Source: Natronomonas halophila
GTDB lineage: Archaea; Halobacteriota; Halobacteria; Halobacteriales; Haloarculaceae
DNA: 64,000 bases
Direction: 5' to 3'
Assembly: GCF_013391085.1 (NCBI RefSeq)
Contig: NZ_CP058334.1
Coordinates: forward strand, 1,612,001 to 1,676,000
Shown: in pieces, positions 1-64,000 of the stretch
Layout: every line of letters starts with the position of its first letter
Numbering within the stretch: the first letter of the stretch is position 1
Made by a program: the position numbers and the translations under genes
Notes under the pieces: generated by a model
Told to the model about the DNA's origin: nothing
Seen by the model: the letters and a program-made list of their open reading frames with translations, nothing else
Databases searched by the model: none

Positions 1-1092
1 CGTGGCGAGACCATCGCGCAGGTGCTCGCGCTGATGGGCATCGAACCGGTCTGGACCGACGCCGGCCGCATCGACGACGTGGAGCCGATTCCGCTCGACG
101 AACTGGGACGGCCCCGCGTCGACGCGACGACCCGCGTCTCGGGGCTGTTCCGCGACGCCTTCCCGCAGGCGGCGGGTGTCATCCACGACGCCGTCGATGC
201 CGTCGTCGACCTCGACGAGTCCCACGAGGAGAACTTCGTCAAGAAACACGTCGAGGAGGAAGCCGAGGAACTGGAAGAAGAGGGTATGGACCCCGAGGAG
301 GCCCGCGACGCAGCGATGCCGCGAGTCTTCACCACGCGTCCGGGCGGCTACGGCGCCGGCACGAACAAGGCCGTCGACGAGGGGAACTGGGAGGACCGCT
401 CCGATTTAGCGGAGGTCTACGTCCAGTGGGGCGGCTACGCGATGGGTTCGCGCGGCCGCGTGAGCGAGGACCACGACGGCTTCCGCCGGCGCCTCGGCAG
501 CGTCGACGCGACGGTCAAAATCGAGGACACGATGGAACAGGACGAGTTCGACTCCTCGGACTGGTATGCCTTCCACGGCGGCTTCATCACCGCCGTCTCC
601 GAAGTATCGGGCGAAGAACCCGCCTCCTACGTCGGCGACTCCTCGGACCCGGACAACATCGACGTCTACACGAACGAGGAGAAGGTCCGCAAGGCGATGC
701 GCGCCCGCGTGCTCAACCCCGAATGGCTCGATTCGATGGAAGAGCACGGCTACAAGGGCGCCGGCGACCTCTCCCAGACGGTCGACGTGACGCTCGGGTG
801 GGACGCCACCACCGACGTCGTCAGCGACACGCTCTGGAACGAGGTGGCCGAGAAGTACGCCTTCGACGAGGACCGCCAGGAGTGGATGCGCGACGTGAAC
901 CCGTGGGCGCTGGAATCCATCACGGACACCCTGCTGGAAGCCATCGAGCGGGACTTCTGGGACGCCGACGATGAAACCGAGGAACGGCTGCAGGACCTCA
1001 ACCTGCGCGTGGATGGGGACCTGGAGGAACGAGCGACGGATGCTGGTCGTGGCGACGGCCACTCCACGGAGGTGGCCAGCGATGACGACTAA
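1..1092 (+). CDS. cobN: Cobaltochelatase subunit CobN, C-terminal part (5' end outside window)
   Basis: This is the last 363 residues of CobN, the large subunit of the ATP-dependent cobalt chelatase that inserts cobalt into the corrin ring. The frame is open from base 1, so the start lies upstream of the window. The recognisable family signature is the block TTRPGGYGAGTNKAVD, followed by YVQWGGYAMG, both typical of the CobN/magnesium-chelatase H C-terminal region. The tail after that block is acidic, as expected for a haloarchaeon. It overlaps the cbiC start by 11 bases, so the two are probably cotranscribed. CobN belongs to the late-insertion (aerobic) pathway, yet the neighbouring genes are of the anaerobic type. 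The chelatase partner subunits are not in view. Confidence 0.93.
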   Translation, partial: RGETIAQVLALMGIEPVWTDAGRIDDVEPIPLDELGRPRVDATTRVSGLFRDAFPQAAGVIHDAVDAVVDLDESHEENFVKKHVEEEAEELEEEGMDPEEARDAAMPRVFTTRPGGYGAGTNKAVDEGNWEDRSDLAEVYVQWGGYAMGSRGRVSEDHDGFRRRLGSVDATVKIEDTMEQDEFDSSDWYAFHGGFITAVSEVSGEEPASYVGDSSDPDNIDVYTNEEKVRKAMRARVLNPEWLDSMEEHGYKGAGDLSQTVDVTLGWDATTDVVSDTLWNEVAEKYAFDEDRQEWMRDVNPWALESITDTLLEAIERDFWDADDETEERLQDLNLRVDGDLEERATDAGRGDGHSTEVASDDD

Positions 1093-1771
1093 CCCAGACT
1101 TCGAGGAGTACGCCGACCTCGGCGCGACTACCTCGGACGCCATGGAAATCGCCGAAACGAGCATGGACCGCGTCCACGAAATCGTCCCACAGGAGACGCT
1201 GGCCGACCGGGTCCGCGCGAAGTCGGTCCACGCAACCGGCGACCCCGAGTTCCAGCACCTGATGCGGTTTACCGGCGCCGACGAATCCGAGCCGCTCCGG
1301 GCCGGCGCGCAGGCAGTCCTCGACGAACAGCCCATCGTCACCGACATCACGATGGTCAAATCCGGCATCACGGGCCGCGGCCACGATTGTGAGGTCAAGA
1401 AGGCCATCGGCAACGGCGCGGAACTGGCCGCCGAGACGGGGATGACCCGGACCGCTGCCTCAGTGCTGGAACTCGACAAGGAGGGCATCTACGACGGTGC
1501 CATCGCGGCCGTCGGCAACGCGCCGACCGCGGCCCTCGCGCTGGCGGACTGCATCGAGCAGGGTACCCGCCCGGCCGTCATCGTCGGGACGCCCGTGGGG
1601 TTCGTGAAGGCCGCCAAGAGCCGAAAACGGCTCCGAGAGGTCTGCGAGGAACACGGCGTGCCGGCCATCACGAACGTCGGCCGACGCGGCGGCAGCGGCC
1701 TCGCCGCCGGCCTGACGAACGAACTGGTCCACGTGGCGAGTGATGTTAGAGATGGTGAGGTCGAACTGTGA
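1082..1771 (+). CDS. cbiC: Precorrin-8X methylmutase CbiC/CobH
   Basis: This 229-residue enzyme moves a methyl group from C-11 to C-12, converting (cobalt-)precorrin-8 to (cobyrinate) hydrogenobyrinate. The family's catalytic histidine fits His50 in the block SVHATGD, and the MVKSGI segment near residue 93 and the VGTPVGFVKAAKS segment near 180 are also family hallmarks. ATG at 1082 is chosen because it lies inside the end of cobN and gives the normal family length; a longer in-frame extension upstream is only cobN in another frame. Its TGA overlaps the next gene's GTG (GTGA), which points to translational coupling with cbiE. Confidence 0.93.
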   Translation: MTTNPDFEEYADLGATTSDAMEIAETSMDRVHEIVPQETLADRVRAKSVHATGDPEFQHLMRFTGADESEPLRAGAQAVLDEQPIVTDITMVKSGITGRGHDCEVKKAIGNGAELAAETGMTRTAASVLELDKEGIYDGAIAAVGNAPTAALALADCIEQGTRPAVIVGTPVGFVKAAKSRKRLREVCEEHGVPAITNVGRRGGSGLAAGLTNELVHVASDVRDGEVEL

Positions 1772-2520
1772 CGGAACCGGTCGACTTCCCCGAGGAACCC
1801 GCCGAGCTCGCGGCCAGCGCACCCGAAACACGGGGCGACGAGCCAGTCTACGCGGTCGGCATCGGCCCCGGCAACACCGAGTTCCTCACTCGCCGCGGCG
1901 CCCGCGCAATCGGGGAGGCCGACGTCGTCGTCGGCTTCGAGACGGTCGTGGATTTCGTCCGCGAGGAAATCGACGGCGAGGTGCTGACCTGCGGCTACCG
2001 CGACGAACCCGAAGTGCTCGCGAAGTTCGCCGAGCGCGTGGCCGACGGCGCGACGGGAACGGCCGTCCTGATGGGCGACCCGAACCACTCGGGGTACCAG
2101 TTCGTCGGGAAGGTCGAGGCGGCCATCGAGGCCGCCGATGTCAACCGCCCCGTCGAGGTGGTTCCCGGCATCTCGTCACTCCAAATCGCCGCGAGTCGTG
2201 CCCGGACGCCGATGGAGGAGACGACGTTCGTCACCCTCCATAAGAGCGGGCCCATCGAAAGCGACCTCCAGCGGCTTGAGCGGGACGTCGGCGAGCGGAA
2301 CCTGCTCGTGCTGCCGCGCCCCTACGATTGGATGCCCGAGCGAATCGCCCACCGCCTGCTCGAATCGGGCGCACCGGATTGTGAGACGCTCGTACTCGAG
2401 CGGCTGACCCACCCCGACGAGTCAATAACCCGGACGTCGCTGTCGGCGTTGGCGGCCGACATAGATTCAAAAGAGGCGACCGCCTTCTCGGACCTCTCGG
2501 TGCTGGCCGTCCGTCGGTAG
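1768..2520 (+). CDS. cbiE: Cobalt-precorrin-7 C5-methyltransferase CbiE
   Basis: This 250-residue SAM-dependent tetrapyrrole methylase methylates C-5 of the corrin ring. It shows the fold's landmarks in order: VGIGPGN near residue 29, a GDPNHSGY loop near 93 and VVPGISSLQ near 130. The C15 methylation and decarboxylation are done by a separate CbiT, encoded at 52239-52778, so the CobL functions are split here. The GTG start at 1768 overlaps the cbiC stop. A 25-residue acidic N-terminal extension precedes the methylase fold. It is the last gene of this cobN-cbiC-cbiE run; the next gene is on the other strand and convergent. Confidence 0.88.
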   Translation: MTEPVDFPEEPAELAASAPETRGDEPVYAVGIGPGNTEFLTRRGARAIGEADVVVGFETVVDFVREEIDGEVLTCGYRDEPEVLAKFAERVADGATGTAVLMGDPNHSGYQFVGKVEAAIEAADVNRPVEVVPGISSLQIAASRARTPMEETTFVTLHKSGPIESDLQRLERDVGERNLLVLPRPYDWMPERIAHRLLESGAPDCETLVLERLTHPDESITRTSLSALAADIDSKEATAFSDLSVLAVRR

Positions 2521-2537
2521 TCCCGGTTCGCCTATTT

Positions 2538-3656
2538 TCAGGTCGCCTTCAACACGAGCGGGTTCAGCGGCCCGCCGGTCGCACGCTGGACGTGCAGCGG
2601 CGCGGCGGTAAAGAGGAACTCGTAGACGCCATCCTCCGCACAGGCCGCAGCGAGGTCATCGAGCCACAGCATCTCCACGAGCGGCATCCCGAGGTTTCGG
2701 AGAAAAGCGCCGTGCAGCGGCAGGACGTACGTCTCGCCGTCGATAGTCTGGGTGACGCGCTCGATAGCGACGTTGTCGGCACCCACGGCAGCGATATCGT
2801 GGTCGTGGACCCACTCGACTAACTCCTCGCTGAAGACGAGTCCGGGTTCGTTCGTTGGGTGCCAATCAGCATCGGGGTCTCGGGTACGTGCCATCGCGCC
2901 CGTGCGGACGAGAAGGATGTCGCGTTCACGGATTTCGACATCCTGTGCATCGGTGGTCGTCAGCAGGTCGTCGAGATCGATTTCGGCGCCCATCGGCAGG
3001 CGCTCACCCTCGCTTTCGTCCGCGTGCCGGCCCACGTCCAGCAGGACGCCGCGACCGGCCACACCCGAGTCGGCTAGCGGCGCGACGGAGAGTTTGCCGT
3101 GGCCGCGCGTCTCGGTCACCCCTCCATCGATGCCCTCGACGGGCGTCTCGAATCGCTTTTCGATGGCCGTCTCGTCGGCGCTGAAGCCGTTGTAGAGTTC
3201 GTTCCCGTACCACGCGTGGCCCAGCGCGTCCATGTGGGTGGTCCCCTGCAGGTAGAACGGTGTCTCGAAGCGGTCGTCGGAGAACTTCATGCCCGCGCTG
3301 GCCTGCTGGTCACCCTCGCGGTAGGACCGTTCGTCGGAGACGTTGGTTCGGCGAGCGACTTCACGGCCCGGAAAACCGGGGTCGCCCGTGCCCCCGTTTT
3401 CGGGGATGGCTTCGCCCGTCAGCGGTAGGCCGAGGGTGAACCGTTCGACCGATTCCTCGCCGTTTCGGAGAGCAGCGTTCATTCCGGCCGCCGCTTCCCG
3501 ACTCCCGAGCAGGTTGAGCGTCCCGTATTCGTCGTCGGCGCCCCAGCGGCCCCAGTTGTCGGGGAGGCCGTCGAGCAGGTCGGATACGTCCGGTACGGCT
3601 CCGCCATCGGCGAGCGCCCGGTCGGCACAGGCCGCACAACTCAGCGAGTGATGCAT
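2538..3656 (-). CDS. Cyclase-family metal-dependent hydrolase
   Basis: This 372-residue protein belongs to the putative cyclase / kynurenine-formamidase-like family. The metal-binding signature GTTHMDALGH is clear at about residues 138-147, with the His and Asp residues that ligate zinc or manganese in the family. The N terminus has an odd CAAC motif (two cysteines) before the conserved NWGRWG block. A GTG lies directly before the chosen ATG, so the start could be one codon earlier. The substrate cannot be told from sequence; family members hydrolyse cyclic amides, N-formyl compounds or lactones. It is convergent with cbiE and is not obviously part of cobalamin synthesis. Confidence 0.8.
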   Translation of the reverse strand: MHHSLSCAACADRALADGGAVPDVSDLLDGLPDNWGRWGADDEYGTLNLLGSREAAAGMNAALRNGEESVERFTLGLPLTGEAIPENGGTGDPGFPGREVARRTNVSDERSYREGDQQASAGMKFSDDRFETPFYLQGTTHMDALGHAWYGNELYNGFSADETAIEKRFETPVEGIDGGVTETRGHGKLSVAPLADSGVAGRGVLLDVGRHADESEGERLPMGAEIDLDDLLTTTDAQDVEIRERDILLVRTGAMARTRDPDADWHPTNEPGLVFSEELVEWVHDHDIAAVGADNVAIERVTQTIDGETYVLPLHGAFLRNLGMPLVEMLWLDDLAAACAEDGVYEFLFTAAPLHVQRATGGPLNPLVLKAT

Positions 3657-3717
3657 CACGGGGAGATGTGGAGGAGAGGAAAAATAGCTGCCGGCGAGCG
3701 GACGCGGTGGACGGAAG

Positions 3718-4425
3718 TCAGTTCCCGCCGTCGGTGGCGACGGGCGTCACGGCGGCGGTGCCGGCCTCGATGGCGCGGGCCTTCGAGAGTTCGGCCTCGA
3801 TGGTGTCGGTGACGGCTTCGTGGTCGCCGAGCGGGTCGGCGTAGGCGAGGCCGCCGCGGTCGAGTTCCAGCTTCTCGGGCAGGGCCTTCTCCGTTTCCTC
3901 GCAGGGGGCGACGAAGAAGGGAACGGCGACAGCCCGGTCGCCGCCGAGGTTGTACCGGACGCATTCGGCAGCGGGGTTCTGCAGGAGATACGCCGTCGTC
4001 ACCTCGCCGTAGTTCGAACTCTTGCGCAGGCGGTCGGCGTGTTCCTCGGTCGTCCGGCGGGCGTCGGCCATCGACGTGTCGCCGAAGGCGACCAGCGCGA
4101 CGGAGGCGTCGTCGTCCGGGTCCACGGCTTCACGGGCCCGGTCGGCCAGCGCCCGGGTGACGGCCGCGCTGGCACCGACGGGCTCACAATGGCGAGCGGC
4201 CGGCAGCGCGCCCGGAATCCCGCGGGTGGTATCGCGGTCCGGCGCGACGGCCATCGGAACCACGTAGGTGTCGGCGTCCGCCGCGACGTCCAGTTCCGCC
4301 GGGTCGCGCTCGTAGGTCTCGACGCGCACCCGACCAGCGACGCCCCGCTCGCGGAGTCGCGCCGCGTGCCGCTCCGCCGTCTCTCGCGTGTGATTTCGGC
4401 CGACGAGTAGGAGTGTGTCCGTCAT
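3718..4425 (-). CDS. Short CbiX-like sirohydrochlorin chelatase family protein
   Basis: This 235-residue protein has two CbiX-like half domains. The first begins LLLVGRNHTRETAERHA, and the second has PFFVAPCEETEKALPEKL near residue 168, which resembles the PLFLAPGxHxxxDIP block of CbiX. In that second block the usual metal-site histidine is not obvious. It lies divergent from, and 134 bases before, the CobT-like gene, so a cobalamin role is plausible. A complete CbiX with intact histidines is encoded at 45557-46744, so this copy may be a paralogue with a different metal or tetrapyrrole, or a degenerate chelatase. Function is inferred from the family only. Confidence 0.7.
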   Translation of the reverse strand: MTDTLLLVGRNHTRETAERHAARLRERGVAGRVRVETYERDPAELDVAADADTYVVPMAVAPDRDTTRGIPGALPAARHCEPVGASAAVTRALADRAREAVDPDDDASVALVAFGDTSMADARRTTEEHADRLRKSSNYGEVTTAYLLQNPAAECVRYNLGGDRAVAVPFFVAPCEETEKALPEKLELDRGGLAYADPLGDHEAVTDTIEAELSKARAIEAGTAAVTPVATDGGN

Positions 4426-4559
4426 GGATGTTTAATCAAGTATAGTTGTATTAGCGCAAATCGGCTTGTATCACGGTGTGCGGCCATCCGATAAATAGGT
4501 TACGGGGCGCTGAGGACCAACCCGCAAACTCAAGTACGTTTGCACGAACACCAACCATA

Positions 4560-5597
4560 GTGACTCGACTCGTCCTGTGTGCCGGTTCGACGCGGACCGC
4601 CGCTATCGACGGCATCAGCGCCGCCGGTGCCGACGCCGACCTGATGGCCCACACACCGAGTGCCGACGCCGAAATCCTGACCTACGGCGCGCCGGTTCGG
4701 GCGCCCGTCGTCCCCGTCTCCCCGACCGGCTGTCCGACGCCCGCCGTCGTCACCCGCGCCGTCGTCGACCGTCTCGGCATCGATACCACCATCGTCGATG
4801 CCGGCCTTGCGGAACCGACCGGCGCGCCCACGGTGACAGTCGGCGCCCGTGCCGGCGACGACATCCGCGAACGCGACCCCGTCCCCTCCGCGCCGGGCGC
4901 CTTCGCTGCCGCCCGCCAGTTCGGCCGAAAACTCCCGGACGACGAACTCTTCCTCGCCGAGACGGTCCCGGGCGGCACGACCACCGCGCTCGGCGTTCTG
5001 ACCGCGCTCGGTGAGGCGGACGTTCTCGGCCGCGACGAGGGTGCCATCTCCTCGTCGCTGCCCGAGAACCCACTCGACCTGAAGCGTCGCGTGGTCGATG
5101 AGGCGCTGGAAGCCTCCTCGCTTGCCCCGGGCGATGCCGCCGACGAACCGCTCGTCGCGCTCCGCCGGGCCGGCGACCCCGTCTTGGCCGTCCTCTCGGG
5201 CATCGCCGCGGGCGCCCTCGAAACCGACACCGCGGTCACGCTGGCCGGCGGGACCCAACTGGTCGCCGCCGCTGCGTGTCTCCGCCACGGCGGCTACGAG
5301 GGCCCCCTCGGGTTGGCGACCACCTCGTTCATCGAGGCCGACCCCGCCGTCGACATCCAGCGGGCGGCTGCCGAACTCGACCTCTCGGTGACCGTCACCG
5401 ACCCCGGATTCACCGACGACCACCCCGCGATGGCGGCCTACAACCGCGGCGAAGCCAAGGAAGGCGCCGGCATGGGCGGCGCGCTCGCCATCGCCGACCG
5501 CGCGCGCCTACCGATGGCCGACGTGCGTGCCGGACTGCAGGACGTCTACGACGAACTGCTCGCCGACGCCGACGAGGAGCGGGCGCCCGAAGCATGA
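4560..5597 (+). CDS. UPF0284 / CobT-like nicotinate-nucleotide phosphoribosyltransferase family protein
   Basis: This 345-residue protein is an archaeal member of the NaMN:DMB phosphoribosyltransferase-like (UPF0284) family, thought to activate the lower-ligand base of cobamides. The start is placed at GTG 4560 ([12 protein letters not shown]), because that matches the usual N terminus; an in-frame upstream ATG at 4476 would add 28 residues of poor character. Gly-rich loops [10 protein letters not shown] and [12 protein letters not shown] and a C-terminal [11 protein letters not shown] block are visible. Its stop overlaps the cbiA start (ATGA), supporting an operon with the a,c-diamide synthase. 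Confidence 0.8.
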
Positions 5598-6889
5598 ACG
5601 GCGTCGTCCTCGCCGGCACCGCCTCGGGCGTCGGCAAAACCGTCGCCTCGCTCGCCGTGCTCCGCGGCCTCCAGCGGGCGGGCTACGACCCACAACCCGC
5701 GAAGGCCGGCCCCGATTTCATCGACCCGAGTCACCACGCCGTCGTCTGCGAGCGGCCCTCCCGGTCGCTGGACCCGTGGCTCTGTGGCGAAACGGGCTGT
5801 CGGCGCAACTACTGGCGCGGCGACGGCGACGTCTGCGTCGTCGAGGGGATGATGGGCCTCTACGACGGCACGAACTCGACGGCATACGTCGCCGAGACGC
5901 TGGAGTTACCCGTTGTCCTCGTCGTCAACGCGAAAGCCGGGATGGAAAGCGTCGCGGCACAGGCGCTGGGCTTCCGCGAGTACGCCGCCGAGGCCCACCG
6001 CAATATAAACGTGGTCGGCGTCCTCGCCCAGCGCGCCCACGGCGGCCGCCACGAGGAGGGCATCCGCGACGCACTGCCCGACGAACTCGATTACTTCGGT
6101 CGAATCCCGCCGCTGTCGGAGTTGGAGATTCCGGAGCGCCATCTCGGCCTCCACATGGGCGAGGAATCCCCCATCGACGCCGAGACGCTGGACGAGGCCA
6201 GCGAACACCTTCGAATCGAGCGACTGGTCGAAGCGGCCAAATCGCCGCCGCGCCCCGACCCCGAACCGGAGCGACCGAAAACCGATGCCACCGTCGCCGT
6301 CGCCGACGACGCCGCGTTCTGCTTCAAATATCCGGCCACCATCGAGCGCCTGCGCGAGCGGGCCGACGTGGTGACGTTCTCACCGGTCGCGGGTGACCCG
6401 CTTCCCGACTGCGACGGCGTCTATCTCCCGGGCGGCTACCCGGAACTCCACGGCGCCGAACTGGCCGCGGGCGGCACGCTGGACGATTTAAAAGCGCGTG
6501 CGACCGATGGCCTGCCCGTTTTCGGGGAATGCGGCGGCCTGATGGCACTCTGTGCGACGCTGACCGACACCGACGGCGAGACCCACGAGATGGCGGGAAT
6601 CCTGCCTGCCGATGTGGAGATGTGCGACCGTTATCAGGCGCTGGACCATGTGGAACTGGAGCCTCGCGGCGAGACACTGCTGGCCGATTCCAGCGACGCG
6701 GTTCGGGGCCACGAGTTTCACTACTCGAAAGCCGACGTCGCCGACGACGCAACCTTCGCCTTCGACGTGAAGCGAGGGGACGGCATCGCCGATGGCAAGG
6801 ACGGCCTCACCGCATACCGGACGCTCGGCACGTATGCGCATTTCCACGCCGAATCCGGCGTCTTCGACAGGTTCGTCGAGTCGCTGTAG
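5594..6889 (+). CDS. cbiA: Cobyrinic acid a,c-diamide synthase CbiA/CobB
   Basis: This 431-residue enzyme uses glutamine and ATP to amidate the a and c side chains of the corrin ring. The N-terminal dethiobiotin-synthetase-like domain starts with the P-loop variant GTASGVGKT at residues 8-16, followed by [12 protein letters not shown]. The C-terminal class I glutamine amidotransferase domain has the nucleophile Cys313 in [10 protein letters not shown] and the conserved GHEFHYSK block near residue 376. ATG 5594 overlaps the upstream TGA. The length is normal for the family, and no frameshift or missing catalytic residue is seen. Confidence 0.93.
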
Positions 6890-6898
6890 GTTGGTTCG

Positions 6899-7159
6899 TC
6901 AGTCATCCAGTCCGACCAGCCGCTCCTTTTCGGCCCGCGAGAGCTGCTTGATTTCGTACTCGCGGCTCATCGCGGCGGATTTCGAGTCGAAGGATTCCGA
7001 ATAGACCAGTTCGACGGGCGTCCGACCGCGGGTGTATTTCGCGCCGTCGCCGGCATCGTGTTCCTGAACCCGGCGCTCGACATCGGTCGTATAGCCGGTG
7101 TAGAGCGATCCATCGGCACACTCCAGAACGTACACGTAGTGGGCGTCGCTCACAGTCAC
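6899..7159 (-). CDS. GIY-YIG domain protein (UPF0213 type)
   Basis: This 86-residue protein is a stand-alone GIY-YIG nuclease-fold domain. It has [17 protein letters not shown] (the GIY...YIG strand pair), the conserved arginine in [10 protein letters not shown], and the [15 protein letters not shown] helix with the family glutamate. It covers the whole domain and nothing else, as in other UPF0213 proteins, so it is probably a small structure-specific nuclease of unknown role. It is convergent with cbiA, with only 9 bases between the stops. Confidence 0.85.
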
Positions 7160-7220
7160 GGCTTAGGTAGAAAACGAGGGCACCCTGTGTTTGACACACA
7201 GTTCTACGGACGCACGGCCG

Positions 7221-7367
7221 TCACTCGTACGCACGTTCTCGGGACACTTCGGCGATGCCGGCGTTCGCAGAGCAGTTCGGACACGCGTGAACGCGTCCAC
7301 CTTCGTCCGCGAACACTCGGGCGAACCGGTCCGAGATGTGCGCATCACAGTGGTCACACCTGGGCAT
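7221..7367 (-). CDS. Small zinc-ribbon protein (DUF7563-like), 48 residues
   Basis: The gene encodes 48 residues with two CxxC knuckles: Cys4/Cys7 (CDHC) and Cys29/Cys32 (CPNC), spaced as in a minimal zinc ribbon. The N terminus MPRCDHC and the segment RFARVFADEGG match the very similar protein at 11103-11261 (MPECQNC and AYARVFTPNG), so the two are paralogues. ATG 7367 is chosen because it starts the conserved ribbon; the frame upstream runs into larB in another reading. Haloarchaea carry many such small zinc-finger proteins and their functions are mostly unknown. Confidence 0.75.
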   Translation of the reverse strand: MPRCDHCDAHISDRFARVFADEGGRVHACPNCSANAGIAEVSRERAYE

Positions 7368-7497
7368 TCTGGCCGCCGACGCGGGTATCCCTTGTCGGCA
7401 TCGGTAGTACGGGGTCGAGACATTAATACCCTCGGTAAGGGGAAACACGGCACGAGGGCGCGTGACGCCCGCTCTACACCCGGTTTTCGATTCGGCA

Positions 7498-8271
7498 TCA
7501 GTCAGTCGTCGCTCGCGCCGCCGAAACCGACCGCGCGATGAGGCCGGCCTGTGCGCCCGCGGCAAAGCCGGCGTCGATGTTGACTGCCATAATCGGCGTA
7601 CAGGACTGTAACATGCCCGCCAGCGCCGCCTCGCCATTGCCACCGTGGCCGTAACCGGACGAAACGGGCAGTCCGATGAGCGGGACGTCGACGAGGCCGG
7701 CGATGACCGTCGGCAGGGCACCCTCCCGACCGGCAGCGACCACGAGGGCATCGACCGCCCGAATCTCGTCGATGTTGTCGAACATCCGCGCGATGCCTGC
7801 CACGCCCACGTCCGAGATGCGTTCGACGGTCGCGCCCATCTCGCCGGCGACGACGGCGGCCTCGCCGGCCGCCTCGGCGTCGACGGTCCCCGCCGTGACG
7901 ACGCCGACGGTCGCCTCCAGGTCCGGCGGTTCGTAGTCGGTTCCGTGGACGACGAGCGTCCGGGCGCGTTCGTCGTGGTCGATATCGGCCGCGGGGAACT
8001 CCTCGGCCAGCAGCGACTTACAGGCATCGGCGCTCTCGTGGTCGATACGGGTCACGAGGGCGCTTCCGGTCGTTTCGACGGCCGCGACGGTCATGGCCGC
8101 GACTTCGGCGGGCGTTTTTCCTTCGGCGAACACCGCTTCGGGAATCCCCGTTCGGGCCTCCCGGGCCGCATCGAACCGGCCCGCCTCGGTGCGGGCGTAG
8201 CCCCGGAGTTCCGCCTCGGCCTCGGTCGGCGACAGTTCCCCGTCGGCGACCGCTTCGAGTATCTCGCGCAT
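7498..8271 (-). CDS. larB: LarB-like nickel-pincer cofactor biosynthesis protein
   Basis: This 257-residue protein belongs to the LarB/PurE-like family, which carboxylates and hydrolyses nicotinic acid adenine dinucleotide in synthesis of the nickel pincer cofactor of lactate racemase. A characteristic short helical N terminus (MREILEAVADGELSPTEAE) is followed by a PurE-like domain with VGVVTAGTVD near residue 121 and a Gly-rich SSGYGHGGNGEAALAGML block near 205. ATG 8271 is preferred over a 38-residue upstream extension. LarC and LarE are not in this window, so the pathway is inferred only from this family. Confidence 0.85.
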   Translation of the reverse strand: MREILEAVADGELSPTEAEAELRGYARTEAGRFDAAREARTGIPEAVFAEGKTPAEVAAMTVAAVETTGSALVTRIDHESADACKSLLAEEFPAADIDHDERARTLVVHGTDYEPPDLEATVGVVTAGTVDAEAAGEAAVVAGEMGATVERISDVGVAGIARMFDNIDEIRAVDALVVAAGREGALPTVIAGLVDVPLIGLPVSSGYGHGGNGEAALAGMLQSCTPIMAVNIDAGFAAGAQAGLIARSVSAARATTD

Positions 8272-8482
8272 ATCCCGACGTTCGTGTCGATAACAAGGAA
8301 CCTGTCGGGTCGTCACCGCGCGCGAGCAGGGAAACCGCCTCATCGGCGCGGATACCGACGTACCGGCCAGGATTCCCGGCCACAAAATGTAAATAAAGGA
8401 ACGGCTATCCCCATCGATTCCTCCCGGTTTATCACGGCTAAACGGGCGTTAGAAGCGGCGAAACCGCTCACGATTGGGAACA

Positions 8483-8490
8483 TATATAAA
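8483..8490 (+). promoter_or_regulatory. TATA box of the DUF1931 gene
   Basis: TATATAAA lies 25 bases before ATG 8515, the usual distance for a haloarchaeal TATA box driving a leaderless transcript. Confidence 0.75.
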
Positions 8491-8514
8491 GTACCCCGGA
8501 CAATCCCGGCCTGT

Positions 8515-8682
8515 ATGGCAGACCTAATCGTCAAAGCCGCTGTGAAGGAAGCGCTCGATGACATGAACGTTGCCTCCGACTTCTACGACGCCCTCGACGA
8601 CGAGGTCGAGGAGATCCTCGAGGACGCCGCTCGTCGCGCCGAGGAGAACGACCGCAAGACGGTCCAGCCGCGCGACCTTTAA
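8515..8682 (+). CDS. DUF1931 histone-fold-like protein, 55 residues
   Basis: The gene encodes 55 residues (MADLIVKAAVKEALDD...KTVQPRDL) that match the small haloarchaeal DUF1931 family. The fold predicted from pattern is histone-like: a short amphipathic helix, a longer acidic helix (EEILEDAARRAEEN), then the T-V-Q-P-R-D-L loop that in CBF/NF-Y-type histone folds leads into the last helix. At this length it is only about one histone-fold unit and lacks a full third helix. A strong TATA box 25 bases upstream implies leaderless, probably abundant expression. Target and function are unknown. Confidence 0.82.
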   Translation: MADLIVKAAVKEALDDMNVASDFYDALDDEVEEILEDAARRAEENDRKTVQPRDL

Positions 8683-8691
8683 AGCGTCTCA

Positions 8692-8711
8692 GAGCTTTTC
8701 CGTTTTTTCCC
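8692..8711 (+). terminator. T-rich terminator after the DUF1931 gene
   Basis: Ten bases after the stop, runs CTTTTCC and GTTTTTTCC occur with no strong stem. This is the usual form of archaeal T-tract termination. It lies between convergent genes. Confidence 0.45.
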
Positions 8712-8764
8712 ACGCCCCGAGTCGCTGGTATCGCAATCGCCCCGAAACCCGCCGATAGCCGCCG

Positions 8765-9448
8765 CTATCGCTCGGTAACGTCGACGCCCGTCTCGGTCCC
8801 GACGTGAATCTCGTCAGCCACGCCGACGAAGAGGCCGTGTTCGACCACGCCCGGAATCGCCGCGAGGTCGGTCGCAAGCGCCGCCGGGTCGGCTATCGCG
8901 CCGAACGCACAGTCGATGACGAGGTTGCCGTTGTCGGTGACGACGGGACCGTCCTTCCGTTCGGCATCGCGGAGTTCGGGCGTCCCGCCGAGAGCGTCGA
9001 GGTTCGATGAGACCACGGGTTCGGCATCGGGCAGTACCTCGATGGGGACCGCCAAATCGAGCGGCGAGGCGAGTTTCGTCTCGTCGGCCACCACGAGAAA
9101 GCGGTCGGCGGCCGTATCCACCAACTTCTCGCGGGCGTGGGCCGCGCCGCCGCCCTTTATCAGGTCGAATCCCGCTATCTGGTCGGCGCCGTCGATGGCG
9201 ACGTCGGGCGTCGCCTCGGTCAGCGAGGTGAGCGGAATCCCCGCTTTGCGGGCCATCTGCCGGGATTCGTACGACGTTGGAATACCTCGGATATCGAGGC
9301 CCGAATCGACCCGTCGACCCAACTCGCGGATGGCCGTGGCGGCCGTCGACCCCGTGCCGAGACCGACGACCATCCCGTCAGATACGGCGTCGGCGGCGCT
9401 TTCGCCGGCGCGGCGCTTCTGTTCGTCCGTCCCGCCGGATTGCTTCAT
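8765..9448 (-). CDS. rpiA: Ribose-5-phosphate isomerase A
   Basis: This 227-residue enzyme interconverts ribose-5-phosphate and ribulose-5-phosphate. Family motifs are intact: GLGTGST at residues 29-35 (phosphate loop), DGADQ near 84 and KGGGAAHAREK near 97, which holds the catalytic acid-base region. ATG 9448 (MKQSGGTDEQ) is preferred; an in-frame upstream start at 9508 would add 20 residues and overlap the divergent small zinc protein. The two starts are 58 bases apart, so the genes share a divergent promoter region. Confidence 0.93.
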   Translation of the reverse strand: MKQSGGTDEQKRRAGESAADAVSDGMVVGLGTGSTAATAIRELGRRVDSGLDIRGIPTSYESRQMARKAGIPLTSLTEATPDVAIDGADQIAGFDLIKGGGAAHAREKLVDTAADRFLVVADETKLASPLDLAVPIEVLPDAEPVVSSNLDALGGTPELRDAERKDGPVVTDNGNLVIDCAFGAIADPAALATDLAAIPGVVEHGLFVGVADEIHVGTETGVDVTER

Positions 9449-9506
9449 GTGCGCGTCTCGCGTCGATACGGGAAAAGCCCTTGCGGTGACAGGGCCGACC
9501 CCAGAC

Positions 9507-9686
9507 ATGGAGTGTACGTACTGCGGCAGCGACCTCTCGAACTACGACCCCGTCTACGTCGAGGAGACCCGGGATGGCGAGCGCACCGAGGTCGGAGGGT
9601 TCTGCAATTACGCCTGCCTCGACGCCCACATCGACGAGGCCGAACTCACCTACGGCGACTCGTGTGAGTGGTCCCCCGACGACTGA
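9507..9686 (+). CDS. Small zinc-finger protein, 59 residues
   Basis: This 59-residue protein has CTYC (Cys3, Cys6) and, 26 residues later, FCNYACLDAH (Cys33, Cys37, His41). The C-x2-C...C-x3-C arrangement resembles TRASH/MYM-type treble-clef zinc fingers, which often sense or carry metals. The remainder is acidic. It is divergent from rpiA. No function can be assigned. Confidence 0.72.
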   Translation: MECTYCGSDLSNYDPVYVEETRDGERTEVGGFCNYACLDAHIDEAELTYGDSCEWSPDD

Positions 9687-9752
9687 CCGCCACGACCGAC
9701 GACCGGCGACCGGACGGGTATCGTTTTCACGACGGCGGCCGACTACCGCGGT

Positions 9753-11057
9753 ATGTTCGGAACGAGCGGCATCAGGGGACCGGTCGGCGACGAGGTGACG
9801 GCGGACCTCGCGCTTCGCGTCGGTCGCGCGCTGGGGGCCGAAACCGACCGCGTCGTGGTCGGACGCGACCCCCGCGAGAGCGGCGAGTTGTTGACCGACG
9901 CGCTCGCGGCGGGCCTCCGAGAGACCGGCACCGACGTGGTCGACCTCGGCCTCGCCGCGACGCCGACGGTCGGCCGCGCGGTCGCGTGGGAGGGCGCCGA
10001 CGCCGGCGTCTCGGTGACCGCGAGTCACAACCCCCCAGAGGACAACGGCATCAAACTCTGGCAGCCCTCGGGACAGGCCTACGACGAGGCCGGCCGCGAA
10101 CGCATCACCGAGCGCATCCGGGCCGACGACGCGGACCTCGAAGCGTGGGACGGGTTGGGCGACCGGACGACCGACGAGGCGGCCGAGCGACATATCGAGG
10201 CGCTGGTCGATGCCGTCGACGGCTCGCTCGACCTCTCGGTTGCCGTCGATTTGGGCAACGGTGCCGGCGGCGTCACCGTCGATGCCCTCATCGAATTGGG
10301 CTGTGACGTCGAGACGCTGAACGCCCAGCCCGACGGCCGGTTCCCGGGGCGGCCCTCCGAACCGACCGCCGAGAACTGCGAGGCGCTCGCGACGCTGGTC
10401 GGCGACGGCGACTACGACCTCGGCATCGCCCACGACGGCGACGCCGACCGGATGCGGGCGGTCGCGGGCGACGGCACGTTCCTCGCGGGCGACACCCTGC
10501 TGGCGCTTTTCGCGGCCGATGCCGCCGAATCTGGCGAGCGCGTGGCGATTCCCGTGGACACGAGCCTCGCCGTCGAGGACTTCCTCGCCGAACGTGGCGT
10601 CGCCGTGACCCGGACGCCCGTCGGCGACGTCTACGTGGCCGAGGCTGCAACTCAGGAGGACGTGGCTTTCGGCGGCGAACCCTCGGGCGCGTGGATATGG
10701 CCCGAGGCGACGCTGTGTCCCGACGGCCCGCTGGCGGCGGTTCGCATCGCTGCGCTGGCGGCCGCCGAACCGCTCGAATCCCGCCTCGAAGCGATTCCGA
10801 GCTATCCCATCCGGCGGGCCAACGTCGAAACCGACGAGAAAGAGCGAGTGATGGCCGCCGTCGAGGAGCGCGTGTTGGCGGAATACGATTCGGTCGAAAC
10901 GCTTGATGGCGTCCGGGTCAGTACCGATGATGGGTGGTTTTTGATTCGCGCCAGCGGGACTCAGCCGCTGATTCGGGTGACGGCGGAGGCCCGCGAGGCC
11001 GAGGCAGCGGACGCGTTACTGAGCACTGCGCGGGAGTTAGTGGAAAACGCCCGATAA
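9753..11057 (+). CDS. glmM: Phosphoglucosamine/phosphomannomutase family protein
   Basis: This 434-residue alpha-D-phosphohexomutase shows all four domain signatures. The active serine loop VTASHNPPEDNGIK has the phosphoserine at Ser91, the metal loop DGDADRM starts near residue 228, the sugar-binding loop GGEPSGAWI is near 309, and the phosphate-binding loop RASGTQPLIRV lies near the end. The N-terminal MFGTSGIRG is diagnostic of the family. GlmM (glucosamine) and ManB-like (mannose/glucose) activities cannot be separated from sequence, so the symbol is tentative. Its likely products are sugar nucleotides for S-layer glycosylation. Confidence 0.85.
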   Translation: MFGTSGIRGPVGDEVTADLALRVGRALGAETDRVVVGRDPRESGELLTDALAAGLRETGTDVVDLGLAATPTVGRAVAWEGADAGVSVTASHNPPEDNGIKLWQPSGQAYDEAGRERITERIRADDADLEAWDGLGDRTTDEAAERHIEALVDAVDGSLDLSVAVDLGNGAGGVTVDALIELGCDVETLNAQPDGRFPGRPSEPTAENCEALATLVGDGDYDLGIAHDGDADRMRAVAGDGTFLAGDTLLALFAADAAESGERVAIPVDTSLAVEDFLAERGVAVTRTPVGDVYVAEAATQEDVAFGGEPSGAWIWPEATLCPDGPLAAVRIAALAAAEPLESRLEAIPSYPIRRANVETDEKERVMAAVEERVLAEYDSVETLDGVRVSTDDGWFLIRASGTQPLIRVTAEAREAEAADALLSTARELVENAR

Positions 11058-11102
11058 CCGCCGGGCGAAAAGCGCGGAAGGATAGTTAGAGAGCGAGGCC
11101 AG

Positions 11103-11261
11103 TCACGTACGGCGCGTCGAGCGCGCCTCGCGAACGTCGGACCCGTCGCGGATCTTGTCTTCGCACTGCGGGCACACGCGCGGATTCTCGATTCCGTTCG
11201 GCGTGAAAACCCGAGCGTACGCTGCCGTCACGAACGCGCCACAGTTCTGGCATTCCGGCAT
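11103..11261 (-). CDS. Small zinc-ribbon protein (DUF7563-like), 52 residues
   Basis: This 52-residue protein is a paralogue of the one at 7221-7367, with knuckles Cys4/Cys7 (CQNC) and Cys30/Cys33 (CPQC). The C-terminal tail is charged. ATG 11261 is chosen because a TATA-like AT run lies about 30 bases upstream and because it aligns with the paralogue. Nothing indicates a specific partner; it ends 46 bases from the convergent mutase gene. Confidence 0.72.
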   Translation of the reverse strand: MPECQNCGAFVTAAYARVFTPNGIENPRVCPQCEDKIRDGSDVREARSTRRT

Positions 11262-11276
11262 ACACGAACCGTTGGA

Positions 11277-11301
11277 CCACACACACATAATAATAGTGTG
11301 G
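11277..11301 (-). promoter_or_regulatory. TATA-like box framed by an inverted repeat
   Basis: CCACAC and GTGTGG flank an AT core ATAATAATA (11287-11295). The core is a TATA-like element 26-34 bases before ATG 11261. The symmetric flanks could be an operator for a repressor overlapping the promoter. Confidence 0.4.
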
Positions 11302-11357
11302 CAACAGGTATCGCACAGCCAGCCGTTTCGGGGCCGAAACGCCCGATTTTCGCGGGG

Positions 11358-12455
11358 TCAGCAGAGCGACAGGAGCGCGTCGACGTCCTCCGGTGTGTTG
11401 AACGCGTGGACCGACGCCCGCACCGCCCCCGAGGGGAGCGGCCGGACGACGACGCCCTCCGCTTTGGCGTCCTCGACGAACGCCTCCGCGTCGCCATCGA
11501 TTTCGAAGGCGACGAGACCTGATTCGTACTCGGTCGGCGAGAGACACCGCTCGCCCAGTCCGTCCTTCAGGCGGTCGGTCAGTCGCTCGATACGCGTTTC
11601 GACGTTCCCCATGCCGATACCCTCCAGCGTTTCGATGGCCTCGATGAGTCCCGCATACGGCGCGACCGCGGCCGTCGACACCTCGAAACGGCGCGCATCG
11701 GGGTGGAACTCCAGACCCTCACCCGTGGGTTCGACGGCACTCCGGTAGCCGACGTGTCGGGGCTGGAACGACGACAGCGACTCCGGACGAACGTAGAGAT
11801 AGCCGGCGCCCCACGGTCCGAGCATCCACTTGTGGCCCGAGGCACAGACGGCGTCGGCGTCCCACTCCCGGACGTCGACGGGATGCTGGCCGACCGACTG
11901 GACGGCGTCGACGACGACTAACGCGCCCGCGTCGTGGGCGATATCGACCGCCTCGGACACCGGCAGACGCGTCCCGTGGAGCCAACTCTCGGAACTGAGA
12001 CAGACCAGTTTGGCGTCGGCGACCGCCTCTTTATAGGCGTCCATCGGTAGACGGCCGTCGGGACACGGCAGCGTGACGGCCTCGACGCCCCGGTCGCGGA
12101 GGCGCCGCCACGGCAGGACGCCCGAGGGGTGTTCGAGGTCCGTCCGGACGACCCGGTCGCCGGCCTCCCAGTCGATGGCGTTGGCGACGCGGCTGATGCC
12201 GTCGCCCGTCGAGGCCACCAGCGCGATGTCGGCCGGCCGACAGCCGAGGTGGGTAGCGAGCGTTTCGCGGGCGTCCTCGCGCAACTCGGCGTCGGCCTCG
12301 TAGTGGCCGACCGAACAGGCCTCGAACTCCTGACGTCGCTGGGCCGCGTCGATGGCCTCGACGACGCGCTCGGGACTCGGCCCGCTCGCGCCCGTATTTA
12401 AATACACGCAGTCGTCGCAGGCGGGGATGTCGGCACGCAGGGCTTCCGGGTTCAT
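11358..12455 (-). CDS. Class V aminotransferase / cysteine desulfurase-like protein
   Basis: This 365-residue PLP enzyme of aminotransferase class V has YLNTGASGPSP at the N terminus, VDAVQSVGQHPVDV (the PLP-phosphate and aspartate region), and SGHKWMLGPWGAGYLYV, in which the Lys near residue 208 forms the Schiff base. The catalytic loop cysteine expected in true IscS/SufS desulfurases is not evident, so an isopenicillin-N-epimerase-like or other class V activity is possible. ATG 12455 fits the family start; the frame is open for 40 more codons but these look non-coding. It is divergent from the hydrolase gene. Confidence 0.8.
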   Translation of the reverse strand: MNPEALRADIPACDDCVYLNTGASGPSPERVVEAIDAAQRRQEFEACSVGHYEADAELREDARETLATHLGCRPADIALVASTGDGISRVANAIDWEAGDRVVRTDLEHPSGVLPWRRLRDRGVEAVTLPCPDGRLPMDAYKEAVADAKLVCLSSESWLHGTRLPVSEAVDIAHDAGALVVVDAVQSVGQHPVDVREWDADAVCASGHKWMLGPWGAGYLYVRPESLSSFQPRHVGYRSAVEPTGEGLEFHPDARRFEVSTAAVAPYAGLIEAIETLEGIGMGNVETRIERLTDRLKDGLGERCLSPTEYESGLVAFEIDGDAEAFVEDAKAEGVVVRPLPSGAVRASVHAFNTPEDVDALLSLC

Positions 12456-12543
12456 ACAGAAGAATCGATGGCCAGCGTAACGGGCTTTGGGGCGCTGGCA
12501 AGCGAGCAAAACGGGCATACCCCGTCGAACCGAACGACCCCAC

Positions 12544-13326
12544 ATGCCAACAGTCGAGACGGACGGGACCACCATCCAGTACGAAACGGAGGGCGACCCC
12601 GAGCGGCCGACGGTCGTCTTCGTCCCGGATACGGCGACGGGGCCGTGGCTGTGGGGCTGGCAGGCACCGAAACTGGCCGGTACCCATAGGACGGTCGTCT
12701 ACGCCCAGCGGGGGACCGACGGCTCCGATACCGACGGACCCTACACCGTCGACCGACTGGCGGCGGACCTCGAAGCGGTCCTCGCGGATGCCGAGGTCGG
12801 CCGGGCACACCTCGTCGGTGCTGGACTCGGCGGGATAGTCGCGCTCCGATACGCCCGCGAATACAGTCGCGCGCGCTCGCTGACGCTGTTCGGTGTCCCG
12901 CCCGACGGCGAGCGCATTGACGCCGACGCGCTGGCCGGCCTCCATCCGCCGGACCCGACGCGCATCCGCCAGTCGCTCGAACTCGCCTTCTCGGACCGCT
13001 TCCTCGCCGAAACCGGCCTCGCCGACGACATCGTGGACTGGCGCACGGACGAGGACGCCGTCGGCGACGCCCGCGGCGGCCACATCGACGCCGCGCTCGA
13101 ATTCGACGCCGAACCGCTCTACGAACTCGGCCTCCCGACGCTGGTCTGTCACGGCGTCGACGACCCCGTCGTTCCGCTGTCGGTCGGCGAGGAACTGGCT
13201 GCCGACCTGCCGCGCGGGCGGTTCGAGGCCGTCGAGGGGAAACGATGGTGTTTCGTCGAACACTCGGCTGCTGTGACGGACGCGATAGCCGAATTCATCG
13301 ATGAGACGGTCGCTACCGACGAATGA
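12544..13326 (+). CDS. Alpha/beta-hydrolase fold protein lacking the usual nucleophile serine
   Basis: This 260-residue protein has a complete alpha/beta-hydrolase layout resembling 3-oxoadipate enol-lactonases. There is a TVVFVPDTATGPWLW oxyanion region, a nucleophile elbow at residues 92-97, an aspartate region GVDDPVVPLSV, and VEHSAAVTDAIAEFI carrying the C-terminal histidine. The elbow reads GAGLGG where active enzymes have GxSxGG: the serine position (94) is glycine, and the DNA is clear (GCT GGA CTC). It may be a non-catalytic binding protein or use another chemistry. ATG 12544 is the natural start. Confidence 0.78.
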   Translation: MPTVETDGTTIQYETEGDPERPTVVFVPDTATGPWLWGWQAPKLAGTHRTVVYAQRGTDGSDTDGPYTVDRLAADLEAVLADAEVGRAHLVGAGLGGIVALRYAREYSRARSLTLFGVPPDGERIDADALAGLHPPDPTRIRQSLELAFSDRFLAETGLADDIVDWRTDEDAVGDARGGHIDAALEFDAEPLYELGLPTLVCHGVDDPVVPLSVGEELAADLPRGRFEAVEGKRWCFVEHSAAVTDAIAEFIDETVATDE

Positions 13327-13386
13327 ACGGCAGTCCGGGTGATTTGACGGCGTCATAGGCCGACGCGAACGTGCCCGCCGACGCCC

Positions 13387-13418
13387 GCTTTTTACCTACG
13401 GAGGCGCTACCGGCGCCT
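13387..13418 (+). promoter_or_regulatory. TATA-like box and a start-proximal hairpin
   Basis: GCTTTTTACC at 13387-13396 lies about 25-30 bases before ATG 13420. Between them AGGCGC-TACCG-GCGCCT (13402-13418) forms a perfect 6-bp stem ending one base before the start codon. Confidence 0.45.
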
Positions 13419-13419
13419 A

Positions 13420-14112
13420 ATGCGACCCCGAATCGCGCTGCTGGACGCCTCCCACGACGACCCGAACACCCCGCGGAACTTCCGCCGGGAACTCGACGCC
13501 GAAGTGTCCAGATTCCACGTCGTCGACCGGGAGTTTCCGGACCACGAGGCCTTCGACGGCCTGGTCGTCACCGGCTCTCGGGCCTCGGTCTACTGGGACG
13601 AACCGTGGATCAACGAGACGCGCGCGTTCGTTCGGGACGCCCTCGACGGTGGGGTCCCAGCACTCGGGGTCTGTTGGGGCCATCAGTTGCTCGCCGACGC
13701 GCTGGGCGGCACCGTCGAACCGATGGGCGAATACGAACTCGGCTATCGGACGGTCCGCCACTCGGGGGCGGACCTCTTCGATGGCGTCCCCGAGGAATTC
13801 ACCGTCTTCACGACCCACTCCGATGCCGTAACGGAACTGCCGGAGGGTGCCGAGTTGATCGCCGAGAACGGTTACGGCATCCACGGCTTCCGTCATGGCA
13901 ACGTCTACGGCATCCAGTCTCACCCCGAATACGACCCCCAGACTGCCGAAGACGTCGTCCGCGGGAAGGACCACCTCCCCGACGAGCGCATCGAATCGGT
14001 CTGTGAGGGTATCACCGACGACGCCTACGCCGCGGCCAAACCGGCCAAGAACGTTTTCGACAATTTCTGTGCGTCAGTGCGACGGACGGCGACCGCTCCC
14101 GCGGACGATTAG
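13420..14112 (+). CDS. Class I glutamine amidotransferase (GMP synthase subunit A-like)
   Basis: This 230-residue stand-alone class I glutamine amidotransferase has an intact triad: Cys85 in LGVCWGHQL, and His168 with Glu170 in QSHPEYD. The N-terminal LVVTGSRASVYWDEPWI block resembles the GMP-synthase-like family of independent amidotransferases. A true GuaA amidotransferase subunit is usually shorter, near 185-190 residues, so this is probably a paralogue whose ammonia acceptor is unknown. It overlaps the stop of the convergent HPP gene by four bases. Confidence 0.8.
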   Translation: MRPRIALLDASHDDPNTPRNFRRELDAEVSRFHVVDREFPDHEAFDGLVVTGSRASVYWDEPWINETRAFVRDALDGGVPALGVCWGHQLLADALGGTVEPMGEYELGYRTVRHSGADLFDGVPEEFTVFTTHSDAVTELPEGAELIAENGYGIHGFRHGNVYGIQSHPEYDPQTAEDVVRGKDHLPDERIESVCEGITDDAYAAAKPAKNVFDNFCASVRRTATAPADD

Positions 14113-14597
14113 ATTCCGCGGTCGAACCGCCGGTCGGCCCACAGGAGTAGTTGCTCGGCGCCGACCAGAACGACCACCGAGCCGATGATGACCGCACCCT
14201 CGAACAGTGTCGACAGCAGTCCCAGCGAGACGATAAGCGTCGTCGCGCACGCGGGCGCATGCCGGAGGTCCGTCGCGAGCATCGCCCACGTCGTCAGGCC
14301 GACCGAGACGACGCCCGCGATGGCGATTCGAAGCCCCGAAAGGGAGAACGCGGGCGCGGGATCCGTCGCAACCAGCCCGGTCGCGAGCGTGTGGTACGCC
14401 AGCAGGCCAGCGAGCACGCCGATGACGTGGCCACCTACGACTCTCGGGACGTTCGTGTCCTTCTCGGCGCCCAACGCGAGGACGTAGGCCGTCGGTCCGA
14501 GACTCGGGAAGAGCGCTGGATAGCCGCTGGCCCACGAAATCAAACCAACCGTGATGATGAGGCCACCGGCATGCAGGCTCCGCCGAACCGTCTCCAT
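14109..14597 (-). CDS. HPP family integral membrane protein
   Basis: This 162-residue membrane protein has four to five hydrophobic segments and the PSLGPTAYVLALG block that resembles the HPP-family signature. HPP proteins in bacteria and plastids have been linked to nitrite transport, but whether that holds in archaea is unknown. The start METVRRSLHAG gives the first membrane segment directly. It is convergent with the amidotransferase gene. Confidence 0.78.
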   Translation of the reverse strand: METVRRSLHAGGLIITVGLISWASGYPALFPSLGPTAYVLALGAEKDTNVPRVVGGHVIGVLAGLLAYHTLATGLVATDPAPAFSLSGLRIAIAGVVSVGLTTWAMLATDLRHAPACATTLIVSLGLLSTLFEGAVIIGSVVVLVGAEQLLLWADRRFDRGI

Positions 14598-14735
14598 ATC
14601 CCCACTCCGTCAGACTCCCTTTTCGGCCTGTCGAAGCGAACCACGGACTTACCCATCAACTGTGACCGCCCCGCATGCTATCAACGCTCGACCTGTGGGA
14701 GATAGTTTTTGTGTGCAACTCCCTAGGACACAGAT

Positions 14736-15896
14736 ATGCTAGACTACGTGGGTCTTGAGGAGGACCTCAACGAAGAAGAGCGAATGGTCCGGGACACCGC
14801 CCGTGACTTCGTCGAAGAGAAATTCAAGCCCGATGCCGGCGAACACTGGATCGAGGGGACTTTCCCGAAGGACCTCATCCCGGAGATGGGCGAACTCGGG
14901 TTCTATGCGCCCAACCTCGACGGATATGGCCTACCCAACCTCAGCGAGAAGGCGTACGGCCTGTTGATGCAGGAACTGGAAGCCGGCGACTCCGGCCTCC
15001 GCTCGATGGCCTCCGTCCAGGGCGCGCTCGTCATGTATCCGATTCACGCCTTCGGCTCCGAGGAACAGAAGGAAGAGTACCTGTGGGACCTCGGTGCGGG
15101 CGAGAAAGTCGGTTGTTTCGGCCTGACGGAACCCGAACACGGTTCGAACCCCTCGGCGATGGAGACCCACGCCGAGAAGGACGGCGACGAGTACGTCCTC
15201 AACGGCGCCAAGACGTGGATTACCAACTCCCCGATATCGGACGTAGCCATCGTCTGGGCGAAGGACCGCTCGGACGATAACACCGTCCGTGGTTTCCTCG
15301 TCGATACGGACAAGGATGGCGTGACGACCAACAAAATCGACGAGAAGCTCTCGCTTCGGGCCTCGATTACGGGCGAAATCGCCCTCAACGACGTTCGCGT
15401 CAACGAGGACGACGTGCTGCCGGGCGTCCGCGGGATGAAGGGCCCGCTGTCCTGTCTCACGCAGGCCCGCTACGGCATCGCCTGGGGCGCCATCGGCGCC
15501 GCACGTGACTGCTTCGAGACCGCGCGGCAGTACGCGACCGACCGCGAGCAGTTCGGTGGTCCCATCGGCCGCTTCCAGATGCAGCAGGACAAACTCGCCG
15601 AGATGGCCACCCAGATTACGCTCGCCCAACTGCTGGCCCACCGCCTCTCGGACCTGAAGGAACGCGGCGAGATGCGCCCCCAGCACGTCTCGATGGCCAA
15701 GCGGAACAACGTCCGGATGGCCCGCGACCAGTCGCGTATCGCCCGTGAAATGCTCGGCGGCAACGGCATTACGGCCGACTACTCGCCGATGCGCCACATG
15801 ACCAACCTCGAAACCGTCTACACCTACGAGGGCACCCACGACATCCATACCCTCATCATCGGCGAGGACCTCACCGGCCTGCAGGCGTATCAGTAA
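14736..15896 (+). CDS. Acyl-CoA dehydrogenase, glutaryl-CoA dehydrogenase-like
   Basis: This 386-residue flavoprotein catalyses alpha,beta-dehydrogenation of an acyl-CoA. The FAD and substrate signature CFGLTEPEHGSNPSAM, the YVLNGAKTWITNSP loop, and the catalytic glutamate Glu365 in VYTYEGTHDIH are all present. The TYEGTHD position of the base and the overall similarity point to the glutaryl-CoA dehydrogenase subgroup, which also decarboxylates, but substrate cannot be proved. The gene is alone, with no electron-transfer flavoprotein genes nearby in this window. Confidence 0.85.
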   Translation: MLDYVGLEEDLNEEERMVRDTARDFVEEKFKPDAGEHWIEGTFPKDLIPEMGELGFYAPNLDGYGLPNLSEKAYGLLMQELEAGDSGLRSMASVQGALVMYPIHAFGSEEQKEEYLWDLGAGEKVGCFGLTEPEHGSNPSAMETHAEKDGDEYVLNGAKTWITNSPISDVAIVWAKDRSDDNTVRGFLVDTDKDGVTTNKIDEKLSLRASITGEIALNDVRVNEDDVLPGVRGMKGPLSCLTQARYGIAWGAIGAARDCFETARQYATDREQFGGPIGRFQMQQDKLAEMATQITLAQLLAHRLSDLKERGEMRPQHVSMAKRNNVRMARDQSRIAREMLGGNGITADYSPMRHMTNLETVYTYEGTHDIHTLIIGEDLTGLQAYQ

Positions 15897-15929
15897 TAGA
15901 CGCAGTTTTCGCTCGCCGTTTTTTTCGAC

Positions 15930-16709
15930 CTATTCCAGCGCCTCGAAGGTCCGTTCGGCCCATCGGACCGCGAAGGCCGCACCGTGTTCCTTGTAGGCCG
16001 CGGAATCCAGCGCGTCGAACGGTTTCGGCACCTCGACATCGTGTTTGACCGCGGCGCAGGCGAGTTCCGCGGCGTCGGGGAAGCCGGTCCGGCCCGAGGC
16101 GACGTCCGAGGAAAGCACCGACAGTCGGGGTTCGAGTCGTTCGCCCGCGTCGACCCACTCGTCGTGGAGTCCGTCGTACTCGCCGTCCCACGCCGTGAAC
16201 TCCTCGCGCGTGTGGAGGCCGACGTAGGCGTCGAACAGCGCGGCCGCGAGTTGGTAGGTATCGGCCGACCCGAGCGGGACCGCATCGGCGAGGGCCGCAT
16301 AGTCGTCCTTGAAGAACCCGAGGAACTGTTCCGGGAGGTCGGTGCCGATTTCGACCAGTGCCTCCGCAATGAGGAAGTCGATGAAGCCCTCCGGGGAGCC
16401 TTCGAGGCGGGGTTTGACGAAGACCGTCGGCGGGTCGGTCTGGCGGGTCCACGCGACGCCGCCGTCGCCGGGCGCGCCGACGGTGAACTCGTCGCTGGCG
16501 ATACGATGCAGCGTCTCGGGGGCGTCGGCTGGCACCCACGACTCAGGATAGGAAAGCGGGTCGATACCGTCGACGACCGCCAGCAGGTTCTCGGCGACCG
16601 ACGGCGGCAGTGTTTCGAAATCACCCTCGCTGTCGAGGACGAGCGCGCCGGGGGCGTATTCGTCACGCACCTCGGCGAGGTCGCCCGACAGTTCTCGGCG
16701 GTCGAACAT
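15930..16709 (-). CDS. Conserved haloarchaeal protein of unknown function
   Basis: This soluble, strongly acidic protein of about 259 residues has no catalytic motif I can name. It has conserved-looking aromatic stretches (PESWVPADAPETLHR and EFTAWDGEYDGLHDEWVDAGERL) and looks like a mostly helical haloarchaea-specific family (probably DUF7089). Its ATG at 16709 shares one base with the stop of a 29-codon upstream gene (TGATG), so translation is probably coupled; a GTG at 16712 is an alternative start. The two genes share a leaderless promoter. Confidence 0.7.
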   Translation of the reverse strand: MFDRRELSGDLAEVRDEYAPGALVLDSEGDFETLPPSVAENLLAVVDGIDPLSYPESWVPADAPETLHRIASDEFTVGAPGDGGVAWTRQTDPPTVFVKPRLEGSPEGFIDFLIAEALVEIGTDLPEQFLGFFKDDYAALADAVPLGSADTYQLAAALFDAYVGLHTREEFTAWDGEYDGLHDEWVDAGERLEPRLSVLSSDVASGRTGFPDAAELACAAVKHDVEVPKPFDALDSAAYKEHGAAFAVRWAERTFEALE

Positions 16710-16798
16710 CACCCAGCGATGATAGCGCCGAGCAGGACGACGGCGATGACGGCGGATACGCCGACGGTCCCGAGCACGACTTTGGTGGCCTGACTCAT
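16709..16798 (-). CDS. 29-residue single-span membrane peptide
   Basis: This tiny gene reads MSQATKVVLGTVGVSAVIAV followed by VLLGAIIAG: a short polar start and one hydrophobic segment of about 22 residues. Three points support it. A TTTAAA box lies 24 bases before its ATG, the classic leaderless spacing. Its TGA overlaps the ATG of the next gene. No better start for this transcript exists in the interval. It could be a membrane microprotein partner of the downstream protein, or an expressed leader that couples translation. Confidence 0.65.
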   Translation of the reverse strand: MSQATKVVLGTVGVSAVIAVVLLGAIIAG

Positions 16799-16822
16799 GT
16801 TCGATACTTCCGACGGCGGGCG

Positions 16823-16828
16823 TTTAAA
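16823..16828 (-). promoter_or_regulatory. TATA box for the 29-codon gene
   Basis: TTTAAA sits 24 bases before ATG 16798. It is 55 bases from the divergent RidA start, so it fits the minus-strand gene better. Confidence 0.6.
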
Positions 16829-16883
16829 GCCTTCCAGTTCCGCCGCGGCGGAGAGTTATCCCCTCGGCGCTGCCACCCCGAGT

Positions 16884-17279
16884 ATGGGCCGCCGCCGCGT
16901 TTCGACTGGAACCGAATGGGAACCGAAGGTGGGGTATTCGCGGGCCGTCCGCGTCGGGAACCGCGTGCTCGTCTCGGGGACGACGGCGACCGACGAGGAC
17001 GGAAACCCGGTCGCACCCGGCGACCCCGAAATCCAGACCCGCCGCGCACTCGAAATCATTCGCGAGGCGCTCGAAGAGGCGGGTGCAGACCTTGAACACG
17101 TCGTCCGCACGCGCATGTACGTCACCAATGCCGACGACTGGGAGACCATCGGCGAGGTTCACGGGGAGTTCTTCGGCGAGATTCGACCCGCTGCAACGAT
17201 GGTCGAAGTCTCAGGGCTCATCGGTCCCGAGTACGTCGTCGAAATCGAAGCGGAAGCCGTCGTTCCTGCGGATGAGTAA
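16884..17279 (+). CDS. RidA/YjgF/Rid family protein
   Basis: This 131-residue protein has the Rid-family fold: RVLVSGTTATDEDG (first strand and loop), RRALEIIREALEEAGADLEHVVRTRMYVTN with the arginine that binds the substrate carboxylate in imine deaminases, and a C-terminal VEVSGLIGPEYVVEIEAEAVV. The usual role is hydrolysis of reactive enamines and imines released by PLP enzymes such as threonine dehydratase, which is also in this window (57757-58965) but distant. ATG 16884 is preferred over an in-frame ATG at 16797 because it matches the family length. Confidence 0.85.
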   Translation: MGRRRVSTGTEWEPKVGYSRAVRVGNRVLVSGTTATDEDGNPVAPGDPEIQTRRALEIIREALEEAGADLEHVVRTRMYVTNADDWETIGEVHGEFFGEIRPAATMVEVSGLIGPEYVVEIEAEAVVPADE

Positions 17280-17280
17280 T

Positions 17281-17308
17281 GTTCTCCATGTGAAACCGAG
17301 GGGTTACC
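17281..17308. other. ORB-like element downstream of orc1
   Basis: The motif GTTCTCCATGTGAAACCGAG followed by GGGTTACC matches the intergenic origin boxes (TTCCA-nnn-GAAAC-nn-AGGGGT). It lies two bases after ridA and 235 bases beyond the orc1 stop, so ORB-like sites flank orc1 on both sides. Confidence 0.55.
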
Positions 17309-17436
17309 AAGGATAACGATATTTATAAGGAGAAATCAGTGGAAAGGCGAGTGTCCACCGAGGTTCGGCTGGTGAGACAGAAACAAAGGTTGCATCCGCG
17401 AGGGCAGGTTCGGAGAACCCGCCCGAAGCGGTTCCC

Positions 17437-17545
17437 CGCGCGACCGCAGGGAGCGCGGGACCAAGGGCCGACCATCGGGAGGCCCGCCGTGTCTTTTTCA
17501 TGAACGTTTTTGCCGGCGCGCGAAGCGCGCCGTGCAAAAAGTTTC
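17437..17545 (-). repeat. Palindromic repeat copy 1, directly after the orc1 stop
   Basis: Read on the minus strand, ACTTTTTGC starts two bases after the orc1 stop, followed by a GGCGCGC-TTC-GCGCGCC stem and GGCAAAAACG, then a conserved tail and a second CCCGCGC/GCGCGGG stem. Bases 17455-17545 are identical to 26452-26542. Related sequence may extend to about 17351. It probably also ends orc1 transcription, because a T-run and strong stem follow the stop. Confidence 0.8.
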
Positions 17546-19337
17546 AGTCGAAGCGCGCCTGCACGAATGGCTGAGCGTCCTCGACCTCGCCGACCCGCGA
17601 GTCCGAGAGGAGGACAGCTTCGGTTTCGTCGAGGGGGACGGAAAGGCTGATTTCCTTGGTCCGGCCGTACCGACCCTTCGAGACGACGACGGCGTTGACG
17701 ATGCCGAGCATGTCGAGTTCGCTGATGAGGTCGGTGACCCGCCGTTGGGTGAGGACGTCGGCGTCGATCTCCTGGGCGAGGCGCTTGTAGATGTTGAACA
17801 CCTCGCCGGTGTTGATGTTGTGGACGCCGTTCTTCTCGAGGAGGATGATGGCGTAGAGGACGAGCTTTGATTGTGTGGGGAGGGTGCGTACTACCTCGAC
17901 AACCCGGTCGAGTTCGATCTTCTCCTGGGCGTGGCGGACGTGCTTTTCGTCGACGGTTTCGGTGCGGTCGCGTTCGGCGAGCTCGCCAGCCGTCCGCAGG
18001 AGGTCGAGGGCACGGCGGGCGTCACCGTGTTCCTGTGCGGCGAAGGCTGCACAGAGGGGGATGACGTCCTCGGAGAGGGTGTCGGATTTAAATGCGATTT
18101 CCGAGCGGTGCTGGAGGATATCTCGGAGTTGGGTCGCGTCGTAGGGCGGGAAGACGATTTCCTCCTCGCCGAGGCTGGATTTGACGCGGGGGTCGAGGAA
18201 GTCGGTGAACTTCAGGTCGTTGGAGATGCCCATGATGGAGACCCGGGAGTTGTCGAGTTCCGAGTTCATCCGCGAGAGGTTATAGAGCGTGTCGTCGCCC
18301 GATTTCTCGACGAGTTTGTCGATTTCGTCGAGCATGATGACGACCACGCGCTCGTGGTAGTCGACGGCGTCGAAGAAGGTCTGGTAGACGCGGTCGGTCG
18401 GCCATCCGGTCATCGGGACGGGTTCGAACTCCTCGAGGTCGTCTTCGAGGGTGCCGATTTCGGCCTCGACTTCGGCGACGTTGTCGAACTCGCTGTCTAC
18501 GAGGACCTCGGGGTCTTCGGCGGCCTCGTCGCGAAGCTCGCCGAGTTCGTCGAGGCGCTCCTCGATGTACTCCTCGTTCTTGTCGATGAACTTGTTGGCG
18601 AGTTGTGCGAGCACGCGATACTGGGTGTCGGTCACCTCGCAGTTGATGTACTCGACTTCGCAGGGGACCTCGTACTTCTGGGAGGTCGATTCCAGTTCCT
18701 CGGAGACGAACTTCGCGCTGGCGGTTTTTCCGGTCCCGGTTTTGCCGTAAATGAGGATATTGGAGGGCGTATCCCCGCGGAGAGCCGTCACGAGGATGGT
18801 CGCCATGTTGTTGATCTGTTCCTCACGATGGGGGAGTTTGTGGGGCGTGTAGGAGGGACGGAGGACTTCCTTGTTCTCGAAGATGGGTTCGCCCTCCAGG
18901 AGGTCGTCGAAGAGACCGCGGGATGCCTCGTCGGTTTCGCTCTCGGATTCGGTATCGAGGTCGAGGTCTTCGAGGTCGACGTCGCCGGAGAAACCATCGA
19001 CGTCGGTGCCGGCGGCAGGAGCGTCGGTTTCGGCGAGCGCATCGGCCGTCTCGTCGACTTCCGGGGTGTCTCTCGTTGACGAAGACCCCTTTGTTTCAAC
19101 TGGAGAACCACCAGACTGCGAAGCAGTATTGGCGATTCTCCCGTCCGATGGCTGCTCGTCGAGTACCCCATCGGTGTCGTCCGGTTCGTCCTGGTCCACC
19201 GGCTGGTCGGTCGATGCCGAGTCCGTCGGCTCCTCGTCCTCCGGTGCGTCGGTGGCCGCGTCGCGGCCGTCGCCGACGGCGTCCGGGCTAGTGTTCGATT
19301 CCTCGTCCGTATCCGCGGATGAATTGCCGTCCGTCAT
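17544..19337 (-). CDS. orc1: Orc1/Cdc6 origin-binding initiator
   Basis: This 597-residue initiator of chromosome replication binds the adjacent origin and loads MCM. Residues 1 to about 150 are a disordered Asp/Glu/Ser/Thr-rich arm, unusual in length for the family and containing PVETKGSSS. The AAA+ domain follows, with Walker A YGKTGTGKT near residue 197 and Walker B VVIMLDEIDKL near 331, and it has an acidic helical insertion (IDKNEEYIEERLDEL...) between them. A C-terminal winged-helix domain (TQRRVTDLISELDMLGIV) would contact the ORB sites. An ORB-like box lies 10-33 bases before the start, suggesting self-regulation. A palindromic repeat begins right after the stop. Confidence 0.95.
   Translation of the reverse strand: MTDGNSSADTDEESNTSPDAVGDGRDAATDAPEDEEPTDSASTDQPVDQDEPDDTDGVLDEQPSDGRIANTASQSGGSPVETKGSSSTRDTPEVDETADALAETDAPAAGTDVDGFSGDVDLEDLDLDTESESETDEASRGLFDDLLEGEPIFENKEVLRPSYTPHKLPHREEQINNMATILVTALRGDTPSNILIYGKTGTGKTASAKFVSEELESTSQKYEVPCEVEYINCEVTDTQYRVLAQLANKFIDKNEEYIEERLDELGELRDEAAEDPEVLVDSEFDNVAEVEAEIGTLEDDLEEFEPVPMTGWPTDRVYQTFFDAVDYHERVVVIMLDEIDKLVEKSGDDTLYNLSRMNSELDNSRVSIMGISNDLKFTDFLDPRVKSSLGEEEIVFPPYDATQLRDILQHRSEIAFKSDTLSEDVIPLCAAFAAQEHGDARRALDLLRTAGELAERDRTETVDEKHVRHAQEKIELDRVVEVVRTLPTQSKLVLYAIILLEKNGVHNINTGEVFNIYKRLAQEIDADVLTQRRVTDLISELDMLGIVNAVVVSKGRYGRTKEISLSVPLDETEAVLLSDSRVGEVEDAQPFVQARFD
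19084..19108. other. ORB-like sequence inside the orc1 coding region
   Basis: On the minus strand CTCCAGTTGAAACAAAGGGG is followed by TCTTCG, encoding PVETKGSSS in the disordered arm. It matches the origin boxes and differs at only two synonymous positions from the site in the PolD small-subunit gene at 32457-32479. Confidence 0.55.
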
Positions 19338-19346
19338 TCGTTGATA

Positions 19347-19370
19347 TACCCCTCCGTTTCACGTGGAGAC
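19347..19370. other. ORB-like element A (orc1 promoter side)
   Basis: TACCCCTCCGTTTCACGTGG followed by AGAC; on the other strand TCCACGTGAAACGGAGGGGT. It lies 10-33 bases upstream of the orc1 ATG, overlapping where the promoter must be. Confidence 0.75.
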
Positions 19371-19830
19371 ACACCGCGCGACGACCGAACGGGTTGAATA
19401 CAGTCGGTAGGAACCCGTTACCCCGAATCGGTTTGAAATCGGTCGTCCAGTTGATGCAGAGGAACCGATGGTGCATTACGGTAATAAGCGTTGCGGTGGC
19501 GCGGCGGAAATCGGTGGATAGCGGGTGGATGACGGGGATTAACGAATGTGGGAAAGGAGCACGGCTGAAGTTAACGAAACAATCCGAAACAGTCGCGGCG
19601 TTCGGGGAGCAACGCGGATAACTCGATGCTGGTCACCCGAAACGAACGCCAGTGGAGACGGGTGCACGGGTTGGCAGAGGTCAGCACGAGCCAGTAGAGT
19701 CAACTGGTGTGACTCGGGGCGGATCAGTCGGGATTACTCGTCGTTCGGACGGTCGTTCGGACGGTCGATTGGGGCGTCGGGGGGGACGATGGTTAGTTTC
19801 CAGTGGATGCACGGGAAGCGGAGGGGAGTA

Positions 19831-19880
19831 CCCCCACACCCCTTTGTTTCGGGTGGAACGGTGAAACCGACGGGTGGGGG
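19831..19880. other. Inverted pair of ORB-like elements B
   Basis: The left element CCCCCACACCCCTTTGTTTC plus GGGTGGAAC (19831-19859) faces a right element GTGAAACCGACGGGTGGGGG (19861-19880). The outer CCCCCAC and GTGGGGG tracts and inner GTTTC/GAAAC cores make an imperfect palindrome just left of the AT-rich core. Confidence 0.75.
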
Positions 19881-19900
19881 TGGTCGGAGAGGAGTTCGGA

Positions 19901-20057
19901 CTCTAGTACAGTAACCTTTATATCTATAGTAGTAAAACCAAATCCGCAGTGGAAGGAAATAGAATATATTGTTTAGTTTTATGTCTAGTATAACTAGATG
20001 TTTCGGCAGTAAACCGCATCTAGTCTAGTATTTTCTAGATTTCTACTACGTTTCTAC
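19901..20057. other. AT-rich core, probable DNA-unwinding element, with CTAG cluster
   Basis: About 155 bases very rich in A and T between ORB pairs. It contains six CTAG sites (19903, 19985, 19994, 20020, 20025, 20035), the perfect palindrome TCTAGT-ATA-ACTAGA at 19984-19998, and ACTAGATG/CATCTAGT arms at 19993-20000 and 20017-20024. The position between facing ORBs is what an unwinding element should have. Confidence 0.75.
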
Positions 20058-20098
20058 CGCGAACCGTGGCAGATCCCGTCCCCAGCCAGCCCCCCACC

Positions 20099-20140
20099 AC
20101 ACCCCTTCGTCCCGTTCCACCCGAAACGAAGGGGTGGGGG
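20099..20140. other. ORB-like element C with inverted half-site
   Basis: GTTCCACCCGAAACGAAGGG plus GTGGGGG (20114-20140) is the best ORB match. Its arm ACGAAGGGGTG (20126-20136) pairs with CACCCCTTCGT (20100-20110). A weaker third box CCCCCTCGTTTCACC follows at about 20148-20162. Confidence 0.75.
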
Positions 20141-20443
20141 GCCACCTCCCCCTCGTTTCACCCCCCGCGCCCCGGAATTCCTGCTATAGTCGTCGTTTAG
20201 GGCCTGGTCCGTATCCGAGACACGAGACGACTTCGCTTTTGGGTCTCACCGCCGTTTCCCGTGGGGACGGTTGACACCCGTTGCTGGATGAGTGGTGGTC
20301 GTGGCTGGGGGAGAGGAACGGTAGTCGACAGCTGTTGGTTGATAGACGACGGCCGACAGTCGGCAGCAAGATAGGCACTACCGAGAAGGCTTGTCACCTA
20401 TCGTCCTGACCTTCTCCTAATTCTTCTAAAATCATCGTCCCTG

Positions 20444-20466
20444 TACCCCTCCGTTTCACATCGAAC
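20444..20466. other. ORB-like element D (oapA side)
   Basis: TACCCCTCCGTTTCACATCG then AAC, same orientation and core as element A. It lies about 140 bases before the oapA promoter. Confidence 0.65.
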
Positions 20467-20656
20467 GATATCAGCGGTCGTCTCGCGTCCTTCCACACGC
20501 GCGAAAGACCTTCTCCATCGGTTTCTCACGGACGGCATCATCAGCACCTGTTCCTTCCGTGATGTTTGTCTGACACACAGTTAAGTAAATGCGGTATGGT
20601 AGTACGTGCAGAGCGACTCCGATTTCGACTCGAAATCGGGGCCGTGGGAGGATGAG

Positions 20657-21298
20657 ATGGGACTGCTAACCGAACTCAAATCGAGTATTTCGCGCGCGTC
20701 GTCGGCCCTCTTCTCGGGGAACGAGCCGAAGCGAATCGGCATCTATGGCCCCCCGAACGCAGGCAAGACGACGCTCGCTAACCGTATCGCTCGCGACTGG
20801 ACCGGCGACGCCGTCGGCCCGGAGAGCCACGTACCGCACGAGACGCGGCGTGCGCGTCGAAAGGAAAACGTCGAAATCAAGCGCAACGGCAAGTCCGTCA
20901 CTATCGACGTGGTGGACACGCCCGGCGTCACCACGAAGGTCGACTACAAGGAGTTCCTCGACCACGACATCGAGAAGGACGACGCCGTCCGGCGCTCCCG
21001 AGAGGCGACCGAGGGCGTCGCCGAGGCGATGCACTGGCTCCGCGAGGACGTCGACGGCGTCATCTACGTCCTCGATGCGACGGAGGACCCCTTCACGCAG
21101 GTCAACACGATGCTCATCGGCATCATCGAGAGCCAGAACCTGCCGGTCCTCATCTTCGCGAACAAGATCGACCTCGAGGACGCCAACGTTCAGCGCATCA
21201 GCAACGCGTTCCCGCAGCACGAGACCGTGCCGCTGTCGGCGCTCGAAGGAGACAACATGGACGAAGTCTACGACAAAATCGCGGAGTACTTCGGGTGA
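20657..21298 (+). CDS. oapA: Origin-associated Era-like GTP-binding protein OapA
   Basis: This 213-residue small GTPase has the P-loop GPPNAGKTT at residues 31-39, a DTPG switch motif near 88, and NKID for guanine recognition near 170. Genes of this type next to orc1 and the origin are known in haloarchaea as oapA. ATG 20657 (MGLLTELKSS) matches the family N terminus. However, a GTG at 20606 with a TTAAGTAAA box about 25 bases upstream would give 17 more residues, so the start is uncertain. It begins a three-gene run oapA-oapB-oapC pointing away from the origin. Confidence 0.88.
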   Translation: MGLLTELKSSISRASSALFSGNEPKRIGIYGPPNAGKTTLANRIARDWTGDAVGPESHVPHETRRARRKENVEIKRNGKSVTIDVVDTPGVTTKVDYKEFLDHDIEKDDAVRRSREATEGVAEAMHWLREDVDGVIYVLDATEDPFTQVNTMLIGIIESQNLPVLIFANKIDLEDANVQRISNAFPQHETVPLSALEGDNMDEVYDKIAEYFG

Positions 21299-21302
21299 TA
21301 CC

Positions 21303-21716
21303 ATGCCTGAAGTAACCACAAACGGCGACGACGGCGACGACGGGCTCGCCGACGGTATCCAGATCGACATGATCAGCGCCGACCGGATGCAGGGAATGCG
21401 AACGATGGAGAAAATCCGCCTCATCCTCGACGGCGTCCACGACGGCAATATCGTCATCCTCGAGGAGGGACTCGACCCCGAAGAGGAGTCCAAACTCATC
21501 GAGGTGACGATGTCGGAGATCAACCCCGACGGTTTCACGGGCATCGAAATCGAGACCTACCCCGGCGAGGAAACCAGCGACAACGGCTTTCTCGGCCGCA
21601 TTATGGGGAAGGACAACAGCGATTCGAACAAACTGACGGTCATCGGCCCGGCCAACCGTATCGAGACGCTCCACAAGGACGAGACGCTCATCAGCACGCT
21701 GATCAAGCGCCGGTAA
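21303..21716 (+). CDS. oapB: Origin-associated protein OapB (DUF2073)
   Basis: This 137-residue DUF2073 protein begins four bases after oapA. The conserved core runs from IQIDMISADRMQGMRTMEKI to the GFTGIEIETYP segment and ends LTVIGPANRIETLHKDETLI. The N-terminal 18 residues are acidic and probably disordered. The strict archaeal linkage oapA-oapB-oapC beside the origin is known. The molecular role is not established; the alternating strand-helix pattern suggests a compact alpha/beta nucleic-acid-binding-type domain, which is inference. Confidence 0.85.
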   Translation: MPEVTTNGDDGDDGLADGIQIDMISADRMQGMRTMEKIRLILDGVHDGNIVILEEGLDPEEESKLIEVTMSEINPDGFTGIEIETYPGEETSDNGFLGRIMGKDNSDSNKLTVIGPANRIETLHKDETLISTLIKRR

Positions 21717-21743
21717 TCGGGCTTTCGCCCATCCATCAACACC

Positions 21744-22736
21744 ATGCCACACCAGTGTACTGGCTGCGGCCACACGTTCGCGGACGGCTCCAAGGAGATG
21801 CTGTCGGGCTGTCCGGAGTGTGGCGGCAACAAGTTCCAGTTCCGCCCCTCGGAGGAGGACCTCCCCGATGAGCCAGCCGAATCGGCGGAGTCCGACGCCC
21901 CCTCACGGCCCGACGCCGACTCCTCGTCGGTCGCCGAGACGGTCGGCCGCGCGACGACGAAGATGCGCGACCTCGTTTCCTCCGGGCCGGAGAGCCCCTC
22001 GGACGACCGCGGTGAGCCGACGGCAGAGTCTACTACCGAGTCGTCGACGGAGTCGACCGCAGAGTCGACGTCCGTTCCTGACCCCGATTCGACGACCGAC
22101 CCCGACGCCACCGTTTCGAGCGCGGAACCGACGACGAGCAACGCGTCGGCCGGCTCAGTCGGGGCTTCCGAAACGGCACAGACGGACGCCGACCCGAATC
22201 CGGACGCCGCGTGGCCGAGCGAGTCCGAAGAGGCGCCTGCGGATGTGACTTCTGTCGATTCGTCGTCCGCTCGACCCGAAACCGGGGGAGAACCCGCGGG
22301 GACGGACGACGACGACGGAGAAATCATCGATGCGGACGCCCGCCGCTCGACAACCGACGAGTCTGACGAGGACCTCGCGCAAGCGAGCGCGCGTAGTGAT
22401 ATCGTTCAGGAAGACGAACTCCCCGAAACCGACGAGGTAGCAGCCACCAGCACGTCGGGACTGGAGTCGGCCGAATCACAGGCCGGGGGTCCGGAACCGG
22501 ACGTCGACGGTCGGGTCGTCAGCGAACCTGACGACGAACAGCCGGATATCGCGGAGCTCCGCGAACAGCTCAACGACCAGTTCGAATCCATCAAAATCGT
22601 CGAACCCGGGCAGTACGAACTCAACCTGATGGAACTGTACGACCGCGAGGAGTACATCATCGCGCTGCAGGAAAACGGCCGGTACGTGATTCAGGTCCCG
22701 GAACAGTGGATGGGCGAAGACCCGGGCGAACGATAG
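21744..22736 (+). CDS. oapC: Origin-associated zinc-ribbon protein OapC (DUF2072)
   Basis: This 330-residue protein has three parts: an N-terminal zinc ribbon (Cys5, Cys8, Cys23, Cys26), a roughly 210-residue Ser/Thr/Asp/Glu-rich disordered linker, and a C-terminal domain of about 70 residues. The C-terminal domain (FESIKIVEPGQYELNLMELY...YVIQVPEQWM) is the conserved family part. The linker's composition is like the arm of Orc1 but without its PVETKG motif. It closes the oapABC run; the second cdc6 gene is convergent 153 bases on. Confidence 0.85.
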   Translation: MPHQCTGCGHTFADGSKEMLSGCPECGGNKFQFRPSEEDLPDEPAESAESDAPSRPDADSSSVAETVGRATTKMRDLVSSGPESPSDDRGEPTAESTTESSTESTAESTSVPDPDSTTDPDATVSSAEPTTSNASAGSVGASETAQTDADPNPDAAWPSESEEAPADVTSVDSSSARPETGGEPAGTDDDDGEIIDADARRSTTDESDEDLAQASARSDIVQEDELPETDEVAATSTSGLESAESQAGGPEPDVDGRVVSEPDDEQPDIAELREQLNDQFESIKIVEPGQYELNLMELYDREEYIIALQENGRYVIQVPEQWMGEDPGER

Positions 22737-22889
22737 CCCGGACGTCCCGCATCCCGTCACTCCCGCTTTCCCTCCACTCATCCTTCGGTCATCTGCTTCC
22801 CTCGCCTATTCACCCCTCTCCTTCGACTCGAAATGCGCCGGATACACCCGTGTTATTCCCTGCCGACTTGTACATCAGCCGACGCTCGT

Positions 22890-24014
22890 CTATTCTTCCA
22901 GCCGGTCCAACACCGCATCGGCGTCGTAGGAAAGCGATAGCGTCCGTGAACGCCCACGGCCCTCGACGCTGCTGTATTCGGCGTCGATGAGGCCCAACTG
23001 TTCGAGTTTGTTGATAATCTCGGAATAGCGGGTGTAGCCGAGGTCGGTCTCCTCGCTGAAGACGTCGAAGACGTCGCCGGCGCGCTTGCCGTCGTGGTCG
23101 GCGAGCACGCGAACGAGCGCGGCTTCCGACTCCGAAAGGCCGCGGAGGTGCCGCGAGAGGTGGACGTATTTGGCCTTTTCGTAGGCCTCGTCGACGTCGT
23201 CGGTGTTGACCTCCGTGGACCCGCGCATCTCGGCGTTGAGCCCGGCCCGCCGCAGCAGGTCGATACCGACCCGGAGGTCACCGCCGCTGTCGGCGGTGTG
23301 TTCGGCCACGCGGTCCAGCACCTGCGGGCCGACGGCCTCCTCGCGGAAGCCACGCTTGACGCGTTCCTGGAGGATATCGACGATTTCCCGCTCGCCGTAG
23401 GCGTCGAAGTAGACCTCCTCGGGTCGGAACACCGACTGGACGCGGCTGTCGAGTTCCTCGATGACGTTCAAATCGAGGTCCGAGGAGACGACGATGACGC
23501 CGATCTTCGCGCCCGAGTGGGCCTCGTGGGCCCGAAGCAGCGAGTAGAGCGTATCCGAGGCCTCGTCCTCGTAGAAGAGGTAGTTCACGTCGTCCAACGC
23601 GACAATGAGGACTTCGTCTTCCTCGACGAGGCGGTCGGTAATCTGGCCGAAGAGCTTCTTGAACGAAATTCCGGAGGTCGGCGGTTCGTATTCGAAGAGG
23701 CCCTCGAAGAGTCGCGAGAAGACGGCATACCGGGTCGAATCGACCTGACAGTTCACGCGAACCACGTCGACGTCGCTGACGCTGGCCAGTTCGTCGAAGA
23801 GTTTTTGCACGGCGGTCGTTTTCCCGGTGCCGGGCGGCCCGCGGGCCATCACGTTCAGGGGACGGGAGCCGCGGACCGCCGGTCGAAGGGCGTATTTGAG
23901 GGTCTCCATCTGCTCGTCGCGATGGAGGAACGCCTCCGGCAGGTAATCGAGTTCGAGGACGTGCTCGTCGCGGAACACGGATTCGTCCCACGAGAGCATG
24001 TCGTCGTCCGCCAT
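22890..24014 (-). CDS. Second Orc1/Cdc6-type AAA+ ATPase
   Basis: This 374-residue Cdc6 paralogue has Walker A ARGPPGTGKTT at residues 57-67, Walker B LIVALDDVNYLF near 139, the SSDLDLNVIEELDSRVQSVFRPEEVYFDAY sensor-1/arginine region, and a C-terminal winged-helix domain (TDLGYTRYSEIINKLEQLGLI). It lacks the long acidic arm of the first Orc1. The Walker B aspartate pair is DD rather than the usual DE, so ATPase behaviour may differ. A weak ORB-like stretch lies beyond its stop at 22812-22832. Having two initiators around one origin is common in haloarchaea. Confidence 0.92.
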   Translation of the reverse strand: MADDDMLSWDESVFRDEHVLELDYLPEAFLHRDEQMETLKYALRPAVRGSRPLNVMARGPPGTGKTTAVQKLFDELASVSDVDVVRVNCQVDSTRYAVFSRLFEGLFEYEPPTSGISFKKLFGQITDRLVEEDEVLIVALDDVNYLFYEDEASDTLYSLLRAHEAHSGAKIGVIVVSSDLDLNVIEELDSRVQSVFRPEEVYFDAYGEREIVDILQERVKRGFREEAVGPQVLDRVAEHTADSGGDLRVGIDLLRRAGLNAEMRGSTEVNTDDVDEAYEKAKYVHLSRHLRGLSESEAALVRVLADHDGKRAGDVFDVFSEETDLGYTRYSEIINKLEQLGLIDAEYSSVEGRGRSRTLSLSYDADAVLDRLEE

Positions 24015-24091
24015 TTCACTTTCACCACGCTGGCGCGGGTGTTAAGCCTTCGGGCGAACACGCCGAAGACGACTCGGAAGGTCCGAACGCA

Positions 24092-26089
24092 TCAATCGGT
24101 CTGCTGGGTCGCCTCGAACTTCTCCAATAACTCGTCGTAGAGGACGTCGCCGTCCTCTTCCGCGAGTTTCTCGACGATGAGTTCCGGTGTCGACCGGGCG
24201 AGATGGTTCTTGACGGGCGAGCGGTTCACGCGCAACTCGCCGTTCTCCAGGCCCACCGCTTCGATGCCGTCGATGGTCACGTCGGCGTCGGCGGCCTCCC
24301 GAATCTCGCCGGCCAGATGCGAGACGAACACCGCCGTCGAGTCGCTTTCCTCCAGTGCCTCCAGAATCCCGGCGATGATGACCGCGCTGGCGCCGGGTTC
24401 GGTAATCGACTCCAGTTCGTCGACCAACACCAGTCGCGTTCGGTCGCCCGCGACGAGCGACCCGAACTCCCGGAGCGTCGACTCGAAGGCGCCCGCATCC
24501 AACGTGCCCTGTGTCTTCGCCTGATAATGTAGGGCCTCGAACCGCTCCAGTCGCGCTGCCTCGGCAGGCACGGGCATCCCCATCTGTCCTAACACGACGA
24601 CCAACCCGACCAAATCGAGCGTCGACGTCTTCCCGCCGCTGTTGACACCCGAGAGCAGTGCCACGCCTTCGACCCCATAATCGACGGGTTCGACCTCCTC
24701 AAAGGCGACGTCAAGCAGCGGCGACCGCCCATCCTCGATTTCGAATCCCCGGCCCTCGAAGGTCGGGAACGTGCAGTCGAAGTCCCGGGCGAAGCGGGCG
24801 ATAGCCAACTCCACGTCCAACTCCAGAGCGGCATCGACAAGGTCGTCCGCGGACTCGCGCATCTCCCGGAGGTCGTCGGCCAACTCGCGTTTCAGCGCGG
24901 CGGCCCGGCGGTCCCGCTCGGCGTTCAACTCCTCGCGTAACTGGCTGATGACGCGTTCCTCGTGTTCGACGGGAAACGTCGGGTCGTCGCCGAAGGCCTG
25001 CCGGGCCATCGATTCGTAGTCGTCCAACCCCAGCGCGTCCGCGAGGTGGTCCCGCGCGGCGTCGATGGCGGCGTCGTACTCGTCGGCCAACTCCCGGTCC
25101 AGAAGCGAATCGACGCCCGCGCCGCGTTCGACCAGCGACAGCAAATCGGCGCCCTCGATGGTCACGTCGCGTTCCTCGATGGCCTCCCGAAGCCGGTCGT
25201 TCGCGGTGTTTTCGGCCATCGAAACCGCGGCATCGAGGTCATCCAGCGCGTCCTCCAGTTTGTCCAGCGTTTCGTCGCCCGCGACGGTGCCGTCTTCGTT
25301 GAGTCGCGACAGCGCCTCGTCGAGCGCTTCGACGTCACAGGGCGCGTCCAAATCCGCAGCCTGATGGACCGCCGCGGCCGCTCGCAGTCGGTTCCGGTTC
25401 CGTGCGAAGAAAGCTAGCGTCCGTTCGGGAACCAACCGTTCGGGGTCCTCCAGCGCCGTCGGGTCGACCCGAACGTCGCCCTCGACGTCGATGCCCGAAA
25501 ACTCCTCGTCGAGGACGATAACGGTCGAATAGCCCCGGGCCAAATCCGCAATCCCGCGGGCGTCGTCGACTAACTCGACGCTCATCTCGGGGACGGCCTC
25601 GCGGGCCGCCGAATACGTCTCGGCGTCGTTCGTCGCGAGACATCGGTCCCGAACCCGAACGTCCCGCGGCGGTTCCAGCGGTTCGACGCCGTCCAGCGCT
25701 TCGATTACCTCCGCCGTCGGGTCCCGTTCGACCGCTTCCCGAGCGAACTCTCGAACCTCTTCGATTCGGGACTCGGCAGCGCTCGGATAGAAGGTTTCCA
25801 GCCGCTTTTCGGCGTAGTCGGTCACCGCTCGCTCCTGCAGCAAGTCCAGCGCCGACTCGTAGAGTTCCCGCGCCCGCGGCGTCGACAGGAAATCGCTCTC
25901 GTCGTCGTGGTCGTTCCGAATCGCCGCCCGAGCGATGCGGGCCGCCCGCCCCTCGCTGATGCCCGGCGCTTTCGCCAGGCCGGCGACGTCGCCGGCCGAC
26001 AGCAGCGTTTCCGGGTCGTCGAGTTCGGCCAACCGGTCGGCGGTTTTCGCGCCGACGCCCGGAATGGCCTCCAACTCCTCGCGTTCCAT
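24092..26089 (-). CDS. MutS-family ATPase with N-terminal helix-hairpin-helix (MutS5/MutS2-like)
   Basis: This 665-residue protein has an N-terminal helix-hairpin-helix pair (LEAIPGVGAKTADRLAEL and LAKAPGISEGRAARIAR), a long helical middle with coiled-coil stretches, and a C-terminal MutS ATPase domain. The ATPase domain has Walker A LSGVNSGGKTST near residue 479, Walker B LVLVDELESIT near 550, and the ABC-type histidine in AVFVSHLAGEI. There is no mismatch-recognition domain, so it is more likely to act on branched DNA or recombination intermediates than on mismatches. The position inside a replication cluster fits such a role. Confidence 0.88.
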   Translation of the reverse strand: MEREELEAIPGVGAKTADRLAELDDPETLLSAGDVAGLAKAPGISEGRAARIARAAIRNDHDDESDFLSTPRARELYESALDLLQERAVTDYAEKRLETFYPSAAESRIEEVREFAREAVERDPTAEVIEALDGVEPLEPPRDVRVRDRCLATNDAETYSAAREAVPEMSVELVDDARGIADLARGYSTVIVLDEEFSGIDVEGDVRVDPTALEDPERLVPERTLAFFARNRNRLRAAAAVHQAADLDAPCDVEALDEALSRLNEDGTVAGDETLDKLEDALDDLDAAVSMAENTANDRLREAIEERDVTIEGADLLSLVERGAGVDSLLDRELADEYDAAIDAARDHLADALGLDDYESMARQAFGDDPTFPVEHEERVISQLREELNAERDRRAAALKRELADDLREMRESADDLVDAALELDVELAIARFARDFDCTFPTFEGRGFEIEDGRSPLLDVAFEEVEPVDYGVEGVALLSGVNSGGKTSTLDLVGLVVVLGQMGMPVPAEAARLERFEALHYQAKTQGTLDAGAFESTLREFGSLVAGDRTRLVLVDELESITEPGASAVIIAGILEALEESDSTAVFVSHLAGEIREAADADVTIDGIEAVGLENGELRVNRSPVKNHLARSTPELIVEKLAEEDGDVLYDELLEKFEATQQTD

Positions 26090-26130
26090 CTACCACTCTA
26101 TGTGCCGTCATCCCGGAAAACTCCTTCTAC

Positions 26131-26337
26131 GAACTTTTTGTACGGGCGCCTGCGGCCGTCTGCTCGCGGGCCGTAGGCCCGCTCGCATGGTCCGAGGGAC
26201 CTTCGGTCCCTCGCTACCCGGCAAAAACTTCGATGAAAAAGACACGTCGGCCTTCCCTACGGTCAGGCCTCGGTCCCGCGCCTCCCTTCGGTCGGCGCGG
26301 CGGAACCGCTCGCGCCCTGCGGGCGCTCGTGGACATC
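26131..26337 (+). repeat. Palindromic repeat copy 3 (inverted, about 205 bp)
   Basis: Starts GAACTTTTTGTACGGG, continues through hairpins GCGGGCC-GTA-GGCCCGC and GAGGGACC-TTC-GGTCCCTC, then GGCAAAAAC, then a diverged version of the conserved tail (GATGAAAAAGACACG...GGTCCCGCG). It ends in a module GAACCGCTCGCGCCCTGCGG that reappears inverted in copy 4. It faces copy 2 in the same intergenic region, giving a large inverted repeat between the MutS-like and PolD genes. Confidence 0.75.
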
Positions 26338-26433
26338 ACGCAATTTTGTCGAGATAGCTAACGCGAGAGCTCAACTGAAGGCGGTCAATCAAAAATGAGG
26401 TTAGCATACGCCGAGCGCAGCGAGGCGTTTCCC
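26338..26433. other. Spacer between facing repeat copies
   Basis: This is unremarkable intergenic DNA with GAGCGCAGCGAGGCG-type small palindromes leading into copy 2. No promoter or coding signal was seen. Confidence 0.4.
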
Positions 26434-26542
26434 CGCGCGAGCGAAGCGAGTGCGGGACCAAGGGCCGACCATCGGGAGGCCCGCCGTGTCTTTTTCATGA
26501 ACGTTTTTGCCGGCGCGCGAAGCGCGCCGTGCAAAAAGTTTC
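26434..26542 (-). repeat. Palindromic repeat copy 2, directly after the PolD large-subunit stop
   Basis: On the minus strand, AAACTTTTTGC follows the TAG of the polymerase gene. The GGCGCGC-TTC-GCGCGCC stem, GGCAAAAACG and the tail are identical to copy 1 over 91 bases (26452-26542). Outside that block the second stem differs (GAGCGAAGCGAG in place of GACCGCAGGGA), so the copies diverge in hairpin loops. Confidence 0.8.
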
Positions 26543-29500
26543 TACATGAAATCAGCAATGCCACTTTGCTTGTTGGTGTCGTCCTCGAAGATGGATTCGA
26601 CGGCGCGGTCCAGTATCTTGAGGCGCTGCTTGGTGTATTCCCGACAGTCGTACTCCTCGGCGACCATGATTGCGGTGTCGATGTACTTGTTGACCGACCC
26701 CTGATGGACGGTGAGGTTGACGCGGCCGCCACATTCCCGGCAGTCGCCGGTCAGGGGGACGCGCCGGAACTTCTCGCCGCAGTCAAGACACCGGGTTTCC
26801 TGTCGTGAGAACGCCCGAAGGTTCCCGATGATGTCCGGCAGGAAGTGATACTCGATGACCCGCTCGGCGACGTCGGTTTCGTCGACCGACCGAAGCTTTC
26901 GGGAAAGCTCCAGTTGGGCGTTCATCTTCTCCATCATGTCGCCGAGCGTTTTGTACGCCGAGAGGTCCGGCCCGAGGGCGATGTCGCCCGTATCGTGGGT
27001 GTGCTCGAAACCGCGATACTGGTCCTCGGTGCCGAGGGTGTCCTCACCGATCTGGATGAGGTCCTCGACCTCGCCGGGGTCGGCCATCTCGCGCGTGGCC
27101 TCGTAGAACTCGCGGGGGTACTCCGAGACGATGTCCATGTTGTGGGCCTCGTCGTCGATTTCCGCCGGGTCGATGCGCGAGGACATGACCAGCGGCGCGT
27201 CCATCCGGCCCCCACGCTGGTTCGGCAGGAATGATTTAGAGAAGTTGAGAAGTCCGTCCATGAGGAGCATTACGCAATCTTCGTCACCATCGCAATTCCG
27301 ACGCTTCGCGGCGTGAAAGTACGGATGAGCGTATCCGACGGCCGCCGAGGTGAATCCTATAATCCTCCCGACAACTGCGGCGGACGTGTGGGGTGCCATC
27401 CCGAAGACCAACTCGCCGACGAGTTCGTCGCGGTCGTCGATGTCGTAGTAGCGGTCCATGCCGTAGTACTGCTCCAGCAGGTCGTCGACGAAGTCGGCGG
27501 TCCGCATCATGTGCTCGGCGGCGCCGTTCGAGAGGACGACGTCCTGGACTCGCAACTCGACCAGTTGGTCCTCGTGGGTCAGCGGGTCGCCGTGGATGTC
27601 CTCGTCGTAGCCGAGGGCTTTCAGTTGGCCGACGGTGATGTCGAGTTCCGAGGCCCGCACGGAGGTGACCGGGAGGTCGGTCATGTCGTAACGGACGGTG
27701 CCGTCCTTGAACGATGAAACGCCGTTTTTGGCCCGAAGGACGCCCTTTTCGATGGGTTCGGGAACCTTGTGCTCCGAGGAGAGTCCCTGAACACCTTTCA
27801 GGACGTCGAAGGCGTTCTCGCGTTCGCCGACGTTTTCGAGGGCGTTGCGGTACTCCTCGTGGACGTCGATGGTCTTGGTCTGGACGGCCTCGGCTTCGGA
27901 CTCACAGCGGGGACAGATGGCGCGGCCTGCCTCGTCGGGTTCGACGTCGATGTCGCAACTGTAGCAGATATAGTGGGGGTCGGTAACGGCGTTGCAGTCG
28001 GGACAGCGCGCCCGGTGGGTTTCGGTGTCGCAGTCGGGACAGGTCCGGCGGCCGACCTGCACTTCGACCCGGCCGGGGGTGTCCTGCATGTTCTCGGAGT
28101 GTTTCGCGGCGGCGGCGATATCTCGCTGGGAGCCGCCGGCCTCGCCGATGGGAAATAGCGTGTGGACGGCGGGCGAGAGGTCGCGCTTCTCGGATTTTTC
28201 GGGGCGACCCATCCGACAGCCGATGCGGGTTGGCGCGCGTTCGCGAACCTCGAAGGGCGCGACCTCGTTGACGGCCTTGACAGCGTTGTGGCCGTCGTCC
28301 CAGTTTCGGGCCTCCTCGGAGAGGTCCTCGCTGCCCCACGGCTTTTCGAGGTCGTCGGTCAGTCCGAGCGACTGGACGAAGGGGACAGCGTCGGGGACGG
28401 TCAGCGTCTCCTCGCCCTGGGTATGTTCGACGATGAGTACCTCCAGAGCCTCCCGGACGGGTTCAGTACGCGGGAGGACAAGGGTGCGTTCCGTGGGTTC
28501 GTTGGCGTCTGCTGGTGCAACTGCGGCACCATCGGCTTCTGCCCAGTGTCCGTCGCTTGCGGCTTCCGCCAGCGTCTCGAACCGCTCGATATCGAGGTCG
28601 TGCCACAGGTAGGTGTATTCGGGATGCAGCGGCGCGCCGTACTCCTCGACCCATTCGAGAGACTGTGCGGCGCTCGGGTGTTCGAGGTTGACCCGCGGCG
28701 AGTCCTCCAGCGCCTGCACGTCGGCGCCGGCAGCCTTCAGGTCGCCTTTCCACCACTCGGGCGTGTAGGAGGCCGGCGAGAGCGGGTGGTTGTTCTCGAC
28801 GTATTCGCCGTAGTTGACGAGATATTCGCCCAAATCCAGAATCTTCTCGACGCCGTTGCGGATTTCCAGCGCCTCCTCGGGGTCGTCGATGCGCCGGACG
28901 TCGCCGTTGGCGAGTTTGACCGTCGGGCCTTCCATCGAGTCGACGGGGACGACGCCGCCGGCCTTGCCGGGGCGTTCGGTCTTGATCTGAGTGCCCGTCG
29001 CGAGGAAGTCGTCGACAAGGTGCATCGTCGCGGGATGGACGCCGGCCGTCGCGAAGCCGTGGTTCCGGGACCGGCCGTAGCGAAGACGGAAACCGCCGGT
29101 CTCGGAGGGGTGACCGAAGACGGGACGGCCCGCAATCAGGTCCCGAAGGAACTTCTTGGAGGGGTCGTGACGCGGCGGACCGTCGGGGCCGTCGGCTTCT
29201 CCCTCGGCCTCGTCTCCCGCTTCGTCGCCGTCGGCGTCTTCCTCCTCGGTGTCGGCCTCATCACCCTCGTCAGCCGCCGAATCGTCGCCTTTGTCCTTTT
29301 TATACGTGCCGTCGATGAGGTCCTGCAACCACGGCCAGTCGACCTCGTCGAGTTGGGAGGTGTACCGCTGAATCTTCGGCGCTTTCTGGGCGATACCCTC
29401 CCCCAGAACGAGACACATCCCACCACGTGCGTTGTTCGTGTCGACGCGTTCGAGGTCCCGAAAGCCGGAGACTTCCTCGTCGCCGGTGGCCTCGCCGTCG

Positions 29501-30144
29501 AGCATGATGGGCATGTTCTCGGCGATGAATTTCGTCTCGGCGTCCTTCGGGGAGTACTGCAGGCCCGTCTCGTTGTCGTAGAGAGCCAGTTCCTCGGCGT
29601 AGCGTTCGACCTCGTCGGTTCGGGCTTTGAACTCGTCGATGCCGATGAGGGTTCGAGTGTAGTCGGCCACCAGCACCGACAGCGCCTGTGCGGTCCCGCC
29701 CGCAGACCGGATGGGACCAGCGTAGTAGATGTTGATGAACTCGGTGCCGTCGTCGTTCTCCAGCAGTTCGACCCGGTCGATGCCCTCGATGGGCGCGGCG
29801 ACGACGCCTTCGGTCAGGAGGGCGACGGCGGTCCGGACCGCACCTTCGACCTTCCCGGCGCGGGTGTCGTAGTCGCCGACCTTGCCGTCGGCGAAGTCGG
29901 CCGCGAGTTCGAGGGCGGCCTCCTCACGCGAGAGGTCGGGGTCTTCCTCCATCTCGCGGACGCGCTCGGCGACCCCGTCGATGCCGAGGATGTTCTCGAC
30001 GCGGTCGGCCATGTCCTTCGCGATGGGAATCTCGACGTCCTCGGTGGGGTCGCCGCCGCGCTGTCGGGCCTCGCGGGCGACGTCCAGCGCCTCGTCGAGG
30101 CCGGTTTCCAACCGCTCGAAGTACGCTTCGTCGTCGGGGCGCAT
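26542..30144 (-). CDS. polC: DNA polymerase D large (catalytic) subunit DP2
   Basis: This 1200-residue catalytic subunit of the archaeal replicative polymerase PolD has the N-terminal MRPDDEAYFERLETGLDEA, YYAGPIRSAGGTAQALSVL near residue 140, and zinc-binding modules near 700-760 (CPDCDTETHRARCPDC, CYSCD...CPRC). The catalytic block NCDGDED is near 950; its two aspartates match the PolD double-psi-barrel active site. A C-terminal zinc finger (CLDCGEKF...CRECGG) ends the protein. A short Asp/Glu insertion occurs near residue 290. No intein interrupts NCDGDED, a site often occupied in other archaea. It starts directly after the PPC gene (TAG then ATG). Confidence 0.96.
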   Translation of the reverse strand: MRPDDEAYFERLETGLDEALDVAREARQRGGDPTEDVEIPIAKDMADRVENILGIDGVAERVREMEEDPDLSREEAALELAADFADGKVGDYDTRAGKVEGAVRTAVALLTEGVVAAPIEGIDRVELLENDDGTEFINIYYAGPIRSAGGTAQALSVLVADYTRTLIGIDEFKARTDEVERYAEELALYDNETGLQYSPKDAETKFIAENMPIMLDGEATGDEEVSGFRDLERVDTNNARGGMCLVLGEGIAQKAPKIQRYTSQLDEVDWPWLQDLIDGTYKKDKGDDSAADEGDEADTEEEDADGDEAGDEAEGEADGPDGPPRHDPSKKFLRDLIAGRPVFGHPSETGGFRLRYGRSRNHGFATAGVHPATMHLVDDFLATGTQIKTERPGKAGGVVPVDSMEGPTVKLANGDVRRIDDPEEALEIRNGVEKILDLGEYLVNYGEYVENNHPLSPASYTPEWWKGDLKAAGADVQALEDSPRVNLEHPSAAQSLEWVEEYGAPLHPEYTYLWHDLDIERFETLAEAASDGHWAEADGAAVAPADANEPTERTLVLPRTEPVREALEVLIVEHTQGEETLTVPDAVPFVQSLGLTDDLEKPWGSEDLSEEARNWDDGHNAVKAVNEVAPFEVRERAPTRIGCRMGRPEKSEKRDLSPAVHTLFPIGEAGGSQRDIAAAAKHSENMQDTPGRVEVQVGRRTCPDCDTETHRARCPDCNAVTDPHYICYSCDIDVEPDEAGRAICPRCESEAEAVQTKTIDVHEEYRNALENVGERENAFDVLKGVQGLSSEHKVPEPIEKGVLRAKNGVSSFKDGTVRYDMTDLPVTSVRASELDITVGQLKALGYDEDIHGDPLTHEDQLVELRVQDVVLSNGAAEHMMRTADFVDDLLEQYYGMDRYYDIDDRDELVGELVFGMAPHTSAAVVGRIIGFTSAAVGYAHPYFHAAKRRNCDGDEDCVMLLMDGLLNFSKSFLPNQRGGRMDAPLVMSSRIDPAEIDDEAHNMDIVSEYPREFYEATREMADPGEVEDLIQIGEDTLGTEDQYRGFEHTHDTGDIALGPDLSAYKTLGDMMEKMNAQLELSRKLRSVDETDVAERVIEYHFLPDIIGNLRAFSRQETRCLDCGEKFRRVPLTGDCRECGGRVNLTVHQGSVNKYIDTAIMVAEEYDCREYTKQRLKILDRAVESIFEDDTNKQSGIADFM

Positions 30145-30567
30145 CTACAGCGGCCAGAGGTCGAGGTCAGTCGTCTCGTCGTGCTCGCGTTCGAGATGGG
30201 TGTCCAGTTCCCGGACGTAGAGTTCGCCGGCGAAGGTGGTCGCCGAATCGAGGTGCCCCCCGACCATCGAACCATCCTCGCGAGACAGCGTCACGTGCGT
30301 GTGTGCGAAGCGGTCGCCCTCCAGATGCGAGATGTTCCCCAGCGCAGTCGTCACCTCGAACGGTTCGTCGAATTCGACGGGGTAGTATTCCTGTTCGTCC
30401 TGGTCGTAGAAGTAGACCGTCGCGTCCTGCACCGCGCCGAGACCGAAGAAGAAGGCCGCATCGATGCCCTCGGCGTCGGCGAAGGCCTCGATCTGCTCGC
30501 GCCAATCCCGTCCGTGTTCCAGTCGGGCGACGAACTCCCGGTCACCCTCGACGCGTTGATAATCCAT
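30145..30567 (-). CDS. PPC/DUF296 domain protein
   Basis: This 140-residue protein is a single PCC (plants-and-prokaryotes conserved) domain, as found in AT-hook proteins and in stand-alone archaeal trimers. Characteristic pieces are IEAFADAEGIDAAFFFGLGAV, ALGNISHLEGDRFAHTHVTLS with paired histidines, and GGHLDSATTFAGELYV. ATG 30567 (MDYQRVEGDRE) is preferred over a GTG-type extension of nine residues. Its stop touches the PolD large-subunit start, so the two probably form an operon. A DNA-binding or metal-binding role is possible but not shown by sequence. Confidence 0.82.
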   Translation of the reverse strand: MDYQRVEGDREFVARLEHGRDWREQIEAFADAEGIDAAFFFGLGAVQDATVYFYDQDEQEYYPVEFDEPFEVTTALGNISHLEGDRFAHTHVTLSREDGSMVGGHLDSATTFAGELYVRELDTHLEREHDETTDLDLWPL

Positions 30568-30590
30568 ACTGGGTGGGATGACGGCAGCGG

Positions 30591-30625
30591 TCAAAAAGGT
30601 GTTCTCCCGGTGGCGGTCACCGGGA
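30591..30625 (-). terminator. Hairpin plus T-run terminator after the 55-residue gene
   Basis: On the minus strand TCCCGGTG-ACCGC-CACCGGGA (30605-30625) is followed about ten bases later by TTTTT (30591-30595). It lies 60 bases after the stop at 30685 and before the PPC gene, so it would separate the two transcripts. Confidence 0.55.
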
Positions 30626-30684
30626 CCGAACCGAAGCCGTGGCTACGAACCTCGAAAATGGGTCCCCACCCGTCGGCCACGCGG

Positions 30685-30852
30685 TTATCGCCAGTCGTCT
30701 ACGTCGACTGTGGCTGCCGTGGACATGGAGAGATAGGCTTCCTCTCGGCAAAGCTCGGCGATGATAAGTCGGTCGCCGTCGTTGCCGCTGTCCACGGACG
30801 CCATAACCTCACAGTCGGAAACCGTCTCCGCAGTGGCCGTGTCCTGTGCCAT
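30685..30852 (-). CDS. Small conserved haloarchaeal protein (DUF7556-like), 55 residues
   Basis: This 55-residue acidic protein reads EVMASVDSGN...DRLIIAELCREEAYLSM and ends in a conserved-looking DVDDWR. It resembles a small haloarchaeal family (DUF7556) of unknown function. ATG 30852 is chosen because TTATATA lies about 30 bases upstream. It has two cysteines but no zinc-finger spacing. Confidence 0.68.
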   Translation of the reverse strand: MAQDTATAETVSDCEVMASVDSGNDGDRLIIAELCREEAYLSMSTAATVDVDDWR

Positions 30853-31014
30853 GCATGTGCATAGTTGACAGTAGGTATATAACCCTGACGATGTGACACC
30901 GTGACATACCGTGATTTGCCGCATCGTTTATGAGGGATTTATATGTGGTAAGTAACATGATGCCGGAGAATCATTTTAAGGCAGGTGTCGAGTATGATTA
31001 ACATACCACACAGT

Positions 31015-31220
31015 AGGTATCCGTGAGCGCCCGCAGGGCGCGAGCGGTTCCCGCTGGCGAGGCCGAAGGCCGAGCCAGCGTAGCGCCGACTGACTAACGC
31101 GAGCCGGAGTGAAGCGGAGGCTCGCGGCTGGAGGGAGGCGCGCATATTTTCCCCACGTTTTTGCCGAGAACCGGGGTCGCGCCCCGAAGCGGGCGCGACC
31201 CGCGTTCTCGTGCAAAAAGT
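31015..31220 (-). repeat. Palindromic repeat copy 4, directly after the PolD small-subunit stop
   Basis: This element of about 205 bp ends three bases from the TAG of the PolD small-subunit gene. The stop-proximal hairpin has the same ends as copies 1 and 2 (TTTTTGC/GCAAAAA at 31158-31164 and 31212-31218) but a longer inner stem: CGAGAAC/GTTCTCG plus GGGTCGCGCCC/GGGCGCGACCC. The far end carries GAGCGCCCGCAGGGCGCGAG followed by CGGTTCC, shared with copy 3 in inverse orientation. Further hairpins (CTGGC...GCCAG, GCGAGCC...GGCTCGC) lie between. Confidence 0.78.
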
Positions 31221-31222
31221 GG

Positions 31223-32866
31223 CTATGAAAACTTGTGGACCGTCATATTCAGCGTATCGAGGTCCACGACGGGCGCGAACCCGGCGTCGGGGTCGATGTT
31301 GACGGATTTCTGGAAGTCGGTCTGGGCCTGCCAGCAGCCGGAGTTGACCGCGAGCACGTTCCGGTATTTCCCCCAGCCGAGTTTGTGGACGTGGCCGGTA
31401 TGGAAGATGTCGGGCACCTCGTCCATGACGAGATAGTCCTTTTCCTCAGGCGCTAGACGGGTGTGGCCGCCGAACTGCGGGGCGACGTGGCGCTTTTTCA
31501 GGAGTTGGTACATCGCCTTGTGGGGGTCGTCGTAACTGGCCTTGTCCTCGGGGAGTTCGGCGATGACCTCGTCCAGTGAGACGCCGTGGTACATGAGAAT
31601 TGAGACACCCTCCAGCGTGACGACGGAGGGGTTCGAAACGATGCGGGCGTCGTGGGCGGTCATGATGTCGCGCAACTCCTCGTCGAAGCCCGGCTGGGGT
31701 TCGGCGAGGCGGACGGCGTCGTGGTTGCCGGGTATCATGACGATTTCCATGTCGCCGGGGACTTCCTTGAGGTACTCCGAGAAGGCCTCGTACTGGTCGA
31801 AGATGTCGACGATGTCGAGTTCCTCGTCCTGGTCGGGGTAGACGCCGACGCCCTCGACCATGTCGCCGGCGATGAGGAGGTACTCGATGCGTTCGGCTTC
31901 GGGCGTGTGGAGCCAGTCGGTAAAGCGGTGCCAGGCGTCGGCCATGAACTCCTGTGAGCCGACGTGGACGTCGCTGATGAGGGCGGCCTGGACGTGGCGG
32001 TCGGCCGTCGAGGGTTCGTAGGTCCGGGGAATATCCGGGAAATAGAGGTCGTCGACGAACATGATGGAGCCGTCATCCGAGAGGGTCCCGTCGACGGCGA
32101 TGACCTCGTCACAGAGCAGTTCGTCGACGAGGCCGGCGATGTTCTTGTCCTTCATCACGAGACAGGGGTAGACGCCGGTGGTGTCCTCCAGTTCGATGAG
32201 CCAGTGGCCGGAGGCCGTCGACCGGATGTCCGAGACCATCCCGACCATGCCGGCGTCGCCGCCGCCCGGACTGGCCTCCAGTTGGGAGGCGTTGCGGTGG
32301 TTGACCCGACCACGGAGTTTTCCGGCGAGGCGCTCGTAGCGGTCCCGGAACGTCGCCACGAAGTCCTCGTACTCGCCGGTCCCGGTCGAGTGTCCGGTCA
32401 TGTCGTTGGCGATATCGAGGTCGCGCTTCGAGGGGTCGACGTCCCGCCCGCTCGAAGACCCCTTCGTTTCGACTGGAGCTGATACCCCTCCATCCCCTGA
32501 TTCGGTCGCCGTAGTTCCAGTTGAAGTAGAGGGGTCTGTATCCGATGAAGAGTCGGCGACTGCGCCGCCGTCTCCCCCCGCTTCGGCTGCCGCGGCCGTC
32601 GCGGGTTCGTCCTCGGAAATCGGGTCTCGGCGGCCGCGCGGTTCGCCGTCGAGGGCGTCCTTGACGTCGGCCGCGGTGAGTTTCAGGGCGTCGTCGGGCG
32701 TCGCCTCGACGGCGAGCAACAGGGCCTGTTCGGGGCTGTCGGCGCTTGCGAGGAGCGTAATCGCTTCGCGGTCGGCGGTGTAGCCGTGGCTCGCGAGTTG
32801 TTGAGCGATGCGGGCGGGCTCCTCCTGAGGCACGTCGAAGACGTTGCCGGCGGCGGCCAAAAGCAT
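31223..32866 (-). CDS. polB: DNA polymerase D small subunit DP1 (exonuclease)
   Basis: This 547-residue small subunit of PolD carries the Mre11-like 3'-5' proofreading nuclease. After an N-terminal helical domain there is a disordered linker (about residues 85-150), then an OB-fold region, then the calcineurin-like phosphodiesterase motifs in order: LISDVHVGS, LLIAGDMVEG, MIPGNHDAV, MYHGVSLDE and HTGHVHKLGWG, supplying the metal ligands. The linker includes PVETKGSSSGRD, almost the same as in Orc1, and its DNA contains two ORB-like motifs. It is separated from the DP2 gene by the PPC gene, a 55-residue gene and a repeat. Confidence 0.95.
   Translation of the reverse strand: MLLAAAGNVFDVPQEEPARIAQQLASHGYTADREAITLLASADSPEQALLLAVEATPDDALKLTAADVKDALDGEPRGRRDPISEDEPATAAAAEAGGDGGAVADSSSDTDPSTSTGTTATESGDGGVSAPVETKGSSSGRDVDPSKRDLDIANDMTGHSTGTGEYEDFVATFRDRYERLAGKLRGRVNHRNASQLEASPGGGDAGMVGMVSDIRSTASGHWLIELEDTTGVYPCLVMKDKNIAGLVDELLCDEVIAVDGTLSDDGSIMFVDDLYFPDIPRTYEPSTADRHVQAALISDVHVGSQEFMADAWHRFTDWLHTPEAERIEYLLIAGDMVEGVGVYPDQDEELDIVDIFDQYEAFSEYLKEVPGDMEIVMIPGNHDAVRLAEPQPGFDEELRDIMTAHDARIVSNPSVVTLEGVSILMYHGVSLDEVIAELPEDKASYDDPHKAMYQLLKKRHVAPQFGGHTRLAPEEKDYLVMDEVPDIFHTGHVHKLGWGKYRNVLAVNSGCWQAQTDFQKSVNIDPDAGFAPVVDLDTLNMTVHKFS
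32457..32536. other. Inverted pair of ORB-like motifs in the PolD small-subunit gene
   Basis: Site 1 (32457-32479) reads on the minus strand CTCCAGTCGAAACGAAGGGG then TC. Site 2 (32514-32536) reads on the plus strand GTTCCAGTTGAAGTAGAGGG then GTC. Both fall in the disordered-linker codons and face each other about 35 bases apart, like ORB pairs in the origin. Confidence 0.5.
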
Positions 32867-32912
32867 AGCGGACCCAGAACGTTCAAACCCGCAGCGGCGT
32901 TACCACGGTGCA

Positions 32913-33824
32913 ATGACGGATTCAGAGGACGGTGACCGTCGCGGTGACGGGCCGTCCGACGTGTCGGGGACCGACGCCACCGACGGGACGGAAGATTCCT
33001 TGGGGCCATCGGAAGCCCGAACACAGGACACCGAAGGCGGTCCCTCGGGCGTCGTCGACTGGCTCAAGTGGTTCTGGACGACCGACCGTGGCTGGGTCAT
33101 CTACCTTCGGGACGTGACCACGAGCGTCACCGCGGTTCTCGTCATCGGCCTGCTGCTGTTCGCCATCAGTGGTATCTGGCCGCCGATGGTCGCCATCGAG
33201 TCGGGAAGCATGGAACCGCACATGGAGCGCGGCGACCTGGTCTTCGTCGTCGACGACGACCGCTTCGTCCCCGATAACGCGCCGGTCCACGAGGGCCAGT
33301 CGACCGGTGTCCTGCCCGCTGACCGGGCCGCAGGAACCGGTTATCGGAAGTTCGGGGGCTACGGCGACGTCATCGTCTTCCAGCGGGACGGGAGGCGCGA
33401 TTTGACGCCGGTCATCCACCGGGCGATGCTGTGGGTCGAGGACGGCGAGAACTGGTATGACCGTGCGGACCCCGCCTACATGGGCAGCGCCTCGAACTGC
33501 GAGCAACTGACCCACTGCCCGGCGCCGCATGCGGGCTTCATCACCCTCGGCGACGCCAACCCGGCCTACGACCAGCACCGCGGCCGGGGGCAGTCGCTGT
33601 CCGCGCCGGTCAAACCCGAATGGGTCATCGGCACTGCCGAACTGAAAGTGCCCTACCTCGGGCAGGTCCGCCTGTTCTTCTCGAGGCTGTCGATGGCCTC
33701 GGAACCGGCCGGACAGGCCGCCGCTGAGGGCCCTGCCGTGACGGGCGCTGAAAACGCGACGGCCGCGGCTCCCGACTCGCCGAACGCCACCGCGACCGCC
33801 GGCCACACCCGGCCAGCGATTTAA
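32913..33824 (+). CDS. Signal peptidase I (archaeal/ER type)
   Basis: This 303-residue membrane protease removes signal peptides at the outer face of the membrane. A long acidic cytoplasmic N terminus (about 65 residues) precedes one membrane segment (TAVLVIGLLLFAISGIW, about 74-90). The active serine is Ser99 in IESGSMEPHMERGD, and the ER-type catalytic histidine is in TPVIHRAMLW near 171, in place of the bacterial lysine. The Gly-Asp block GFITLGDANPAYDQ is also present. The tail after about residue 260 is Ala/Gly-rich and probably disordered. ATG 32913 follows the divergent PolD gene start by 47 bases. Confidence 0.9.
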   Translation: MTDSEDGDRRGDGPSDVSGTDATDGTEDSLGPSEARTQDTEGGPSGVVDWLKWFWTTDRGWVIYLRDVTTSVTAVLVIGLLLFAISGIWPPMVAIESGSMEPHMERGDLVFVVDDDRFVPDNAPVHEGQSTGVLPADRAAGTGYRKFGGYGDVIVFQRDGRRDLTPVIHRAMLWVEDGENWYDRADPAYMGSASNCEQLTHCPAPHAGFITLGDANPAYDQHRGRGQSLSAPVKPEWVIGTAELKVPYLGQVRLFFSRLSMASEPAGQAAAEGPAVTGAENATAAAPDSPNATATAGHTRPAI

Positions 33825-33851
33825 AAGACGCTGCCGCGACCGCCGCTCGTT

Positions 33852-34193
33852 TTACTCGTCGTCGTCGCGCTTCCGCTTGACGGGCACGACGACCGTCTGG
33901 ACGATGTCGCCGTCCTCGATATCGAGGGCCTCCCGTTCGGCGTCCGGGATGGAGATGCGGCCGCCGCTCTGGACGCGGGTTTTGAACGTCGCCATCTGGC
34001 TCATGGTGCCCAACTGCTCGGAGAGGTTCCCGAGGTCCGGCGTCGCGCTCGTCGTGGCGCCGGTCGCGCCGGTGAGCAACTGCTGGAGCGCCTGCTGCTG
34101 CTGTTTGGTAGCCTGTTCGGACGCCTGCTGAACCGCCTTCAGCAGGTTTGGCGGGCTCATGATGCTCTGGTCATCGTCGTCGTTATCGGTCAT
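33852..34193 (-). CDS. AbrB/SpoVT-type DNA-binding protein with Q-rich N terminus
   Basis: This 113-residue protein has a helical, glutamine-rich N-terminal half (ASEQATKQQQQALQQLLTGA) and a C-terminal swapped-hairpin AbrB domain (FKTRVQSGGRISIPDAEREALDIEDGDIVQTVVVPV). Haloarchaeal PhaR, the regulator of polyhydroxyalkanoate granule genes, is AbrB-like, and the divergent neighbour is a MaoC hydratase of the PhaJ kind. That makes a granule-related role possible, but no phaC, phaE or phaP is seen here. ATG 34193 is chosen as the last start before the conserved region; the frame extends upstream without coding character. Confidence 0.75.
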   Translation of the reverse strand: MTDNDDDDQSIMSPPNLLKAVQQASEQATKQQQQALQQLLTGATGATTSATPDLGNLSEQLGTMSQMATFKTRVQSGGRISIPDAEREALDIEDGDIVQTVVVPVKRKRDDDE

Positions 34194-34321
34194 CTGATGT
34201 TCGAAGCGTCGCTTTTCCGGCCAATAAGGGTTCCGGGAGATACCACCAGAGGGCAGCGAGTGGTGTTGGATTCCTGTCGTTCGGCACCACGGTTTAGGGA
34301 GGGGGCCCCGTAGGCGATGCC

Positions 34322-34777
34322 ATGCCAGAAATCGACCCCGGCGCGGACCTGCCGGACTGGGACGTAGACATCGACATCGAGGGCACCGACGACGCCCCCC
34401 TTGCGGTCGGCGACAGCATCCGATTCGCGAAGACGCTCTCGGACGACGATATCGAGCGGTTCGCGCTCGCCTCCGGCGATACCAACCCACTGCACCTCGA
34501 CGACGAGGTGGCCGGCGAAACCCGATTCGGCGGCCGCATCGCCCACGGCATCCTCACTGCGGGCCTCATCAGTTCCGCCGTCGCTCGCCTGCCGGGGACC
34601 GCCGTCTACCTCTCACAGGACCTGGAGTTCCGCGCGCCGGTTCGACCGGACGACCGCGTGACCGCCGAAATCGAGGTCGTCGAAGCCCTTGGCAACGACC
34701 GCTATCGCTTCGAGACGACCGCCGAAACCGCCGACGATACGGTCATCCGCGGCGAGGCGACCGTCCTGATTGAGTAG
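34322..34777 (+). CDS. MaoC-family (R)-specific enoyl-CoA hydratase
   Basis: This 151-residue hot-dog-fold protein has the hydratase-2 signature SGDTNPLHLDD, with Asp53 and His58 as the catalytic pair, followed by GGRIAHGILTAGLISS that shapes the acyl pocket. It would hydrate trans-2-enoyl-CoA to (R)-3-hydroxyacyl-CoA, the monomer for polyhydroxyalkanoate, or act in other fatty-acid steps. About 20 acidic residues precede the domain. It is divergent from the AbrB-type gene with 128 bases between starts, and its stop abuts the next convergent gene. Confidence 0.86.
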   Translation: MPEIDPGADLPDWDVDIDIEGTDDAPLAVGDSIRFAKTLSDDDIERFALASGDTNPLHLDDEVAGETRFGGRIAHGILTAGLISSAVARLPGTAVYLSQDLEFRAPVRPDDRVTAEIEVVEALGNDRYRFETTAETADDTVIRGEATVLIE

Positions 34778-35311
34778 TCACGGACGCTCGTCGGTGATGT
34801 CCTCGGTCGCCTCCGATTCGTCCTCGCGGTCGACGTCCTCGACCGATTCGGCGCCCTCGTAGACGCCTTCCGGCGCTTCCTCGGTTTCCTCCGGAATCGC
34901 CTCCGGGTCGTTTCGGGGTTCGGTCCCGACCGGTGACTCCTCGCCGGCCGCCAGTCGGTCCTCCGTGGACCCGAGGTTGCCTGCCTCATCCGGTTCGAGG
35001 TCGCGTTCGAGGTTGAACTCGCCGGGGTTGATGGCCTTGCCCGTCACCTCGCCGATGACGGCTTCCTTGGCCTCCCGCGGGGTGTCGAACTCCTGGTCTG
35101 TCAACCGGTCGAAGACGTCGCCCAGCGCCTCCGTTTCGTTGGGCAGTTCGACGGTCGTCTCGCCGTAACGGGCCGACAGTTCCTCCCGGCGGACCGGATA
35201 GGACTCCTCGTCGAGGTGCGGATTCACCTCTCGCAGGATGTTCTCGACGATTTCCGCGCGCTCGCGCTGTCCTTCACGCGCCGTTCGCTGTGGGTCACCC
35301 TCGTCGGTCAT
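34778..35311 (-). CDS. Conserved acidic haloarchaeal protein (DUF5789-like)
   Basis: This 177-residue soluble protein has a conserved segment (YPVRREELSARYGETTVELPNE...LGDVFDRLTDQEFDTPREAKEAVIGEV) that resembles the small haloarchaeal DUF5789/DUF2795 domain. It is followed by an unusually acidic tail of about 70 residues rich in Glu, Asp and Ser. ATG 35311 (MTDEGDPQRTAREG) fits better than an in-frame start 13 codons earlier. Function is unknown. It has no visible link to its neighbours. Confidence 0.65.
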   Translation of the reverse strand: MTDEGDPQRTAREGQRERAEIVENILREVNPHLDEESYPVRREELSARYGETTVELPNETEALGDVFDRLTDQEFDTPREAKEAVIGEVTGKAINPGEFNLERDLEPDEAGNLGSTEDRLAAGEESPVGTEPRNDPEAIPEETEEAPEGVYEGAESVEDVDREDESEATEDITDERP

Positions 35312-35386
35312 ATGTTGGCCAGTAATCACTAATTCGGACGGCCGACTCAAAAGCGTAGGGGGCAGGTACGGACGTGAACGACCCTG

Positions 35387-35893
35387 CTACCGTTCGACGA
35401 CCAACAGCGCGACCCGTTCGCGGACCAGCGCTCCGATATCCTGCTCGGTCGCCTCCAGTTCCGCGGCGCCGATATCGTAGAACTCCCGGACGGCCGCTTC
35501 GTCATAGTCGCCGAGCGTCGCCGTCGAGTCGAGCAGGTCCTCGACGGCCGCCGCCGCGGCGTCCTCGTCGCCGTCGCCATCGACCAGCACCACGGCCTCG
35601 GTTTCGCCCTCGCCGATGCCGAGCTCCAGCGCGCGCTGAATCTGCCGTCGCCCGGCCGCATACAGCATGATTTCGACGCCTCGGTCGCGGGCGATGCCCT
35701 CGCCGCGCTCGCGTTCGCGGTCGGCCAACTCGACTGCCCGCTCCAGATGCCGACTGGAGACGATATACCGCGAATCGAACGCCTGCACAGTCACGCCGTA
35801 CTGCTCCCCGATTCCGTCCAGTGTCGCGACGAGCGTCTCGATGTCGGGAAACGCTTCGTCGCCGATTTCGACGGTGCCTTCGACCAGTTCCAT
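35387..35893 (-). CDS. cgi121: KEOPS complex subunit Cgi121
   Basis: This 168-residue protein matches Cgi121, the KEOPS subunit that binds tRNA ends and partners with Bud32 for t6A37 tRNA modification. The family pattern includes VQAFDSRYIVSSRHLERAVELA and the AGRRQIQRALELGIGEG helix. Its ATG shares one base with the Hel308 stop (TGATG), an arrangement common in haloarchaea, so the two are translated from one message. Other KEOPS genes are not in this window. Confidence 0.85.
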   Translation of the reverse strand: MELVEGTVEIGDEAFPDIETLVATLDGIGEQYGVTVQAFDSRYIVSSRHLERAVELADRERERGEGIARDRGVEIMLYAAGRRQIQRALELGIGEGETEAVVLVDGDGDEDAAAAAVEDLLDSTATLGDYDEAAVREFYDIGAAELEATEQDIGALVRERVALLVVER

Positions 35894-38187
35894 CAGAAAT
35901 CACCCAGACTTGCCTGCCCCTCGCCATCGTCGGCCGCTTCCTCGTCGGCGTCGTCGGGCGTCGCTGCCGCGTCCGGCGTCACGCCGTCCATCTCTGGATT
36001 CTGGTGGCCGGCCGCTTCCAGCACGTTCTCGGCGGTCTTCTCGCGGCCTTTCAGCGCCCCGAGAACGACCGACTTGTCGGCTTCCCGGAGGTCCGCCCGT
36101 GTCTCGATGCCGGCATCGAAGAGCCGACGGGCGCGCTTGCGGCCGACGCCGCGAACCCCCGCGAGGTCGATGAGTTCCTCGCCGACGCCGTGCTGGACGC
36201 GCTTGCGGGCCTCTCGGACGGCCGGCACCGTTTCGAGGCCGAGTTCGCTCGCCAGCGATTCGGCGGCGCCGAGCAGCCATTCGGCGGTGTCGACCTTCCC
36301 GCGGATGTCGCCCGGCCCGACGCCGTAGCGTTCGGCGATTTCGTCCTCGTCGACCTCGCCGGCCCAGTCTTCGAGCATTCGGGCGGTCTTGAGCGCCGAC
36401 AGCCAGTCGTCGAAGCGGCCCTCCTCGAACTCGCTGGGCATCTCGCCGCAGAACTCCGATTCCCGTTCGTAGGCCAGCATCGTGTACTCCTCGCGGTCGC
36501 CCGACCGGAGGTAGAGTTCGTACATGTCCGGGGTTCGGGAGACGAGGTGATAGAGGCCGAGCGCCGTCGGGTCCGAGGCGTCCTTCAGACCGTCGAGAAC
36601 CGTCGCAGCGCTCATCGGGTCCAGATAGAGCCGTGAGACGGTGTGGCCGAGGTTGGTCGCCTCGATGCGGTCGCCGTCCGCTCGCGGCTCCGCCGCTCGC
36701 TCATCCCGTTGGGCGTCCCGCCCAACGCCCTCGATGAAGTCGTTCCGCTCCAGATACTCCAGCGTCGAGTCGACGATACGCTCCAGTTCGGCGTCCTCCT
36801 GTCCGTACTGGGTGGCATACAGCGTCTCGTCGAGGAATTCCAGCAGGGCCTCCCGCGAGTCGGCGAAGCCGCTGGCGACGGTCGCCAGCAGGTGGGTCCG
36901 CATCGACGGCTCCCGGGCCAGTTTCGAGTCGACCGGTTCCGGGTCCGCCCAGACGTAGCGGTCCAGCAGTTCGTCGAGTTCGTCGTGGCTGTTCGCGAGC
37001 AGCAGCGCCTCACCGTAGGGGTCCCGACCCGGGCGGCCGGCGCGACCCATCATCTGGTGAACCTCCAGCACCGAGAGGGGTTGCATGCCGCCGGCTTCCC
37101 CGGAATACCGCCGCCAGTCGCGGACGACGACGCGGCGGGAGGGTGTGTTCACCCCGGCCGCCAGCGTCGGCGTCGCACAGACGCACTTGATGAGGCGTTC
37201 GCGGAAGGCGTCCTCGACGATGGAGCGGTGTTCGGAAGCGCAGCCGGCGTGGTGGAAGGCGGCGCCCTTCTCGACGCAGTCGGCGAGGTCCTCGCTCGTC
37301 TCGGTGTCGGAGACGCCGCGCAACTCCTCGGCCAACTCGGCGAGCCGTTCCCGTTCCTCGGGTTCGAGGTGGTCGCGCGTGGTGTTGGCCAGCCGTTTCG
37401 CCGCACCTTCGGCGTTCCTGCGGGAGTTGACGAACACCAGCGTCGACCCTTCGTCCGCGAGCGTATCCCGGACGATGGCGGCGGTCGGCTTCTCGCTGGA
37501 TTTGACCCTGAGTTCCTGCTGAGAGCCGTCGCCGAAATGTAGCGCCTGCCCGTAGTGGACGCCCTTCTTGAGTTCGATGGGGCGCCAGTCCGAGTCGACG
37601 AGGTCGGCATCGAGCCACTCGGCCATTTCGTCGGCGTTGCCGACCGTCGCCGACAGCGCGACGACCTGCAGGTTCGGGTTCACGCGGCGGAGTTTCGCCA
37701 GCGTGACCTCCAGCGTCGGGCCGCGCTGGGGGTCGTCGACGAGGTGGACCTCGTCGCTGACGACACAGTCGAGGTCGTCGATCCACGGCGCGCCGTTCCG
37801 GACCAGCGAGTCGACCTTCTCGCTGGTGGCGACGATGATGTCCTTCTCGGCGAGCCATTCGCCGGTGTCCTCGTAGTTGCCGGTCGAGACGCCGATTTCG
37901 ACGCCGAACTCCTCGAAGGCGGAGAACTCCTCGCGCTTCTCGCTTGCGAGCGCGCGCAGGGGTACGATGTAGAGCGCCTTGCCGCCGCGCTGTACGGCCG
38001 ACAGCATCGCCAACTGGGCGATGAGGGTCTTGCCGCTGGCGGTCGGAATCGAGGCGACGAGACTGTCGCCCTCGGTGACGCCCGCCTCGACGGCTTCGGC
38101 CTGCGGCGGGTACAGCGACTCGATGCCCTCCTCGCGGAGGTGGTCGGCGAACCACTGGGGCACGCCGGAAACGTCGGCAACGTCCAT
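35893..38187 (-). CDS. hel308: Hel308 superfamily 2 DNA helicase
   Basis: This 764-residue helicase acts at stalled replication forks. Motifs in order are the Q-like YPPQAEAV, Walker A IPTASGKT, motif II DEVH in [30 protein letters not shown], and [10 protein letters not shown] (motif VI). A C-terminal winged-helix and ratchet region ends in a helix-hairpin-helix ([20 protein letters not shown]). ATG 38187 ([10 protein letters not shown]) matches the family. A TATTTAAAAG box 24 bases upstream makes an earlier GTG at 38208 impossible on a leaderless transcript. Confidence 0.93.
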
Positions 38188-38210
38188 TACCGTGGTCTTG
38201 TGCGCCACCG

Positions 38211-38220
38211 CTTTTAAATA
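38211..38220 (-). promoter_or_regulatory. TATA box of hel308
   Basis: On the minus strand TATTTAAAAG ends 24 bases before ATG 38187, which fixes the start codon of hel308. Confidence 0.7.
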
Positions 38221-38226
38221 ACGTGC

Positions 38227-38604
38227 TCAGACCACGCCGCGGACGAGCGACCCCCACACCGGCAGCACCAGCGCCGCGCCGATGGCCACGTAGGCCGGCG
38301 GCGTCAGCGTGAGGAACTCGCCGACGCCCATCGTCGGACTCGCGAGGGCGTTGAGCGCCAGCACGGCGATGCCGACAACGAGGCCGGCGACGACCGCTCG
38401 CGGTAGCGTCCGACTCACCAGCCCCACGAGCGCGCCGGCGACGAACAGGCCGAGCCAGTGGACCCACGCCGCGCCGAGTCCGATGATGGCGAGGACGACG
38501 AGGGCCGTGTACCGCTTTCGTGGCTCGGTCCGCACCGTCGTCAGGAAGGCAGGTCGGAGGGGGTCGTCGTCGGGCCTCTCCTCAGTAACCGCTTCCTCAC
38601 TCAT
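38227..38604 (-). CDS. Small membrane protein of unknown function, four spans
   Basis: This 125-residue protein has an acidic cytoplasmic N terminus (about 30 residues) and four hydrophobic segments (ALVVLAIIGLGAAWVHW, GLFVAGALVGLVSR, AVVAGLVVGIAVLALNAL, YVAIGAALVLPVWG). No family signature is recognised. Its ATG overlaps the stop of the penicillin-acylase gene (38601-38604), so the two are cotranscribed. It might anchor or assist the exported enzyme, which is inference only. Confidence 0.75.
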   Translation of the reverse strand: MSEEAVTEERPDDDPLRPAFLTTVRTEPRKRYTALVVLAIIGLGAAWVHWLGLFVAGALVGLVSRTLPRAVVAGLVVGIAVLALNALASPTMGVGEFLTLTPPAYVAIGAALVLPVWGSLVRGVV

Positions 38605-40994
38605 TCTCCGTCACCTCCGAACTCGATGGTATCGTCGCTGTCGGGCGTCTCGAAAGCCATTGCCTTGTACTCGCCGTCAGCCCACATCTCGAGTTGGTCG
38701 TCGTAATGTTCCGAGAAGACCGACCCGCTCTGGCCGCCGGGGAGTATCGACCGCGAAGGCTCGCCGACCGACGAAATCTGTCGCCAACTGCTACCGGCCG
38801 AGAGGCCATCACGAGTGTTAAAGAGGGTGAATGCGCTGCCGTCGGTCGGATAGCGCGGGTAGTTCAGCGACGGGACCTGCCCGCTGAACTGGTGGTCGAT
38901 GGTCGTCCGGTGGTAGTCGCCGTAGACCGACCAGCCCTCGGCGTCGATGTTCTCGACGGCGGTTTCCATCGCCTCGGCGATGACGGCCGCGCGGTCGCCG
39001 TCGAAGAAGTCGTCGTCGGGCGGCAGTTCGGTGAGCACCCACTCCTGTGGCCACCAGCCGTCGTCGAGGCCCAGTTCCTCGAAATCGTCGCCCCACGTCG
39101 CCCCCTGGAAGGCCTCGTAGAAGTGATGGAAGACGAGGGCGGCGGCCGAATCCCGGTCCATGCGGTAGTCCCACTCCGCGAGGGCATCGAGCCACGGGTC
39201 GGCAGCGTCATCGATTTGGTCGCGAACGTCGAGAATCGCGGGAACCAGTTTCCGCGCCCGGATATCGAGGGTATCCCGCTGGACCGACGCCATGAACTCG
39301 CTATCGACTGGCTCGCCGCTTTCGATGCGGTCGTCGAGCCGTTCGTAGACGCGCATTCCGCGGAACCCGGAGGCGTACTCGAAGCCGATGGGATACGTCG
39401 GGTCGTCGACGATGCGCTGGTTGGCGGTGCCGATGTAATCGGGGTCGACCACGCCGGGTTTCTCCTCGAAGGGGATGAACTCCCCACCCGCCCAGTCGCT
39501 CTGGCCGAACGGCTCGAAGCCGTCCCATTCGCCTTCACCGGCCGACCCGTCGAAGACGCGGTTGCCGTCGATGATCTCGCCGTCCTGCCGGCGAATCGGA
39601 ATCTTGCCAGTCACCTTGTAGTAAATCTGCTCGTCGTCGACGTAGAGGGCGTTCTGGGTCGGGACGTCCATTTTCTGTAGGGCCTCGCGGTAGTCGTCGA
39701 CGCCCTCCGTCTTGCTGAACTCGTAGATGGCCTCGGATTCGCGGGTGCCGGACATGCCGGTCCAGGCGACACCGACGTGCCGGGTCTCGCCGTCGATTTC
39801 GCGGTCGATGAAGGCGCCGTGGACCGTCTTGCGGACCTCGATTTCGCGGTCTTCGCCGCCCGATACTTCGATGGTCCGGGTTTCGGTCTCGAAGTCGCGC
39901 CACTCGCCGTCGTAGCGGTACTGGTCGCCGTCGGTCTCGTAGGTGTAGTGGTCGACGACGTCGGCGCCGGTGTTGGTGAAGCCCCACGCTCCGTGCTGGT
40001 TCTCGCCGACGATGACGAAGGGGATGCCCGGGAAGCCAGCGCCCCGGACGTCGACGTCCTCGTTTGCGACCGTAATCCGCTGTTCGTACCAGACGGGCGG
40101 TACCATGAGCGTCAGATGGGGGTCGTAGGCGAGGATGGGCGACCCGCTTTCGGTGTGGTCGCCGCCGACCGCCCAGTGGTTCGACCCCCACCACGCCGGC
40201 GGTTCGTGGGCGGCCAGCCAGTCGACCAGCGACGCGTCGACCCGCTCGGCGGCCGGACTCGCCGGAAAGCCGTCGACGCCCTGTACCTCGCCGCTGGTCC
40301 CCTCGCGGATGATGGGCGCGTCGTGGTCGAACGGTTGCTCGTAGAGGCGACGGTAGTCGGCGGTATCAAGTCGGTCGCGCAGGACCGCCCGCCGGAGCGT
40401 CTCGAAACTGCCCGTCAGCCCCCACGATATCTGCGTGCCCACCAGCAGGCTATCGCCGACGGTCCACTCGTCGATGTCGTAGCCCGCCAGCGTCGACTCC
40501 AGCGGTTCGGGCCCGGTCTCGATGTAGGCGTTGACGCCGTCGGCGTAGGCCTCGGTCACGGCCTCGACGCGGGTTCCCGCCAGTGCGTCCCGCGAGGCTT
40601 CGGCGGCGCCTCGGAAATCCATCTTCGCGTGGAAGATATCGGATTCGACGGTCTGTTCGCCCACCGCGGCCGAGAGCCGGCCGTCCATCAGGCGCCGAAT
40701 CAGGTCCATCCCGAAGAGTCGGTCGGCGGCCTGTGCGTAGCCCACCGCGAAGTAGGCCGCTTTCTCGCTGTCGGCCTCGACGTGGGGGATGTGGTAGTCG
40801 TCGTAGGTGACCGTCGCCTCGCCGTACTGGCTGGCGACGGTATCGGGTACCTCCCCGCGCGTGCTCTCCCACGTTCGACCGCTCAGGGGAGCGAAGGAAT
40901 CGAGCAACCCACCTGCCGGCGATAGCGCGGCCGCCCCGACGCCCCCGCCCAGTAGCGCGCCGAGAAACGCGCGGCGCGTGGTGTCGTCTGGCAT
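38601..40994 (-). CDS. Penicillin-acylase-family Ntn hydrolase with Tat signal
   Basis: This 797-residue exported amidase has a twin-arginine signal (TTRRAFLGALLGGGVGAAAL, RR at residues 7-8). The alpha-chain region is followed by GSNHWAVGGDHT, where Ser271 would become the N-terminal nucleophile after self-cleavage, as in penicillin G and acyl-homoserine-lactone acylases. Downstream AYDPHLTLMVPPVWYEQRI and GVAWTGM fit the beta chain. A final SGSVFSEHYDDQLEMWADGEY is typical of the family. The substrate is unknown: it could be peptides, acyl amides or lactone signals. Export in folded form through Tat is usual for haloarchaea. Confidence 0.88.
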   Translation of the reverse strand: MPDDTTRRAFLGALLGGGVGAAALSPAGGLLDSFAPLSGRTWESTRGEVPDTVASQYGEATVTYDDYHIPHVEADSEKAAYFAVGYAQAADRLFGMDLIRRLMDGRLSAAVGEQTVESDIFHAKMDFRGAAEASRDALAGTRVEAVTEAYADGVNAYIETGPEPLESTLAGYDIDEWTVGDSLLVGTQISWGLTGSFETLRRAVLRDRLDTADYRRLYEQPFDHDAPIIREGTSGEVQGVDGFPASPAAERVDASLVDWLAAHEPPAWWGSNHWAVGGDHTESGSPILAYDPHLTLMVPPVWYEQRITVANEDVDVRGAGFPGIPFVIVGENQHGAWGFTNTGADVVDHYTYETDGDQYRYDGEWRDFETETRTIEVSGGEDREIEVRKTVHGAFIDREIDGETRHVGVAWTGMSGTRESEAIYEFSKTEGVDDYREALQKMDVPTQNALYVDDEQIYYKVTGKIPIRRQDGEIIDGNRVFDGSAGEGEWDGFEPFGQSDWAGGEFIPFEEKPGVVDPDYIGTANQRIVDDPTYPIGFEYASGFRGMRVYERLDDRIESGEPVDSEFMASVQRDTLDIRARKLVPAILDVRDQIDDAADPWLDALAEWDYRMDRDSAAALVFHHFYEAFQGATWGDDFEELGLDDGWWPQEWVLTELPPDDDFFDGDRAAVIAEAMETAVENIDAEGWSVYGDYHRTTIDHQFSGQVPSLNYPRYPTDGSAFTLFNTRDGLSAGSSWRQISSVGEPSRSILPGGQSGSVFSEHYDDQLEMWADGEYKAMAFETPDSDDTIEFGGDGE

Positions 40995-41107
40995 ACGGGA
41001 AGACACCACTGTATATATAAAAATGGTTGCGCTGCCGTCGATGGACGGGTATTAAAATACGGTCGTGCCTCCCACACGCCTTTTGCGGTGTCCGCCCAAG
41101 CGTCGGT

Positions 41108-41347
41108 ATGCGAGTTCGCTACGACCGGGATACCTGTATCGGGATGTTCCAGTGTGTCGCCGAATGGGACGCCTTCACGGAAGACGAGGACGCGGGCAAG
41201 GCCGTCCTCGAGGACAGCGAGGAAGTCGAGGACGGCATCTTCGAACGGGAGGTCCCGGAGGACGCCGAACTCGACGCCAAGTTCGCCGCCCGTGCGTGTC
41301 CCGTCGATGCCATCGAAATCTACGAGGACGGCGAACAGGTCGTCTGA
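41108..41347 (+). CDS. Ferredoxin with three cluster cysteines
   Basis: This 79-residue ferredoxin shows CIGMFQC (Cys10, Cys16) and ACPVDAIEIY (Cys64). The usual middle cysteine of C-x2-C-x2-C is replaced, so it would carry a [3Fe-4S] cluster or a [4Fe-4S] with a non-cysteine ligand. The middle 45 residues are strongly acidic. A similar ferredoxin lies in the cobalamin operon (47409-47636). ATG 41108 is the first start before the conserved core. The redox partner is unknown. Confidence 0.82.
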   Translation: MRVRYDRDTCIGMFQCVAEWDAFTEDEDAGKAVLEDSEEVEDGIFEREVPEDAELDAKFAARACPVDAIEIYEDGEQVV

Positions 41348-41430
41348 GCCGCCCGATTGCATGGCCGGCGGTGGACCGCTCCCGAACGCTTATAAGGAGT
41401 CGTGTAGAGGTTTCCACGTGAGGGAGTACC

Positions 41431-41544
41431 ATGAACAGTCGCTCGACCGGCCGCGACCGACAGCGGCTCTGTGAGTGGGCATCGCTCATCGGTGACGACC
41501 TACCGGACGAGTACGGGCCCTGCGGCCCCGAAAAAGACGGCTAA
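41431..41544 (+). CDS. Candidate 37-residue protein
   Basis: A short frame reads MNSRSTGRDRQRLCEWASLI then GDDLPDEYGPCGPEKDG. Support comes from a TATAAG box at 41391, about 40 bases before the ATG, and a GGGAG purine tract ending five bases before the ATG. The protein has a helix-forming middle and two cysteines but no known motif. It ends seven bases before the convergent mdh stop. It may be a real microprotein or a chance frame. Confidence 0.45.
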   Translation: MNSRSTGRDRQRLCEWASLIGDDLPDEYGPCGPEKDG

Positions 41545-41550
41545 CGCCGC

Positions 41551-42465
41551 TTAGGAGATTTTGTCGTACTGGTCGGAGAGTTTCTCGGCAGCCTCGTCCA
41601 TCAGTTCCTCTTCGTAGTCGTCGAGGTCCCACTCGACGACCTCTTCGATGCCGTTCGCGCCGAGTTTGACCGGCACGCCGAAGGCGGTGTCCTCGTAGCC
41701 GTATTCGCCGTCCAGCACGAGCGACCCGGGCAGCACCTCGCCGGTGTCGTTGAGCACGGCCTCGACCATGTGGGCGACGCCCGTCGCGGGGCCCCACTGG
41801 GTCGCGCCCTTGCGCTCGATGACGTCCATCGCGGACTCCTGCAGGTCGCCGAGAATCTCCTCCTTTTCGTCCTCGGAAAAGGAGAGGTCCTGACCGTCGA
41901 CGCGGACCTTCGAGAAGGCGGGCACCTGTGCGTCGCCGTGCTCGCCGAGAATGGTCGCGTCGACGTTCTTGACGGGCACGTCGAAGCGTTCCGAGAGGAC
42001 GTAGCGGAACCGCGCCGAATCGAGGCGGCCGCCAAAGCCGATGACCTTGTGGCGGTCGCGGTCGCCCGACTCGTAGAGGTGGCGGTTCAGCAGGTCGACC
42101 GGGTTCGAGGTCGTAATCGAGACGTAATCGTCGTTGTGCTCGTCGAGCGAGGCGCCGATGTCCTCCATGATGGGCGCGTTGTCGCCCGCGAGGTCGATGC
42201 GGGTCTGGCCCGGCTGGCGCGGAATGCCCGCGGTGATGACGACGACGTCCGACCCGGCGGTGTCCTCGTAGTCGCCCTGCACGACGGTCGTGTTGGAGTC
42301 GTAGGCGATGCCGTGGTTGGTGTCGGCGGCTTGCCCGATGGTGGTCTCCCGCTGGTCCGGAATGTCGACGAACACGAGTTCGTCGACGATATCGCGCAGC
42401 GCGAGGTTGTACCCCGCAGCCGCACCGACGGTCCCCGCCGCACCGATGACGCTAACCTTTGTCAT
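41551..42465 (-). CDS. mdh: Malate dehydrogenase
   Basis: This 304-residue LDH-like malate dehydrogenase has an N-terminal NAD-binding loop GAAGTVG (residues 8-14) and an acidic residue at the end of the second strand (VDIP), as NAD-specific enzymes have. The substrate-loop arginines ([18 protein letters not shown]), TSNPVDLLN, and the catalytic His in [11 protein letters not shown] near residue 174 follow. ATG 42465 gives the normal length; the frame is open upstream but without family sequence. It works in the citric acid cycle. Confidence 0.95.
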
Positions 42466-42645
42466 AGTCGTTCGAAAGAGGCGGTGCGAGCCGATTAACT
42501 CTTGTCTTTTCGCCGTCCGAAGGCCGGCGTACCACCGCGCTACCGGCCGAATCTGCCGGCTCATGCCGTCGCGTCGAACCGGAAAACGACAGCAGGGGTA
42601 GCCGCCTCCGATACGCCTTTGCATCGACCGGTCGGACGGCCGATA

Positions 42646-43974
42646 GTGACAGCACGCGGACTTCGCCGGCTGTGGACCGACCCCGAGACCCGCCGTTGGC
42701 TCGCCTTCTTCGCGCTTGCGGCGACCTACGCGCTGGTATCGGTCTACCGGCTCTCGACGGCCGTCCTCGCGGACGAACTCACCCGCGCCTTCGACGTGAC
42801 GGGCACACAGCTCGGCACGCTCCATGCCTCCTTCTTCTACGTCTACGCGGCGATGCAACTCCCGGCGGGGGTCTTCGCGGACCGCCTCGGCGCGCGCCGG
42901 ACGGTCACCGGCGGCACCCTCGTCATGAGCCTCGGCGGTATCGTCTTCGCTGCCGCCGACAGTTACGCGCTGGCCTTCGCCGGGCGCGCGCTCGTCGGGT
43001 TCGGCGGGAGCGTCCTCTTCATCGCCATCCTCCGCTTCTGTGCCAACTGGTTCCGCCCGACCGAGTTCGCCCGCATGAGCGGCTTCACCCTCGCGGTCTC
43101 GGGCTTCGGTGGCGTATTGGCGACGACGCCGCTGGCGCTCGCGGTCTCCGCGTTCGGCTGGCGGCCGACCCTGACCGGGATGGCCGCCGTCGGCGTCGGC
43201 CTCGCGACGACGGCCTACCTCGTCGCCCGGGATACGCCATCCGACGCCGGGTTCGAGCCGATGGCCGGCCCCGAACCGCCCGGCGCACCCTCGCTGCGGG
43301 CCATCGTCTCGAACGCTCGAACGGTGCTCGCCGAGCGCGAAACGTGGCTCTGCGGGGCCATCCTCTTCGCCGGCACCGGCGTCAACATCACCGTCGTCGG
43401 CCTGTGGGGCATCCCCTATCTCGTCCAGACGTACGGGCTTTCGGTGACGGCGGCCTCGACGTACACGCTACTCGGCAGCGCCGGCCTGCTGGTCGGCCCG
43501 CCGACGGTCGGCGCCGTTTCGGACCGTCTCGCGGGCGCTGCCGACGGCACCGCGAGCACGGCCGCCCGAACGCGGCTCATCGTCATCGGGATGGCCATCT
43601 ACACCGCAGCCTTCGCCACCCTCGCGATTACCGGCGCACCGCCCCGAATCGTCGTCGCGGCCGTCTTCTTCGCTTCGGGCGCCCTCGCCGGCGCGTACGC
43701 GCTGACCTACGCCGTCGTCAAGGAGCGCCACGAGGCCGCGGCCTCCGGCGTCTCGACGGGGACCATCAACACGATGGCCTTCACCGGCGCGGCCATCCTC
43801 CCGACACTGATGGGCTATGCGCTGGACGCCTACTGGACCGGCGAGACCATCGGCGGCGCCCGCGTCTACTCGGAGTTCGGCTATCAGGTGGCCTTCGGCC
43901 TCGCGGCAACCGTGGCATCGCTCGCGTTGCTGTCGTCGATTCTGCTGCATCGCAGAACGGTCGCACGCGCCTGA
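42646..43974 (+). CDS. Major facilitator superfamily transporter
   Basis: This 442-residue protein has 12 hydrophobic segments and the MFS loop-2/3 motif [17 protein letters not shown] second, weaker copy of that motif, [10 protein letters not shown], follows the central loop. The start is GTG 42646 ([19 protein letters not shown]), because an upstream in-frame region has no membrane character. The order of segments resembles the nitrate/oxalate-type and sugar-phosphate antiporter branches, but substrate cannot be assigned. It is convergent with the cobalamin operon's last gene, 15 bases from its stop. Confidence 0.85.
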
Positions 43975-43989
43975 AAGCAAAAACCGTCC

Positions 43990-45186
43990 TCAGGGGCGCC
44001 GCAGGGCGTATTTACCAAGCACGGTCTCGCCGTCGTGATACCGGACTGGTTCCTCGATGAGTACGCGCCGGTCGCCCTCGATGGCGGCCGCGGTGACGAC
44101 GCCCTCGTAGTCTCCTGACTCGACGCGGCCATCGGCCACGTCAAGCGCGTGCCAGCCGTGGACCGACGGGTCACGGTCACGGAAATGCTGGGCGACCGGG
44201 ACCAACAACCGGTCGCCGTCCGTCGCGATCTCGTGAGAGAAACCACCGATATCGGCTCGCCAGCGCCATTCGCCGTCGAGCGTGTAGCCGAAAGCCGACT
44301 GCTCGTTCGGGTGTCGCTCGTCGGTTTCGCGGCCCTCCTCGGGGAAACTGTTACCGGTCTGGAAGCAGACGCCCGATTCGGTTGCATAGACGTGGTTCGG
44401 GTAAGCGTAGACCTCGTCGCCCTCCGAGAGCGGGGTCCCGAGGTCGACACGCCAGTCGACGGCGCCGTCTGTAAGTCGGTAGCCGCGGTAGTCGGCGTGA
44501 CTCGTGATGAAGAGGCTCCCGTCGGCCGCCGAAACGTCACCGACGCGACGGAGCATATCCTCGCTGTCGCCTTCGGGGTCCCACGTCCAGCGTTCCGAAC
44601 CGTTGCCATCGAGGACAACGAGGCCATCGTCGTGGGAGCCGGGACAGCGGTTGTAGGCGACGGCGACGCCGTCGTCGAAGGAATCTAGGGAGATGGGCGA
44701 AGCATCGGCGTCATAGCGCCAGCGGACACTTCCGTCGGGTGCGAGCGCGTAGATTGCGCTCTCGAAGTGCCGACCACCATCTTGCCGCTCGTAGCGTCGG
44801 GCGGCAACGTAGGCGGTATCGCCCGCAACCGCGGCGTTGACGACCATCGGGAGAAAAAAGCGCGTCTCCTTGCTCGGGTCGCCGATGACGTCGGCGGCGT
44901 CGTGTCGCCACCGCTCCTCGCCGTTGCTTATAAACCGAATTGCACCGCGCGCGGAGCGTTCACCGACCAGCACGCCATCGGCGAAAGGGACGTGCGTGAT
45001 GGCGCTGCCCTCGCCGTCGAGGTGCCAGCGCTCGCGCCCTTTTGAATCGAACGCGCGGATTGACCCGTCGTCGAGGCCGACGACCGGTCCCTCGTCGGTC
45101 AATGCGAGCCCCGAGCGACGGCCTGCTTGCCGGGAGCCACAGGGGTCGACCTCGCCCAGCGAGAGTCGGGTCGCGGTCTTACTCAT
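43990..45186 (-). CDS. PQQ-like beta-propeller protein at the end of the cobalamin operon
   Basis: This 398-residue protein is built from about seven to eight propeller blades of the PQQ/BamB kind (repeated G-x-x-R-W-x-x-D units such as GKERWHLDGEG, GSVRWRYDADA, GSERWTWDPEG and GEWRWRADIGG). There is no signal peptide or lipobox, so it is cytosolic, unlike BamB or the periplasmic quinoproteins. ATG 45186 overlaps the DUF3209 stop by eight bases, which puts it in the operon. Known roles for such cytosolic propellers are lacking. A scaffold or ligand-binding role in corrin synthesis is a guess. Confidence 0.75.
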   Translation of the reverse strand: MSKTATRLSLGEVDPCGSRQAGRRSGLALTDEGPVVGLDDGSIRAFDSKGRERWHLDGEGSAITHVPFADGVLVGERSARGAIRFISNGEERWRHDAADVIGDPSKETRFFLPMVVNAAVAGDTAYVAARRYERQDGGRHFESAIYALAPDGSVRWRYDADASPISLDSFDDGVAVAYNRCPGSHDDGLVVLDGNGSERWTWDPEGDSEDMLRRVGDVSAADGSLFITSHADYRGYRLTDGAVDWRVDLGTPLSEGDEVYAYPNHVYATESGVCFQTGNSFPEEGRETDERHPNEQSAFGYTLDGEWRWRADIGGFSHEIATDGDRLLVPVAQHFRDRDPSVHGWHALDVADGRVESGDYEGVVTAAAIEGDRRVLIEEPVRYHDGETVLGKYALRRP

Positions 45187-45550
45187 CCGCGGGGAAGACC
45201 TCGTGGAGCGTGTGGTGGGCCTCGCCGAGGTCATCGAGGAACGCCTCGCCCTGCGAGAGCAGGCGGTCGAGGGTGGCCTCGGCATCCCGAACCGCGACGA
45301 GGCGGCCCCGGAGATAGTCGTAGTCGGCGGCCTCCGGGTCGGCCGCCGCGACCTCCTCTTCGAGTTCGACGAGCGCGGTGTCGAGGTGTCGCTTGCAGTC
45401 CGCGAGCGTCTCGGCTTCGGCGAGGGCCTCGATGTGCGGTTCGGGATTTTCGCCCAACTCATCGCGGGCGTGTTTCTTCGCGGCATCGTCGCTGAGGCCG
45501 AGGCTGTTCATCAGGCCGAGTCGGAGCGCTTCGATTTCGTGGCAGGTCAT
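45179..45550 (-). CDS. DUF3209 family protein of the cobalamin operon
   Basis: This 123-residue, mostly helical acidic protein (MTCHEIEALRLGLMNSLGL...) belongs to DUF3209, which in haloarchaea is repeatedly found beside cbiX. The N-terminal Cys3 and His4 in MTCHE are a possible metal or haem ligand pair. It sits six bases after cbiX and overlaps the propeller gene. Constant association with cobalt chelatase suggests a metal-delivery or stability partner; that is context inference only. Confidence 0.8.
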   Translation of the reverse strand: MTCHEIEALRLGLMNSLGLSDDAAKKHARDELGENPEPHIEALAEAETLADCKRHLDTALVELEEEVAAADPEAADYDYLRGRLVAVRDAEATLDRLLSQGEAFLDDLGEAHHTLHEVFPADE

Positions 45551-45556
45551 GGTGGG

Positions 45557-46744
45557 TCAGAGGGTCTGGTCGACAAGGTCGGAGACGATGCGGTCGCGTT
45601 CCAGCGACGAGGCGATGCGGTCGCTGTCCTCGGGCGCGACGGAACCGTACCAGACGCCGTCAGGGTAGACGGCGACGTTCGGCCCCTCGCCACAGCGGTC
45701 GAGACACGACGAACGGGTAATCTGGACGTCGAGGTCGCGGTCCCGGGCGGCCTGCCGCAGGCGTTCCAGCACCGTCGCCGCGCCCTGTCCCGCGCAGGTG
45801 CGGTTCGTACAGACCGCGACGTGTTTGTCGGGTGCGTCGTGGACGTGGGGCTCGTCGTCCACGTCGGAGCGGTCGGCGTGGGCCGCCTGATGGGTCATCG
45901 CGCGCAACATCGCGCGGGCGCCGCCCGAGTCCTCCTCGAAGCCGTTCATCTCGACCTTGTACTTGCAGGTGTCGCAGGACATCGAGACGTCGCCGGCGCG
46001 GGCCTTCTCGAAGCGGTCCGCCAGCACTTCCAGCAGGCGCTCGTTGGCCCCGAGGGGTTCGCCCGAATCGGCGTCGACGTAGGGGTAATCGGCGTCGAAC
46101 TCCTCGGTCCGGTCGTGGACCCGCTGGGTCAGGACGCCGTCGCCGAGCATGTACGGCAGGACGACGACAGCGTCGGGCCGGCGCTTGGCGACGGTGTGGA
46201 GTTGGTCTTCGAGCAGCGGTTCGGTGACGCCGATGAAGGCCGCTTCCACGTCGGTGAACTCTCGGCCCTCGTAGAGCAGGCGCGCGAGTTTGTGCACGTC
46301 GGCGTTCGAGTCGGGGTCCGACGACCCGCGGGCACAGAGGACGACCATCACGTCGTCGTCCTCGCGGTCGACGCCCAGTCGTTTCTCGACGGCCGCGGCG
46401 CGGTCATCTAGCAGTTCGACGAGTTCGGGGTGAACGCCGAGGTGCTTCCCGTTGTGGATCGAGACATCGTAATCGCCGCGGGCCTGCTGGACGATGAGCG
46501 GGATGTCCGCTTTGACGTGGCTGGCGGCGAACAGCGACAGCGGCAGGAGTGTCACGTCCGAGACGGTCGGCGCCAGCGAGCCGATGGCCGCCTCGATGGA
46601 GGGTTCGGCGAGTTCTAGAAAGCCGGCGTCGACCGGCAGGCCGAGACGGCCCTCCAGGTCGGCGGCCAACTCCCGGACCTGGTCGTTGGATTTCTCCCGT
46701 CGGGAGCCGTGTCCGGCGAGTACGACGGCCTCGGCGTCGAGCAT
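45557..46744 (-). CDS. cbiX: CbiX-type sirohydrochlorin cobaltochelatase fused to a 2Fe-2S ferredoxin-like domain
   Basis: This 395-residue protein inserts cobalt into sirohydrochlorin early in the anaerobic pathway. Two CbiX domains form the first 280 residues, with the metal histidines in LAGHGSR (His12) and in FAASHVKADIP near residue 80. After a linker with a CDTC pair and a His/Asp stretch (DEPHVHDAPDKH), a thioredoxin-like [2Fe-2S] domain follows with CTNRTCAGQG and CLDRCGEGPNVAVYPDGVWYG, giving four cysteine ligands. The fusion implies a redox or cluster-assisted step. ATG 46744 shares a base with the upstream gene's stop. Confidence 0.9.
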   Translation of the reverse strand: MLDAEAVVLAGHGSRREKSNDQVRELAADLEGRLGLPVDAGFLELAEPSIEAAIGSLAPTVSDVTLLPLSLFAASHVKADIPLIVQQARGDYDVSIHNGKHLGVHPELVELLDDRAAAVEKRLGVDREDDDVMVVLCARGSSDPDSNADVHKLARLLYEGREFTDVEAAFIGVTEPLLEDQLHTVAKRRPDAVVVLPYMLGDGVLTQRVHDRTEEFDADYPYVDADSGEPLGANERLLEVLADRFEKARAGDVSMSCDTCKYKVEMNGFEEDSGGARAMLRAMTHQAAHADRSDVDDEPHVHDAPDKHVAVCTNRTCAGQGAATVLERLRQAARDRDLDVQITRSSCLDRCGEGPNVAVYPDGVWYGSVAPEDSDRIASSLERDRIVSDLVDQTL

Positions 46745-47412
46745 CAGTAGGCCTCCGCCTGCTCGATGCTCTTTTTCAGTTTCCGGCGGCGACTCGGCGC
46801 GAACAGTCCCGTCTCCTCGCTGCCTTCGTAGAGCCACTCACCGACAGCGGGCGCGGCCGCGTCGTCGATGCCGAACCAGTAGCCGCCTGACGACGTCTCC
46901 GAGAGGTCGCCGTAAGGCGTCTCGACCGGCAGGTCATCGAGCAGGCGCTGGATTTCCGTCAGTAGCGCCTCGTCCTCGTGGACGAAGGAGATGCCGACCG
47001 TACCGTCGGAGGACTTGAAGCAGACCGTCCCACAGCCCTCCAGCAAGCCGCGGAGCAATTGTCGGTCGTGGCCGGCGAGCGTATCGAGCCGATAGCCGCC
47101 GGAATCGCCCTCGAAGGGGAGGCCGAGCGCGGCCGCCGCCCGGTCGCCGACTGACCCGTGGGCCTGCACCGTGTAGCTGTCCTCGCTTCGGGTGATGGTC
47201 GTGTCGTGGGCGTACTCCCGCTCGATGATGCGGTGGTCGACGGTGTCGGCGCCCGCGACGGCGGCGAGGCGCTCGGCGGCCGTCTCGTCGTTCGTTCGGA
47301 CGGTTACGCCCTCGCTTGTCACCTCGCCGTCGCCGATGGCGCGGCCCCAGAAGTAGGCGGTCTCGGGGTGGGCATCCAGCAGGTTCCTCGGGGTGCCGAT
47401 TTCGATGCTCAC
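46744..47412 (-). CDS. LAGLIDADG-like protein embedded in the cobalamin operon
   Basis: The 222-residue product looks like a single-chain LAGLIDADG-type fold. The first half has TAYFWGRAIGDGEVTSEGVTV and NDETAAERLAAVAG; the second has QLLRGLLEGCGTVCFK, EDEALLTEIQRLLDDL and a basic tail SRRRKLKKSIEQ. The acidic residue of the endonuclease motif may be represented by GDGE. It starts with GTG 47412 overlapping the ferredoxin stop (GTGA), and its stop overlaps the cbiX start, so it is a fixed operon member, not a mobile insert. Similar genes occur in other haloarchaeal cob clusters as 'cobalamin biosynthesis protein'. The function is unknown; nucleic-acid-binding regulation is possible. Confidence 0.6.
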   Translation of the reverse strand: MSIEIGTPRNLLDAHPETAYFWGRAIGDGEVTSEGVTVRTNDETAAERLAAVAGADTVDHRIIEREYAHDTTITRSEDSYTVQAHGSVGDRAAAALGLPFEGDSGGYRLDTLAGHDRQLLRGLLEGCGTVCFKSSDGTVGISFVHEDEALLTEIQRLLDDLPVETPYGDLSETSSGGYWFGIDDAAAPAVGEWLYEGSEETGLFAPSRRRKLKKSIEQAEAY

Positions 47413-47636
47413 GCGTCGCTCACCTCGATAGCGTCCACCGGACACGCTGCTGCGGCCTGCTCGGCGTCCTCTCGCTTCTCGTCGTCGAAGGTGGCAACCA
47501 ACTCACCGTCGCCTCGGTCGCTATCCGGCAGCGTCACGAGGCCGTCGTCGGCCTCCGCAAAGCGGCCGTCGCGGACGAGACAGGCGAAGATGCCGTCACA
47601 CGCCTCCAAGTCGACTGAAACGCGGTATTCGGACAT
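47409..47636 (-). CDS. Ferredoxin of the cobalamin operon
   Basis: This 75-residue ferredoxin has cluster cysteines Cys13 and Cys19 (CDGIFAC) and Cys65 (ACPVDAIEV); as in the 41108-41347 protein, the middle cysteine is missing, so a [3Fe-4S] or unusual [4Fe-4S] cluster is expected. It lies two bases after the cbiH stop side and overlaps the next gene. A low-potential donor for ring contraction or cobalt reduction in the corrin pathway is the natural inference. Confidence 0.85.
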   Translation of the reverse strand: MSEYRVSVDLEACDGIFACLVRDGRFAEADDGLVTLPDSDRGDGELVATFDDEKREDAEQAAAACPVDAIEVSDA

Positions 47637-47638
47637 GG

Positions 47639-48703
47639 TCAGTAGTCGTATTTGGTCTCGTAGCCACGGGGGGTGACCATCCGGTCGTCCCAGACGTAGG
47701 TGTCCTCGTTGCCGACGATGATGGTCGTCGTCATGTCGATGATGTCCTCCTCGCCGAGTTCGGGGAGCGTGCCGAGGTCCGTGATATGCGTGGCCTCGTC
47801 GTCGCGGGAGGCGCCGTGGACGATGCCGACCGGTGTATCCTCGTCGCGGTGTTCCAGCAGGATTTCACAGCAGCGCTGGAAGTTCTCCCGGCGCTTGCGG
47901 CTCCAGGGGTTGTAGATGGCGACGGTGAACCCTTCGGGTGCGATGGCATGGAGGCGCGATTCGATTTCCTCCATCGGCGTCAGATGGTCCGACAACGACA
48001 CCGAGACTGTGTCGTTGACCAGCGGTGCGCCGAGACGCGCACCGCAGGACTGGGCGGCCGGGACGCCCGGTACGACCTCGAAGTCCACCGCTGAGGCGGT
48101 CTCGCCCTTGGATTCCAGAATCTCCAGGGCAAGGCCCGCCAGCGCGTAGACGTTCGGGTCGCCGGAGCCGACGATAGCGACGTCGTTGCCCGCCAGCGCG
48201 CGGTCGATGGCCTCTTCGGTCCGGGAGACCTCGCCGCACATCGGCGTCGAGTAGATGTCGTCGGCCTCGTCGGTAATCTCGTCGGGCACGAGGTCGATGT
48301 AGGTCGTGTAGCCGACGATGTGTTCCGCGTCGGCCAGCGCCTTCTTCGCGCGAGTGGTCATGCCCTCCGGCTGGCCGGGCCCGAGGCCGACCGCGATGAG
48401 GCGGCCGGGGTCGGCGTCGAAGTCGTCGACGGTGGCGCCGACTTCCTCCTCGTCGTCCGACGACGAGGCGCCGCACTTCGAGGAAGACGACGAGTCGCTG
48501 GAGGCTCCGCACTTGCTCTCGCTGGATTCGTCAGTCGTGCTGGCGCCGCACTTCGAACTGCTCGTGTCCGTGCTTGTTTCGGCCTCAGTTTTTGAAGCAC
48601 TCGCTCCGCATTTCGATTCCGTACTGGTATCGGAACTCGAAGCACCACACTTCGATTCCGTACTCGATGCCTCTGCCGTCTCCGTGGTGTTGTCCGTGCT
48701 CAT
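47639..48703 (-). CDS. cbiH: CbiH paralogue 2 (C17-methyltransferase) with a KCGAS-repeat N-terminal arm
   Basis: This 354-residue protein has two distinct parts. Residues 1-90 are a Ser/Thr/Asp-rich arm with five KCGAS units, Cys at 19, 32, 52, 65 and 77. From about 98 it is a SAM-dependent tetrapyrrole methylase with AVGLGPGQPEGMT, VGSGDPNVYALAG, VVPGVPAAQSCGARLGAP and VAIYNPWSRKRR, the CbiH/CobJ set for C17 methylation and ring contraction. A second CbiH lies next to it (48706-49596), so the pair may split the two reactions or act on different intermediates. The start ATG 48703 is the only one that includes the arm without running into the neighbour. Confidence 0.85.
   Translation of the reverse strand: MSTDNTTETAEASSTESKCGASSSDTSTESKCGASASKTEAETSTDTSSSKCGASTTDESSESKCGASSDSSSSSKCGASSSDDEEEVGATVDDFDADPGRLIAVGLGPGQPEGMTTRAKKALADAEHIVGYTTYIDLVPDEITDEADDIYSTPMCGEVSRTEEAIDRALAGNDVAIVGSGDPNVYALAGLALEILESKGETASAVDFEVVPGVPAAQSCGARLGAPLVNDTVSVSLSDHLTPMEEIESRLHAIAPEGFTVAIYNPWSRKRRENFQRCCEILLEHRDEDTPVGIVHGASRDDEATHITDLGTLPELGEEDIIDMTTTIIVGNEDTYVWDDRMVTPRGYETKYDY
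48464..48652 (-). repeat. Five KCGAS codon repeats in the cbiH2 arm
   Basis: Five copies of AAGTGCGG-type codons for K-C-G-A-S are spaced 12-20 residues apart. The copies nearest the start share a longer repeat (TACTGAATCGAAGTGTGGTG-like), so the arm grew by slippage or duplication within a coding frame. Confidence 0.75.
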
Positions 48704-48705
48704 GC

Positions 48706-49596
48706 TCAGAAGTCCTCCACCTCGCGGCCGCCGCGCGGCGTCACGAGGTACTCGCCGTGGTCGTTGCTCCACTCGTGGGATTCGTGGGTGCCGACCAGAA
48801 TCGAGGTGCCCATGCCCCCGACCTTCTCGTCGTGCTCGGTCGCCTCCCCGAGCGTCGTGATGGTGTGAGTCTCGTCCTCCAGATTGCGACCGGCCTCGCC
48901 GCGACCGGCGTCGTTGAAGATGCCGACGGGGACGTCGTCGGACCGCTCCTCGCGGATGACTTCGATGGCCTGCTCGTAGTCTCGCCAGCAGTTGTAGAGG
49001 ACGATGACGAAGCCAGAGATGGCGGCGGCCCGGAGCTTCTCCGCGATTTCGTCCCAGCCGCGCCACTTGTCCGAAAGCGAAACCGTACAGAAGTCGTTCG
49101 AGAGGGGTGCGCCGAGGTTCGCCGCGCCGCCCAGTGCTGCCGTCACGCCGGGGACGATTTCGATGGGGACGTCGTAGGCTTCCTCCTCCTCGGCCATCAG
49201 GAAGATGAGGTCGGATTTTCCGTAGACGTTCGGGTCGCCGCCCGAGACGTGGGCGACGTCCTCGCCGTTCCGGACGCGTTCGAAGGCCTCTCGGGCCAAC
49301 TCGATTTGCTGGCCCATTGACGACCGGACGATTTCCTGCTCGTCGCCGGTCGGGGTGGTTGCAACCCCGCCATCAGTTGCGGGCTCCGGCGGAAGTGTCC
49401 CGTCCTGTCGCAGGAACTCCTGATAGAGGTTCGAGGCGATTACGCAGTCCGCGGTCTGAATCACGTCGCGTGCGCGCTGGGTCATCGCATGCGGCAGGCC
49501 GGGGCCGATGCCGACGACGTAGAGCGTACCGTAATCCTCGGTATCGGCGTCGGTTTCGCCGCCGCTCGCGTGGCGCTCCGCTCCCCGCTCGCTCAT
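48706..49596 (-). CDS. cbiH: CbiH paralogue 1, precorrin-3B C17-methyltransferase
   Basis: This 296-residue tetrapyrrole methylase has VVGIGPGLPHAMT near residue 27, VSGGDPNVYGKSD near 116, IVPGVTAALGGAANLGAPLS near 147, and VIVLYNCWRD. It ends VTPRGGREVEDF, similar to the end of the other CbiH (MVTPRGYETKYDY). A Gly/Asp/Thr-rich insertion (GTLPPEPATDGGVATTPTGD) follows the first motif. It lacks the cysteine arm. A strong Shine-Dalgarno GGAGGT eight bases before its ATG indicates leadered translation inside the operon. Confidence 0.88.
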   Translation of the reverse strand: MSERGAERHASGGETDADTEDYGTLYVVGIGPGLPHAMTQRARDVIQTADCVIASNLYQEFLRQDGTLPPEPATDGGVATTPTGDEQEIVRSSMGQQIELAREAFERVRNGEDVAHVSGGDPNVYGKSDLIFLMAEEEEAYDVPIEIVPGVTAALGGAANLGAPLSNDFCTVSLSDKWRGWDEIAEKLRAAAISGFVIVLYNCWRDYEQAIEVIREERSDDVPVGIFNDAGRGEAGRNLEDETHTITTLGEATEHDEKVGGMGTSILVGTHESHEWSNDHGEYLVTPRGGREVEDF

Positions 49597-49627
49597 TCCG
49601 AGACCTCCCGTTGGTCGGTCTCGCCGC

Positions 49628-50608
49628 TCATTTTCCCACCGCCACGGTCACGGCCTCGTCGAACCGCTCTTTCTCACGCACCAGTTCGTGTTCGCGTCCG
49701 CCAGCAATAGCGGAGGCTTCCGCGATTCCGGGCCACCCGATGAGTTCCTTCGCCCGCGAGGGGGTCGGGCCCTCGTGGTCCAGCAGGGTGTCCTTCTCGA
49801 AGTGGACGACTCCGGCGCCGATTTCTTGGGCAGCCTCTACGAGGCCCTCCTCGCCCTCCTTGCGGGTCGCCGTAGCGACGAACTCAACGTCCGAAAAGTC
49901 GAGGTCGAGGTCCTTCAGCGCGGCCTCCCAGGCGTTGAGGACCTGCTCTTTCTTGACGCCGTCGACGGTGCCGGTCCCGAGGACGACCCCCTCATCGTTG
50001 CGCTTCATGACGGTCACGTCGTCGCCCACGAGAACCGCGCGTGGGCCGTCGAGGCGTTCGACCGCGTCGATTTCGTCGTTGAGGACGGCAAGGTTCGTCG
50101 CGACGGTCGAATCGCCGTTGACGACGTGGGCATCGAGGGCTTTGGCCTTCGATTCGATGCCCTGCTTGCCGGCGGCCTCGCTGGCGGTCGTCATCGCCGG
50201 GACGGCACCCATCCGCGAGAGGTCGTGGGCGACCTGGTTCGCACCGTGGTGGCCGCCCGTGATTGGGATGGCCCAGGTGAGTTCCTCGTCGACGACGACG
50301 ATGGCGGGGTCGTCCCACTTGTCGTCGAGCAATGGGGCGGTTTTCCGCATCGCGATGCCGGAGGCCATCAGGCCGACGAAGCAGTCGTACTCGCCCCAGT
50401 GTTCGGCGAAGACGTCGCCGTGGTACTCGATGATGTCGATGGCCTCGTAGTCGTCAGCCAGTTCGTCTTTGATGTCCTCGGCGACGGGCAGTTTCCGCTC
50501 GAAACTGATGATGGCGATTTCTTCTGCGACTTCGCCATCGGAGTCAGGTGTCGAGCAATGTCCGCCGCCGCTATCGCTCGTGTCGGTGTCGTTGCTGTCG
50601 GTGCTCAT
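49628..50608 (-). CDS. cbiG: Cobalt-precorrin-5A hydrolase CbiG
   Basis: This 326-residue enzyme opens the delta-lactone after ring contraction, releasing acetaldehyde; it is specific to the anaerobic pathway. The N-terminal domain contains LMASGIAMRKTAPLLDDKW and the family block ITGGHHGANQVA near residue 122; the C-terminal domain has VLGTGTVDGVKKEQVLNAWE. A Ser/Thr/Asp-rich N terminus with Cys and His (SGGGHCSTPDSDG) precedes the fold. ATG 50608 is chosen two bases from the cbiF stop. Confidence 0.88.
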   Translation of the reverse strand: MSTDSNDTDTSDSGGGHCSTPDSDGEVAEEIAIISFERKLPVAEDIKDELADDYEAIDIIEYHGDVFAEHWGEYDCFVGLMASGIAMRKTAPLLDDKWDDPAIVVVDEELTWAIPITGGHHGANQVAHDLSRMGAVPAMTTASEAAGKQGIESKAKALDAHVVNGDSTVATNLAVLNDEIDAVERLDGPRAVLVGDDVTVMKRNDEGVVLGTGTVDGVKKEQVLNAWEAALKDLDLDFSDVEFVATATRKEGEEGLVEAAQEIGAGVVHFEKDTLLDHEGPTPSRAKELIGWPGIAEASAIAGGREHELVREKERFDEAVTVAVGK

Positions 50609-50609
50609 G

Positions 50610-51485
50610 TTAATCGTCACTTTCCGCAGTATTTCCGCCACGATTCGCCCAGCCGTCGTACAGGTAGGAGCGCTCGTAGCCGGCGCCCGCGGCCGCGTCG
50701 CCGATGAGGACTAGGGCGGAGGCACGGTAGCCCGCGTCCGCCAGTTTCTCGCCGATATCAGCCACCGTGCCCTCGATGACGTCCTCGTCGGGCCACGAGG
50801 CGTGATAGACCACCGTAACGGGCGTTTCGGGGTCGGCGCCTGCCTCCAGCAGGCGGTCCATCGTGTCGCTCACGGCGTGGGTGCCGAGATAGATACAGGT
50901 CGTCACGTCGCCCATCTCGACGAAGTCGGCGATATGGTCGTCCTCCGGGTCAAGGGTCTTGCCCTGCGGCCGGGTGAAAGCGACGTGGTTCGCCGTCTCG
51001 TTGAGCGTCAACTGCGTCCGCAGGGTCGCACTCGCCGCGAACGCGGAGGTAACGCCCGGTACGATGTAGGTCGGCACGTCCTCGTGTTCCAGCGCGTCCA
51101 TCTGCTCTAAGGCGGCGCCGTAGATGGCTGGGTCACCCGAGTGCAGTCGGATGACCTCGCGACCCTCGTCGTAGGCGTCCCGCATCAGGGGGATCAGCTC
51201 TTCGAGGTCCTTGCCGACCGAGTTCACGAGTTCCGCGTGGTCGCAGTAGGCGTCCAGCAGTTCGCTGTTGACCAGCGACCCGGCGTGGACCACGAGGTCC
51301 GCCGATTCCAGCGCCTCCTTGCCGGCGACGGTCAGCAGGCGAGGGTCCCCCGGCCCGGCGCCGATGAAGGGGATACCCTCCTGTTCGTCGCTCGCCGTGT
51401 GTTCGTAGACGCGCTCGTCGCGCTCGTGAGCGTGTTTCTCGCGCTGTGCGTCGATGGCCGTCTGCGGGTCGGTCTCGTCAGTCAT
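50610..51485 (-). CDS. cbiF: Cobalt-precorrin-4 C11-methyltransferase CbiF
   Basis: This 291-residue SAM-dependent methylase shows PFIGAGPGDPRLLTVAG near residue 40, VIRLHSGDPAIYGA near 112, VPGVTSAFAASATL near 140, and LTRPQGKT-like FTRPQGKTLDP near 169, which is diagnostic of CbiF/CobM. A 35-residue charged extension precedes the fold. Its ATG 51485 overlaps the cbiL stop, and it ends two bases before the cbiG start. Confidence 0.9.
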   Translation of the reverse strand: MTDETDPQTAIDAQREKHAHERDERVYEHTASDEQEGIPFIGAGPGDPRLLTVAGKEALESADLVVHAGSLVNSELLDAYCDHAELVNSVGKDLEELIPLMRDAYDEGREVIRLHSGDPAIYGAALEQMDALEHEDVPTYIVPGVTSAFAASATLRTQLTLNETANHVAFTRPQGKTLDPEDDHIADFVEMGDVTTCIYLGTHAVSDTMDRLLEAGADPETPVTVVYHASWPDEDVIEGTVADIGEKLADAGYRASALVLIGDAAAGAGYERSYLYDGWANRGGNTAESDD

Positions 51486-52242
51486 CGTAAATCTCGTCTC
51501 CAACGGATTCCGCGGTGGCGAGTTCTTCGCTCACGACACCGCCATCAACCGTCGTCTCCGTCCCGAACGCGGCCGTCGCCGGCGTCTCGCCGGTGCCCGG
51601 TTTCTCGGCGTAGGCGACGGTGTAGTAGTCCCGCTCGGTCAGTTCCTTGGGGTCGTCGGTGACGATGGACTCGTGGTTTTCCATGAACAGTCGGCGGCCG
51701 TAGGTCACGCTATAGCCCGCCTCGACCAGTCCCTCGTGGGTCGCGGGCACGTCGGTCACCTTGAACAGGACCATCCGGTCGGGACCGGTCGGCGACGCGC
51801 CGTTGTCGGCCTCCCGAAGGGCGAGTTCCGAGCCGGCGGTAATCTCGACGTCCAGCGCCGTCGCGAAAGCGGTCACCGTCGAGACGCCAGGGACGATTTC
51901 GAGGTCGACCTCCAGGTGGAACCGGTCCAGCGTCCGGCGCAGGTGGCCGAACGTCGAGTAGACGTTCGGGTCGCCCAGCGTGACGAAGGCGGCCGTTCCG
52001 TCTTTTGCGACGGGTGCGACCTCCGCGGCGGCCTCCTTCCATGCTTTCCGCAACTTCTCCTCGTCGCGGGTCATCGGGAAATCGAGGTCGCCCAACTGCT
52101 CGTCGTCGACGTATTCGGTGGCGACGGCCCGCGAGAGGCGGCCGGGGGTGTACACCTCGTCGGCGTCCTCCAGAATCCCCCGGCCGCGAACCGTAATCAG
52201 CCCGGCGTCACCGGGGCCCAATCCGACGCCGTAGAGCGTCAT
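51478..52242 (-). CDS. cbiL: Cobalt-precorrin-2 C20-methyltransferase CbiL
   Basis: This 254-residue methylase acts first in the corrin-specific branch. The N-terminal LYGVGLGPGDAGLITVRG, FVTLGDPNVYSTFGHL near residue 85 and VPGVSTVTAFATALDVEI near 119 identify it. It carries a slightly longer C terminus than bacterial forms, with acidic residues. It overlaps cbiF at its 3' end and cbiT at its 5' end, showing tight coupling. Confidence 0.9.
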   Translation of the reverse strand: MTLYGVGLGPGDAGLITVRGRGILEDADEVYTPGRLSRAVATEYVDDEQLGDLDFPMTRDEEKLRKAWKEAAAEVAPVAKDGTAAFVTLGDPNVYSTFGHLRRTLDRFHLEVDLEIVPGVSTVTAFATALDVEITAGSELALREADNGASPTGPDRMVLFKVTDVPATHEGLVEAGYSVTYGRRLFMENHESIVTDDPKELTERDYYTVAYAEKPGTGETPATAAFGTETTVDGGVVSEELATAESVGDEIYDD

Positions 52243-52778
52243 GCGGCCCCTCCGACGATGACGTAGACCGGGTTGTTCGAGTCGAAACTCGTCGCACCGG
52301 CGAGTTCGTAGCCCGTCGAGACCTGGACCTGGACGATTTCCTCGAAGAGGTCACGCTCGCGGAACGCTCGGACGGCGTCGCCGGCGACTTCCAGCCGCGA
52401 GACGTTCATCACGACCCGGCCGATGCCGTTCTCGGCGGCGAAATCCAGAACGTCCTCGTAGTTCCGCGACCCGCCGAGAAAGAGCGCGTCGGCGTCCTCG
52501 GGCAGGCCCTCGGGGGCTTCGCTTTCGACCAGCGTCGCGTTCTCGACGTCGTTGGCCGCGAGGTTCTTCTCGGTCGTCTCCAGCCGGTTCGGCTTCCGCT
52601 CGATGGCCGTCACGCGGCCGGCCCGGCGGGCGGCCTCGACCGTGACCGCGCCCGTACAGGAGCCGACCTCGGCGAAGTGGTCGTCGTCGTCCAGATTCAG
52701 CTTCCCGAGCGTTACCGACCGGACCTCGGGTTTCGTCGGCCCGGCCTTCGCGTTGTGTGGAAGCGCTATGCGTGCCAT
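52239..52778 (-). CDS. cbiT: Cobalt-precorrin-6B C15-methyltransferase (decarboxylating) CbiT
   Basis: This 179-residue Rossmann-fold SAM methyltransferase has the N-terminal block TKPEVRSVTLGKLNLDDDDHFAEVGSCTGAVTVEAAR with the SAM loop, ERKPNRLETTEKNL, and ALFLGGSRNYEDVLD. It methylates C-15 and decarboxylates the C-12 acetate, complementing CbiE in locus A. It is the first gene of the eleven-gene minus-strand operon. ATG 52778 (MARIALPHNAKAG) is chosen; a GTG nine codons upstream lies in the control region. Confidence 0.88.
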   Translation of the reverse strand: MARIALPHNAKAGPTKPEVRSVTLGKLNLDDDDHFAEVGSCTGAVTVEAARRAGRVTAIERKPNRLETTEKNLAANDVENATLVESEAPEGLPEDADALFLGGSRNYEDVLDFAAENGIGRVVMNVSRLEVAGDAVRAFRERDLFEEIVQVQVSTGYELAGATSFDSNNPVYVIVGGAA

Positions 52779-52805
52779 GGGGCCTACAACTACACCAGTG
52801 CACAA

Positions 52806-52821
52806 AACAATTTTGATTGTT
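52806..52821 (-). promoter_or_regulatory. Palindrome in the control region of the cobalamin operon
   Basis: AACAAT-TTTG-ATTGTT is a perfect 6-bp inverted repeat 28 bases before the cbiT ATG in an AT-rich interval (52800-52925). Its position over the likely promoter suggests an operator. No cobalamin riboswitch structure was recognised. Confidence 0.45.
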
Positions 52822-52958
52822 CTAAGGAAAGTTCAGTTTACAAGTCTGAATTTCTGGTTGTTAATTTTTAAGCCCTCGTGCCGACAGGTCGATATAGTTG
52901 GATATCTAATACTATCTTAGGCCGAAGAACGTTGTGTTACCTTGGCGTATCAATCAGT

Positions 52959-53108
52959 ATGTCGACACAGGAACGATCCCAGCACGTCCGTGTCGTCTGT
53001 GGGGACTGCTACTACTCCGAAACCGTCGAAAAGGAGGGCCAGACACCCGCGGAGAAGATAATCGAACACGGCCGGGAGACGGGCCACAAACTCACCATCG
53101 AGCAGTAA
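52959..53108 (+). CDS. Small CxxC protein, 49 residues
   Basis: This 49-residue protein reads VVCGDCYYSETVEKEGQTPA then EKIIEHGRETGHKLTIEQ. It has one CxxC pair (Cys15, Cys18) and two histidines in a HGRETGH spacing, which together could form one zinc site, like a short C2H2 finger. It looks like a small haloarchaeal family of unknown function. It is divergent from the cobalamin operon and convergent with uvrC, five bases from its stop. Confidence 0.7.
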   Translation: MSTQERSQHVRVVCGDCYYSETVEKEGQTPAEKIIEHGRETGHKLTIEQ

Positions 53109-53113
53109 TCTGT

Positions 53114-54844
53114 TTATAAGGCTCGCTCGATGGCGTCGGCCGTCGCCTCGCCGACACCCTCGACGCCGGCCAGTTCCTCGCGGGAGGCCGCCCGGACGCC
53201 GTCGACGCTCCCGAACCGCCGGAGGAGCCGTTTTCTCAATTCGGGGCCGACCCCCGAGACGTCGTCCAGCGGCGTCGACACCTCGTCGCGAAGCGTCTGG
53301 TGATACTGGACGGCGAAGCGATGTGATTCGTCGCGCACGCGTTGGAGGAGATGCAACGCCGGGTCGTCCTCGTCCCAATCGTGAACTCCCCCCGGCGTAA
53401 TCACCAACTCCTCGTCCTTCGCCAGCGCGATGGCGGGTACGTCCCACCCGACCTCCGAGAGCGCGTCGCGGGCGGCGCCCAACTGTCCCTCGCCACCGTC
53501 GATGAGCAGCAGGTCGGGGTCCGGCCGGTCGTCCCGCCCTTCGACGGCCCGGAGCGCGCGCCAGCGGACGAGTTCGCGCATGTTGGCGTAGTCGTCGTTC
53601 GTCTCGTCGAGTTTCTTCCGCCGGTAGTCGCTCTTTTCGGGCGAGCCGTCGACGAAGGCGACGTTGCTCCCGACGACGGCCTTGCCCTGTGCGTGGCTCA
53701 CGTCGAAGCCCTCGATGCGCTCGGGGCGGTCGATACGGAGTTTCCGCCCGAGCGCGGTGACGCCGTCGGCCTCGCCGGCCTTCCGGCGGGCGTTCTTAAG
53801 CGCGAGGTCGATCAGCGTCGCCTCGCGGCCGGTGCCGGGCACCCGGACGGCGACGCCTTCGGCTTCCAGCCACCGGGTGACTTCCTCGTCGCCGTGGCGT
53901 TCGGGCAACAGCAGCGCGTCGGGTAGCGTTCGGTCAGCGTAGAACTGCGGGATGAACGCCGCCAGCACGCTCGCGACGCGGTCCTCGCCCTCCGGGGCGT
54001 CGACGCGGTGGCGCTCCCGGTCGACCAGTTTCCCGTCCTCGCTGTGGAGGCGTGCGACGGTCGCGGAATCGCCCTCGACGGCCACGCCGAGGACGTCGAC
54101 GCGGTCCTCCTCGCGATTGACGACGGCCTCGCCGCCGCCCTCGTGGAAGGATTCGACGGCGTCGAGCCTATCGCGGAGCGAGGCGGCGCGCTCGAAGGCC
54201 TGCTCCTGTGCGGCGGTTTCCATCTCCCGTCGGAGCGGTTCGGCCAGCGCGCCCGTCTCGCCCTCGAAAAAGCGGACGACCGATTCGACGTCTTCGAGAT
54301 AGGCGTCTCGGCCGATTTCGTCGGTGCAGGGCGCGGTACACAGCCCCATCTCGTAGTCGAGGCAGGGTCGGTCGCGATTGGCGTATTTGTGGTCCGAACA
54401 GCCCCGGATGCCGTAGGTCTCGCGGAGGGCCTTGACCACCGTCTCGACCCGGCCCTTGTTCGTGAAGGGGCCGAACACCGTCGACCCGTCCTCGGGGTCG
54501 CGGGTCACCTCGATGCGCGGGAACTCGTGGTCGGTCAACTGGACGAGCGGATAGGATTTGTCGTCCTTCAGGCGGACGTTGTACCGTGGCTGGTGGCGCT
54601 TGATGAGGTTGGCCTCCAGCAACAGGGCCTGCGTCTCGGTATCGGTGACGGCGAAATCGACGCGTTCGGCGCGGTCGACCATCTTCCGGATGCGCTCGCC
54701 CCGAGGGTCGGCATACGAGCGGACCCGGTCCCGCAAATCGACGGCCTTGCCCACGTACAGCACCGTCTCGCCGGCCTCGAACTGGTAGACGCCCGGCTCT
54801 TTGGGCAGGTCGTTCGCGCGTTCGCGGACCGCCGCGCCGTCCAT
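53114..54844 (-). CDS. uvrC: Excinuclease ABC subunit C
   Basis: This 576-residue subunit makes both incisions in nucleotide-excision repair. Domains in order are an N-terminal GIY-YIG nuclease ([24 protein letters not shown]), a cysteine cluster [25 protein letters not shown] that can bind an Fe-S cluster, a UVR helix pair near residues 200-235 ([17 protein letters not shown]), an RNase-H-like nuclease near 380-480 ([11 protein letters not shown] and [11 protein letters not shown]), and a C-terminal helix-hairpin-helix pair ([20 protein letters not shown] and [15 protein letters not shown]). No domain is missing. UvrA and UvrB are outside the window. Confidence 0.95.
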
Positions 54845-54943
54845 GGTTGCTTGTCCCGGATTAGTCGCGCGGGCGTATCAGCGTGACGCGTTCGGAGCAA
54901 TGGGAGCGGCACGTACAAACCGTGGCCGCCACTACGACCGCCA

Positions 54944-55207
54944 ATGACTGATTCCGAGCGGCTCTGGCTGGTCGAGCGCACCTACACCGACCGCGACCTC
55001 GTGGTGCTCATCTACGCGACGCCCGACGGCACCAAACAACTCCGGAAGGAACTGGCATCGACGATGCTCCAGCGGACGACGGTGACGGCGGCCATCGAAG
55101 CGGACCCCGAGGACCTCGACCCTGTCGACGACGAGGAAACCCGCGACCGCTACGCCACCGAAGTCGAGCGCGTCCGGGCGGACCACGCCCCCGACGACCC
55201 GATCTGA
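54944..55207 (+). CDS. Conserved hypothetical protein, 87 residues
   Basis: This 87-residue soluble protein begins with a strand-rich half (RLWLVERTYTDRDLVVLIYATPDG) and ends in an acidic helical half (EADPEDLDPVDDEETRDRYATEVERVRADHA). The first half has a ferredoxin-like strand pattern but no known motif. It lies in the uvrC/ABC-transporter interval with its own start 99 bases from the uvrC ATG. Function is unknown. Confidence 0.65.
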   Translation: MTDSERLWLVERTYTDRDLVVLIYATPDGTKQLRKELASTMLQRTTVTAAIEADPEDLDPVDDEETRDRYATEVERVRADHAPDDPI

Positions 55208-55271
55208 AGGGCTACCACGCCGCATGAAAGCCTCAAGGCCTATAATCCGCCGGTAAGAAGCCGGGGATGAG

Positions 55272-56180
55272 ATGACCGCTATCGAGTTGTCTGGGGTGCA
55301 GAAGTCGTTCGGCGACGTACAGGCACTCCGTGGTGTCGACCTCGAAGTCGATGACGGAGAGATATTCGGCTTCCTCGGCCCCAACGGCGCCGGGAAGTCG
55401 ACGACCATCAACATCCTGCTGGACTTCGTCCGCCCCGACGCGGGCGAGGTGCGCGTGCTCGGCCACGATGCCGGCGACGAGAGCGTCGCGATTCGAGAGC
55501 AGACCGGCGTCCTCCCGGAGGGCTTCGACCTCTACGACCGCCTGACGGCCCGCGAACACCTCGAGTTCGCCATCGACTCGAAGGAGGCCGACGACGACCC
55601 CTACCCACTGCTGGAACAGGTCGGCCTCGAGGACGCCGCCGACCGGAAGGCGGAGGGCTTCTCGACGGGGATGCGCCAGCGGCTCGCGCTGGCGATGGCG
55701 CTGGTCGGCGACCCCGACCTGCTCATCCTCGACGAACCGACTTCGGGACTGGACCCCAACGGCGCCCGACGGCTCCGCGAAATCGTCGAGGAACAGGCCG
55801 CAAGCGGCACGACGGTCTTCTTCTCCAGCCACATCCTCGGGCAGGTCGAGGCGGTCTGTGACCGCGTCGGCATCATCCGCGCCGGCGAAGTCGTCGCCGT
55901 CGACACCATCGAGGGGCTCCGCGAGAACGTCTCGGACGGCACCACCCTCGTCGTCGAAGTCGACGCGGTACCGGACGGCGCCGTCCACCGCGTGAAATCC
56001 CTCGACGGCGTCTCCGACGTTGCCATCGACGGCACGCGTCTCCGGGTCACCTGTGACAGCAGCGTCAAGACCGACGTGGTCGCCGAACTCGAAGACGCCG
56101 GCGCCGACGTGCTGGACTTCTCGACGGAGGAAGCGTCGCTGGAGGAACTCTTCGCGGCCTACACGGAGGGGCAAGCATGA
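55272..56180 (+). CDS. ABC transporter ATP-binding protein
   Basis: This 302-residue ATPase subunit has Walker A GPNGAGKSTT at residues 36-45, a Q-loop (REQTGVLPEGFDLYDRLTAREH), the signature FSTGMRQRLALAM, Walker B LLILDEPTSGLDPNG and a switch histidine in FFSSHILGQ. The C-terminal 90 residues are a DrrA/NosF-like extension. A CCTATAAT box about 27-34 bases upstream gives a leaderless start at ATG 55272. It overlaps the permease gene by four bases. The pair fits a drug- or copper-type (NosFY-like) exporter with unknown substrate. Confidence 0.9.
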   Translation: MTAIELSGVQKSFGDVQALRGVDLEVDDGEIFGFLGPNGAGKSTTINILLDFVRPDAGEVRVLGHDAGDESVAIREQTGVLPEGFDLYDRLTAREHLEFAIDSKEADDDPYPLLEQVGLEDAADRKAEGFSTGMRQRLALAMALVGDPDLLILDEPTSGLDPNGARRLREIVEEQAASGTTVFFSSHILGQVEAVCDRVGIIRAGEVVAVDTIEGLRENVSDGTTLVVEVDAVPDGAVHRVKSLDGVSDVAIDGTRLRVTCDSSVKTDVVAELEDAGADVLDFSTEEASLEELFAAYTEGQA

Positions 56181-57031
56181 GTTGGCAGGCCGTCGCCCAG
56201 AAGGACTTCCGCGACGCCATCCGCTCGCGACTACTCATCGCCCTGACGGCGCTGTTCGCGCTCTTCGCGGTCGGCGCGGCATACGTCGTCTCCGAAATCC
56301 AGCCGCCCCAGCAGGCCGCCCTGACCGGCGAGGTGACGACCGTTCTGCTCATCGTCGGCCTCGTGCAGGCGACGGCGGTGTTCATCCCCATCGTCGCCAT
56401 CGCGGTCGCCTACCGGGCGCTGGCCGGCGAACGACAGAGCGGGAGTCTGAAGGTCCTGCTCTCGCTGCCGAACAGCCGCGCTGACGTCGTCTTCGGCAAG
56501 TTCCTCGGCCGCGCTGGCGTCGTCACCGTCGCCCTCTTCGTCGGCTTCGCCGTCGGCCTCGTCGCGACGGCGGCGCTCGCCGAAGCGTTCTCCGCGCTCG
56601 AATACATCGTCTTCGTCGGCACCTCGCTGCTCTTCGCGTTCGTCTTCGTCTCCATCGCCGTCGGCGTCTCCGCGTTCACGTCCTCTACCTCCCGGGCCGC
56701 CTACGGCTCGTTCGGCATCTTCGTCGTCTTCCAGTTCCTCTGGGGTATCCTGTCGCAGGGCATCGTCTACGGCCTCAACGGCTTCTCCTTCGAGGGCGTC
56801 CAGCAGGGCGACCCCCTCTCGGACCTCTTTCAGGTGCTGACCATCATCGACCCGACGGCCGCCTACCAGCAGGCGACCAACTGGACGGTCCGCCTGCTCG
56901 CCGAAAACCAGGAGGTTCAGGACGCGCCGGCCTTCTACCTCGAACCGTGGTTCGGCTTCGTGATAATGGCAATCTGGATCATCCTCCCGCTGGCTATCGG
57001 CTACTACCGGTTCGAAGCCTCGGACCTGTAA
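56177..57031 (+). CDS. ABC transporter permease (NosY/ABC-2 type)
   Basis: This 284-residue membrane subunit has about six hydrophobic segments: an N-terminal cytoplasmic helix (WQAVAQKDFRDAIRSRLLIALTAL), then TVLLIVGLVQATAVFIPIVAIAVAYRALAGERQSGSLKVLLSLP, which is typical of the ABC-2/NosY permease family, and later segments to the C-terminal FVIMAIWIILPLAIGYYRFEASDL. Its ATG overlaps the ATPase stop, so they form one transporter. The substrate is unknown. Confidence 0.88.
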   Translation: MSWQAVAQKDFRDAIRSRLLIALTALFALFAVGAAYVVSEIQPPQQAALTGEVTTVLLIVGLVQATAVFIPIVAIAVAYRALAGERQSGSLKVLLSLPNSRADVVFGKFLGRAGVVTVALFVGFAVGLVATAALAEAFSALEYIVFVGTSLLFAFVFVSIAVGVSAFTSSTSRAAYGSFGIFVVFQFLWGILSQGIVYGLNGFSFEGVQQGDPLSDLFQVLTIIDPTAAYQQATNWTVRLLAENQEVQDAPAFYLEPWFGFVIMAIWIILPLAIGYYRFEASDL

Positions 57032-57078
57032 TCTTAGGTCCCCCATTTTTCTAACTGCCCGACGTATCCTCACCTGTC

Positions 57079-57501
57079 ATGTCCCGCAACCCCTTCGACG
57101 AAATCGAGCGGATGTTCGACCGGATGAGCAACCGCCTCGAACCGTTCGACGAGGGCGTCTTCGAGGGGTCGGTCGCCGTCGACATCGAGGAAACCGACGA
57201 CGCCTACGTCGTGACGGCTGACCTGCCGGGCTTCGACCGCGATGACATCGACGTCGAACTCGCGGGCGACCGCCTGACGCTGTCGGCCACCCACACCGAG
57301 GCGGAATCGGAGGAAGGCGACGAAGACGGGGGTCGCTACCTCCGACGGGAGCGCCGCCAGCAGTCGGTCAGCCGGTCGGTTCGCCTCCCCGAACCGGTCG
57401 ATGAGGACGCCACGGAGGCCGAGTACAACAACGGCGTCCTGACGGTCACGCTCCCGAAGGAAGCCGAGGGCGATTCCGGCCACGACATCCCCATCAACTG
57501 A
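57079..57501 (+). CDS. Hsp20/alpha-crystallin family small heat-shock protein
   Basis: This 140-residue holdase has an N-terminal arm (FDEIERMFDRMSNRLEPFDE), then the alpha-crystallin domain: VAVDIEETDDAYVVTADLPGFDRDDIDVELAGDRLTLSATH, a glutamate-rich loop (EAESEEGDEDGGRYLRRERRQ) in place of the usual loop, and the C-terminal GVLTVTLPKE block. The final HDIPIN carries the I-x-I-type anchor (IPI). It is transcribed alone between the transporter and ilvA. Confidence 0.9.
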   Translation: MSRNPFDEIERMFDRMSNRLEPFDEGVFEGSVAVDIEETDDAYVVTADLPGFDRDDIDVELAGDRLTLSATHTEAESEEGDEDGGRYLRRERRQQSVSRSVRLPEPVDEDATEAEYNNGVLTVTLPKEAEGDSGHDIPIN

Positions 57502-57756
57502 CCCGACTCGAGCGAGTTCCTTTTTATACCCGACCACCCCCGAACGGCCGTCTGTCAACCGTCGAACGACCGTCTGACGAACGGTTCCTCCCCGCGTTGT
57601 CTTGCGGTTACACTTTCACTCCGCATGGAGGGGTTTTATGGTACATCCGGCCTCCCAATCTAATGCACACGCTCCTTCCCCTTTTGGCCTACCACCGCCG
57701 AGCGACGGTGCCGGCGGCCCGGAAGGCCTACCATTCCGCCACGAGTAGCCGTGGGT
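57502..57756 (+). promoter_or_regulatory. ilvA leader region
   Basis: This intergenic stretch has a T-rich tract CCTTTTTATACC (57520-57531) after hsp20, and GGGGTTTTATGG about 25-30 bases before an ATG at 57662. That ATG opens a short Leu-rich reading (MHTLLPLLAYH) ahead of ilvA. If transcription starts there, ilvA has a leader of about 95 bases. Confidence 0.35.
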
Positions 57757-58965
57757 ATGCTCGAGTTCGCCGACGTGGAAGCGGCCCGCGAGACGGTCGC
57801 GGAGACCGCCCGGGAGACCCCGCTCGAATACTCCAACACGTTCTCGAACCGGACCGGCGCGGACATCCATCTGAAACTGGAGAACTTCCAGCGCACCGGC
57901 TCGTTCAAGATTCGCGGCGCGACGAACAAGATCGCCCAACTGACCGACGAAGAACGCGAGCGCGGCGTCGTCACCGCCAGCGCCGGCAACCACGCACAGG
58001 GCGTCGCCCTCGCTGCGACCCGCGCGGGCGTCGATTCGACCATCGTCATGCCCGAGTACGCGCCCATCTCGAAGATCAACGCCACCCGCGAATACGGCGC
58101 CGAGGTCGTCCTCCACGGCGTCGACTACGATGCCGCCGCCGAGCGGGCCCACGAAATCGAACGCGAGGAGGACCGCACCTACGTCCACGCCTTCGACGAC
58201 CCCGCCGTCATGGCCGGGCAGGGCACCATCGGCCTCGAAATCGTCGACGACTGCCCGCAGGTCGACACCGTCGTCGTCCCAATCGGCGGCGGCGGCCTCA
58301 TCGCCGGTATCGCCACCGCCGTCAAGGCCCAGACTGACGCCCGCGTCGTCGGCGTGCAGGCGGAGGGTGCCTCCAGCGTCGCCGCCTCCCTCGAAAAGGG
58401 CGAGGTCATCGAACGGGATTCGGTCGACACCATCGCCGACGGTATCGCCACCCGAAAGGTCGGCGAGCAGACCTTCGAGGTCATCGAAGAGCGGGTCGAC
58501 GAGGTGGTCACCGTTACCGACCCCGAAATCGCCAACGCCGTCGTCTCCCTGCTGGAGCGCTCGAAAACGCTGGTCGAGGGCGCCGGGGGTGTCCCGCTGG
58601 CTGCCGTCCTGGAAGAGCGCTTCGACTACGAGGAGGACGAAACCATCGTCCCCGCGCTCTGCGGCGGGAATATCGATTTGAACGTCCTCACGACGGTCAT
58701 CCGCCGCGGTCTGGTCGAACGCGGCCGCTTCCTCCGGGTTCGAACCGTCCTCAAGGACCGCCCCGGCGCGCTGGAGGAACTGGTGGAGTTGCTGGCCGAG
58801 AATCGGACGAACATCTACGCCATCGAGCACGACCGCGCCTCGAAGGATATCGCGATGAACGCCGCCGAGGTGGAACTGGACCTCGAAACTCGCGGCCACG
58901 AGCATGCGCTGGAACTGCTGGATGCGATGGAGGCCGCCGGGTACGAAGTTGAAGTCTTGGTGTAG
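57757..58965 (+). CDS. ilvA: Threonine ammonia-lyase (biosynthetic-type threonine dehydratase)
   Basis: This 402-residue PLP enzyme deaminates threonine to 2-oxobutyrate for isoleucine synthesis. The PLP lysine is Lys51 in RTGSFKIRGA, and the phosphate loop is IGGGGLIAG near residue 177. SAGNHAQGVA is near 77. A C-terminal ACT regulatory domain (RTVLKDRPGALEELVELLAENRTNIYAIEHDR) of about 75 residues suggests control by isoleucine or valine. ATG 57757 is preferred to a GTG two codons earlier. A strong set of inverted repeats follows the gene. Confidence 0.92.
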   Translation: MLEFADVEAARETVAETARETPLEYSNTFSNRTGADIHLKLENFQRTGSFKIRGATNKIAQLTDEERERGVVTASAGNHAQGVALAATRAGVDSTIVMPEYAPISKINATREYGAEVVLHGVDYDAAAERAHEIEREEDRTYVHAFDDPAVMAGQGTIGLEIVDDCPQVDTVVVPIGGGGLIAGIATAVKAQTDARVVGVQAEGASSVAASLEKGEVIERDSVDTIADGIATRKVGEQTFEVIEERVDEVVTVTDPEIANAVVSLLERSKTLVEGAGGVPLAAVLEERFDYEEDETIVPALCGGNIDLNVLTTVIRRGLVERGRFLRVRTVLKDRPGALEELVELLAENRTNIYAIEHDRASKDIAMNAAEVELDLETRGHEHALELLDAMEAAGYEVEVLV

Positions 58966-58992
58966 GGTTCTCTGTTCGGGTTTTATAAACAG

Positions 58993-59116
58993 GGCTCGGT
59001 GACTGCTCGACCGCAAACAGCCGGGAAGCCCTCGGCCCGCTAGCGGTCGCTAAACAGGATATCCTCCCTACGGTCGGATAGAGCCTGTTTAGCGACTAAA
59101 TAAACGCCACCGAGCC
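58993..59116. repeat. Nested palindrome between convergent ilvA and ligase genes
   Basis: Three nested stem pairs share one centre: GGCTCGGTG (58993-59001) with CACCGAGCC (59108-59116), GTCGCTAAACAGG (59046-59058) with CCTGTTTAGCGAC (59084-59096), and TATCC with GGATA inside. The 13-bp stem is perfect. It may be a small insertion element or a two-way terminator. Confidence 0.65.
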
Positions 59117-59166
59117 TCACCCTTCCAGTCCACCAGGTCAGCACCGCACCTGCCCTTCCCCGGATC

Positions 59167-59195
59167 GGATGGTCGGCCTTGCGGCCGACCCATCC
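59167..59195. terminator. GC-rich hairpin before the ligase stop
   Basis: GGATGGTCGGCC-TTGC-GGCCGACCCATCC is a 12-bp stem with one bulged C. It lies 32 bases beyond the minus-strand ligase stop, where it could end that transcript. Confidence 0.5.
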
Positions 59196-59227
59196 TCCCG
59201 GCCGAAACGAGCGATTTTCCTTAAAAC

Positions 59228-60763
59228 TCAGCCACCATTCTGCACGCTCGCTTCGGCCTGCGGCAGCCAGTCGATGAACGTCCCCTCGATGAGCGTCTCG
59301 GATTGCTTGTCGATGTATTCGGCCTGCATCCCCCAGACGGCTTGCGCGAACGGCTCTCCCCGGCCGACGGCCTCGGCGACCAGTCGATGCTTCCAACTCG
59401 CGGGCGTCACCCGGCGGTCGACACGCTCGCGGAGCGGCTGGATGTAGCGGTTGGCTTCCTCGGCGTCCAGCCCCCGCAGCTCAAGGCCGTCGCGGGCGAT
59501 TTCGAACAGTTCGGCGTATATCTCCTCGGTGTCGGTCGTCTCCTCGCCCGCGCCGGTAATCCAGCGGAAGTCGGCATCGAGGCCGTCCCGGACGGCCGCA
59601 TAGAAGTTCTCCTCGGCGGCCTCCCACGGCAGGTCGTAGAGCGGGTGTTCGCGGCGCGGAAGGCTCTCAAGCAGCCCCGCGAAAACCGCCAGCAGGGCGA
59701 CGGTGTCCCGGACTGTCGGCTGGCCGGGCAGCGGCCGGAACTCGATGCGGGCGTTGGCGCTCTGCCGCGTCGGGCCGTCGAAGACGGGGCGGACCCACCG
59801 CCAGAAGGTGCCGTGTTTGTGCCGGAAGTGGGCGAACTGGTCGTCGAAGCGGTGGCCCGTCTCCATGACCGTCGGCACGACCGTCTCGTCGGCGGCGATA
59901 CGCTGGAGGGCCTCGTCGATGTCCTCGATGTCCTCCGGGAAGGTCACCTTCTCGCTGTCGGCGGGGTTGAGCACCGATTCGAAGACGGGCACGCGGTTTT
60001 CCATCCACGTCTCGTCGAGAATCGTCTCGGGGTCCGAATCGTAGAGTTCCGGCGGGAAGAACGGGCTATTGACGGCCACGCCGAGCAGCGGCCCGGCGAT
60101 ACGGAGCGCATACCGGAACCGCTCGGGCAGGTCGTGGGCGTGGGCCATCTGGTAGTGTGGCTGAATCGAGGTGATGAGGCTCTCAGGCATTACGGTATCC
60201 GCCGACAGCGAGACGTGCGGGGCGTCCAGTTGGAGTTCCGCCGCGTAATCGGTGTTGGCCATCGCGTGATACCGCGTCGAGGCCGACATGTTCGTCGCCA
60301 TCCGAATGCCGTCCTCCTCGATGCTGTCGGTCAGGTAGTCGCTGGCCGTCTCGCCGATGGGCGGGACCGTCCACATCCCGTCGCTGACCAGCGCGATACC
60401 CTCGCGTTTGACCTCGGTTTCGGCGGCGTCGAGTTTGGCCTGCACCTCGGCTTCCTGTGCGCGGAGGCCGTATCGGGACAGCGGTTGGGGCGCCGTCGAC
60501 AGTTCGGCGTTGTGCAGGCCCAGTTCCTTCTCGAAGCCGATATACTCCAGCAGGCGGCGCGGGACGCGCATGAGGGCGTCCGTCTCGTCGTCGACCGCGT
60601 AGAACTCGTATTCGAGGCCGACGATGGCCTGCGGGTTGTCGAAGGTGCCGTCCTCGATTTCCTCGCGCAACGCCTCGACCTCGCTGTCGACCCGCGACGC
60701 GAACTCCTCGTCGTCGACTTCGAGGGCCGCCCTGACCTGCGCCGCGAGTTCTGAGGCAGACAT
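59228..60763 (-). CDS. GCS2-family glutamate-cysteine ligase-like protein
   Basis: This 511-residue protein has the carboxylate-amine ligase (GCS2) hallmarks: AIVGLEYEFYAVD near residue 47, LSTAPQPLSRYGL, a histidine-rich ITSIQPHYQMAHAHDLPERFRYALRIAGPLLGVAVNSPFF block, and RIEFRPLPGQPT. Haloarchaea make gamma-glutamylcysteine as their main thiol with a GshA of this superfamily, but this one is longer than typical GshA, so it may be a paralogue joining another amine. No partner enzyme is nearby. Confidence 0.78.
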   Translation of the reverse strand: MSASELAAQVRAALEVDDEEFASRVDSEVEALREEIEDGTFDNPQAIVGLEYEFYAVDDETDALMRVPRRLLEYIGFEKELGLHNAELSTAPQPLSRYGLRAQEAEVQAKLDAAETEVKREGIALVSDGMWTVPPIGETASDYLTDSIEEDGIRMATNMSASTRYHAMANTDYAAELQLDAPHVSLSADTVMPESLITSIQPHYQMAHAHDLPERFRYALRIAGPLLGVAVNSPFFPPELYDSDPETILDETWMENRVPVFESVLNPADSEKVTFPEDIEDIDEALQRIAADETVVPTVMETGHRFDDQFAHFRHKHGTFWRWVRPVFDGPTRQSANARIEFRPLPGQPTVRDTVALLAVFAGLLESLPRREHPLYDLPWEAAEENFYAAVRDGLDADFRWITGAGEETTDTEEIYAELFEIARDGLELRGLDAEEANRYIQPLRERVDRRVTPASWKHRLVAEAVGRGEPFAQAVWGMQAEYIDKQSETLIEGTFIDWLPQAEASVQNGG

Positions 60764-60831
60764 GTCGGTCCCTGAGTGCGGCTAGGGTTTGAAACGTGTG
60801 GCTGTCGCGAGGCCTCGCGCCCCGCGGAGAG

Positions 60832-61224
60832 TCACGATTCCTCCATCGTCGGCGCGGGCCGTTCGTAGGCGAACGCCAGCAGTGCCGCCGTTTCGTGGTC
60901 GACGTTGATGACCTCGCCGAGGCCCTCCATCGTGACGATGACGCGGCCGTCCTCGACGAACGCCGAGGCGGGCCGACCGTCGGTCACGGTGACGGTTTCC
61001 TCTTGGGCCAGCGCACGGACGAGCGCGCGAACCGCCGTTTCGAGGTGGTCGGCGCGGTTGTCCGGGTGGACGTAGGTGAGGTCGGCGTCCGTGAGGTCGT
61101 CCATGTAATCGCTGGCCTCCGGCGGCGGTCCGTGTTCGGCCGAGGCCTCGCTTTTCGACCCCTCGAGTTTGTCCGCGAGATACTCGTCGGCCCAGTCGCG
61201 TCCCGCCGAGCCGGTGCTTGCCAT
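60832..61224 (-). CDS. Conserved haloarchaeal protein, 130 residues
   Basis: This 130-residue acidic soluble protein has a charged N-terminal half (DWADEYLADKLEGSKSEASAEH) and a strand-rich C-terminal half (ETVTVTDGRPASAFVEDGRVIVTMEGLGEVINVDHETAALLAFAY). No recognised motif is present, and it is probably a haloarchaea-specific family. ATG 61224 is preferred to an in-frame start 29 codons upstream, which would overlap the divergent gene. The two starts are 88 bases apart. Confidence 0.62.
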   Translation of the reverse strand: MASTGSAGRDWADEYLADKLEGSKSEASAEHGPPPEASDYMDDLTDADLTYVHPDNRADHLETAVRALVRALAQEETVTVTDGRPASAFVEDGRVIVTMEGLGEVINVDHETAALLAFAYERPAPTMEES

Positions 61225-61312
61225 GTCGTAACATACAACGAGCGGGACAATCAATCCACCTCCCGCCTCGCCGTCGGGCAAGGGCCTTGTCTCCGCAGTC
61301 CCAAGAGCCACC

Positions 61313-61720
61313 GTGACCGAGACGACCGACGAACTGGTCGACTACTGCAAGACGCAGGCGGGCCTGCTGTCGGGCCGCGCCGAAACCATCGGGACGGAGG
61401 CCGACGAGCTACTGGACGAAATCGACGAGGACATCGAAACGCTCCGCGAGCGCCTCGAAGAGACGCCCGAGGACGTCGGCGATATCGAAACCGAGGGCGA
61501 ATCCCTCGAAGAAAAGCAGGCTATCGTCGAGGCCAAGCGAGCGCGCATGTCCGCCTTTCAGGACCTCGCGGCCGACTATCTCGACCTCGCCGAGGACATC
61601 ACCGATACCGAGCCCGAAACCGCCCTCGCGCGCATCGTCGACTTCGAATCCGAACGCGACGCTCCCGCCTACTTCGACGAACGAACGACGATTCTGGAGA
61701 CCGTCGCCGAGGAGTCCTGA
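61313..61720 (+). CDS. Coiled-coil acidic protein, 135 residues
   Basis: This 135-residue protein starts with GTG and is almost all helix: heptad-like acidic repeats from about residue 25 to 80 (EADELLDEIDEDIETLRERLEETPEDVGDIE) and a second helical block (MSAFQDLAADYLDLAEDI). It has no known motif. It is divergent from the 130-residue gene and ends one base before the convergent aminotransferase stop. Function is unknown. Confidence 0.65.
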   Translation: MTETTDELVDYCKTQAGLLSGRAETIGTEADELLDEIDEDIETLRERLEETPEDVGDIETEGESLEEKQAIVEAKRARMSAFQDLAADYLDLAEDITDTEPETALARIVDFESERDAPAYFDERTTILETVAEES

Positions 61721-61721
61721 G

Positions 61722-62876
61722 TCAGTATTCGGCGACGCCCCTTTCGAGGCGGTCCAGCCCCTCTTCCAGCCGGTCCATCGAGTTCGCGAAGGAGAGCCGA
61801 AGCCGGCCAGCACCGGCCTCGCCGAAGCCGCTGCCGGGCGCGAGGACGACGCCGTGTTCTTTTAAGAGATACTTCGCGAAGTCGAGCGCCTCGGCGTCGG
61901 CGTCGTAATCCAGAAACGCGTAGAAGGCGCCCTCGGGTCGTGGCGCGGAGACGCCGTCCATGTCGTCGAGGCGGTCGCCGACGTAATCGCGTCGCCGCTC
62001 GAAGGCCGCGTACATCTCCTCGAACGGCTCCTGCGGCCCCGTCAGCGCCGCGATGGCCGCGTGCTGGGAGACGCTCGACGCACAGGCCGTCGTCGATTCG
62101 CGGATTTTCGTTACCTCACCGATAATCGATTTCTCGCCGGCCAGCCAGCCGAGCCGCCAGCCCGTCATCGCGTAGGTTTTCGAGCAGGAGCCGACGGTCA
62201 GCACGTGGTCGGGATGGCCGGTCAGCGCCGCGATACCGCGCGGCTCCCGGTCGTAGGTCAGCCCCGCGTACACCTCATCGGCGATGACGTGCGCGCCGCA
62301 GTCGGCCGCGGCCGCCACGACGGCCCGAATCGGCTCGGGGTCGAAGACCCGGCCGGTCGGGTTCGACGGTGTGGTCAAAATCACGGCACCCGTCTCCGGA
62401 CCCATCCGCTGGATGAGGCGGTCGGCATCGAGGTCGTAGCCCTCTTCGACGGGCATCGGCACCTCGACCGGTTCGCCGTCCGCCAGAAACGCCTGCGTCT
62501 CGTAGTTCGGCCACGACGGCCCGGGATACAGCAACTTCTCGCCCGGTCCGACGGTCGCCAGCACCGCCAGATGCAGGGCCTCCATCCCGCCGACCGTGAC
62601 GACGATTTCATCGATGGCGTGTTCGACGCCGTAATCGCTGGCCATCGCGTCGCTGATTGCCCGCCGACATTCGGGCAGCCCCGCGTTCGAGGTGTAGTGG
62701 GTCGCGCCCTCGCGGGCCGCTTCCGCGGCCGCCTCGACGACGTGCTCGGGGGTGTTGAAATCCGGTTCGCCGACTTCGAGGCGGACCAGTTCGCGGTCGA
62801 CCGACTCCGCGAGGTCGAACATCACCCGTATCTGGGACCGCTCGGCCCGCCGCACCCGGTCCGTTGGTTGGTGCAT
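61722..62876 (-). CDS. Class I/II PLP-dependent aminotransferase
   Basis: This 384-residue aminotransferase has LEVGEPDFNTPEHV near residue 36, TSNAGLPECRRAI, the aspartate of HVIADEVYAGLTYD, the Schiff-base lysine in VGSCSKTYAMTGWRLGW near 238, and the substrate arginine in AGRLRLSFANS near the end. The sequence resembles aspartate/aromatic/alanine aminotransferases of the AAT-I branch; the amino-acid substrate is not clear. It is divergent from hisD by 100 bases, so a histidinol-phosphate role is conceivable but the motifs are not HisC-specific. Confidence 0.86.
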   Translation of the reverse strand: MHQPTDRVRRAERSQIRVMFDLAESVDRELVRLEVGEPDFNTPEHVVEAAAEAAREGATHYTSNAGLPECRRAISDAMASDYGVEHAIDEIVVTVGGMEALHLAVLATVGPGEKLLYPGPSWPNYETQAFLADGEPVEVPMPVEEGYDLDADRLIQRMGPETGAVILTTPSNPTGRVFDPEPIRAVVAAAADCGAHVIADEVYAGLTYDREPRGIAALTGHPDHVLTVGSCSKTYAMTGWRLGWLAGEKSIIGEVTKIRESTTACASSVSQHAAIAALTGPQEPFEEMYAAFERRRDYVGDRLDDMDGVSAPRPEGAFYAFLDYDADAEALDFAKYLLKEHGVVLAPGSGFGEAGAGRLRLSFANSMDRLEEGLDRLERGVAEY

Positions 62877-62945
62877 GCGCGGGGCTACGACCGGCGGGAG
62901 TAAAGCAATCGGGTCATCGGCCGCGCCGAGGTTCCGCGATACGAG

Positions 62946-62953
62946 TTTTTAAC
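62946..62953 (+). promoter_or_regulatory. TATA box of hisD
   Basis: TTTTTAAC lies 24-31 bases before ATG 62977, matching a leaderless or nearly leaderless start. Confidence 0.6.
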
Positions 62954-62976
62954 TCAGATACTGGGGATTGTGAACT

Positions 62977-64000
62977 ATGAGCACAGAATATCTGAAATCG
63001 GCGGCCGACGCGTCCCTCGAAATCCCACAGGACGTCACGGATTCCGTCCGCGATATCGTCGACACGGTCCGAGAACGCGGCGACGAGGGGGTTCGCGAAC
63101 TCACACGGAAATTCGACGGCGTCGAGCGCGAGGCTCTCCGGGTGAGCGACGAGGAAATCGACGCGGCGGCGGAGTCGCTTACCGACGCCGAGCGGCGAGC
63201 CATTGACAACACCGTCGAGAACGTCCGTGAGTTCCACGAAGAACAGTTCTCGCACCTCGACGGCTTCGAGCGGGAGTTCGGGGAGGGAATCACCCTCGGG
63301 ACGCGACTGGTGCCGGTCGAACGGGCTGGCGTGTACGTCCCCGGCGGCCGCAAACCGCTGGTCGCGGCGCCGGCGATGACCATCGTCCCGGCGACCGTCG
63401 TCGGCGTGGACACCGTCGTCGCCTGTGCACCGCCTCAGTCGGACGGGTCGGTACAGGCCGCCCAACTGTACGCCATGGACCGGGCCGGCGCGGACGAAAT
63501 CTACGTCGCGGGCGGCGCCCAGGCCGTCGCGTCGATGGCCTACGGGACCAAAACCATCCCCAGCGTCGACGAGATAACCGGGCCGGGCAACGTCTACGTC
63601 ATCGAGGCCAAACGGCAGGTGTTCGGCCACGTCGGCATCGACTTCCTCGCCGGGCCCACGGAGGTGCTGATAATTGCCGACGAGACGGCCGACCCCGCGT
63701 TGGTCGCGACCGACCTGCTCGCGCAGGCCGAACACGACCCGCGCTCGCGGGCCATCCTCGTCGCGACGGACCGGGACATCGCCGAGGCGACCGTCGACGA
63801 GGTCCACGAGCAACTCCCGGACCTCCACACTGAGGAGGTCGCAGGGGAGTGCTGGGAGGAAAACGGCGAGGTCATCCTCGCCGACGACCTCGATGCCGCG
63901 GCCGCCGTCGCCAACGACTACGCCCCCGAACACCTGCAGGTGATGACCGACGAGCCCCGGGGGCTCCTCGAGGACCTCCACAACTACGGGTCGCTGTTCC
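62977..64000 (+). CDS. hisD: Histidinol dehydrogenase (3' end outside window)
   Basis: The first 341 residues of HisD, which oxidises L-histidinol to L-histidine in two NAD-dependent steps. Conserved blocks are VPVERAGVYVPGGRKPLVAAPAMT near residue 109, EITGPGNVYVIEAKRQVFGHVGIDFLAGPTEV near 195, the zinc-ligand region LLAQAEHDPRSRA, and NDYAPEHLQV with the catalytic Glu-His. The frame runs off the end of the window with about 85 residues missing. ATG 62977 follows a TATA box at the expected distance. Confidence 0.95.
   Translation, partial: MSTEYLKSAADASLEIPQDVTDSVRDIVDTVRERGDEGVRELTRKFDGVEREALRVSDEEIDAAAESLTDAERRAIDNTVENVREFHEEQFSHLDGFEREFGEGITLGTRLVPVERAGVYVPGGRKPLVAAPAMTIVPATVVGVDTVVACAPPQSDGSVQAAQLYAMDRAGADEIYVAGGAQAVASMAYGTKTIPSVDEITGPGNVYVIEAKRQVFGHVGIDFLAGPTEVLIIADETADPALVATDLLAQAEHDPRSRAILVATDRDIAEATVDEVHEQLPDLHTEEVAGECWEENGEVILADDLDAAAAVANDYAPEHLQVMTDEPRGLLEDLHNYGSLF

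Follow-up and report, generated by a model that had tools for sequence, protein, structure and literature searches.

A fixed pair of Orc1-type boxes within the polymerase D small-subunit gene of haloarchaea suggests that a site controlling the main origin has been overlooked

In Natronomonas halophila, the polB gene, which encodes the small subunit (DP1) of polymerase D (PolD), carries in its linker two origin boxes (ORBs) of the kind found at the main origin, oriC1. The boxes are placed face to face, at a spacing that is fixed in nearly all haloarchaeal polB genes compared. Being fixed in this way and kept by selection at the DNA level, the pair suggests that control of the main origin involves a site missed so far. 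As the core of the polB boxes is shared with the oriC1 boxes, their binding by Orc1/Cdc6 is likely. We consider it probable that the pair is a satellite of the oriC1 system, binding Orc1 without firing and serving to titrate or regulate the initiator. Little is known of what limits initiation at an archaeal main origin, a question on which the polB pair may bear; its boxes also offer a precise, codon-neutral target, which can be destroyed by synonymous changes.

The window, i.e. the whole stretch of 64,000 nucleotides that was analysed, is part of a 3.21 Mb chromosome; by its PolD small subunit, the nearest named relative is Natronomonas gomsonensis. The boxes are located between the N-terminal region and the catalytic core of the encoded protein, at the following positions of the window:

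31223 to 32866, minus strand: polB, PolD small subunit DP1 (DNA_pol_E_B/calcineurin-like phosphoesterase)
32458 to 32476, minus strand: Box A, CCAGTCGAAACGAAGGGGT, exact core ORB in the polB codons for PVETKG; the '+' box in polB orientation
32477 to 32516, no strand: spacer between the boxes, 40 bp, of fixed length, about 58% GC, its sequence unconserved across haloarchaea
32517 to 32535, plus strand: Box B, CCAGTTGAAGTAGAGGGGT, degenerate ORB with two mismatches, encoding the (D)PSTSTG stretch

Both boxes are built like archaeal ORBs of the oriC1 type, in which the core CCANNNGAAAC leads into a G-string (AGGGGT). Their CCA ends point inwards and their G-strings outwards, with 40 bp separating them. 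Box A is exact to the core CCANNNGAAACNNAGGGGT, while Box B deviates at two of 14 fixed bases, GAAGT replacing GAAAC. A preliminary description of this DNA had reported two boxes facing each other within linker codons, the second of them imperfect, and had noted that Box A and a copy in orc1 (19085–19103, minus strand) both encode PVETKGSSS and differ at synonymous sites only; all of this is borne out. The counterparts of Box B have no mismatches in several relatives of the genus and zero or one in most relatives.

A chance match is ruled out by the uniqueness of the pair in the genome, by reversed controls without a single hit and by comparison with shuffled codons. In pattern searches of the whole genome (3,211,682 bp), the exact core CCANNNGAAACNNAGGGGT is matched six times, always within positions 17286–32476 of the window and no more than 15 kb from oriC1; one of these matches is the one in the polB linker. 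Allowing up to two mismatches, there are 26 matches, against seven for the reversed-pattern control. Taken alone, Box B is unremarkable (14 two-mismatch matches genome-wide), yet it lies exactly at the spacing conserved in relatives, and the pair pattern (up to three mismatches) occurs once. The same chromosome-wide scan turned up no equally good matches in unrelated genes.

At the level of the class, the pair, with up to three mismatches and the conserved spacing, is present in 148 of 292 genomes, nearly always once per genome, while the reversed-pattern pair is absent from all 292. When all spacings from 30 to 119 bp were allowed in 80 polB genes (79 loci from named haloarchaeal genomes plus the window), the best face-to-face pair had a start-to-start distance of 59 bp in 75 genes and of 56 bp in the other five. 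The mismatch totals of these pairs are 0–6 of 28 fixed bases, compared with 7–13 in 400 codon-shuffled controls. A pair with up to four mismatches is found in 135 of 202 distinct polB linkers, and at least one box with no more than one mismatch in 173, although these frequencies are not unbiased, part of the set having been picked for failing the first pattern. Four named Haloarcula species carry the pair with 0–2 mismatches. Three features had gone unrecognised in the preliminary description: the constancy of the spacing, the conservation across the class and a difference in G-string between two classes of box (see below).

The constraint acts on the DNA, as is evident from the fixation of rare synonymous codons. 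Wherever an amino acid is conserved, it is invariably encoded by the codon that the box demands, even if this codon is rare in the same genes: GTT for valine (62/62; 5% expected), ACT for threonine (61/61; 4%), CCA for proline (72/72; 8%), GGA for glycine (67/67; 9%) and GAA for glutamate (79/79; 28%), counts that come from sequences sharing ancestry, so that their binomial p-values overstate the evidence. The argument for the DNA level is made by the span of this codon fixity, which extends over genera whose flanks hardly align. At the positions left free by the boxes (N positions), the amino acids vary (V/P/A/H and K/E/G/R). The two boxes hold all of the information content, the remainder of the linker being unconserved and variable in length; for the 31 genes with measurable flanks, spacer length has a standard deviation of 0.74 nt, compared with 30 nt and 14 nt for the linker stretches to either side. 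The alignment of polB linkers from related haloarchaea proposed in the preliminary description thus shows strictly conserved synonymous positions and a protein sequence that is not conserved elsewhere in the linker.

The boxes are inverted repeats encoding similar peptides, and their conservation might in principle reflect the peptide or a hairpin in the mRNA instead of an Orc1 site. We regard this as highly improbable. The codon choice rules out conservation of the peptide, the codons being fixed while amino acids change at N positions. An RNA hairpin is disfavoured because the arms do not covary: pairing at N positions is no better than for shuffled arms, except at one weak position (p 0.007). 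Lineages with a single box, and a non-coding relic in Halocatena described below, also speak against both.

Comparison of the polB boxes with those of oriC1, which is located at about 19.3–20.5 kb of the window and adjoins orc1, reveals the two classes of box. The features of this region are:

17544 to 19337, minus strand: orc1 (Cdc6/Orc1, oriC1 family)
19838 to 19856, minus strand: left core ORB of oriC1, with extended G-string
20117 to 20135, plus strand: right core ORB of oriC1, with extended G-string
19348 to 19366, minus strand: start-proximal ORB, 29 bp upstream of the orc1 start codon, without extended G-string
19085 to 19103, minus strand: ORB in the orc1 N-terminal linker, PVETKG frame, without extended G-string
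17286 to 17304, plus strand: exact ORB downstream of orc1, without extended G-string
20445 to 20463, minus strand: ORB with one mismatch on the far side of oriC1, without extended G-string

An AT-rich stretch (about 19.92–20.06 kb) separates the left and right core ORBs. The boxes on either side of the AT-rich part of oriC1 extend as GGGGTGGGGGGG in almost every one of 60 loci, while the polB boxes end at GGGGTC and lack the halophile-specific extended G-string. The positions concerned are G in close to 100% of the oriC1 boxes, against roughly 6–55% of the polB boxes. In the window, the extended G-string is confined to the central oriC1 pair; neither the other boxes of the orc1 region nor the polB pair have it. 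Mutating it in either oriC1 box abolishes origin function in Haloarcula hispanica (PMC3936714). Since the extended G-string that oriC1 needs in that species is missing, the recognition core is present in the polB pair, and features required for firing are absent.

Several boxes of the orc1 region recur in relatives. In 55 of 60 haloarchaeal orc1 loci, a start-proximal plus box with up to two mismatches precedes an in-frame start by 23–34 bp, an arrangement suggesting that Orc1 represses its own gene. The ORB in the orc1 linker, always in the PVETKG frame, is found in the window and in nearly all orc1 loci examined from the Natronomonas group; in Natrialbaceae, the ORB within orc1 is located downstream of Walker A instead. 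An ORB downstream of orc1 is found at a similar place in several relatives with a displaced polB. Near oriC1, there is also a second Cdc6/Orc-like gene of 374 amino acids (window 22890–24014, minus strand).

The face-to-face topology is the same as that of the core oriC1 boxes, and dormant origins exist in haloarchaea (PMC4595724), so the pair could be an auxiliary or dormant origin, or a site for helicase loading. Three observations disfavour an independent origin and make this distinctly unlikely: the 40-bp spacer is not AT-rich but GC-rich, averaging 62% GC; the extended G-string, mutation of which abolishes oriC1, is absent; and deletion of oriC1 in Haloarcula hispanica reveals no other origin (PMC3936714). 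Although the boxes are inverted as in haloarchaeal origins, they do not adjoin an orc1/cdc6 gene, polB being 11.9 kb from orc1 here and up to 310 kb elsewhere. In Haloarcula hispanica, deleting cdc6A is far more difficult than deleting oriC1 (PMC3936714). The ease of deleting oriC1 relative to cdc6A, with no other origin appearing, fits a non-origin role for Orc1 sites. The preliminary description had left the choice between a titration or regulatory site and a secondary origin; a titration or regulatory role linked to oriC1 fits best, whereas a secondary origin is a poor match.

Most of the haloarchaea examined share the gene order oriC1-orc1-sec11-polB-lysC. In Natronomonas and a number of further genera in its family, polB is 10.6–310 kb away from orc1, and the pair has travelled with it. 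Displaced polB genes at 10.6–130 kb have pairs with 0–2 mismatches in most cases and up to four in single ones, and the gene at 310 kb has a pair with three mismatches. That the pair remains in polB when the gene moves along the chromosome would suit a different function, in which Orc1 bound within polB acts as a roadblock to tune its transcription and couples polymerase level to initiator level. The box close to the orc1 start in most loci, suggesting that Orc1 regulates genes, also agrees with a roadblock. We nevertheless think it unlikely, because of what is seen in Halocatena, which disfavours regulation of polB as the main role. In the five genomes of this genus, polB is on another replicon and lacks the boxes, and the old chromosomal site retains them as non-coding DNA. 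In Halocatena salina, polB is on a 532-kb plasmid; in the other four genomes, polB and orc1 are on different contigs. The only PolD small-subunit gene detected in Halocatena salina is plasmid-borne (L309 7986–9557). The plasmid-borne polB of Halocatena may be a copy acquired from a box-less lineage.

At the old site, between sec11 and lysC, a plus box with zero or one mismatch survives in all five Halocatena genomes, as placed by pairwise alignment. In three of the five, a face-to-face partner with three mismatches is 76–79 bp away, for which the chance expectation is about 0.002 per locus. The spacing of the relic is no longer tied to the reading frame of polB; a relative that has retained polB at this site has a spacing of 80 bp. 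As the relic has outlasted the departure of polB, the most economical interpretation is that the element is tied to the oriC1 chromosome rather than to the expression of polB, with Halocatena, a single genus, counting as one event.

The element goes back to the common ancestor of the class, or almost as far, and it is reducible. The plus box (zero or one mismatch) is kept and the minus box lost in all genomes fetched from one genus (g26), both polB boxes are degenerate, to differing degrees, in Haloferax, and two polB genes of the class sample (L122 and L123) have no recognisable box. The single-box lineages, the degenerate boxes of Haloferax and the two box-less genes imply that the pair is not indispensable. 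In the Haloferax loci L041, L044, L055, L065, L068 and L074, in which the polB pair has degenerated, exact ORBs are present about 8.9 kb downstream of the polB start. Beyond the class, the pair pattern was not found in 164 genomes of the same phylum. Downstream of DP1 in family f13 of this phylum, there is a conserved ORB-like stretch, TCTCCAGTKGAAATNNTGGGGTC (L277 3280, L279 3371, L281 3166, L284 3024).

The fixed spacing suggests two proteins acting jointly. It may be that the pair is an architectural or initiator-remodelling element, at which paired Orc1 bridges the site to oriC1 or alters the nucleotide state of Orc1; such an element could account for a vital role of Cdc6A outside oriC1, a further function of this protein being implied by the difficulty of deleting its gene. 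The persistence of single boxes in some lineages, and spacings of 56, 71, 77 and about 79–80 bp in others, not all of which are in helical phase, argue against this and leave it rather unlikely. A broader proposal, in which a class-wide Orc1 element of fixed geometry would inactivate or bridge the initiator on behalf of oriC1 and so explain why Cdc6A is vital although oriC1 is dispensable, is one we advance tentatively, as possible but doubtful.

Returning to the satellite site that we favour, two Orc1 (Cdc6-1) molecules would bind the pair in a fixed geometry without loading a productive helicase. The polB site would be duplicated soon after oriC1 fires, and the duplicated site would then withdraw or regulate Orc1, limiting re-initiation as has been proposed for oriC2D. 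Its position in a coding linker would reflect an ancestral place close to oriC1, combined with the tolerance of the linker. A pure titration site has no obvious need for a fixed spacing, which counts against titration as such.

The polB boxes have the same core consensus and the same inverted orientation as the core of haloarchaeal oriC1. The latter differs in having an AT-rich element, the extended G-string and a spacing of about 200–600 bp, compared with 59 bp for the polB pair. The nearest tested precedent is oriC2D of Haloarcula hispanica, a cluster of Orc/Cdc6 boxes without origin activity for which titration of the initiator has been proposed (PMC3936714). Like oriC2D, the polB pair places initiator boxes on the chromosome of the origin but away from the origin itself. 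The two differ in that oriC2D serves oriC2 and comprises 11 boxes, all intergenic and downstream of cdc6E, whereas polB has two boxes in coding DNA with cores of the oriC1 type. Bacterial datA, a DnaA titration locus in which initiator boxes outside the origin limit initiation, would be an analogue in the way it works; its proteins and sequence are unrelated.

An earlier origin survey searched the intergenic stretches next to orc/cdc6 genes for boxes (PMC3528665), and a site within polB would escape a survey of this scope. We found no report of ORBs inside haloarchaeal polB in the open-licence full-text literature. The closest counterpart is the dp1 cluster of Thermococcales, which likewise places Orc1 boxes in the PolD small-subunit gene, near oriC. 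Cdc6/Orc1 reportedly binds this cluster in vivo and in vitro, as judged by ChIP and gel shift. A passage in Berthon et al. 2008 (PMC2643942), citing Matsunaga 2007, mentions ORB and mini-ORB repeats in the DP1 gene of four Thermococcales. ORBs in DP1 were therefore already known in that group; new are the fixed spacing, the fixed codons, the missing G-string extension and the non-coding relic in haloarchaea. Common descent with the Thermococcales cluster is unproven, as none of 30 DP1 loci from other classes of the same phylum has boxes. The haloarchaeal version is distinguished by its two-box, face-to-face arrangement with fixed spacing and fixed codons in a linker, but in both cases the ORBs lie within the coding sequence of DP1. 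Two distant archaeal groups, Thermococcales and haloarchaea, thus both place Orc1 boxes in a polymerase D gene.
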